Shown piece by piece: positions 1 through 37,147 of a DNA stretch of 37,147 nt. The stretch's first letter is position 1. Each line of letters begins with the position of its first letter. The notes under the pieces are model-generated. The model did not search any database and was not told where the DNA came from. It saw nothing but the letters and a program-made list of their open reading frames with translations. The DNA lies in NCBI GenBank assembly GCA_026390495.1, contig JAPLFV010000240.1:1-37147 (forward strand). The letters are read 5' to 3'. This DNA comes from Pseudomonadota bacterium (lineage in GTDB: Bacteria > Bdellovibrionota_B > Oligoflexia > Oligoflexales > RGVZ01). Position numbers and translations under genes: made by a program.

Positions 1-1325
1 AAAGACAATCCGTCTTGAGATAATTTGCCAGGTCCTATTTTTTGCATTTTTTGACCACCACAAAGTCGATCTATATTTGTCATAAAAGTCAAAAAATCCT
101 TCTGCAATTCAAATTCTTTTTTTCCACTACTTTGATTAAGTTTGACAGCAAAATCACTATTAAGAACTTTCAGTTGAGCGTAGTCGGCATTGTCAGCAGA
201 GTTTTCAGAACAACGAATCAAAGTATCAATCATGGAATAAAAAACATTATCTGGAGTCAAAAAGAGATTTGAAGGTGATATATTGTCAGGATATTGATAT
301 CCACCACCAGTTTCAGATGCATGTTTCTTGATTGGCTTGAGAAATCTGGCCAAATCAGAAATTGAAGATTCGTCTATTGCAGCTAGAAAAATCGAAAGCG
401 TTGTTGCAAGTGAAATGCCTTTATCTTCATTTGTATATACCTCCAACGCAGAGGTAAATGGTCGATAATCCCAAATATATTTAGTGTTTTCAAACATTCT
501 TAGTATTGAGTCACTATCACTTTCCATTAGATCAATGCATGACCTGTCGCGAATGTACCAAAAACCTCGATTTGGCCAGTAAGTGTCTCTGATGATTGAA
601 ATCTTTGAATTGGGATCGTCGATAACGGGTTGCTGCAGGTAGGCTTCAAATGTATTGGCACATGCGGAAGTCAACTGTTTAGTTTCAAATGGCGCCCATA
701 TTTTTTCGAGTGTGGATTTATCATTGCTAGGTGAATAAATATTATTTGTTTTTGGATTAGACAGGCATTTAGAAATCATAAATTGAAGATTTTCGTCAAC
801 TAAATTTGGTTTTATGAATGAACTTACGCGCGCTTGATTTTGCGGTAAAGAGATGTCTTGGAACCAATTCACAAACAGGCGATCCCTGTGGAGATCCGTT
901 AAATATGGGGCAACACGATTTGGTTGCAGGCATTCAGGTTTTACTTTGACAGTCATCATCCAAGGTTGTCCCTTGTTTTCCACTGTCATGTACTTGTGGG
1001 CGTAGCGTTCGGAGTAGGCAGGGTGTTGCCCTACATATAGACCTTTCCTAAAATGAGCATGTGCCTTAGTTATGTTACTCCACTCTTCGTCCGTGAATAT
1101 TGAACGGCCGTGGTTTTTAAAAAGGACTGTTTTTTCACCAATGTGATACATGACTGGGAGCGGCTGGTCTGATTCAATTTCATACCCTTTGATATCTGAT
1201 TCAGAAATATTATTGGCACGAGATTTACCTGAACAAATAAACGCATTTACCGAAACCAAAAAACAGATCATAAATGCTATTTGCAATTCAACCTTTGGCA
1301 ATTCTCTAGAATTTTTATCTGACAC
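1..1325 (-). CDS. Secreted/lipoprotein-like protein, 3'-truncated by the window edge; paralog of the protein at 35498..37018
   Basis: Manual minus-strand translation from GTG (1325) is open to position 1: MSDKNSRELPKVELQIAFMICFLVSVNAFICSGKSRANN...RKGLYVGQHPAYSERYAHKYM...IIRDTYWPNRGFWYIRDRSCIDL... An RBS-like GAGAGG lies about 5 nt upstream of GTG. Matches the right-edge protein motifs RRGLYGSQHPAYNERYAAEYL and WPGSGFWIVRDRTCIKD. Absent from the ORF track because it has no stop in the window. Confidence 0.85.
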   Translation of the reverse strand, partial: MSDKNSRELPKVELQIAFMICFLVSVNAFICSGKSRANNISESDIKGYEIESDQPLPVMYHIGEKTVLFKNHGRSIFTDEEWSNITKAHAHFRKGLYVGQHPAYSERYAHKYMTVENKGQPWMMTVKVKPECLQPNRVAPYLTDLHRDRLFVNWFQDISLPQNQARVSSFIKPNLVDENLQFMISKCLSNPKTNNIYSPSNDKSTLEKIWAPFETKQLTSACANTFEAYLQQPVIDDPNSKISIIRDTYWPNRGFWYIRDRSCIDLMESDSDSILRMFENTKYIWDYRPFTSALEVYTNEDKGISLATTLSIFLAAIDESSISDLARFLKPIKKHASETGGGYQYPDNISPSNLFLTPDNVFYSMIDTLIRCSENSADNADYAQLKVLNSDFAVKLNQSSGKKEFELQKDFLTFMTNIDRLCGGQKMQKIGPGKLSQDGLS

Positions 1326-1535
1326 GATGACCTCTCAGATCTTTCAATTCGACAATATTTCTTCTTGAAACGAATTCTCCTCAATACTACCTTGCAAAAT
1401 TTGGCGATATGTTCATTACATTAGCTTCTTTACTATGAAACCAATATGGTTCCCACACGTATGATTGTATGGTAACACAAATTTTATGCTCCATTATATT
1501 TTGTACTAAAAAAATTTTGGACGTGGCCGCTTTTA

Positions 1536-2690
1536 TTATTGCCCCGAAATTTTGCGGTAGACTCGCTGTGTCTGGTCAATCATTCTCGAAACTGAAAATT
1601 TCGACTTAATCATAGGGCGTGCGGTTTCCGCTAACGATTTGCGAAACGGCAAATCCAGGCATCGATACATGGCATGTTCAAGGGATTTTAAATCTGAAAC
1701 AGGTGTCAAAAGCCCTGTAACTTCATTTTCGATGATTTCAGGGACGCCTCCCACATTACTTCCTATCAGCGCTGCTCCTGCAAGAGCACCATCAATCAAA
1801 ATCGATCCGAGTCCTTCCCAATGAGTCGGCAGAACCAAGACGTCACACCCACAAAGAATTTGGGATACGTCCTTACGAAATCCTAGAAACTGAGTGTTTC
1901 GTGGCTTCTTCAACTTCAATTCTTCAAGTAAGCTGCCTTCGCCAACAATGAAGAGACGACATTTTTCAGCGACAGTTTCCAGTCCTTTGGAATGAAGATG
2001 GGACAACAAATTTTCCCACGCGGCAATAAGATCGTGCACGCCTTTCAAAGGTTCCACGGCCCCAATAAAGCAAAAGATAATTGGTTGCTCTAAATCTAGA
2101 GCTTTAGATTGGTTTTTACTTGGCTGGTCACCGATGAGCAAATTTCTACGAGATATAGGGCGTAAACCGATTCTATTGATATAGGGACTTTCATCAATCG
2201 AACTATAGATTACAGATATTTTTGCGGCCGGAACACCTATGTTAACAAGGCCTTCTGAAATGGCTTTGGAAACCGCTATGTAATGATCGACGGTTCCAGA
2301 TATGTACTTCTTTCGACGAATCCAAGACAGGTTCGATGATTGTTCCACTCGCCTATGGACAATCAGTTTAAGATGTAGGCCAAAAACATTTGCAATTTTT
2401 TTTGATAAAATTGCTAATCCATGACCTTTTGCAGTATGTGCATGAATGATCTGAATATTATTTTTGAGGCAAAGACGGGCAATACGCCAAGCACTAAAAA
2501 GATCCAAGTCATTAAGCATCGCCATCAAATGGACTGTGCCGAGTGCCTTAAAACGCTCTGAAAAGTTTGCTTTTTTATGTAGAAGTATGTGGTGTTTGTA
2601 TTTGGTTGGATCAGATTGACTTAATAAATTACAAAGTTGATTTTCTCCGCCCCGCCATTTTTTTTCTGTAGAAATATGCAATATGTTCAT
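1536..2690 (-). CDS. Glycosyltransferase family 4 (GT-B fold)
   Basis: N-terminal NILHISTEKKWRGGENQLCNLL; C-terminal LPTHWEGLGSILIDGALAGAALIGSNVGGVPEIIENEVTGLL is typical of GT4. Confidence 0.93.
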   Translation of the reverse strand: MNILHISTEKKWRGGENQLCNLLSQSDPTKYKHHILLHKKANFSERFKALGTVHLMAMLNDLDLFSAWRIARLCLKNNIQIIHAHTAKGHGLAILSKKIANVFGLHLKLIVHRRVEQSSNLSWIRRKKYISGTVDHYIAVSKAISEGLVNIGVPAAKISVIYSSIDESPYINRIGLRPISRRNLLIGDQPSKNQSKALDLEQPIIFCFIGAVEPLKGVHDLIAAWENLLSHLHSKGLETVAEKCRLFIVGEGSLLEELKLKKPRNTQFLGFRKDVSQILCGCDVLVLPTHWEGLGSILIDGALAGAALIGSNVGGVPEIIENEVTGLLTPVSDLKSLEHAMYRCLDLPFRKSLAETARPMIKSKFSVSRMIDQTQRVYRKISGQ

Positions 2691-3389
2691 TTAAGCCTGC
2701 CACAGAAGAGATAAGCTCTTGAAGTAATGACGCACTGAGTATCCTTTAGCAGATTGTCGATATAGAAGTAGTGGTGGTGTCAGGGCCGTGTTTGATCCAC
2801 TGTGATCTATTGTTACAGCAGATTGACATTGAAGTTCTTCAAGAACAGATAATGTATCTAGATTTTGAGATCCATAAGGATAGGCGAACGACTGGGGATA
2901 GAATCCTAAATTTTCCTTGAAATCCGACCATGATTTTTCAATGATTTTCTTTTGGTCGTCACGACTGCGTCTAGCCAAGTGGACATGTTCCGATGCATGG
3001 CTACCAATTTCCCATCCGAGATCATTTAGACTCTTAAGGTGATTCCAAGACATCAGATCACCTGGATTCTTATCTCCTGCTTCGTCCCAAACAATATTTG
3101 TTTTACCCACGGATCCAGTCACCATATAGACAGTGGCAGGAACCCCTAGTTCCCTAAGTACAGGCATTCCCTCAAGAAAATTGTCCAGATAACCATCATC
3201 AAATGTAACAGCAACTAGATTGGAACTGCATCCAGATTTCAGCCCCTGAGTCACAGTCACAAATTTCATTTTTCGTTTTTTTAAAAGATAAATTTGCCAA
3301 CGCAATATTTTAGGATCGACGTACATTCCTTTGTATCTGGCATTTGGCGGAGGTGTACCAACTCTGTGGTAATTCAAAATAAGCATCAA
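2691..3389 (-). CDS. Polysaccharide deacetylase (NodB homology, CE4) family protein
   Basis: ILNYHRVG, VAVTFDDGYLDNF, GWEIGSHASEHVHL and FAYPYG motifs. The start is TTG 3389 or the adjacent ATG 3386; directly abuts the GT4 gene. Confidence 0.92.
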   Translation of the reverse strand: MMLILNYHRVGTPPPNARYKGMYVDPKILRWQIYLLKKRKMKFVTVTQGLKSGCSSNLVAVTFDDGYLDNFLEGMPVLRELGVPATVYMVTGSVGKTNIVWDEAGDKNPGDLMSWNHLKSLNDLGWEIGSHASEHVHLARRSRDDQKKIIEKSWSDFKENLGFYPQSFAYPYGSQNLDTLSVLEELQCQSAVTIDHSGSNTALTPPLLLYRQSAKGYSVRHYFKSLSLLWQA

Positions 3390-3516
3390 AGGCTCTCAAA
3401 GGATAAGGCAATAAATATTTAATGCGACCATATTGGTAACCATCAGCATAATAGATCTGAGGATTCAGGTCATCCCTGATGCGATGAGTTAACACTGGAA
3501 AATGTTTTTTCAACAT
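3310..3516 (-). CDS. Small uncharacterised ORF (68 aa) overlapping both neighbours
   Basis: Overlaps the end of the 83-aa ORF and the start of the deacetylase. The stretch NPQIYYADGYQYGRIKYLLPYPLRAFDAYF has coding-like codon usage, but the tail overlaps a well-supported gene. Confidence 0.3.
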   Translation of the reverse strand: MLKKHFPVLTHRIRDDLNPQIYYADGYQYGRIKYLLPYPLRAFDAYFELPQSWYTSAKCQIQRNVRRS

Positions 3517-3721
3517 AGGTTTGGATCTTGGCTAGGGACTCGTGACTGGAAATCACGATCTGGCGAGACTTAAGGTCTTTGGGAAACTCATTTTGAGTTG
3601 CAGTCAATAGCTTCAGAGCCTGTTGTACGGTGCTCATTGCTTCCATGATTTCTTGTCGGTTCTTGCGTTCTGAGGGAGAAAGGCTGTAATTCGAAATGGT
3701 CGCATCGACAAAGCTTGCCAT
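3470..3721 (-). CDS. Small hypothetical protein (83 aa)
   Basis: ATG preceded by a strong RBS (CTTTGGAGGTTTCTTC-ATG on the minus strand); amphipathic helical composition. Confidence 0.6.
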   Translation of the reverse strand: MASFVDATISNYSLSPSERKNRQEIMEAMSTVQQALKLLTATQNEFPKDLKSRQIVISSHESLAKIQTYVEKTFSSVNSSHQG

Positions 3722-3957
3722 GAAGAAACCTCCAAAGTAGTAGGAAGCAAGTTATAGGGGGGATTTGTCAGGGTGTCAAATTTAATTCTATTAGAAACTT
3801 AAAATAATTTTATAGCAATTTTAAGGTTTTTTTAAAACTTGGGCCTATTCGGGTGAAAATTTTAATACTCTGAAATAACTGCCGATTTCAGTTTTGGGGT
3901 TTGTTTGCCGATGGGGCCTAACGGGCTGATTATCGCCTAAGGGAAGGGAGGGTCGTC

Positions 3958-4914
3958 ATGAATGTAGATGAAGTGATCGCAATTCAAGATGCGACCCGCT
4001 CGTTTCTTTGGCTGGATATTGAAAATCCGTCGGCCTTAGAGCTCGAGGCATTGAGTGAGCAGTATATGCTTCCCTACCACGCAGTTCAAGATTGCTTGGA
4101 ATCTGAACATCTTCCCAAATTCGAAAGAACGGGTCAGATGAACTTTGTGATCATTCGTGGGTATGATGAGAATGCGGGCCACGACTGCGACACAGTACAG
4201 GAGTTGACGAGAAAAATTGCCGTGTTTGAATCACCAGGGCTAGTCATTACGATTCATCGAAGCGAGCAAAAATATTTTACCAACCTTAAGGATATCTGGA
4301 GAACGCATGCAAAGATTGGCGAGAAATGTGAGGCCGATCATATCCTACTCGACATTATTCGAGCAACTATCGAAACCTATGAGCGCCCAATGATGGCCAA
4401 TCGAAATCTTCTAGAGGATTTCGAAATCAAGGTTTTCAAGCACATGGGAGATACGTTTGAGGACGGCTACTACCTAAAGCGAAGAGCAAGCACATTTCGA
4501 AGAATGCTGCGGTTGACAATGGATATTTTGCCTCAGGTATCGGAACACTATCATGACGAGGCAGCGTTTATTCAAGATTTGAAAGAAAAGGGTGCTCGTC
4601 ATCTCTACAATGCAGATGAATTTTTTGAAAACGTCACAAACTTAATCAATTTGCACCTGTCACTGTCTTCTCATCGGTTAACAATGTCATCCTTTCGGCA
4701 AAATGAGGTCATGCGCCTGCTAACAATTTTTAGTGTTATATTTATGCCGCTCAATTTAGTAACAGGAATTTACGGCATGAATTTTGAAAATATGCCCGAG
4801 TTAAAATGGCAGTATGGCTATTATGGAGCGCTTTGCCTTTTGGGAGTCATTGCTTTAGTGATTGCAGTTTACTTTTATAAAAAAGGTTTGTTCAAGGCAG
4901 AAAAAGCAGACTAA
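3958..4914 (+). CDS. corA: CorA-family magnesium/divalent cation transporter
   Basis: C-terminal two-TM region with the YGMNFENMPE signature; preceded by RBS GGGAGGG. Confidence 0.94.
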   Translation: MNVDEVIAIQDATRSFLWLDIENPSALELEALSEQYMLPYHAVQDCLESEHLPKFERTGQMNFVIIRGYDENAGHDCDTVQELTRKIAVFESPGLVITIHRSEQKYFTNLKDIWRTHAKIGEKCEADHILLDIIRATIETYERPMMANRNLLEDFEIKVFKHMGDTFEDGYYLKRRASTFRRMLRLTMDILPQVSEHYHDEAAFIQDLKEKGARHLYNADEFFENVTNLINLHLSLSSHRLTMSSFRQNEVMRLLTIFSVIFMPLNLVTGIYGMNFENMPELKWQYGYYGALCLLGVIALVIAVYFYKKGLFKAEKAD

Positions 4915-5036
4915 AATTTAATGCCCGCTTCATTCTCTAGGAAAGAGTTTTAGACTCTGTTAAAATTTAATTAAATGAGAAAAGTATTCTCTATAGAAGC
5001 ATATTTCTACAGCCCGTCGTGCAGGGAGTTTAAATT

Positions 5037-6308
5037 TTGAATCAATATTTGTTTGCTGCGCCGTTAGTCTGTTATTTGTTAGTGATACCCATGGGAGTTG
5101 CAGGTCAAAACATTGGACTAGGAGTAGCACTCGCTCTGTTACTGGTCTGGATGAATCAAAGAGGTTTTAGACTTTCCCTACAAAAGCTTCGACATTCTAA
5201 ACCATTGATTCAATTTTTATTGTGTTGGGCTGTTTACGTGATTCCAATTGTTGCATCGACAGTGATTGCCGGAAAAGAAAAGGATGCCGCACGTTTTTTT
5301 TGGGGACACTTGTTTGGAATTGTCATTCCCATTTACGGAGCGATGTTAGCTGAGGCCAAGATAAAAGAATTTCCAGATTTTGTGCGCAGAGTATTTTTTT
5401 TACTTGTGACAGTTCTTGGGCTAGTTTCTTTGAGTCAGATTGTGTTTCCGTGGCAACTACAGAACGGCGAGATACAATCAGCTATTGCTAGGGCTAGGGG
5501 TTTTTACAGTCATCCTTTGACTTTCGCCTATGTGCTATTATTTTTTGTTCCATGGTCTGTAGTGAATTTGTTGAGCGATCGATTGACGCTGCAAAAGACA
5601 TGGTTGTTTTTTTGCATTTTGCTTGCCGTTTTGGCAAGTCAGTCCGTGACAGTGATCGCACTCTCAGCATTTGTTGGGCTCGCGGCGGTGGTTCTTTTGA
5701 TGAAGGGGAAGCGACGCCTGGGCGCTTTAATCATTGGATCAGTTTTGTTTGTGGGAATCATTGCGACCGAGAACTCGGTATCAGACAAACTGCGCACCGT
5801 TTTGACAGGAAATCGATCTGACGATGAAACCGCCTTTCACGATGATCGCATTGCTTTTTGGTTGGCTCATACCAAGATGATTGAAACCAAACCTTTGATT
5901 GGTTTTGGAACGGGCTTAGAGGCATCAGATCGCAAGCCATTTTATGAAATGATCGGTTTACCAGACATAAAGAGAATGTATGAGGCTCATAACATGTATC
6001 TACAAGCTGCCGTTGAAGGTGGCATTGTTGCCGGACTCGGAATACTCTTGTGTTTACTTTGGCTCGCAAGATTGATCTTGACTTCAAAGCGGCTGTTTTT
6101 GCCACAAAGATTTCAATTGATGGCAACGACTATTTTTATTGGATTGGCCGGATTGACGCAAAATGCTCTTCAAGACAGTGAGGTTAGGTTTGTGTTTTTA
6201 GGATTTGTTGGAGTTACTTTGTACCTCTGCATTCGTCCGCAGTATCTTCCTTTATCTAGCCGTAACCATTCAGCGATCGACACTGCGTGCAGCGAGAAGA
6301 GCCAATGA
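5037..6308 (+). CDS. O-antigen ligase / Wzy-like polymerase family membrane protein
   Basis: Polytopic 423-aa protein with a large loop containing IGFGTG...AHNMYLQAAVEGGIVAGLG, typical of Wzy_C/O-antigen ligases. TTG start with upstream GGGAG. Confidence 0.88.
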   Translation: MNQYLFAAPLVCYLLVIPMGVAGQNIGLGVALALLLVWMNQRGFRLSLQKLRHSKPLIQFLLCWAVYVIPIVASTVIAGKEKDAARFFWGHLFGIVIPIYGAMLAEAKIKEFPDFVRRVFFLLVTVLGLVSLSQIVFPWQLQNGEIQSAIARARGFYSHPLTFAYVLLFFVPWSVVNLLSDRLTLQKTWLFFCILLAVLASQSVTVIALSAFVGLAAVVLLMKGKRRLGALIIGSVLFVGIIATENSVSDKLRTVLTGNRSDDETAFHDDRIAFWLAHTKMIETKPLIGFGTGLEASDRKPFYEMIGLPDIKRMYEAHNMYLQAAVEGGIVAGLGILLCLLWLARLILTSKRLFLPQRFQLMATTIFIGLAGLTQNALQDSEVRFVFLGFVGVTLYLCIRPQYLPLSSRNHSAIDTACSEKSQ

Positions 6309-6368
6309 GAACAACGCAGTTATCATTGGCGACTTCCGCTGCCTTTCAAACATGCTGAATAGTTACAT

Positions 6369-7523
6369 CTAGCCGAACTCAAAAACCTCTTTAAGTCCAT
6401 CTTGCCAAGGCAATGCAGCGATGTTTCCAAATGATTTTGCGATCGGGTCACAGGACCAAACCCTTCCTTTTGCATTACGAAATTTCTCTCCAAAGTATAG
6501 AAGGCTTTCGCCGTGAGATTGTTGTACAAAATCCGTTGATTTTATTTCAATGAACCAGAGCTTCCCGGATGGATGGGACAGGACAACGTCAATCTCAAGA
6601 TCGTCATCTTCTCGAATAAAGGAAATATCAAATCCAGATTGATAGTAATGGTTTAAACGAACAATTTCACAGATAACGAAATGCTCAAATCGATTTCCAA
6701 ATCCTAATGAACCTCGTCCGAATTCTTTTGCGAAATCCGATGTCAACGCACGTTGAACGCCAATATCAAAAAAATAAAACTTGGGATTTGCTCTCTGCCT
6801 CTTTCGAAGGGACTTGTGGAAAGGCTCTAAGAAAAACCCAAGTAAAGTCTCTTCAAGAATTTGAAAGTAACGTTGTACCGTTTTTGGATCGACTCGAGTG
6901 TCATTGGAGATGTTCGAGTAGTTTATGACTGTTCCGTTTGTTTGGGCTGCGACCTGCAAAAACCGTCGATAGGGAACCAAATCCTTTATCAGATGGGCTT
7001 CCCATACTTCTTCTTGGATATAAGTGTTGGCGTAGGACTTAAGAAACTGAATTCTGTCATCTTCTGAATCAAGGGCAAAAATTCTTGGTAGAGTGCCCCA
7101 CATGAGAGCCTTTTCAAGGTTGAAAAGATCCCCAAGTTCAAACGAGGTAAATGGAAACAAATTATAAACAAATGCCCTACCCGCGAGAAGATTCGCTCCA
7201 CCGTGTTTTAGCTTTCGCGCACTTGATCCTGTCAGTCCAAATTTGATTCCCCGTTCTTCAATCAAACGATGAACTACATCCAGCAGTTCAGGAATTTTCT
7301 GAACTTCGTCAATGATCACCCATTCGGTATTTGGCGGTATCATTTGCTCCAATCGATCGGGTTCGTCGAGCAACTGATTTCTAACGTCCAATCGAAGAAG
7401 GTCAATAAATGTTAATGGAATATCTGCAAACCTTGTTTTCAGGAGAGTTGACTTCCCAACCCCCCTCGCCCCAAATAGGAAAAAGCTATTATTTATGGAC
7501 AGTTGTAGTTTTCTAGATATCAT
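6369..7523 (-). CDS. AAA+ ATP-binding protein with DUF4143-type C-terminus
   Basis: Walker A GARGVGKSTLL; EWVIIDEVQKIPELLDVVHRLIEE; GSSARKLKHGGANLLAGRA; C-terminal nuclease-like DIDVVLSHPSGKLWFIEIKST. Confidence 0.92.
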   Translation of the reverse strand: MISRKLQLSINNSFFLFGARGVGKSTLLKTRFADIPLTFIDLLRLDVRNQLLDEPDRLEQMIPPNTEWVIIDEVQKIPELLDVVHRLIEERGIKFGLTGSSARKLKHGGANLLAGRAFVYNLFPFTSFELGDLFNLEKALMWGTLPRIFALDSEDDRIQFLKSYANTYIQEEVWEAHLIKDLVPYRRFLQVAAQTNGTVINYSNISNDTRVDPKTVQRYFQILEETLLGFFLEPFHKSLRKRQRANPKFYFFDIGVQRALTSDFAKEFGRGSLGFGNRFEHFVICEIVRLNHYYQSGFDISFIREDDDLEIDVVLSHPSGKLWFIEIKSTDFVQQSHGESLLYFGEKFRNAKGRVWSCDPIAKSFGNIAALPWQDGLKEVFEFG

Positions 7524-7689
7524 TCCTCTAAAGTAACATTTTTTAAGGAGTCATGTCTAGAAAACTGTAATATATTGTAATAATTGATGTTAATAATGAG
7601 ATGTCGGCTGGCAAAATAGCACTCGAACCTATTTAATGTCGATGAGGTAGCATTGAATTGCTGTGGAACGGTCGATGGCTGAACTTCCC

Positions 7690-8076
7690 TTAGTCTGCTT
7701 GATCGCAGTCCAGGAAATATTCAAACTGCGAGAAATCGAATCGCATATCGAATTCTCTCTCAAAATAAAAGGACTCCTTACTTGTGATTGGTATGCTCTC
7801 GCAAAGGAGTCCCGATTCACTCAATGAAAATAATGAAACAAGCTCTTCCCACTTTGCATTTTTCAAAACCGATACACCCACATTTGAGCCTCGGCGATCG
7901 TAGAAACGGATTTTATGGATGACTTTTAGGGGTAGCATTAAGGCTCCATTGCAACGGCAGCGTAGGCAGGGGTTCGCCATTTGTTTTTGTTTCGTATCGC
8001 ACTCACATTTACCTTTAGCGTTATTATCATACAATTCAGGCGCGAACAGGTAGAACAAATCGCCTTGCAGCCCCAA
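7690..8076 (-). CDS. Hypothetical protein with Cys cluster
   Basis: 128-aa ORF from a TTG directly after a TAG; contains CECDTKQKQMANPCLRCRC. The start could be internal (MANPCLRCRC). Confidence 0.4.
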   Translation of the reverse strand: MGLQGDLFYLFAPELYDNNAKGKCECDTKQKQMANPCLRCRCNGALMLPLKVIHKIRFYDRRGSNVGVSVLKNAKWEELVSLFSLSESGLLCESIPITSKESFYFEREFDMRFDFSQFEYFLDCDQAD

Positions 8077-8547
8077 CTATAATTGGACCTATGCAACGGA
8101 CATGCGATTGAAAGTAATTGTATTAATTCTCTAAGTAGTGAGCCAAATCCTTAAAGACCCCAAAAAAAGAGACCAGATATTCTTCGATCTGATTTTCAAA
8201 CATCATCGAAGTATTAGCAAGAGGGTCTTTTTCGAAATTTCTGCCATTGGCGTCGTCGGACCTGCTGCGACCTGCGCGTTTGTCTTCGCAATCAGTCTAG
8301 AAGCCTCAGGCTCGCGCGTTGTTGAAACGATATTCCGCGAGGACGAAAGGATGGTCTCAAGATTGACTGAATTAATACTTTGTTCCTGAAATCTTCCTCA
8401 AAAACATCCTTGAGGTTCTAGGCAAAATTAACCGGGCAATATTTAACCATTCAATAATCTGAATGAAATCATGAGTCTTCTCATGAATACCCTCATATGG
8501 GCTTCATTGTGAATAGAGGCTTATGTTTTTCAACATATCCGTCGATT

Positions 8548-8572
8548 CACATAAGGCTATATGTGCTTTTTT
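8548..8572 (+). terminator. Possible Rho-independent terminator or leader hairpin
   Basis: CACATA-AGGCTA-TATGTG followed by C and TTTTTT; short AT-rich stem. Confidence 0.35.
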
Positions 8573-8725
8573 GCTATAGATGGGATCTTTGTCAGCAATG
8601 CAGAATTTGACAAAAAATCGAAACCATTTCACTGATGTTTGCAAGATGTGCAATCAACAGGTATTTGTATTCGAAAATTTTGCATATGCGTTTATAAGAT
8701 TGTTTTTACAAAGCAAAGTTACAGC

Positions 8726-8819
8726 CATTTTTGCTTTTTTGTTTGCTGTCAGTATGTGCAATTCTTCTGCTGTCTTTTGCTTTTTTGTTTGCATTCAGTT
8801 TATGTAATCCTTCGGCTGT
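8726..8819 (+). repeat. Imperfect tandem duplication, 46-bp unit
   Basis: TTTTGCTTTTTTGTTTGCTGTCAGTATGTGCAATTCTTCTGCTGTC followed immediately by TTTTGCTTTTTTGTTTGCATTCAGTTTATGTAATCCTTCGGCTGTC. Seven mismatches counted by eye; span boundaries approximate. Confidence 0.8.
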
Positions 8820-10389
8820 CTTTGCGCAGTTAGATCATGCAGATTCAGAAGACTCTGCCCCTAAGACTACCTCAGCTCCGCAAGATTCCAACAAATCTAC
8901 TAAGAAGAAGCGCTATTTAGGCGTTCAAGTGTTACGCCCCATTGTAGAAATGTCATTAGACTTGTCAGAAGCTGATGCCCATTCCATAAAGGATGCAGAA
9001 CTTCTATGGAAAGATGCCTGCTTAGGTTTGACAAAATATCTGAGAAGGAACGCAGGTTTGTGGGGAACCGGTCCGTTTATGGAAGTGCTCTGCAAGGTTG
9101 GCGAGCGTCATTTTATGCAGGTAGAGGCAATGTCTGAATCCTCTGGTGTAAAGGGGCGATTTGATTATATTGAGGTGAAGAAGCTGCCTAAGATTCAGTG
9201 GAAGATAAACTTAAAAATGATTGGAGGAAGTCTAAAATTCAAAACTACCTTCAGTGCTTTAAAGGAAAAAATTGAAATTGGTGAGCTCGATTTAGAGGAT
9301 TTTGATTTTCCATTTCAGCAGTTGCAAGACGCAGATCTTCAGCAGCTTATTGCTGCTTATCTGTCGACCCAAATGCCAATCAGGTCATTGGTTACAGGCG
9401 CAAAGTTTGAGATCGGGGCGGAGTTAGGAGGAAGAGCTCCTAAAAATTACCAGGTCACATTGCCTGAGAAGTTAATCTACTTTGATTTAAAAGCGGTGGA
9501 AGGAGCATGGCAGCCTGAGATATTTGCCGTTGCCATTCGTTCAAAAGCCTTGAACTCCCGAAGCGTCATGTGGTCGACGAATTCTATAGAAAAGAGCGTA
9601 ACTAAAGAAATTTACTTTGCAACCCAAGTCGGGGAGAAGGATGAGCTGTTAAGTCAAATCAAAGAATTAATCATGAATCGAAGTTACCTCATTCAAGAAA
9701 CAAAAACGGGTTTTGACCGATCATCATATTTAGGCATTCGCTATGGTAGGCCCTATGGCGATGGTAATTTTGCAATCAATAAAGCTCCATTAGTCGGCTT
9801 ATTCGCGGAATTTAGGCAGGGTCTGTTAAAAGGTGTTAGATTTAACTACGACAAGATCGACAAAAAGACAGTTGAATCAGAAGCGGGGAGCGATTCCCTT
9901 GAGTGGTCCAGGATTCAACTGGGCTATGCATTCGGTCGTCAATTGAATAGTCGTATCATTAATTGGATTGATCTGACGCTACGACTGGGTGTTACAAATC
10001 TAGAATATCATGCAGAAAATATTGACGAAGACGGGTTTACTACCACGGCAAATTTTTCTCAGTTTAGGGCCCCAACCTCCGGACTCGAATTGGGTATTGA
10101 ACGTCGTGGAAAATATTTTTTACTTCGAGGGTGGGCGTTTGGCAACTATTCGGCAGGAATGTTCAGTTTGGACAAAAATTTTAGCACCACGTCATTTAAG
10201 GTTGGTGCAGATTTGTATCGAGACTTGTTTAAGGTATCAAGGGCGAGTTTGGGTATCATGGGTTATGCTAGCATAGAATCAACAAGGATCGAAAACTCTG
10301 CTCCTGATGACGCCGTTAAGATCACGGATGCGCTTTTGGTTGATCTAACGACAGTTTACCTTGGTGGTGGATTGACGGTGAGTTGGTAG
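8731..10389 (+). CDS. Outer-membrane-like protein with signal peptide (552 aa)
   Basis: Hydrophobic N-terminus ending NPSAVFAQ; beta-strand-like C-terminal half ending VYLGGGLTVSW (aromatic terminal residue). Start uncertain because of the 46-bp duplication. Confidence 0.7.
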   Translation: MLFCLLSVCAILLLSFAFLFAFSLCNPSAVFAQLDHADSEDSAPKTTSAPQDSNKSTKKKRYLGVQVLRPIVEMSLDLSEADAHSIKDAELLWKDACLGLTKYLRRNAGLWGTGPFMEVLCKVGERHFMQVEAMSESSGVKGRFDYIEVKKLPKIQWKINLKMIGGSLKFKTTFSALKEKIEIGELDLEDFDFPFQQLQDADLQQLIAAYLSTQMPIRSLVTGAKFEIGAELGGRAPKNYQVTLPEKLIYFDLKAVEGAWQPEIFAVAIRSKALNSRSVMWSTNSIEKSVTKEIYFATQVGEKDELLSQIKELIMNRSYLIQETKTGFDRSSYLGIRYGRPYGDGNFAINKAPLVGLFAEFRQGLLKGVRFNYDKIDKKTVESEAGSDSLEWSRIQLGYAFGRQLNSRIINWIDLTLRLGVTNLEYHAENIDEDGFTTTANFSQFRAPTSGLELGIERRGKYFLLRGWAFGNYSAGMFSLDKNFSTTSFKVGADLYRDLFKVSRASLGIMGYASIESTRIENSAPDDAVKITDALLVDLTTVYLGGGLTVSW

Positions 10390-10700
10390 GATAAATTATA
10401 AAGTTCGTCGACACTGTCAACGTCAACAGTAGCGGGTAGGAAGTTGGTGTGGACAATGTCTCCATAAACGCACGCTAGGTTAACGTTTAATGGTTGGTAG
10501 CGAGATAATGAGCCCTGGTCAAAATATATGGACCGATGAAGTTTACATTTTGAACATCCATTCCGACTATCCATATTGATTGGTCAAAATTGAATTTTCC
10601 TGGAATTGCACAAATTGAGTGGGGAAATGTGGATACATTTGTGGGATTTACGATTCTATCGAGACCGCTGAGTATTAATTTTTTTGGCGCGCTATTCTAT
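10390..10700 (-). pseudogene. Possible degraded coding remnant
   Basis: Minus-strand frames give protein-like stretches (SGLDRIVNPTNVSTFPHSICAIPGKFNFDQSIWIVGMDVQNVNFIGPYILTRA, then in another frame YQPLNVNLACVYGDIVHTNFLPATVDVDSVDELY) with no single intact ORF. Confidence 0.3.
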
Positions 10701-10715
10701 AGATGTATTGCACAA

Positions 10716-10764
10716 GCTTGGTCCTTGTCACTTCTAATGATGAAAAGCAAACTCTAGACCAAGC
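10716..10764. repeat. Inverted repeat downstream of the 10782 gene
   Basis: GCTTGGTC (10716-10723) and GACCAAGC (10757-10764), 8-bp perfect arms; no T-tract seen. Confidence 0.45.
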
Positions 10765-10781
10765 CCGGACAGGATATAAAC

Positions 10782-11576
10782 TTAAAAAGTCTGTCTGCAT
10801 GCTGCATAGGAGTTGAAGTATCCTCCAACTTGCGCACCGTTATTGTCTAGGTCTGCAATAAACCATCGGCCTGTGTAGCGGGCACTCTCCATGCAAACTA
10901 AGTATCCGTAGGACTCGCGCAAGGATGTCAGGCAATTGTTAAATGTTGAGTAATAGTTTCCAATCAATGACGTTGTTGTATTTTGACCATAAAGGGAGAT
11001 CAAACCCTTGCCTGTGTACCGATCACTTTGAAAGCAAGCGCGACCATTCTTAGCCGTGCGAAGCGATTCTTTGCAGAATGCAATGGAATCAAAATAATTT
11101 CCAAGACATGAATTGTTGCCTCGCACGTGCTTCATGCAAGCTTTTCCTGGTCTCGATGAACTCGGTAGACACAAAATGTCGGATACTTGGCCACGCCCAG
11201 CAACAATATCACGGGCATTACGTATGGAATTTATGGCTGAGTTTGCTTCAGATGTGGACAATGATCGATTTTGAAGTTGAATCTCTCTAACTAACACATT
11301 GGCTTCATTAAGCACGGTGCGGTTGGTCGTACTCGTACTCATTCTTGCTGCGACTGCACCGGTGACTGCTGGTGCATTTGCTGGTGCTGGTTTGGTGGCA
11401 TCACCCGTTTCTTGAGACCCTGGAATTTTTCCTGAATCTTCTGCTACTGCAAGCATCATGGATTGTGTTTCTGGTAACTCTCTTTCTAGAGCACCTTCGG
11501 TTTCTGTTTGGCGAGATTTGCATCCAATATTTGAAAGTAGAGCGAGCGTTGTTAGGCCGAAGATGATGCGATTCAT
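10782..11576 (-). CDS. Putative lipoprotein with C-terminal Cys/Tyr-rich tandem repeats
   Basis: N-terminus MNRIIFGLTTLALLSNIGCKS (lipobox-like). C-terminal repeats: CFQSDRYTGKGLISLYGQ...IGNYYSTFNNCLTSLRES and CMESARYTGRWFIADLDNN...GGYFNSYAACRQTF. Confidence 0.75.
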   Translation of the reverse strand: MNRIIFGLTTLALLSNIGCKSRQTETEGALERELPETQSMMLAVAEDSGKIPGSQETGDATKPAPANAPAVTGAVAARMSTSTTNRTVLNEANVLVREIQLQNRSLSTSEANSAINSIRNARDIVAGRGQVSDILCLPSSSRPGKACMKHVRGNNSCLGNYFDSIAFCKESLRTAKNGRACFQSDRYTGKGLISLYGQNTTTSLIGNYYSTFNNCLTSLRESYGYLVCMESARYTGRWFIADLDNNGAQVGGYFNSYAACRQTF

Positions 11577-11779
11577 GGCGTCTCCTTGAGATAAAAATGG
11601 ATTGAAAAATTATTTAATATTGTATCATGCGGTTGGGTATTCTTGTACTGGGCTTCCACCCCGCATTGATTTTTTATGAGTATTTCTCAAATACGTCATA
11701 TTGGCGCCTCGCTACATCCAGATTCTCGGGTATTGCAAGTCACAAATGGCAGGAAAATTATATGCTAGCGACCATAAAT

Positions 11780-14700
11780 TCAAATATGTGCAAAAACCTG
11801 AATTCTATTGATGCCTCCATCTGGATATGTTCTGACTCGGATCACATCTGTTTTAGGTAGATTTTGAAATAGGAACTCCTGCTTGTTGCCAGCATATGGC
11901 TTGGATAGAGATTTAGGGCAGATCTCCATCCAGGTGTCATTGTTGTTCACAAAAAATGTGAAATCAAACAAGATTCTTCCAATTGAAATCGATTCGCAAA
12001 GTTTGATTTCAACTTCTTCGAAATGGCCCGGAATTCGGCTGCGCGATGATTCCAATCCATCAAACATATGCAAAGGTGGATATGGAGAAATAACTTGTGA
12101 GGCAGGACTATAGTGCTCATTGGAAGCTCTCAATATGCTGGCACCCCACAGAGATGATGCATAATTCAAGCTTTTGCCCAAGAGACCTAGTTTTTGTTTG
12201 TCGCGATTCGTAGTAGGAATGGTCAGCGGTTTTTTTGTCTTTGGAATTAGATCTTCGCAACGCTTGGATTTTGCATTATCTCTGGGCTGAAACATGGCAG
12301 CTTCATCACGTGAAAGTGTTTCGTAAAGTCCAAGTCTTGTGATTCCACCATCTGGAATACCTTCAACTCTAATCTTTTGAAACGCTTGGGTGGATGAGCC
12401 TAAATCGATCCACATTTCAGAATGTGCATCTATCGATGTCTTGGGTAAAAACTCGGTCCACTTTTGCTCATTAACGTTACATCCAAGAAGCCGAATGCCG
12501 GGAGTGTGATTGCCGTCATGAAATTTTGTCGACAAATAAATATAGCGAATCGATGAGGGGGCCTTCATCTCTAGGTGAAGCCAATCAAGGCCTTGTGGGT
12601 TATGGCGGACAGTTTCCCAGCTATCCATGATTTTACCTTGTTTTCCGAACAGAGTCGGGTCGAAACATGGCTCGAAGGGGCTGATAAGGTTTTCAGCGCG
12701 TGCAAATTTTTGATCATTGCATCCCAAAATCGAGGCATTTTGGAGTAAGTCCTTTTTTACAAGTGGACGCATCTTCGAACTTGGTACAATTTTTTCAGGA
12801 AGCATCGGTTCAAAGGCATCAAAAATCCACTCTTTGTACCCTTGATTGACAATATTTTCCTGCGAGACTGAATTTAAATTCATGCGCGCGCTATGAAGTG
12901 ATTCATACTTTGCAAAATCGATTCCTGAAAATTCTAAACCCTTGAGTAGGCTTTGGGCGATCTCAGATATTAGCAAAACGGCCTTGTTATCGGAGTTTGA
13001 TAGAATCACAAAACCTTTACCCGCATCGGGACCATGGAATGCATAAATGTAGAGTGCTCTAAAACCGTCGTTCGCACCTTGGTGAACCATGACGCGATTT
13101 TCTCCGGCATCAAGGACAAACACTCCAAGACCCATGCGCGCACCCATAAAATCAACGCTGCCTAAGTCGTTACTGGCAAGCATATGGCGCGCCGTATCGT
13201 GGCTGACAATCCTAGGGACATTGTTTGGCGGATCGAGAGAATTTTCATTATGACCTAATATTGAGTCGCCAAAAGTATTGATGCTATCGAGGTCCTGGTA
13301 GGCTGCTCCGATACTTTGTAAAAAACCAAGCATAGATTCAGCATTGGACCAACCACCTGCTGCACAGGAGGGGAAATTGAGAAAAGGATGATTCAAGGCG
13401 ATGTCTCGGGCAATAAAATTGCCAGCATTTGGACTTAGGAAAAGATGTTTGAGTCTTTTATGGTCTAGAAACTGTTTTGATAGATCCGCACTAGATTTGC
13501 CGGTGAGCTTTTCCAATAAATGTTCGAGGACAATAAATCCTCCTCCAGAATAGCGAAACTCTTTTCCTGGATTGATATTTACCTTTATTGCTTCATATCC
13601 GTATGCCTCTGGATTTGATAGTAGTTGGTCAGAAGTCGGTAGAGGTTGATCTGGGGAAAAGCCATTGACGTAGTGCATGTTAAGACCAGTGTGACTTAGT
13701 AAATCGCGAAGAGTGAGTTGATTGCACACACTAGATTCATTTGAAGGAGACGTAGACTTTGTGTTGTCGACTGACAACTTAAAAGTCGATCCACAGCGTT
13801 TTAAAACATCCACAACTTTTTCGTTGATAGAAATTTTATGGTCTCTAAAAATCTCCATGGCTAACGCCGATGCAATTGTTTTACTTAACGACGCAATCTG
13901 AAAGAGTGTCGTCTGTTGAATTGCAACTCCTGGTTTGCTCTCGCCAAAGCAAAAGGTTTGGATAGGACCCTGATTAGATCCGACGACCGCTACCTGTAAA
14001 CCCATGCAGTCATGGCGCTTAAAAATGTTTTCCAATAGGGAAGGTGTTTGATCTTTTGGCGCTATGGACAAGCGCTTTAGGGTTATCTCCCAAAGTGCAT
14101 TTTTGGCAGCCAAGAATTCTTGTTCATAGGTGTTGTTGAGTCGATTTTGTAATGCTTGAAGTAAGTCGTCTGCAGATTTACCAGCCGCAGATATAAGAAA
14201 TTTAAACCCGAATTTTTCTTTATACTCTTTTCCTAGTTTTTGCAGTTGATGCAAAACGTCGTTTCTTCCTGATTGGGCCAAAGATTGTTCTTGGCGTGCC
14301 GTGTGGTCAAGAGTGCTTTTTGTCTCGCCAATATCGCCGTGAAAACTTGCTGCTTCATTGACTTGATCCAACGTAAAATCAAAAATTAATTTTTTAGCAA
14401 GACCGATATCTTGAAATCGTCTATCTGCCATTGACTGACTAAAAAACAAACTGCCACAGGTTTCAAAATAGTGATTGAGTCGATCGACCTTAGAATCCAA
14501 TTTAAAATGGTCTGCCGCTATTTTTGTAGCTTGATCCCAAGGATTTTTTGCATCTCTAATCTCTGAAACAGTGAATGGCATCAAAAGCTCGGTTGCGAAC
14601 TCAGGAGGGTGCGGATCTGTCATCAACTTAAGCATCAGCTTAAATGCGACAGGATACCATTTTTCAGTTTGTTCATTCCATTTGATCTGAACAATTTTGG

Positions 14701-16528
14701 TGGCGTTAGATAGATCTTTGCGGATGAATCGCATCTCTTCGTGCGCAATCTTAATAAACTCCGCAAGCGAAAATCGTTGGTGACGAATCTCGTGCCAGAC
14801 TTCCCACCGAGATCGTTCCGCAGTTGCTAGGTCATCCATGACGCGAACAGGAATGCCGTCCACAATTGTCGGCAAAGCAACACAGCCATTTCCTGAAAGC
14901 CAATCTGTTAGGTATTGAAGTGATTGAAAAACATTGTACCTAATCTCATCGGGATGATGATTTGGGATAAAATCAGATTCCTTTATATCAGCTACGATGA
15001 GTTTTCTGACATAGTTTGGATCATTCTTATTGAGTCCTTCGATGTCAGGACTGTCAATAAACTTTAGAAGCTCTGATTGGTAGTCAGGTAAAAAGATCTC
15101 ACTAATTAATACTCGAAGTGATTCCTTTTGCCCTGACTGATACTGCTTCCAGGATTCAACAATGGCGAGCCCAAGGCGAACAAAATCAGGATGAGCGACC
15201 CAAAAACCTGTGAGATGTCGTTTTAACTGCGTAATAACGTCTTTGAAATACCCTCTCAAGGTGATTTGAAATGATGGGGATTTTATATCATTGTCGCGCG
15301 GTAAGAGGCCATACATCCCACCAACTTTGACGCCACCTCTAGAACCAACAACATCAGCAAGTAAGGAGTGTGAAGCCTTGATATACTTGATCACAATATT
15401 AGGATCTGCTTTGACAGGAATGCGGTAGTTGCCATCCTCCTTGAATAATCGCGCCGTGGATCCGAGGTAGTCGTGCCAACCTAAGGATGCGCCCATAAAA
15501 TAAGGATCTAACTCATCAATGATTTCGTGTGTTCTTAAAATGGCTCGGGGGTTTTCAAGGACGATCATTAATCGAATGGTGCCGATTTGATAGCTAGTAT
15601 CAAAAGCTTGAATCATTCTCTCTGCTGTATCCATTAAGATTTTGATGTAGCGAGCTTCTTCTTCGTTTTCAAGTTTTGGGACATAAAACACGAGCGCTTT
15701 TGGGTTTTTGTAGTTGACGAAAAGGTGTAATGCAAAATCATATAAATGAAGCGGAATCGGACAATTTTCGTAAAACAAAAACGAGCAGGGTAAAGCGAGT
15801 CCAGGAAAGCGCTTAATGGGATGGGAGAGAAAATCTCGGGCAAGTTTATACTTTTCTGAGCCATCTTCTGTCCCACTGGAAATATTGATGGAACCATCTA
15901 AGCAAGCCGTTAAATTCTTAGCGGCTTCCTGAAGATCAATTCGCAAAGGCGTTTTAGAATCTTCATCATCAGCTCCCCACGTGGGGTGAGTGATATTTGA
16001 CGATAAGAGTTGTTCTACTATTTTCGGCTCCCCAGCAAGCTTTCGATGATAGGCGTTCATAGCGTTGATCGACATCTTTGCAGAGTCAGGTGGGCCAAAA
16101 AGTGTGACGTGAGGCCCTTCGAGAAACTTTGGAATAGGTTTGATTTTTTTGCCGCCTGGCTTGCAGTAAAGTGCTCCCAAGGGTCCAAAAACAACCCGAC
16201 CATCAGCATCTTCTAGGCCTAAGATTGTCTGATAGGTTTTTTGATCTATAGAAATGCCGTGTTCCTTGTTGAACTGGTAAAAAGCCTTCACTCTAGTATC
16301 GATAAATGTTCGATCTTCAACTCTTTGATTCAAAACTTTCTCGAGCGGCTGCTTCACTTTTAGATAAAGATCTACCAAAAAACGGAAGGATGCAGTTGAC
16401 TCGAGTCCACCGCCTGGCCCCACGTCGACAAGTCCATTGACGCCATTTACTGGTTTCGCCTTAAGTAGCAAATGGTCGCGCAATGACTTTGGGATATAGG
16501 CTTCATAAAACAGGGGTGATGATTTCAT
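11780..16528 (-). CDS. Four-domain fusion: malate-synthase-like + OHCU decarboxylase + beta-lactamase-fold serine hydrolase + allantoicase
   Basis: aa ~30-655 malate synthase-like (GPPDSAKMSINAMNAY; VFYVPKLENEEEARYI; IRLMIVLENPRAILRTHEIIDEL; GASLGWHDYLGS; WVAHPDFV; GNGCVALPTIVDGIPVRVMDDLATAERSRWEVWHEIRH). aa ~660-825 OHCU decarboxylase (FETCGSLFFSQSMADRRF; SFHGDIGE; ARQEQSLA; YKEKFGFKFLISAAGKSADDLLQALQNRLNNTYEQEF). aa ~828-1195 serine hydrolase (SxxK in FQIASLSKT; RYSGGG; VHQG). aa ~1260-1582 allantoicase (FARAENLI; KIMDSWETVRHNPQGLDWLHLEM; IPDGGITRLGLYE; RVRTYPDGGINRIQVF). Confidence 0.9.
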   Translation of the reverse strand: MKSSPLFYEAYIPKSLRDHLLLKAKPVNGVNGLVDVGPGGGLESTASFRFLVDLYLKVKQPLEKVLNQRVEDRTFIDTRVKAFYQFNKEHGISIDQKTYQTILGLEDADGRVVFGPLGALYCKPGGKKIKPIPKFLEGPHVTLFGPPDSAKMSINAMNAYHRKLAGEPKIVEQLLSSNITHPTWGADDEDSKTPLRIDLQEAAKNLTACLDGSINISSGTEDGSEKYKLARDFLSHPIKRFPGLALPCSFLFYENCPIPLHLYDFALHLFVNYKNPKALVFYVPKLENEEEARYIKILMDTAERMIQAFDTSYQIGTIRLMIVLENPRAILRTHEIIDELDPYFMGASLGWHDYLGSTARLFKEDGNYRIPVKADPNIVIKYIKASHSLLADVVGSRGGVKVGGMYGLLPRDNDIKSPSFQITLRGYFKDVITQLKRHLTGFWVAHPDFVRLGLAIVESWKQYQSGQKESLRVLISEIFLPDYQSELLKFIDSPDIEGLNKNDPNYVRKLIVADIKESDFIPNHHPDEIRYNVFQSLQYLTDWLSGNGCVALPTIVDGIPVRVMDDLATAERSRWEVWHEIRHQRFSLAEFIKIAHEEMRFIRKDLSNATKIVQIKWNEQTEKWYPVAFKLMLKLMTDPHPPEFATELLMPFTVSEIRDAKNPWDQATKIAADHFKLDSKVDRLNHYFETCGSLFFSQSMADRRFQDIGLAKKLIFDFTLDQVNEAASFHGDIGETKSTLDHTARQEQSLAQSGRNDVLHQLQKLGKEYKEKFGFKFLISAAGKSADDLLQALQNRLNNTYEQEFLAAKNALWEITLKRLSIAPKDQTPSLLENIFKRHDCMGLQVAVVGSNQGPIQTFCFGESKPGVAIQQTTLFQIASLSKTIASALAMEIFRDHKISINEKVVDVLKRCGSTFKLSVDNTKSTSPSNESSVCNQLTLRDLLSHTGLNMHYVNGFSPDQPLPTSDQLLSNPEAYGYEAIKVNINPGKEFRYSGGGFIVLEHLLEKLTGKSSADLSKQFLDHKRLKHLFLSPNAGNFIARDIALNHPFLNFPSCAAGGWSNAESMLGFLQSIGAAYQDLDSINTFGDSILGHNENSLDPPNNVPRIVSHDTARHMLASNDLGSVDFMGARMGLGVFVLDAGENRVMVHQGANDGFRALYIYAFHGPDAGKGFVILSNSDNKAVLLISEIAQSLLKGLEFSGIDFAKYESLHSARMNLNSVSQENIVNQGYKEWIFDAFEPMLPEKIVPSSKMRPLVKKDLLQNASILGCNDQKFARAENLISPFEPCFDPTLFGKQGKIMDSWETVRHNPQGLDWLHLEMKAPSSIRYIYLSTKFHDGNHTPGIRLLGCNVNEQKWTEFLPKTSIDAHSEMWIDLGSSTQAFQKIRVEGIPDGGITRLGLYETLSRDEAAMFQPRDNAKSKRCEDLIPKTKKPLTIPTTNRDKQKLGLLGKSLNYASSLWGASILRASNEHYSPASQVISPYPPLHMFDGLESSRSRIPGHFEEVEIKLCESISIGRILFDFTFFVNNNDTWMEICPKSLSKPYAGNKQEFLFQNLPKTDVIRVRTYPDGGINRIQVFAHI

Positions 16529-17982
16529 TCTATGGTCCAGGACGTGGTAAACGGAATTGGCATAGTTGCATTGAGTTTTACGAGCTTAAGGAAATCACCC
16601 GTAGTTAAAGTTGATGCAACAGTGCAGGTTGGAGTGCTGCCGCTCAAAACAGATTGCACAGTTATGTTTGTGACACCGGCGTCTATCGCTGGATCGGGAG
16701 TGAATTTAAGCCACCCCGAGTTTGAGGTCACGGAAGTATTAAATGCATACAATGGTCTAGAGATATGTGGATATGGTCCAAAATCAGTAGAATCTGGGAG
16801 ATATTGACTGCTGGTATCGGTGATTTGGCAATTTGCTTCTGTAAAATATATTGTCGGAGGTGAGGGCGAGTATGCGTGGACATATTCACCCGATATTCCA
16901 ATATCTGCATATGGTAGACTCGAGACGGAAACAAAATGTGCTTCACCATTGGAATCTCGAACAACCATGTCGAAATCAATCTCGTCCATCATGCTGTCAA
17001 AGTCAATGTAGGTAATTTTACCAATTTTATTGCCATCAGATATCAAATTGGTGCCTTCTTTAACCTGAGATATTATGGCGTCATTACTTTGACCATCGTC
17101 TTTATCTTTTACCTCAACCCATGTTTTACTTTCGTTGCAGTAATATAGTTTATCTTGCTCTGCGACGTAAGCAATTCGGTATAGATCTCCGTCACCACAG
17201 GCAGGAAGTTCAGCCATTGTTGCAAAAAATTTTGCGCTCACTTGGTCAGCAAACCGTGCTTTTGTTTTAATGCCCTCGGTGACCGGCTCGGCCATTTGAA
17301 CGACAGAAAACCATCCAAAGTATTTCGATTCGAATAAAACATTGTCTCCGCTGAGACCCAATTCTTTCGCAGGAACGATTCCTGTAAAGGCCCCGGTTTC
17401 AGATCCGGTGTTGACTTTAACGCGATACAATACGGCAAGCTTCGTTCGATCAATGGCTCCAGCAGTGAGTCCTGTAAATTTGGGAAGCGGGATGGAAAGC
17501 GTCATTGGATTGATTAAATCAACCGCCGAGCTTGGCTGGATCTCGATAGGTGTACCACTTGCAGCAACGGAATTCTTGAGGCCTAATGTCGACATCATAG
17601 TCGAACCACTAACGTCACTCCCAGCACTAATGTTGATCGAAATGGGAATACTCAGCGCTCCAATTGGCAAAGCAATGGCAACGCCACTGAGTGGTCCGTC
17701 TTGAATCGACATAATCTGTGCAGATGTCGCGTTAGGGTCAAAATTGGCTCGATAACCTCCTCTTGATGCGGTCATCGATACCTTGGTGCCGTCTGGCATA
17801 ACCACGACGCCACGAGCATTACCAGTTCGTCGAGAAAACTCCCTTGGTCCGCACGAGGTAATTTGAAGACACAGCAAAAGGATTGCAAGGGTCGTATGTT
17901 TCCAAATGCCTGAAGGGTTTGAACCATCAATCAAGTGCTTTCCTTGTTTGTTTTTTGAAAGAATCATTTCTTCGTCTCCCAC
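16525..17982 (-). CDS. Putative lipoprotein with Ig/ZU5-like beta region (485 aa)
   Basis: Lipobox-like LLLCLQITSCGP; beta-rich sequence including SGVAIALPIGALSIPISINISAG. TGA overlaps the ATG of the downstream megaenzyme (ATGA). Confidence 0.78.
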   Translation of the reverse strand: MGDEEMILSKNKQGKHLIDGSNPSGIWKHTTLAILLLCLQITSCGPREFSRRTGNARGVVVMPDGTKVSMTASRGGYRANFDPNATSAQIMSIQDGPLSGVAIALPIGALSIPISINISAGSDVSGSTMMSTLGLKNSVAASGTPIEIQPSSAVDLINPMTLSIPLPKFTGLTAGAIDRTKLAVLYRVKVNTGSETGAFTGIVPAKELGLSGDNVLFESKYFGWFSVVQMAEPVTEGIKTKARFADQVSAKFFATMAELPACGDGDLYRIAYVAEQDKLYYCNESKTWVEVKDKDDGQSNDAIISQVKEGTNLISDGNKIGKITYIDFDSMMDEIDFDMVVRDSNGEAHFVSVSSLPYADIGISGEYVHAYSPSPPTIYFTEANCQITDTSSQYLPDSTDFGPYPHISRPLYAFNTSVTSNSGWLKFTPDPAIDAGVTNITVQSVLSGSTPTCTVASTLTTGDFLKLVKLNATMPIPFTTSWTIE

Positions 17983-18018
17983 CTTTGAAAATGTGTCAAA
18001 AAAACCTGTCGGGGCATT

Positions 18019-19131
18019 TTAAAATTTCCAACCAGCGCCCACGCCCGCTTCCATTCCGACTGTGACGCCTTTAACTTTTGCAGCATCTTCAAACTGTTTT
18101 GCTGAATCGCTACGTTGAACAACATCACTTGGTAACTGATCATCCCCATGAGTCCACTTGGTTCTTTGGTACACAGGAATTAGACTTGCTATATCAAGCT
18201 GAATTTTGCCGGCTCGACTGTCGCCACGTTTTGCACCAAAGCCATATTCGAATTGAAGACCTAGTTTTGCAAACAATCCAATTAGGTGTGATTTGGACGA
18301 AAATAAATCAGTGCTTTCACTTTCATTGGAAGAATTCTTAACAGAACTTTTGTATTGAACCTGAGTGGAATCTATTCCAAGGCCCACAACTCCAAATGCC
18401 ATGACTCTTTGTTTTTCTTTTTGCAGAGGGGATAGAATCGTGCAGCTCAGGGCATAATTCTTCGCGCTAGTTTGTTCCGCCGAATAGATTTGAGAATTAT
18501 TAGGATCAAAATCAGTGGACGATTGAATGGGTCTGATGTACCTCCAAACAAAACTGTATTCCTGATCAAAGTCTCTAAACAGAGGTCCTTTTATACCAAA
18601 AGAGGCACCAATGAGGCTTTGTTTGACTGACTCTCCTTCAACCCACAGGGAATCTTTGCCTTTGATTCGATTTTCAATTTCAAAGGTTGGGTGATGAAAC
18701 TGAAAAGGAAGCGTTGGCGTCATGATCGCCCCTGTCTGCCACCTAAAGGGTCTTTTTTCACTCTGAAAGGTAACTTTAGACTTAAGGTCCTGGAACTTTG
18801 CTTTCTCAGGAGGAATATTTCTTTCGCTTGCCGGCAATTCTTTAATGTAAACATTGATTCCATGCTCAATCCAAGCTTCATACTGGGGGCCAGCGTAAAC
18901 ACCTGCCCTCGAAGTTTTAACTCTAGCGACTTTGCCACAGAAAATAACCTCTTGATCTCGGCTTGCGCAAGCCGTCATGCCTTCCTTAATTCCATCGTTT
19001 GATCCTGCGTCAATAATAATATAATAGTCTGCTCCGTAGTCATCATAAATGACTTCAAAAGCTTGAAGACTCGATGATATCGTGCCTAGTACGATCGCGA
19101 TAAATAAAGAAAGATAGTGATTCATAGGCAT
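18019..19131 (-). CDS. Outer-membrane-like protein with signal peptide
   Basis: MPMNHYLSLFIAIVLGTISSSLQAFEVIYDD signal peptide; C-terminus ends MEAGVGAGWKF (terminal Phe). The ORF track extends to 19191 but the signal peptide favours the internal Met. Confidence 0.75.
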   Translation of the reverse strand: MPMNHYLSLFIAIVLGTISSSLQAFEVIYDDYGADYYIIIDAGSNDGIKEGMTACASRDQEVIFCGKVARVKTSRAGVYAGPQYEAWIEHGINVYIKELPASERNIPPEKAKFQDLKSKVTFQSEKRPFRWQTGAIMTPTLPFQFHHPTFEIENRIKGKDSLWVEGESVKQSLIGASFGIKGPLFRDFDQEYSFVWRYIRPIQSSTDFDPNNSQIYSAEQTSAKNYALSCTILSPLQKEKQRVMAFGVVGLGIDSTQVQYKSSVKNSSNESESTDLFSSKSHLIGLFAKLGLQFEYGFGAKRGDSRAGKIQLDIASLIPVYQRTKWTHGDDQLPSDVVQRSDSAKQFEDAAKVKGVTVGMEAGVGAGWKF

Positions 19132-19240
19132 AGGATATCGTGGCCAGAATTTCAAAGCTACTGAAATTTCCATCTTGCTTGCATGAAACAAAATGAATCA
19201 GTTTTAATGACTGACTGCCTGTAATTTTAATCTTTAGAAT

Positions 19241-20053
19241 TTAATCGTTAGGCCTAGATTGACTAGATAAACGAGAAGCTATAAAAATTGCACAAACAAG
19301 CATTAATATGCAAAGAAGTTGGCCCATCGTAAATCCTGGCAACAAAAATCCTAGTTGAGGATCCGGCTCTCGAGAAAATTCTGTCAAGAACCTTAAAGAC
19401 CCGTACCCAGCCAAAAAAATAGCAGAAAGGGCACCAGAGATCCGGTGCCAGCGTGGATAGGCCCACAGCATCAATAGCCCCAGGAGCACTCCCTCGGTTA
19501 GCGCTTCATAAAGTTGAGATGGATGCCTTGGGAAATCATTCCAAGGTTCAGGAAACATCACCGCCCACGCAACTCCTGTAGGCCTTCCAGGAAGTTCTCC
19601 ATTTATAAAATTGCAGATTCGTCCTGTAGCCAATGGCCAAGCGATCAAGGTTGCCAAGCGATCTGTAAACGTAAAAAACGATGCTCTTCGAATATGGGAG
19701 GTAAGCCATGCTGCTATGGCGACTCCAATGAGGCCACCGTGAAAACTCATCCCACCATTCCATATGGCCACAATTTGATCTGGATTTTCCTTAAACCATT
19801 TTAAGTTGTAAAGAAGGATGTATGTCAGTCTTGCGCCCAAAAGCATTCCAAACCAAGACCAGACTGCAAACTGAGTCATGTCATCTTGGTCAATATAGCT
19901 AGAAGGAGACTTTTTTGCCAAAAATCGAAGTCCCATGAAGCACCAAAAAAATCCAAAGAGGTAATTTAGCCAATACCATGGTACGGCCTCCCCACCGATG
20001 GAAAAGGCTATGGGATTTAAGTCGTGAATGAACCAAGATGTTTGCGTCGTCAT
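19241..20053 (-). CDS. lgt: Phosphatidylglycerol--prolipoprotein diacylglyceryl transferase
   Basis: GMSFHGGLIGVAIA, GRICNFINGELPGRPT and RHPSQLYEALTEG signatures. Confidence 0.97.
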   Translation of the reverse strand: MTTQTSWFIHDLNPIAFSIGGEAVPWYWLNYLFGFFWCFMGLRFLAKKSPSSYIDQDDMTQFAVWSWFGMLLGARLTYILLYNLKWFKENPDQIVAIWNGGMSFHGGLIGVAIAAWLTSHIRRASFFTFTDRLATLIAWPLATGRICNFINGELPGRPTGVAWAVMFPEPWNDFPRHPSQLYEALTEGVLLGLLMLWAYPRWHRISGALSAIFLAGYGSLRFLTEFSREPDPQLGFLLPGFTMGQLLCILMLVCAIFIASRLSSQSRPND

Positions 20054-20083
20054 GAAAATCAGTATAGTTTGAAATTCACTAAA

Positions 20084-20977
20084 ATGAAAGATCGTTATGA
20101 TATGGTCTCACGGTTGAATTTGAATGCATGTTTGTCTTTTATGGGAACGAGACCTGATTTTTTAAAAGAAGGTTTGTTGAATGGGATTGTTATGAATGAC
20201 TTGAGCTACATTACGATTCAATCAGACTTTGCTCCAATTTATTTTCTGCCCTCGGATTCCGCTATAGACGAAAATGTGGCCCTATCCAAGTTTTCAACTG
20301 AAGTGCGACAAAAGGCATTAACGATGACGCATCCCCTAAGAAGGAGTGAGTTCGTCAAATCGCGATGGTTGTTTAGAAGGGTGTCTAAATTGGATTCTGA
20401 TCCGGTCCTATCGGATTACGGTGATTTGATTTGGCCAAAAGGTTTTAAAGGGTCTTTTTCGCATAAGTCCGGTCAAGTGGCCCTCGCATTGAAAGAGAGT
20501 GATTCAGATCAAGTTTTTTCACTCGGTGTTGACTTGGAAAGAGCCTCTGTTAACGAAAACATTCGAGAAAAAGTTGTTACTGATGCCGAATGGAGCTTGA
20601 TCTTGAAAGCTTTTTCTGAGTTTCCTCCACAAAAAATTCTTGCGGCCATTTTTTCTGCAAAGGAGTCCATCTTCAAAGCGTTGTATCCATTGGTAAAGCG
20701 GAAGTTTTGGTTTGATGCTGCAGTATATGTGGGTTGTGACAACATTAAGTCATACAGCGGCTTCAACGGCGATGCACACCAACCTGGAGCGATTAGCAAA
20801 AAACTTTCAAATTCATCCTCTGTCGTGGTATCTGAAAATGTTATCAATCTAAATTTTTTGATTGCGGATTCGCTTGGTCTTGGTATGAAGATGCCATTGA
20901 CGGTTCAGTATCGTGATATGACTGTGGGAGGGGAGACCTTTGTTTTGACAGTGACAAAATATTTTCCTGGTGAATAG
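20084..20977 (+). CDS. 4'-phosphopantetheinyl transferase superfamily protein (EntD/Sfp-like)
   Basis: GSFSHKSGQVALAL, LGVDLERASV and IFSAKESIFKALYPLV motifs. The ORF track start 20024 overlaps the lgt 5' end; internal ATG 20084 or 20102 is more plausible. Confidence 0.88.
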   Translation: MKDRYDMVSRLNLNACLSFMGTRPDFLKEGLLNGIVMNDLSYITIQSDFAPIYFLPSDSAIDENVALSKFSTEVRQKALTMTHPLRRSEFVKSRWLFRRVSKLDSDPVLSDYGDLIWPKGFKGSFSHKSGQVALALKESDSDQVFSLGVDLERASVNENIREKVVTDAEWSLILKAFSEFPPQKILAAIFSAKESIFKALYPLVKRKFWFDAAVYVGCDNIKSYSGFNGDAHQPGAISKKLSNSSSVVVSENVINLNFLIADSLGLGMKMPLTVQYRDMTVGGETFVLTVTKYFPGE

Positions 20978-21007
20978 GTCGATCAGTTAAGCAATTTTGG
21001 TGAAGGG

Positions 21008-22840
21008 GTGCGAGTGATGATTGCAAAGATTCAGAATCGTTTTTCAAAGATTAGTAGTGTTTTAATCATTGGTGCGATTTGCGCATGTGTTAGCCCAGCG
21101 AACAATTCACCTTCAAATCAAAGTCAATTTAAACCAGTCCAAACCGATCGACCGCCGCAAGATTTCTATTTAAAAAGCGAACAGGGCATGGTGGCTGCAG
21201 GTCATGCTCTTGCGTCCCGAGCAGGTGCAAGGGTTTTAGCACAGGGCGGAAACGCCATTGATGCCGCGGTGGCCGCTTCCTTTGTGATTAGTGTTGTACG
21301 TCCTCATAGTACAGGTTTGGGGGGAGGAGGTTTTTTATTATCTTTCGATGCAAAATCAAAAGAATCTCAAGTTGTTGATTTTCGTGAGCGTGCTCCATCG
21401 GCATCCTCACGTACCATGTTTCTTGACAAGTCAGGCGGTTTAAAGAAAGTTTTTGTGAAAGGTGAGGCTCAAAATCTCATTGAAGTTCCAAACCCGCCCA
21501 TGAATGGAGCCCTTTCGGTCGCTGTTCCTGGACTTGTGAAAGGCCTCCTTGAAGTCCATGCAAAATATGGACGATTGTCCAGGCAAGTTGTGATGAAAGA
21601 CGCCATTGAGATTGCGAAATCTGGGTTTGAGATCTATCCCACATTGGCAAGTGCATTAAAAGATCGTCGCGATGTTTTAGCTTTGTTCGCGCCGTCTCGA
21701 AAAATATTTTTTAGAAATAACGAACCTCTCAAACTAGGCGATCGGCTGATTCAAGATGATTTAGCCAAAACGTTGCAGCTAATTTCTGACCTAGGAGATC
21801 AAGGTTTTTATTCTGGGTCTGTTGGAGAGTCCATAGTTCGAGAAGTAAAAAATGGTTCAGGGGTCTTATCGCAGAAAGATCTCAAGTCTTATAAAGTGAT
21901 ATATCGAAAGCCCGTTTTGGCTAAATTGAATAGAGATACTGTACTCACGATGCCGCCGCCCTCTAGCGGTGGTGTTCACATTGTGCAAATGCTAAGAATG
22001 CTTGAAGGGGAGAATTTTAAGTCTGCCGGGCCTTCAAATGCCAATTATTTGCATTTTCTGACAGAAACGATGCGTCGAGCCTTCGCTGATAGAGCAGCCT
22101 ATATGGGTGACCCAGATTTTGTAAATGTTCCGACCAAACAACTGACATCTGACGATTATTTAAAAAAACTTAAATCGTCCATTCGGCGTGACCGTGCATC
22201 AGTGTCAACTGAATTGCAGAATCCTTTTATTGATTTGAAAGAATCAGGATCAACAACCCATATTTCAGTTGTCGACAAAGACGGAAATGCTGTTTCAACA
22301 ACCCAAACGATAAACTATAGCTTTGGAAGTTGCATGGTCGCTGAGGGAACAGGTGTCGTTTTAAACGATGAAATGGATGATTTTAGCACAAAACCAGGAA
22401 CAGCAAACGCATTTGGTTTGATACAAGGTGAGGCAAATGCGGTGGCGCCTGGCAAGACACCACTTTCGTCAATGTCGCCTACAATCGTGTTGGATGAAAA
22501 TAACAATGTGAAATTAGTGCTTGGCTCACCAGGGGGACCGCGCATCATTTCTGCAGTCTTGCAAACAATGATCAATGTTTTAATGTTTGAAATGCCTTTG
22601 TTAGAGTCCGTTCACTCTTTCCGAATTCATCATCAATGGCTACCTGATCAATTGAGATTTGAAAAATTTGGATTGTTGCCAAATGAAGAGAAAAGGCTAA
22701 AGGCACTTGGGCATGAATTGTTGGAAACGTCATCAATCGGTGATGTACAAGCAATTTATAGAAATCCTACTGGATATTGGGAAGGTGTTTCTGATTCAAG
22801 AGCCGAGGGTAAGCCGGCAAGTCCTGACCAGCGCCTATAA
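21008..22840 (+). CDS. ggt: Gamma-glutamyltranspeptidase, probable lipoprotein
   Basis: GGNAIDAAVAASFVISVVRPHSTGLGGGGF; catalytic-Thr region SGSTTHISVVDKDGNAVSTTQTIN; PLSSMSPTIVLD; GSPGGPRI. Lipobox-like IGAICAC. ATG 21017 with upstream AAGGGG is the likely start. Confidence 0.96.
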   Translation: MRVMIAKIQNRFSKISSVLIIGAICACVSPANNSPSNQSQFKPVQTDRPPQDFYLKSEQGMVAAGHALASRAGARVLAQGGNAIDAAVAASFVISVVRPHSTGLGGGGFLLSFDAKSKESQVVDFRERAPSASSRTMFLDKSGGLKKVFVKGEAQNLIEVPNPPMNGALSVAVPGLVKGLLEVHAKYGRLSRQVVMKDAIEIAKSGFEIYPTLASALKDRRDVLALFAPSRKIFFRNNEPLKLGDRLIQDDLAKTLQLISDLGDQGFYSGSVGESIVREVKNGSGVLSQKDLKSYKVIYRKPVLAKLNRDTVLTMPPPSSGGVHIVQMLRMLEGENFKSAGPSNANYLHFLTETMRRAFADRAAYMGDPDFVNVPTKQLTSDDYLKKLKSSIRRDRASVSTELQNPFIDLKESGSTTHISVVDKDGNAVSTTQTINYSFGSCMVAEGTGVVLNDEMDDFSTKPGTANAFGLIQGEANAVAPGKTPLSSMSPTIVLDENNNVKLVLGSPGGPRIISAVLQTMINVLMFEMPLLESVHSFRIHHQWLPDQLRFEKFGLLPNEEKRLKALGHELLETSSIGDVQAIYRNPTGYWEGVSDSRAEGKPASPDQRL

Positions 22841-22842
22841 CT

Positions 22843-23721
22843 TTATAGGAATTGGCAATCAGTTCTAAATTTCGACAGATTAGAACGTATATGTACAGCA
22901 TACTCGTTCCATGTTGAAATCTGAAGATTACTTTCTGCGGCGATGAGTCCGCGTGAAATGGGAATGATTGTGCTTGGATTCTCTTTTAGAAGTTGCTTAA
23001 GTGCAGCGTCGACGGTTGCACCTTGGGCGCCAACTCCTGGCATCAAATAACATTGATTACTGGGCATGGTCTTTTGCACCCAATCTGGAACATTGGTGGC
23101 ACCTAATACATATCCAAGTTGGTTTTCAATTCCCTGTTCACGTCCAAAAGATTCCCAAATCGCAAACATTTTTTGTGCGACATTTTGATGAATATCGGTA
23201 CGTTGTTCATTGTGAATTGGTAGCTCTTGAATTTGTCGGCCAGCGAAATTGCTGCTAAGCCACACCGTGAATACTCCCAAGTCGTGACGGTCCTTGAGCC
23301 ATGGTGTCAAGGCTTTCAATACGTCGATTCCCATCCACGGAAGAATGGTTAATGCATCGGCTTCGACAGTTTCAAAAGCCCACCGACCATAGGCGCTCAT
23401 CGTTGATTCGATGTCCCCTCGCTTAGCATCAAGAATGACATAATAGCCCTTTTCTTTTGCAAGTTTTGATATGTCAGATAGGGCTCGAAATCCCTCTGAT
23501 CCATGAGATTCAAAATAGGCCGATTGAAGCTTGATAACGCCACACTGCTCATTAAATTCTTGAAGGATGCATGTTGCCCAAGTCAGAGCCAAGTCATAAA
23601 AATCAAAATTCTTGTGTTGAGATCGCAATTGCAAAGGAAGGAATTCAGGATTTGGATCAAAACCAATCGCTATAGGGTGCGAAAGTCTCTGATTAATTTG
23701 CCGCAATCGTGCTTTCATCAA
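22843..23721 (-). CDS. pyrF: Orotidine 5'-phosphate decarboxylase
   Basis: IAIGFDPNPEFLP; VILDAKRGDIESTMSAYGRWAFE; GYVLGATNVPDW; LMPGVGAQGA. Confidence 0.95.
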   Translation of the reverse strand: MMKARLRQINQRLSHPIAIGFDPNPEFLPLQLRSQHKNFDFYDLALTWATCILQEFNEQCGVIKLQSAYFESHGSEGFRALSDISKLAKEKGYYVILDAKRGDIESTMSAYGRWAFETVEADALTILPWMGIDVLKALTPWLKDRHDLGVFTVWLSSNFAGRQIQELPIHNEQRTDIHQNVAQKMFAIWESFGREQGIENQLGYVLGATNVPDWVQKTMPSNQCYLMPGVGAQGATVDAALKQLLKENPSTIIPISRGLIAAESNLQISTWNEYAVHIRSNLSKFRTDCQFL

Positions 23722-23838
23722 GCTTCCTCCTTTTTATTTGGCATAGCTGCAAATTAGAGGATTTTCTCTATGGAATCCAGTTGTATTTTTCTTCCTCGGT
23801 TTTTTCAGTAAGGTCCGTTTGAGCTATAAATATAGATC

Positions 23839-25998
23839 TTGATTTTAAATTGTATAGATTTCGGGAATTCTTCCGATATTAGTAGCATGTTCGGTAAATT
23901 AAACCTCTATCATTGGCTACTGTCGAAGAAGCGTGTTTCGGCCATGATCTTTATCGTGTTAATGATCCTGGCCACGAGTGTTTCTGCCCGATTTTCCTTC
24001 GCACACGATGACGCAGGACCGTCCCAATTTTCTCAGATAAAACAACTTCCGACTCAAATCGATTATTTGCCTTTTGTTGAGCGAGAAATTGGGCTGGACC
24101 GTTTGCTAAGTGATCCTTCTTTAAAATGGGAGCCTAAACCAAACTTTGTGGAAGCAGGTAGTAACCAATGGGTTCGGCTCAAGTTTACAATTGGCGACCA
24201 GCATTTGAACAGAGATTTTATTATTGCTTTGACTGAGGATGTTCCTAGAAAGGGTGAGTTTTTCCTTTTTGATTTTAATGGTCAACTGATGGAAAGTTCG
24301 GAATTTGGGGAAGCTATTCCATTTCAAAAGTGGCAGTACAAAACTTTTTCTTCAGGTCATACGTTTAAAATTCAGAAACCAGGGGACTACGTTTTTTTAG
24401 TGCATCTCTATACGATTATGCGAGCGCCCTTCGGCATGGAGATTCGATCGAAGGACTATCATCAGGATGCAGAGACGAAACGGTTTTTCATTCTGGCATT
24501 ATCTGTTGGTGGGTTGATTGCAATGCTTTTGCATAATTTGCTATTATGGCGCTCGTTAAGTCGTAGTATTTTCCTGCGATGCTCCATCTTAAACGGCTTG
24601 TTTACCCTGTTAGCATTATTGGTTTCTGGAAAACTCACTTATTTTAGTGCGGGTTTGTATCAACCTTTAGTCAATGTTTATACACTGGTGCCTTTCATAT
24701 CGCTTGGATACTTTTTGCAGTTTTCTCTTGATTATCTGCGGCTCAGAAAATTGAACAATAGATATGTGAAGGCAGTTAATATGTCGGCAATCGTTGTTTA
24801 TAGCTGCGGCGTTCTGAAGTACATAAATCCAGAGCTGTCTGATATTCTTTTTAACGTTGTGTTTACCGTTGGATTTTTGGGAGTGATGTTTCTTTGTACG
24901 AGCAAGAGCCATCGCAAACAGAGACATGCTTTCATGTTGCTTCTTGGAATGATTCCTTTTGCGTTGCTATTGATTCTGTGGACTCCCGTTACAGCAAGTT
25001 ATGTGTCAATGTCGCTTCGCGAATCAATGCCTGTAGCATTATTGGCGCTCCAGTTGTTTATTGGTGCTGGGCTAGCAAGTCGTATCTCTGAAATGCGAAA
25101 TAATCTTTTGAAACTTACTGTCGATCGAGCCAATCAGTTAGAGGCCTTGGTTGCAGAGAGGACTAAAGATTTAGACTCGGCGAATCTAATTCTAAAGAAT
25201 GAGATTGGTATTCGTAGGAATGCTGAGGAACAGGCGTTACGGCAAACTGAATTGCTAAAGGCGACCCAGGCAAAAATGGTTAGTAGCTCTCGATTGACAG
25301 CTTTGGGTGAAATGGCAACTGGTGTCAGTCATGAGATCAATAATCCATTGACGATTTTGAAAGGGTATTTGTTCGTGATGCAGAATCACTTGGAACTGGA
25401 AGACATATCAAAATCAAAGTTGCAGAATATTGTTGCTAAATGTATCGGAACCGCAGATCGTATGGCAAGAGTGATTCGGGGGCTTCGAGATTTTGCTATT
25501 CAAGATAAATCGGAAGAGATTCGGGCTGTTTCACTGAAATCCGTTTGGACTAATGTATTTGGAATTTGTCGAACTAGACTTGAGTCGTCAAATATCAATT
25601 GGGTGGAACCTAATATTGATCCATCGATAACGGTCCTCGTGCGCTCAACAGATTTCGCTCAAGTCGTTTTGGGTTGTTTGACGAATTCATTTGATGCGAT
25701 GGAAACCACAAATGAAAAGAATTTAAAAATTTCATTTTTCACAGATAATGGATATGGGGTTTTGAGAATTGAAGACTCTGGTATAGGTATCTCCGAAGAG
25801 TTTTCAAAAAATCTGTTTACACCCTTTGCTACCACCAAAACAACTGGCCCTGCAAAAGGACTTAGCTTGAGCATTGGAAAGCAACTGTTGCTCAATATGG
25901 GCGGTGATATCAGGTATATTCCAGGAACTTCAACGACTACATTTGAAATTATAGTTAAGCTGGCTCAGGAAAGCGACAATGCCCATGTTTCAGCTTAA
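23839..25998 (+). CDS. 7TMR-DISM sensor histidine kinase
   Basis: Periplasmic DISM-like N-terminus, seven-TM block, coiled coil, H-box GEMATGVSHEINNPLTILKGYL, G boxes DSGIGI and GLSLSIGKQLLLNMGG. The start may be ATG 23887. Confidence 0.93.
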   Translation: MILNCIDFGNSSDISSMFGKLNLYHWLLSKKRVSAMIFIVLMILATSVSARFSFAHDDAGPSQFSQIKQLPTQIDYLPFVEREIGLDRLLSDPSLKWEPKPNFVEAGSNQWVRLKFTIGDQHLNRDFIIALTEDVPRKGEFFLFDFNGQLMESSEFGEAIPFQKWQYKTFSSGHTFKIQKPGDYVFLVHLYTIMRAPFGMEIRSKDYHQDAETKRFFILALSVGGLIAMLLHNLLLWRSLSRSIFLRCSILNGLFTLLALLVSGKLTYFSAGLYQPLVNVYTLVPFISLGYFLQFSLDYLRLRKLNNRYVKAVNMSAIVVYSCGVLKYINPELSDILFNVVFTVGFLGVMFLCTSKSHRKQRHAFMLLLGMIPFALLLILWTPVTASYVSMSLRESMPVALLALQLFIGAGLASRISEMRNNLLKLTVDRANQLEALVAERTKDLDSANLILKNEIGIRRNAEEQALRQTELLKATQAKMVSSSRLTALGEMATGVSHEINNPLTILKGYLFVMQNHLELEDISKSKLQNIVAKCIGTADRMARVIRGLRDFAIQDKSEEIRAVSLKSVWTNVFGICRTRLESSNINWVEPNIDPSITVLVRSTDFAQVVLGCLTNSFDAMETTNEKNLKISFFTDNGYGVLRIEDSGIGISEEFSKNLFTPFATTKTTGPAKGLSLSIGKQLLLNMGGDIRYIPGTSTTTFEIIVKLAQESDNAHVSA

Positions 25999-26718
25999 GT
26001 TAAAATAAATGACTTCCTCCAAGTGCTTTGATTTGCCTTTGTATACGTGCGTGGAGAGAAAGTCCCTTTCAGCGCTGGCGGTGGATTCGGAGACGGTTTT
26101 GTGCCAGGCGCGTATCTCGGTATCCCATCGATACTTTCGCTCCTTTAAAATATCTTTGGATTCAAATGGACTTGCTACAGCAATGATTTTGATTTCGGGT
26201 TCATAACTTGACTTTACCAGCTCGGCTAGGTGAGGACTAACTAATCTAAAAGTCGTCGCACAGTCAAACATCGCACGATGAGCAAACGAATTGATAAACC
26301 CATGGTCGGCGGCAAGGTACTGAAGCTTTCTTGAAGAATACCCTTTTGAATCCCAGTCAATATGTCGAACGGAGCAGGCCCAATGTTTACGAAGTTCAGC
26401 TAACTCTGGCCTTTGATGCAAAAAGCTGCGATCAAACTGTGCATTGTGAGCGACAATCAAACTTGATTGAGCCCACATTGTTTGAAGAATTTCCCAATTG
26501 ATCTTTTGCCCGCGTAAGGCAAAATCTCTGAGTCCAGTTAATTTACTGATTTCTGGAGTGAGGGCTTCTTGCGGATCTTGCAAACCACCATACATTGCCA
26601 GGATGGTAGGAGGCTCGTCTTGCTGCCATCCAAATTGAATGGCGCCAACTTCTATGATCTTGTCTTTATTGGAATCTAACCCGGTAGTTTCGACATCGAC
26701 AATTAAACCAATATCCAC
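25990..26718 (-). CDS. DnaQ-like 3'-5' exonuclease (DEDDh)
   Basis: LIVDVETTGLDSNKDKIIEVGAIQFGW; LIVAHNAQFDRSFL; SFAHRAMFDCATT; C-terminal accessory LKERKYRWDTEIRAWHKTV. Confidence 0.92.
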   Translation of the reverse strand: MDIGLIVDVETTGLDSNKDKIIEVGAIQFGWQQDEPPTILAMYGGLQDPQEALTPEISKLTGLRDFALRGQKINWEILQTMWAQSSLIVAHNAQFDRSFLHQRPELAELRKHWACSVRHIDWDSKGYSSRKLQYLAADHGFINSFAHRAMFDCATTFRLVSPHLAELVKSSYEPEIKIIAVASPFESKDILKERKYRWDTEIRAWHKTVSESTASAERDFLSTHVYKGKSKHLEEVIYFNLS

Positions 26719-26893
26719 GCTTTGCCCCCCTAGTCCTTCAATAGAATGATCAATTCTTACCTATAGTGCATTTGCGTCCATAGATCATGTATAATTTTAA
26801 TAGTAAGCCGTTATTCATGCCGTTTTTAGAGTCATTAAATTATGTATTTGTTGACTAGGTTTGGATTTGTTGTCTTTTTAGCAGAAGGGATCT

Positions 26894-28939
26894 ATGAGTA
26901 CTTCGACGCCAAGGCATTTGCATTTAACGACGCTTGTTGAAGCTAAACCCGAAATACCACTTCTTCAATCGGTAGAGTCCGTTTTTGCGTTGTGCCTTTC
27001 TGATGAAAGAATGAAAGCCTATAGCCCTAAATTTTGTAACGACTCAAACGAAGCATTGGAATTGAGCTCTGGCGGCGTACGACAGATTATAGTGAGTTCG
27101 TCCTTATATTCGGACCGTGAAAAATTGACAGCATTTTATTTGGATGTGTTTGACAAAAATACCACGATGCTTTTGGTTGGCCAATCTGAAGAATTGAGTC
27201 GCATAGATGCTCTTGGTTTAGCTCATATTGACAATCGCCACGTGCACAAGTTTGGGCTTCCTTCATCGGGTTTGAATTTTTTGACCTGCATTCAAACAGT
27301 TGCAACCTTTCAACAGTCGATCATTACCACGGATGCCGAGCAGAGCTACCTTCGAGAAAGTTCTGAAAATGTTAAGAATGTCATGAGTATTTCGCGAGAG
27401 CTCAACGGCGAGCGAGACATTCCTAAACTTCTTAATTTGATTTTGCTTAAAGCTCGCGAGATTACAAAGGCAGATGCCGGGTCGATTTACACAGTTGAAT
27501 ATACCCAAAACTCTCGCGAAATTTCTCAGGCTAAACTTCGTTTTCGATTGACTCAAAATTCTTCAACTTCTACTGATTTTAGCGAATTTACTATTCCCAT
27601 TGATTCAAAATCTATTGTGGGAAATGCCGTTCTGACTCAAGCGCCAATTAATATTCCTGACTTATATAATTTGAGTGACAATCCGGCTTCAAATCCCTAT
27701 GGGGTGAAACATAATCGTTCGTTTGATCAGCGCATCGGATATCAGTCGCACAGTATGCTTACGTTTCCAATGTACGATATTTCCCACAATGTCATTGGTG
27801 TGATTCAATTGATCAACAGAAAAAGGGACTATCATTCGAAATTATTAAGTAATAGTGATTTTGAAAAGCAGGTTCTTCAGTTCAGCAGACAAGATGAAGA
27901 ATATGCTCAAATCGTAGCTCAACAAGCGGGTATTGCTCTCGAAAATGCTGAAATGCACAACGAGATTCGTCATTTGTTCCACGGATTTGTTAACGCGTCT
28001 GTAACTGCGATTGAGCAGCGAGACCCAACAACATCTGGTCATTCTCATAGAGTCGCACAGCTTACGACCGAACTAGCTAGGGCGGTAGATCGATCAACTG
28101 AAACTCCATTTCGAGATATACATTTTACAGAGGATGGGTTTCGAGAAATTGAATACGCTAGTTTGCTTCACGATTTTGGCAAGCTCGGAGTTCGAGAAAA
28201 TGTTCTTGTTAAATCTAAGAAATTGTATCCTTGGCAATATGAGAATGTTCAAGATCGGTTTGAACTTATTCGATCTGCGATCGAGATAGAGTACCTACGT
28301 CAGGTTGTAAATTACATGAGCAATCCAATGGCCTTTCCAATGGATTTTAATGCAGACAACCTAAAATTTGAGCGTGATCGAAAGCTTGCTGAAGTAGAAG
28401 ATTTCGTAAAATTTGTAGCGACATCTAACGAGCCGACTGTGTTACCTCAAGGCGGCTTTGAGCGCCTAAACGATATCGCAAAGAACGAGTTTTTGGATTC
28501 TCAGGGGCAAAAACGAAGCTTTTTAAAGAGTGATGAGCTAAAAGCACTTTCCGTATCGCGAGGCAGCCTAACCGCTGAGGAATTTGCAGAAATTCAAAGT
28601 CACGTCACTCATACCTATGAATTTTTAAGAAAGATTCCCTGGGGGCATCGGTTAGCAAATGTTCCAGAAATTGCTGCGAAGCATCACGAGAAACTTGATG
28701 GTTCAGGATATCCGACGTCTGCTATTGGCTCGCAGATTCCGATTCAGTCGAGAATGATGAGTATCGCTGATATATACGACGCCCTCACAGCTTCCGACAG
28801 GCCTTATAAAAAAGCCGTTCCTGCAGAGAAAGCTCTTGATATTATTGCTATGGAAGTGAAATCCGCAAAGATCGATTCAGATCTTTTTAAGCTATTTATA
28901 GACAGTGGCGCACATAGAGTTGTTTTCGAACGAAAGTAG
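26894..28939 (+). CDS. GAF domain plus HD-GYP domain phosphodiesterase-like protein
   Basis: GAF region (ITKADAGSIYTVEY...GNAVLTQAPINIPDLY); SGHSHRVAQLTTELA; LLHDFGKLGV; HHEKLDGSGYP; MSIADIYDALTASDRPYKKA. Confidence 0.94.
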   Translation: MSTSTPRHLHLTTLVEAKPEIPLLQSVESVFALCLSDERMKAYSPKFCNDSNEALELSSGGVRQIIVSSSLYSDREKLTAFYLDVFDKNTTMLLVGQSEELSRIDALGLAHIDNRHVHKFGLPSSGLNFLTCIQTVATFQQSIITTDAEQSYLRESSENVKNVMSISRELNGERDIPKLLNLILLKAREITKADAGSIYTVEYTQNSREISQAKLRFRLTQNSSTSTDFSEFTIPIDSKSIVGNAVLTQAPINIPDLYNLSDNPASNPYGVKHNRSFDQRIGYQSHSMLTFPMYDISHNVIGVIQLINRKRDYHSKLLSNSDFEKQVLQFSRQDEEYAQIVAQQAGIALENAEMHNEIRHLFHGFVNASVTAIEQRDPTTSGHSHRVAQLTTELARAVDRSTETPFRDIHFTEDGFREIEYASLLHDFGKLGVRENVLVKSKKLYPWQYENVQDRFELIRSAIEIEYLRQVVNYMSNPMAFPMDFNADNLKFERDRKLAEVEDFVKFVATSNEPTVLPQGGFERLNDIAKNEFLDSQGQKRSFLKSDELKALSVSRGSLTAEEFAEIQSHVTHTYEFLRKIPWGHRLANVPEIAAKHHEKLDGSGYPTSAIGSQIPIQSRMMSIADIYDALTASDRPYKKAVPAEKALDIIAMEVKSAKIDSDLFKLFIDSGAHRVVFERK

Positions 28940-28956
28940 TGGCGATTAGGAAGAAA

Positions 28957-29088
28957 CCTACCGGTGGTAGGCCACCAGAAACCTGTCGCGAGTGAAGCAA
29001 GGGATCTTCTGGTTTTACTTATTTTGCCCTGAGATCCTTCAAGGCTTTCGCCTTTCAGGACACGTCGCTGGCCTTTTGCGGCAGCGAC
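28957..29088. repeat. Multi-hairpin intergenic element, possible bidirectional terminator or REP-like repeat
   Basis: CCTACC-GGT-GGTAGG; GGTGG-TAGG-CCACC; CCAGAA...TTCTGG; CCTTCAAGGC-TTTC-GCCTTTCAGG (two mismatches); GTCGCTG-GCCTTTTGCGG-CAGCGAC. Confidence 0.6.
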
Positions 29089-29855
29089 TAGTTAACCTTG
29101 ACGGTTTTTGTTTTGATGGAAAAGGCTCCGCTTTTTGTGCCTCTCACGGTCAAAAATAGAGTTTGGTCTCCGGCTGGGATTTCACTCCAGACTGACGACT
29201 TTGCCGCCGGATTCTTCACTTTTCCATTTGTAACAAACCAGCCAACGCGATTCTTTTCGGAACCTGTCGACTGAATATTTGCTCCAAGAGTTGTGCTATT
29301 GGAGATTGAGTCCAAAACTGGCTCTGCAATTTCAATTGTTGGAGCTTTCCAGGTTAACTGTTCACTACCTGCTTTGTAGACCAATGCATCGGCTACAATT
29401 GTTTCATCGTCGCCGTCAGAACTAGATGTTAACTTGACGCCAAACCTAACTCGAGCAAGTCCTTGAACCAAAGTAAGCGCGTTCACCTCAGGGGTTGACG
29501 GTATAACTAACTGGGCCCGCAATTTGTAATGGCTTGCGTTATTCAACTTAGTCTCAGTTGCCGTCTTGTCTATCAAAGTCACTAGTGCCGCTGGCCCGTA
29601 CTTACTGGCGGTGTCAAGAAAAGGTTGAGCGTTTAAAGTCAGACCAGAAGCTGCGGCTAAATGAAACACCACGTCTACAGTGGATCCTGGGCTTGCGTTT
29701 ACAGGAGTTTGCTCGACTCCAAGGCCGCGGAGTTTCGCAATAACTTCAGGTCTCTCTTTCTCTCCGCCACAAGAAGTGATTGTAAAAGCGAATGCTATCG
29801 CGAAAAGAGCTTTTGAAGAGCTAAAGATTGGTTTCATTGATTCTGTTCCTTTCAA
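29088..29855 (-). CDS. Putative lipoprotein
   Basis: MKPIFSSSKALFAIAFAFTITSCGGEKERPE signal peptide with lipobox; the first ORF Met may be upstream of the true start. Confidence 0.8.
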   Translation of the reverse strand: MKGTESMKPIFSSSKALFAIAFAFTITSCGGEKERPEVIAKLRGLGVEQTPVNASPGSTVDVVFHLAAASGLTLNAQPFLDTASKYGPAALVTLIDKTATETKLNNASHYKLRAQLVIPSTPEVNALTLVQGLARVRFGVKLTSSSDGDDETIVADALVYKAGSEQLTWKAPTIEIAEPVLDSISNSTTLGANIQSTGSEKNRVGWFVTNGKVKNPAAKSSVWSEIPAGDQTLFLTVRGTKSGAFSIKTKTVKVN

Positions 29856-29860
29856 AAGGG

Positions 29861-31063
29861 CTAACCTTTGCGCCTTGTAAACTCGATATCGAGCAGTTGA
29901 AGTTCCCTGCTTGATTGACCATTGACAGAAGTATTCTCTTGCGCACGTCTCAACAAATATGGAAGCACGGAATGGACTGGACCATATGGAACGTACTTTG
30001 CAGCATTGAGACCTGCAGCAGCTAAATTGTAAGTTAAATTGTCACTCATGCCAAGTAACTGCGAAAACCAAAGGTTGTTCTTTACATGAATTTTTAATGG
30101 GCTTTGGTCAGAATGTTGGAGTGCAAAGGTTGTAGCAATGACTGTAGATTTTTCATTGTGAGTGCCGGCGCAAAGTCCAATAGATTCCAAGTTTGCTAAA
30201 CAATATTCTAAAGCCGAATCATAGGCTTGATCGGTATTGTCTTTAGTTGGATGAATGGGAGAGGCCAGGTTTTGCTTTTGGGCATATTCTCGTTCCTTTT
30301 CCATATAGGCACCTCTAACCAATTTGACTCCTAAGTGCCAAGAATCACGCTTTGCTTCCTCATGTATCTCTTTCAGCCTATTTAAACTGTCAACTCGATA
30401 CATTTGAAACGTTATGTAAATGCACGGACCACTAATATTGCATTGTTTCATTTTTGTTTTGGCTAGTTCGTCAATAGCCAACTGAATCCAAGTTTCCTCA
30501 GCGTCGATCATCAAAGGGCGTTTTGCGTCTAAAGCTGCCTTGCAAATTTGGTCAACTCGCGCCTCAACTTTCGTCCACTGAATTTGATCTGCATCACTCA
30601 AAGGACTCTTTTTTGCGCGGCATCGACTCACTCGCTCCAGCAAATCGGTTGATGCAATGGCTGTGAACTTAAAGACGATAAAGGCAATTTCTGAGGAACG
30701 CGCGGCTTCCTTAGCGGTTCGAATGATTTCTGCAGTTGAAGCGTTAAAACCTGACTCAGTTTTTTCACCCTCAACGCCGTAATCGAGAATGCTAAAAACA
30801 CCTTTTTCCATTTGCTTTTGCATGAGTGTCCGGCATTCTTCAATGGATTCTCCTCCACAAAAATGACGGAAAATATTCCATCGTACCAAACTCGAAAGAG
30901 GCAAGCCCATTTTGAACCCAAAGTTGAGCAATTTTCCTCCGACGTGCACGAGGCTATTGCATTGTATGAGTTGAAATAACGATCTTGCTAAAAATAGCTG
31001 TGTATTTGATTTTGACGAGAATGCTATCTCTGTGTTGCTAAAATTTGGCAGGTGACGACTCAA
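29861..31063 (-). CDS. Proline dehydrogenase (PRODH/PutA domain)
   Basis: FSNTEIAFSSKSNTQLFLARSLF; FRHFCGGESIEECRTLM; LMIDAEETWIQ; YITFQMYRVDSL; GVKLVRGAYMEKER; GTHNEKST. The track ORF extends to 31279, but PRODH homology starts near TTG 31063, preceded by AAGGA. Confidence 0.93.
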   Translation of the reverse strand: MSRHLPNFSNTEIAFSSKSNTQLFLARSLFQLIQCNSLVHVGGKLLNFGFKMGLPLSSLVRWNIFRHFCGGESIEECRTLMQKQMEKGVFSILDYGVEGEKTESGFNASTAEIIRTAKEAARSSEIAFIVFKFTAIASTDLLERVSRCRAKKSPLSDADQIQWTKVEARVDQICKAALDAKRPLMIDAEETWIQLAIDELAKTKMKQCNISGPCIYITFQMYRVDSLNRLKEIHEEAKRDSWHLGVKLVRGAYMEKEREYAQKQNLASPIHPTKDNTDQAYDSALEYCLANLESIGLCAGTHNEKSTVIATTFALQHSDQSPLKIHVKNNLWFSQLLGMSDNLTYNLAAAGLNAAKYVPYGPVHSVLPYLLRRAQENTSVNGQSSRELQLLDIEFTRRKG

Positions 31064-31169
31064 TGGGCAAGTCCTTAAAAATATATAGAGAATTGGAGTC
31101 TGACGTCTATTGGAGTACAATATCAATTGGCGGTTCTTAGGACAAGGCATCCTTTTACTATTGTTATCT

Positions 31170-31292
31170 AGAGCCTGTCCGGAGTCCACTGACTCTGCGT
31201 TGCTCATCGCTGGAAAATGCTCATTTACCCGAAGTAAACTCCGCTTTTCCAGCTCCTCGCGCCTTGATTCAGAGAACACCCGAGTAGGCTCT
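31170..31292. mobile_element. MITE-like or palindromic repeat element (putative)
   Basis: Terminal inverted repeats AGAGCCT (31170-31176) and AGGCTCT (31286-31292); internal hairpin GCTGGAAAA...TTTAC-CCGAA-GTAAA...TTTTCCAGC. Confidence 0.45.
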
Positions 31293-31424
31293 ATCTGTGC
31301 TAATTGTTTTGGTGTTATGCTTTTGGTTTTGTACTGTGTGTTTGTGTTTCCAATTGCCGAAATCAGCGTTTAGCTGCAAAGTGTTTTTTTGAGGCACTGT
31401 CAACCTTGAAGGAAATGACATCAA

Positions 31425-32243
31425 ATGATCCAGGTGGAAAATATATCGAAATCTTTCGGCGACACCCCACTGCTCAAGAATATATCATTTTCTGTTGCGC
31501 CGGGTGAACGCATTGCATTGTTGGGTCCAGGGGGCTCTGGTAAAACGACAATACTGAAACTTATTTTGGGTCTTTTGACTCCTGATACGGGATCCATATC
31601 TCTGATGGGGCGAGATATGGTCCATATGACTTCTGATCGTGAGCGACGGGAAGTCCTTAGAAAAGTCGGTATGGCTTTCCAGCAGGGCGCATTGTTCGAT
31701 TTTATGACCGTGCGTGATAATTTGATGTTCGCTATGGAGCATATGACTGACTTTGATTTAACTGAAATGGATAGTCGGGTTAAGAGGTTTCTATCTGCTG
31801 TAAAGATAGGTCGAACCGAGTTGATGTACCCTTATGAACTTTCCGGGGGGATGCAGCGGAGGGTTGGCATCGTTAGGGCATTGGCGACGGACCCGATTGT
31901 TGCGTTTTTTGATGAACCAACTGCAGGACTAGATCCAGTTACGTCGACAATTATTTTGAATATGATCCGAGATTTGGCTGGAAAGACTAATGACCAAGCA
32001 CTGGTTGTTTGTACTTCAAATGTTGAGATTGCGATCCGATTTGCAGATCGAATTGTTATGATTAATGATGGCGAGGTCGTTGCAGATGGACCTTGGCGTC
32101 AATTGATTTTGAGCGGAAGTCCTTGGGTTCAGAAATTTCTTCAAGTTCGCCTAATTGGGCTAGATACCGAATATGCTTTAGAGCTTGATTTACCGAAAGA
32201 GTTTATAAGTCAGCATTGGAATTCAAATCAACCAGCTGTTTAA
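31425..32243 (+). CDS. ABC transporter ATP-binding protein, MlaF-like
   Basis: Walker A GPGGSGKTT; VGMAFQQGALFDFMTVRDNL typical of MlaF/Ttg2A; LSGGMQRRVGIVRALA; AFFDEPTAGLDPV. Confidence 0.92.
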   Translation: MIQVENISKSFGDTPLLKNISFSVAPGERIALLGPGGSGKTTILKLILGLLTPDTGSISLMGRDMVHMTSDRERREVLRKVGMAFQQGALFDFMTVRDNLMFAMEHMTDFDLTEMDSRVKRFLSAVKIGRTELMYPYELSGGMQRRVGIVRALATDPIVAFFDEPTAGLDPVTSTIILNMIRDLAGKTNDQALVVCTSNVEIAIRFADRIVMINDGEVVADGPWRQLILSGSPWVQKFLQVRLIGLDTEYALELDLPKEFISQHWNSNQPAV

Positions 32244-32256
32244 TTGTGGGAATGGC

Positions 32257-33108
32257 ATGTATATTGTGACAAAGGTTCTTGCTTCGATCATTGGCCGCAT
32301 GCCATATCCAATCCTAGATTTTCTTTCAAAATTTCTTGCAGTGCTTGCCTACGATATTCTACGAGTGCGCAGGACTCTCATTGAAAGTAATATCAAAATT
32401 GCCTTTCCCAATATGAGTCCCCAAGATTGTGCAAAAATGGGCCGCGCGTCGTTATATCATTTCGCGGCTACGCTTTTTGAAACAATTGCAGGTGGACCTA
32501 AAAACATGCTTGAGAATATTCAGTTCGAAAATAGAGTCGTGCTTGATGAAGCACTAAAAAGGGGATTGGGTGCCTATATGGTGTGTATTCACTCCGGCAA
32601 TTTTGAGGTCCTTGGTGCAGCCATTTCCACATTTTGGAGGCCCATTACTGTTCCTGTTAAATTTGTCGGAAAAGGAGGCTTTGATAGGTATGTGCATGAG
32701 CAAAGGCAAAGGTACAATATTTTTCCTGTGCGAAGTCAGAAAAAAGGTGATGGATACCGTGCGATAGTCGATGCACTAGTTGCTGGGAGGCCAGTAGGAT
32801 TTATGCTTGATCAGGCTCGGCACGGGGAACCACGACTGCCATTGTTTGGAAAACCTGCAAAAACAAATACCAGCTTACCTGCAATTTGGCGTAAAAACCC
32901 AAGTCCGGTAATACCTTTAATTGTTATTCGACTCAGCTTTGGAAAACATCTAATCAGATTTTTTGATGAAGTTGAAATGTTAAAAACATCAGATGACAAT
33001 CTTGAAGATGACATTACAAAACAATCCATTCGCTTTAATCAGTTGGTGGAAAAATTGGTTGTCATTGCACCCCAACAATACTGGTGGATTCACAATCGGT
33101 GGAAGTAA
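32257..33108 (+). CDS. LpxL/HtrB-family lysophospholipid/lipid A acyltransferase
   Basis: VRRTLIESNIKIAFPNMS; YMVCIHSGNFEVLGAA; GFMLDQARHGEPRLPLFGKPA; YWWIHNRWK. Confidence 0.92.
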   Translation: MYIVTKVLASIIGRMPYPILDFLSKFLAVLAYDILRVRRTLIESNIKIAFPNMSPQDCAKMGRASLYHFAATLFETIAGGPKNMLENIQFENRVVLDEALKRGLGAYMVCIHSGNFEVLGAAISTFWRPITVPVKFVGKGGFDRYVHEQRQRYNIFPVRSQKKGDGYRAIVDALVAGRPVGFMLDQARHGEPRLPLFGKPAKTNTSLPAIWRKNPSPVIPLIVIRLSFGKHLIRFFDEVEMLKTSDDNLEDDITKQSIRFNQLVEKLVVIAPQQYWWIHNRWK

Positions 33109-33168
33109 AGGTACCCAAATCAAAGATTCAATTGATGTTTTGATTCAATAAAAACCGATTAAAGGCAA

Positions 33169-34428
33169 TCATTCCATTAGTAGCTTCGGTACCTCGTCCC
33201 ATGATGATACAAATTGAGTGCCATTTGGAAAATCAGAGATGGGATCTTTAGCACCAATAATAATTGCCTTGATCCCTGACTGAGCATATGAGATCGCGTC
33301 GTGCGGTTTGTTGCCAATGCCAAATTTAACATTTGAAAACTTAGATTTTAAGCTCGCAATAAATTCTAATTTGTACTGTCCTTGCAGTTTTCGACTAATG
33401 CCGATCTGATTTTTAAGACCCCAATCCCAAATTTTAAGAGGGCCATCCGGAAATCCTTTTGCCACGAGCCATGATCTAGTTTTATTTGCTAGGCTATCAT
33501 CGCGCGCGGTTAAATAGACGATTCGATACCCCTTAGCAACAATGTTTAGGTTTTTCACAGCTCCACTAACTGGTGGAGAATTCTCAATGGACATAAGTGG
33601 TACCGAAACTTCAGAAAGGGCAGAAATCACTTCATCCACGTCCACAATGAAAATTGGGTCAGTTTGACTAAAGGTATAAATGCCCCCTTGCATTTGAATG
33701 TCCTCGAGTCTGGCGTCAAAGCAGTGACTAACTAAATGGATTGACCCCGGATCAGCGGAAGTCCCGCCCTTTGGATCAATCAAAGTATTGACCTTTGCTA
33801 TACCATCATTATCTGAGACGGACTGACCCAAAATGCTCTTATCAAGAGAGAATTCAACTTTTTTGTCTTTTAGATCAGGATTGAGTCCTCCGAAGAGTCT
33901 TCGCTCTATCTTGGCGACTAACGTTACTGGTTCCAATTTTTGTGTGTCTGAACCTCGAATGACATCGAAAGGGGTGACTTTGATGGAGTCTTTGGATTCT
34001 TCCTTTGAGGCGCAGTTGCGCAATCTTGGTTCAAACAATTTGAAGCTTTTAGGCTCTGTAGAGTGGTCTTGAATTGCCCCGTCGCTATTGCTTGCTGTGT
34101 TTTTTTCCTTGTTTGATTTTGGCACTGAAGCTGCGTTAGATACTGCGATGGAAGATTCAGGTTTGTCGATTTCATGATGGTTTGTTGATGCGCATTGAGA
34201 TGTCGAAACTAAAGCCAAAAAGAGGCACCAGTTATTAGCATAAACAAGGCTCTTGAAGGCCAAACGTCTTGACGCGAATATTGGGTACTGACGCAGGATC
34301 AAGGCCAAGATTTCGAATTTGAATTTTTGATAACTCATAAATTTCCTTAATTTGAAGATGCACTTGCTATTGCTGAAACATGAGTCGGTGTAAATGTTTG
34401 GATTCAAGCAAAGCAAAGAAAGTGCCAA
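33169..34428 (-). CDS. Putative lipoprotein with LNS2/App1 (DUF2183)-like HAD phosphatase domain
   Basis: Lipobox-like LALVSTSQCAS after an N-terminal extension; IFIVDVDEVISAL; YRIVYLTARDDSLANKTRSWLVAKGFPDGPL; FGIGNKPHDAISYAQSGIKAIIIG. Confidence 0.78.
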   Translation of the reverse strand: MALSLLCLNPNIYTDSCFSNSKCIFKLRKFMSYQKFKFEILALILRQYPIFASRRLAFKSLVYANNWCLFLALVSTSQCASTNHHEIDKPESSIAVSNAASVPKSNKEKNTASNSDGAIQDHSTEPKSFKLFEPRLRNCASKEESKDSIKVTPFDVIRGSDTQKLEPVTLVAKIERRLFGGLNPDLKDKKVEFSLDKSILGQSVSDNDGIAKVNTLIDPKGGTSADPGSIHLVSHCFDARLEDIQMQGGIYTFSQTDPIFIVDVDEVISALSEVSVPLMSIENSPPVSGAVKNLNIVAKGYRIVYLTARDDSLANKTRSWLVAKGFPDGPLKIWDWGLKNQIGISRKLQGQYKLEFIASLKSKFSNVKFGIGNKPHDAISYAQSGIKAIIIGAKDPISDFPNGTQFVSSWDEVPKLLME

Positions 34429-34517
34429 GTGTAAAGTTCAGATTAGCACATATTGGCTACAGGCAAGATATATGATAGATTTGACACAATTCTATTTAAA
34501 TTTTCTGAGAGAGTCCA

Positions 34518-35435
34518 ATGCCCAATCAACAAAATAGTAGATGTAAGCTATTGGTGCTTGATATTGATAACACCGTTTTTGATTGGGTGACTTATTATGT
34601 GCATTCTTATTCAGCTCTTTTAGATCGTGTATCCTTAGCGATAGGTGTGGGTTGGGATGAACTTGCAGAACAAAGTAAAGTAGTATTTGAAAAAAATGGC
34701 AGTATAGAATTTCCTTTTGTCATTCAGGAGCTTCCAGCAGTTAATAATTTTTTTAAAACTGACATAGATAAGATGTTGGATCTTGCTGTGCGTCCGGCTC
34801 GAGATGAATTTTTAAAAATGGCCGATTTGCACCTAAAGCCCTATGCTGGTGTGGAAATCATATTGAATCAGATTAAACAGTCCTTTCCGACAATACCTGT
34901 TGTTGCATTAACAGATGCGCCACGTTATGTGGCAATGTGGAAGTTAAATAAGCTGGGTCTTCTGCATAAGTTTGACGCTGTGTATGGACTGCCTGATCCT
35001 AAGATTCCAGTTTGTGATATCAACCGACGGGTAAAAGTTGACCCTGATATTTTATTGAAGCACTTGCAGCATAATCGGTTTGGCTTTGCGGGGAAAATTC
35101 GAAATCTACCCGATGATTACGAAAAACCCGGGGTTAGAGGTCTCAAGACAGTCTTGATGGACTACGATTTGGACGAATCAGAGTCATTGCGAAAATCAGT
35201 TTTGTGGATTGGTGACAATCTCAGAAAAGACGTGGGTCTCGGTAACAAATTAGGCGTTAGTACCGGATGGGCGGAATACGGCACACAGATTGAAAAAAAA
35301 CACTTAGATTGCTTAGCTAAATTTAGTCCTCCGATGAATATTCACAAGAATGTCTACTTGAGCACTTCGAGTCCAGATGCTCCAAAGCCGGACTTCGTTC
35401 TCAAAGAATTTGCAGATATTCTGTCGTACCTCTGA
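34518..35435 (+). CDS. HAD-superfamily hydrolase
   Basis: Motif I LLVLDIDNTVFDW; PVVALTDAPRYVAMWKLNKLGL; VLWIGDNLRKDVGLGNKLGVSTGWAEYG. Confidence 0.9.
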   Translation: MPNQQNSRCKLLVLDIDNTVFDWVTYYVHSYSALLDRVSLAIGVGWDELAEQSKVVFEKNGSIEFPFVIQELPAVNNFFKTDIDKMLDLAVRPARDEFLKMADLHLKPYAGVEIILNQIKQSFPTIPVVALTDAPRYVAMWKLNKLGLLHKFDAVYGLPDPKIPVCDINRRVKVDPDILLKHLQHNRFGFAGKIRNLPDDYEKPGVRGLKTVLMDYDLDESESLRKSVLWIGDNLRKDVGLGNKLGVSTGWAEYGTQIEKKHLDCLAKFSPPMNIHKNVYLSTSSPDAPKPDFVLKEFADILSYL

Positions 35436-35497
35436 TCTTTTTCATTGAGAATCGTCGCTTTGCAACTGACGCGTGGGCCGCGATTGCTCGGCTGAAA

Positions 35498-37018
35498 TTA
35501 TCTAACAGATTTGCAGGTGTCATTCTCAAATTTGCAGCCAGAAGATGACGATAAGCAAGCCTTTAAGTCGTTTTTAAACTGTTGGCATGAACCGGCTCGT
35601 TCCATACATTCGCGTTTTGAGATTTCACCGTAACTATCTACCTCGGTAATGGCAAATATGCATTGAGAATGTTTATTGCAAATTGTGCCGTTTTCTCTGT
35701 ACTGAGCGCAACTACCCGTAGAAAGGACACAGGAGTACTCGGATGGTGCCCCAAGGTCATCATATTTTCGAACGATATATTCACACCCAGGAATTGATTT
35801 GCACTGTGTTTCTGACGAACTATTTTTAAAACACGCCTGCGCATTGATGCCGGTCACGGGGTCGGCGCAAGCTGTTTTGCTAGGTTCGCCGTAGTCATCA
35901 AACTCCAAATTGACCCATTTACATTTTCTTAGACTTTTTGAGCAGGCCCTTTGGTCGGCCTCGAGAAGCCGGCATGACGCATATCGACTCACGCATTCAA
36001 ACACCGCATCATTATTTAGGGATTTTTTAACTGGCATACAGTTTGTGTTTTGCAGGCACTGGTCTGTGTCTGAATTTAACTGACGGCAGGTTTTGGCGTT
36101 CGCATATTCTTGATCGTCCAGTGCAGCAACGGCAGGGTCCGGATTGCGAATAATCAGATCTTCAGCATCAGCCCCTTCACAGAGGGTATCCAAAGTACCC
36201 GTGCGAAATTTACTGAAGTCTATAACGTATTTGTCGACGATATCCCCAAGCTTCTGCCGCACATCAAACCACTGCCGGCGTGAGAAACAGAAGTTTGCAG
36301 CACTTGCGGTTCGAGAAACAATGGCCTTGGCTTCTGGTAAATCAGATTTTGAAGCAATAGACTCGATATCTTCAAAGAGCTTTGGTCGTGTTTCTTCAAC
36401 GAGACTAAGCGCCTTTACAAACACGGTGAAAAGTACTTTCGTTGCATTCTTGCCATCGTCGTCCTTACGGTCTTTTTTGGAAACAAAAGGTGCTTTGTTC
36501 CAAAGTTCCGGGACTGTGGCAAAAACTTCCAAAACATCTTCTGGGCTGGCTAAAATATCCTTGATACAGGTTCGATCTCGCACAATCCAAAAGCCTGATC
36601 CAGGCCATCGTTCATCAACAACAACTTCCTTGTTTGTGCGATTTGGTCCAGAACAACGATCTTCAAGCTCAATGACTACGAGCCAAGGCCCCTGACGACC
36701 TGCCTTGCCTAGGTATTCTGCTGCATAGCGCTCATTGTATGCTGGGTGTTGGCTACCATACAGTCCCCTTCGTTCGACTGTATAGTCCGATCCAGTAGAA
36801 GGGATTTTTGTCCAGACCTCAGCGCTTGGAGGGCCTACATAGTCCTTGTAAGGTTCAAGGTAATCAAACATTCCAAAATGATACAAAAATTTTGGGGGAT
36901 CTAGCTCAATAGGAACATCGCCAAAGCGAAGTGCAGATTGGCCAGTTGTTTTTGTTTTACAAGAACAAAAAAATGAAATGAGCATAATTGTTGACAATAT
37001 TATGGAGGAGCGATTCAT
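35498..37018 (-). CDS. Cys-rich putative lipoprotein (506 aa), paralog of the left-edge CDS
   Basis: MNRSSIILSTIMLISFFCSCKTK signal/lipobox-like; RRGLYGSQHPAYNERYAAEYL and WPGSGFWIVRDRTCIKD blocks shared with 1..1325; C-terminal half has repeated six-Cys-like units. Confidence 0.85.
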   Translation of the reverse strand: MNRSSIILSTIMLISFFCSCKTKTTGQSALRFGDVPIELDPPKFLYHFGMFDYLEPYKDYVGPPSAEVWTKIPSTGSDYTVERRGLYGSQHPAYNERYAAEYLGKAGRQGPWLVVIELEDRCSGPNRTNKEVVVDERWPGSGFWIVRDRTCIKDILASPEDVLEVFATVPELWNKAPFVSKKDRKDDDGKNATKVLFTVFVKALSLVEETRPKLFEDIESIASKSDLPEAKAIVSRTASAANFCFSRRQWFDVRQKLGDIVDKYVIDFSKFRTGTLDTLCEGADAEDLIIRNPDPAVAALDDQEYANAKTCRQLNSDTDQCLQNTNCMPVKKSLNNDAVFECVSRYASCRLLEADQRACSKSLRKCKWVNLEFDDYGEPSKTACADPVTGINAQACFKNSSSETQCKSIPGCEYIVRKYDDLGAPSEYSCVLSTGSCAQYRENGTICNKHSQCIFAITEVDSYGEISKRECMERAGSCQQFKNDLKACLSSSSGCKFENDTCKSVR

Positions 37019-37147
37019 CAGTTATCCTCAAACGGTTGGACTAAACGCGCAAATTAGATAATCCATTTTCAATATGTTATCATATCATCATTTGGATAAA
37101 TATAATATCGAGCTATAAATCCCACCATTTGAAGGTAATTTACCTGG

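Follow-up and report, generated by a model that had tools for sequence, protein, structure and literature searches.

A beta-lactamase-fold serine hydrolase embedded in a purine-degradation fusion protein is a candidate allantoinase

Introduction

What opens the hydantoin ring of allantoin in bacteria that carry the enzymes acting before and after this step and no recognisable allantoinase? The question is raised by a window of 37,147 nucleotides (the whole stretch of DNA that was analysed, a contig of an Oligoflexia genome), in which a serine hydrolase domain of the beta-lactamase fold (Bla in what follows) is placed between UraD and allantoicase; domains and reactions follow the same order. 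The explanation that best accommodates the evidence is that Bla is a serine allantoinase of the beta-lactamase/DD-peptidase fold, not homologous to the known enzymes. This is considered likely (probability roughly 0.68); assignment to EC 3.5.2.5, the conversion of allantoin into allantoate, is a genomic inference without activity data.

The four-domain protein

The domain architecture is directly shown. The parts of the open reading frame (ORF), all on the minus strand, are:

11780-16528, minus: 1582-aa four-domain ORF, malate synthase - UraD - beta-lactamase-fold serine hydrolase - allantoicase (ORF and Pfam, full-length orthologues)
14564-16528, minus: malate synthase part, aa 1-655 (aa 243-647 covered by the Pfam TIM-barrel and C-terminal domains)
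14063-14461, minus: UraD (OHCU decarboxylase) part, aa 690-822 (Pfam OHCU_decarbox, orthologue alignment)
12944-14047, minus: serine hydrolase domain Bla, beta-lactamase fold, aa 828-1195 (Pfam, AF2 model, alignments); candidate allantoinase
11789-12757, minus: allantoicase part, aa 1258-1580, two allantoicase repeats (Pfam and structure match)

The malate synthase part (Pfam MS_TIM-barrel and MS_C) matches E. coli malate synthase A among solved structures (3cuz, E 1.3e-22). The UraD part is matched over aa 711-820 by OHCU_decarbox (PF09349, E 1.5e-20, 74.7 bits against a cut-off of 24) and passes the test of UraD membership, which combines the profile match with retention of H730 and E747. 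In the segment of aa 730-747 (14288-14341, minus) it reads HGDIG where solved UraD has HPRIG, and all seven aligned orthologues have Ala in place of the Ser three residues ahead of the catalytic Glu. The allantoicase part is matched from aa 1265 (PF03561, E 7.3e-40, 136.7 bits against a cut-off of 27), meeting the two-repeat test, and resembles yeast allantoicase (1sg3, E 2.3e-25); its score is below the NCBIfam equivalog cut-off (139.8 versus 277.9).

A first-pass annotation, made without database searches, had placed a serine hydrolase at 12944-14047, between UraD and allantoicase, with motifs at S880LSK, Y993 and H1149. All of this held: the interval is exactly aa 828-1195 and the motifs are at those residues. 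The malate synthase with which the same ORF starts had not been listed.

Fold and active site of the Bla domain

Bla matches the beta-lactamase family PF00144 over aa 834-1182 (Pfam, E 1.4e-20, 74.2 bits against a gathering cut-off of 27) and satisfies the catalytic-motif test of that family (SxxK, Y-S-G or Y-x-N, H/K-x-G). Its AF2 model (pLDDT 89.7, pTM 0.91) also meets the PF00144 fold test, and a Foldseek search with this model retrieves DD-peptidase R61 (E 1.3e-15). The closest solved folds are those of DD-peptidase R61, esterase IS11, D-stereospecific hydrolases, a PBP-type cyclase and D-amino-acid amidase, at 12-20% identity. These nearest folds act on amides or esters by way of an acyl-serine, which is in keeping, by analogy, with a serine allantoinase. 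An antibiotic-hydrolysing (true class C) beta-lactamase was ruled out, the score being 28.9 bits against the NCBIfam class C cut-off of 415. Neither of the allantoinase profiles, AllB (TIGR03178, amidohydrolase fold) and PuuE (TIGR03212, polysaccharide-deacetylase fold), has a match in the fusion protein.

The active-site features, all on the minus strand, are:

13880-13891, minus: SxxK motif, S880 (nucleophile) and K883; invariant among fusions
13670-13693, minus: H946..H952-Y953, belonging to the LNMHYV stretch of fused domains; substrate-pocket residues are proposed (inference)
13544-13552, minus: Y993-S-G motif (catalytic base); invariant among fusions
13058-13084, minus: H1149-Q-G-A-N1153-D-G-F-R1157, the third motif of the fold; HQG, N1153 and R1157 invariant among fusions

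Conservation of these residues is likewise shown. S880-L-S-K883, Y993-S-G and H1149-Q-G are invariant in an alignment of seven full-length orthologues, and S880, K883, Y993, H1149, Q1150, G1151, H952, Y953, N1153 and R1157 are identical in 76 of 76 Bla domains (those of four-domain proteins that are legible across the entire catalytic region). Because of this invariance in both sets, the motifs are not attributable to chance. The LNMHYV stretch and the extended motif HQGAN[DE]GFR are retained throughout the fused group.

Spread of the fusion and selection on Bla

Seven complete four-domain copies are found among the 65 genomes of the window's phylum, the other six being 48-56% identical to the window's. 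When 85,000 species genomes are searched with the Bla domain alone, 79 loci are returned; nearly all of the complete ones encode this four-domain architecture in a protein of about 1400-1700 aa, and the remainder are contig-edge fragments or broken frames. The dozens of carriers belong to Oligoflexia, Bacteriovoracaceae/Bdellovibrionales and Planctomycetota, together with two gammaproteobacterial metagenome-assembled genomes (MAGs). No viral homologues were found; the plasmid matches are serine hydrolases with 22-30% identity, and the one inspected sits among hypothetical proteins.

Bla is under purifying selection: its dN/dS in close pairs is 0.02-0.21, a range similar to those of UraD and allantoicase. 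The four domains diverge in step, with correlations of pairwise identity of 0.86-0.89. Four fusions (L113:5559-10169, L075:2-4063, L079:5501-10151 and L136:5514-10152) are interrupted by an in-frame stop or a frameshift in the Bla or UraD part; these might be MAG errors or genes in decay.

The gene context, also shown, is recurrent: the usual neighbours of the fusion gene are the PuuD urate oxidase, UraH and XdhABC (xanthine dehydrogenase). Fusion and neighbours together make up a full route from xanthine to malate, lacking only an allantoinase and a ureidoglycolate lyase.

It could be argued that Bla has a general peptidase, amidase or esterase function, was fused by accident and has no part in the pathway. 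In favour of this, the family of the fold is both large and promiscuous, DD-peptidases, an esterase and D-amino-acid amidases supply the nearest solved folds, and a free-standing relative in Asticcacaulis also has the motif HxGANEGFR, that is, part of HQGAN[DE]GFR. Against this stand the retention of the fusion across several phyla, the invariant active site, the low dN/dS, the co-diverging domains and the exclusion with allantoinase that is described below. Moreover, Bla lies inside a chain of what are inferred to be cytosolic enzymes, not in a cell-wall setting. This explanation is regarded as very unlikely.

Absence of known allantoinases from fusion genomes

No canonical allantoinase scores above the TIGR03178 cut-off in any of the seven fusion genomes of the window's phylum, in 49 fusion genomes of several lineages (wide scan) or in 48 fusion-type genomes of a second class. 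(The number of fusion-type genomes checked for AllB in this way, without one above cut-off, is about 78, being 7 + 49 + 22 further ones.) The ten AllB-profile matches that were classified, either the best-scoring or own-genus ones, comprise nine dihydroorotases and one dihydropyrimidinase. A PuuE-type allantoinase was ruled out, none of 56 fusion genomes tested having one above the TIGR03212 cut-off. A canonical allantoinase elsewhere in the window genome was also ruled out in this assembly, in which the sole strong match (G000:C187) is a dihydroorotase; the assembly is 92% complete and in 431 contigs, which qualifies the finding. The clearest individual example is G001 (97% complete, 8 contigs), which has the fusion, UraH and PuuD without an allantoinase.

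The second class holds 132 genomes, 60 of them with allantoicase. Among the nine that have only an unfused canonical allantoicase, eight carry AllB, compared with none of the 48 fusion-type genomes (Fisher p 5e-9, ignoring kinship). The fusion and the known allantoinases are thus mutually exclusive across the genomes examined. Several qualifications apply. The absence rests on profile searches of genomes, most of which are MAGs, and fragmentary ones may miss a gene by accident; the 48 were assigned by score and ORF, some being merely contig-edge fragments; and the counts are not corrected for kinship and may reflect few independent events.

The inert alternative, in which Bla has a structural or regulatory role and allantoin is opened by a moonlighting dihydroorotase or dihydropyrimidinase, bears directly on these searches. 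Both are close relatives of allantoinases and are present in the genomes. On the other hand, retention of the catalytic tetrad in 76 of 76 domains would not be expected of an inert domain. In the three classified fusion genomes of the window's phylum the closest match is a dihydroorotase, an enzyme that pyrimidine synthesis itself requires, and in G002 and G028 no full-length relative was found. Little likelihood is therefore given to this alternative.

The first-pass annotation had offered Bla as a substitute for allantoinase or for a ureidoglycolate enzyme, had recognised no separate allantoinase, had held that the idea would be refuted if all genomes with the fusion had a canonical allantoinase as well, and had proposed searching the complete genome for allB, allA/uraH and uricase genes. 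The absence held and extends genome-wide, within the limits of the assembly, and the opposite of the refuting pattern is seen (0/7, 0/49, 0/48). Another contig of the window genome (C160) carries UraH together with a PuuD-type urate oxidase. PF01014 uricase is absent from the window's phylum, where PuuD does the urate oxidation, and no AllA-type ureidoglycolate lyase (PF04115) is above cut-off in that phylum's fusion genomes. The substitute idea is supported by the genomics, because fusion genomes lack AllB and relatives without the fusion have it at the corresponding place; the first of its two options is favoured, with activity only inferred.

Unfused operons of relatives

In 10 of 11 relatives without the fusion a canonical allantoinase is present in an unfused operon. 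Clusters of PuuD/AllB/Alc/UraD/UraH/DUF6986 occur in G008, G038, G195, G226 and G232, although for some of these PuuD was not seen in the stretch examined. In G008, which belongs to the family of the window genome, and in G038 there is no fusion, and AllB, Alc, UraD, UraH and DUF6986 are neighbours, with PuuD adjoining in G008. Fused and unfused loci differ in having the Bla domain versus AllB.

The exception (G256) has, on C155, an unfused PuuD/Alc/UraD/UraH/DUF6986 cluster (L242) that lacks both AllB and Bla. This might signify an incomplete MAG or yet another allantoinase and, because of this case, a missing AllB elsewhere may also be due to the incompleteness of MAGs or to an unidentified enzyme.

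Proteins of the DUF6986 family (PF22484) take the place of malate synthase in the unfused operons (L054:8091-9470, L055:12486-13907, L242:4917-6245, L243:11704-13056, L244:4250-5563 and L245:4-1347). They have weak similarity to the malate synthase TIM barrel where this was tested, and are conceivably glyoxylate-using, malate-synthase-like enzymes.

Bla-Alc proteins with an altered active site

Three related genomes (G263, G264 and G265) encode a separate two-domain protein, Bla-Alc:

L236:4743-7034: two-domain Bla-Alc protein, altered Bla active site
L239:8472-10853: two-domain Bla-Alc protein, altered Bla active site
L234:2-1642: two-domain Bla-Alc protein, altered Bla active site (partial copy, in G263)

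In G264 and G265 the catalytic Tyr of Bla is replaced by Phe and HQG by HHA; in the partial G263 copy HHA is the only change visible. This is the sole group that departs from the invariant Bla active site, and it holds canonical enzymes. An AllB-UraD fusion accompanied by UraH occurs in G263 and G264 (truncated by a contig end in the latter), and a canonical allantoicase is encoded in G264 and G265. No AllB was detected in G265, where an AllA-type ureidoglycolate lyase adjoins the inactive-looking Bla-Alc (L239). The AllB-UraD fusions, which join adjacent pathway steps, are at L235:6874-8727 (618 aa) and L238:2-1270 (cut by the contig start). Small ORFs of 166-180 aa with a single allantoicase repeat (L234:3071-3568 and L236:8384-8923) are found near Bla-Alc and a separate malate synthase.

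As a natural control this is one small clade. It is inferred that Bla catalysis is dispensable in the group; the step that has been replaced is not thereby identified.

Allantoin or ureidoglycolate?

The main rival explanation holds that Bla acts one step later, as a serine hydrolase or lyase that yields glyoxylate from ureidoglycolate, and that something else opens allantoin. In its favour, the absence of AllA-type lyase from the fusion genomes of the window's phylum is a second gap that Bla could fill (the PF04115 search covered that phylum only and included no other ureidoglycolate enzyme families); the Bla-Alc pair also occurs without UraD or malate synthase; and the proximity of AllA to the inactive-looking Bla-Alc of G265 fits this reading as well. 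Against it, the opener of allantoin would be left unidentified in about 78 genomes, and ureidoglycolate breaks down spontaneously to glyoxylate and urea (PMC3793230). The gap is also not special to the fusion: allantoinase is favoured over the ureidoglycolate step because the unfused operons of relatives, with allantoinase present, also have no recognisable ureidoglycolate lyase nearby. The rival is judged unlikely.

Proposed reaction sequence

Beta-lactamases of this fold open a cyclic amide through a serine nucleophile. For a Bla allantoinase, its activity, substrate, acyl-enzyme mechanism, order of intermediates and any channelling are inferred from sequence alone. The UraD domain would make (S)-allantoin for Bla, where the attack on the carbonyl of the cyclic amide (hydantoin) would come from S880, with K883 and Y993 as its activators. 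The ring would open as an acyl-enzyme on S880, from which water would free allantoate, to be passed to the allantoicase domain that follows. The resulting ureidoglycolate would give glyoxylate, spontaneously or through another enzyme, and the N-terminal malate synthase would join glyoxylate with acetyl-CoA. Four of the steps that lead from the UraH product to malate would in this way be carried out by one cytosolic polypeptide.

Significance and comparison with known systems

If the allantoinase reading is correct, a missing step of purine degradation is filled in many bacteria, predatory-type lineages among them, whose genomes seem stuck at allantoin; the fold, known from antibiotics and cell walls, acquires a new reaction; and allantoinase has been invented independently a third time, after the metal amidohydrolase and PuuE. 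The bolder formulation, that this is a third unrelated allantoinase and the first serine, beta-lactamase-fold opener of a hydantoin, working within a four-enzyme polypeptide that leads from OHCU to malate in several phyla, is advanced with less assurance, the balance of evidence tipping modestly in its favour. No description of such a fusion or of a serine allantoinase was found in the open-licence papers searched. The case is also a caution that the annotation 'beta-lactamase' may conceal central metabolism.

AllB (TIGR03178) catalyses the reaction proposed for Bla at the same place in the pathway, and its gene neighbourhood in relatives without the fusion is similar. AllB is a binuclear-metal amidohydrolase (PMC9863593), whereas Bla has an unrelated fold, carries the motif of a serine nucleophile and is not related to it in sequence. 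PuuE (TIGR03212; polysaccharide-deacetylase/NodB fold; Ramazzina et al. 2008, cited in PMC6983136 and PMC10967932) shows by precedent that an allantoinase can be non-homologous, independent of metal and recruited from a different fold, although its own fold and chemistry differ from those of Bla. The PF00144 serine hydrolases (class C beta-lactamases, DD-peptidase R61, D-amino-acid amidase and IS11 esterase) share with Bla the fold and the SxxK, YSG and HxG motifs; unlike them, Bla is embedded in a purine-degradation chain and has the LNMHYV stretch and HQGAN[DE]GFR. Finally, the unfused PuuD/AllB/Alc/UraD/UraH/DUF6986 operon of relatives shares its pathway steps with the fusion and differs in having separate genes, a metal allantoinase, and DUF6986 in place of malate synthase.
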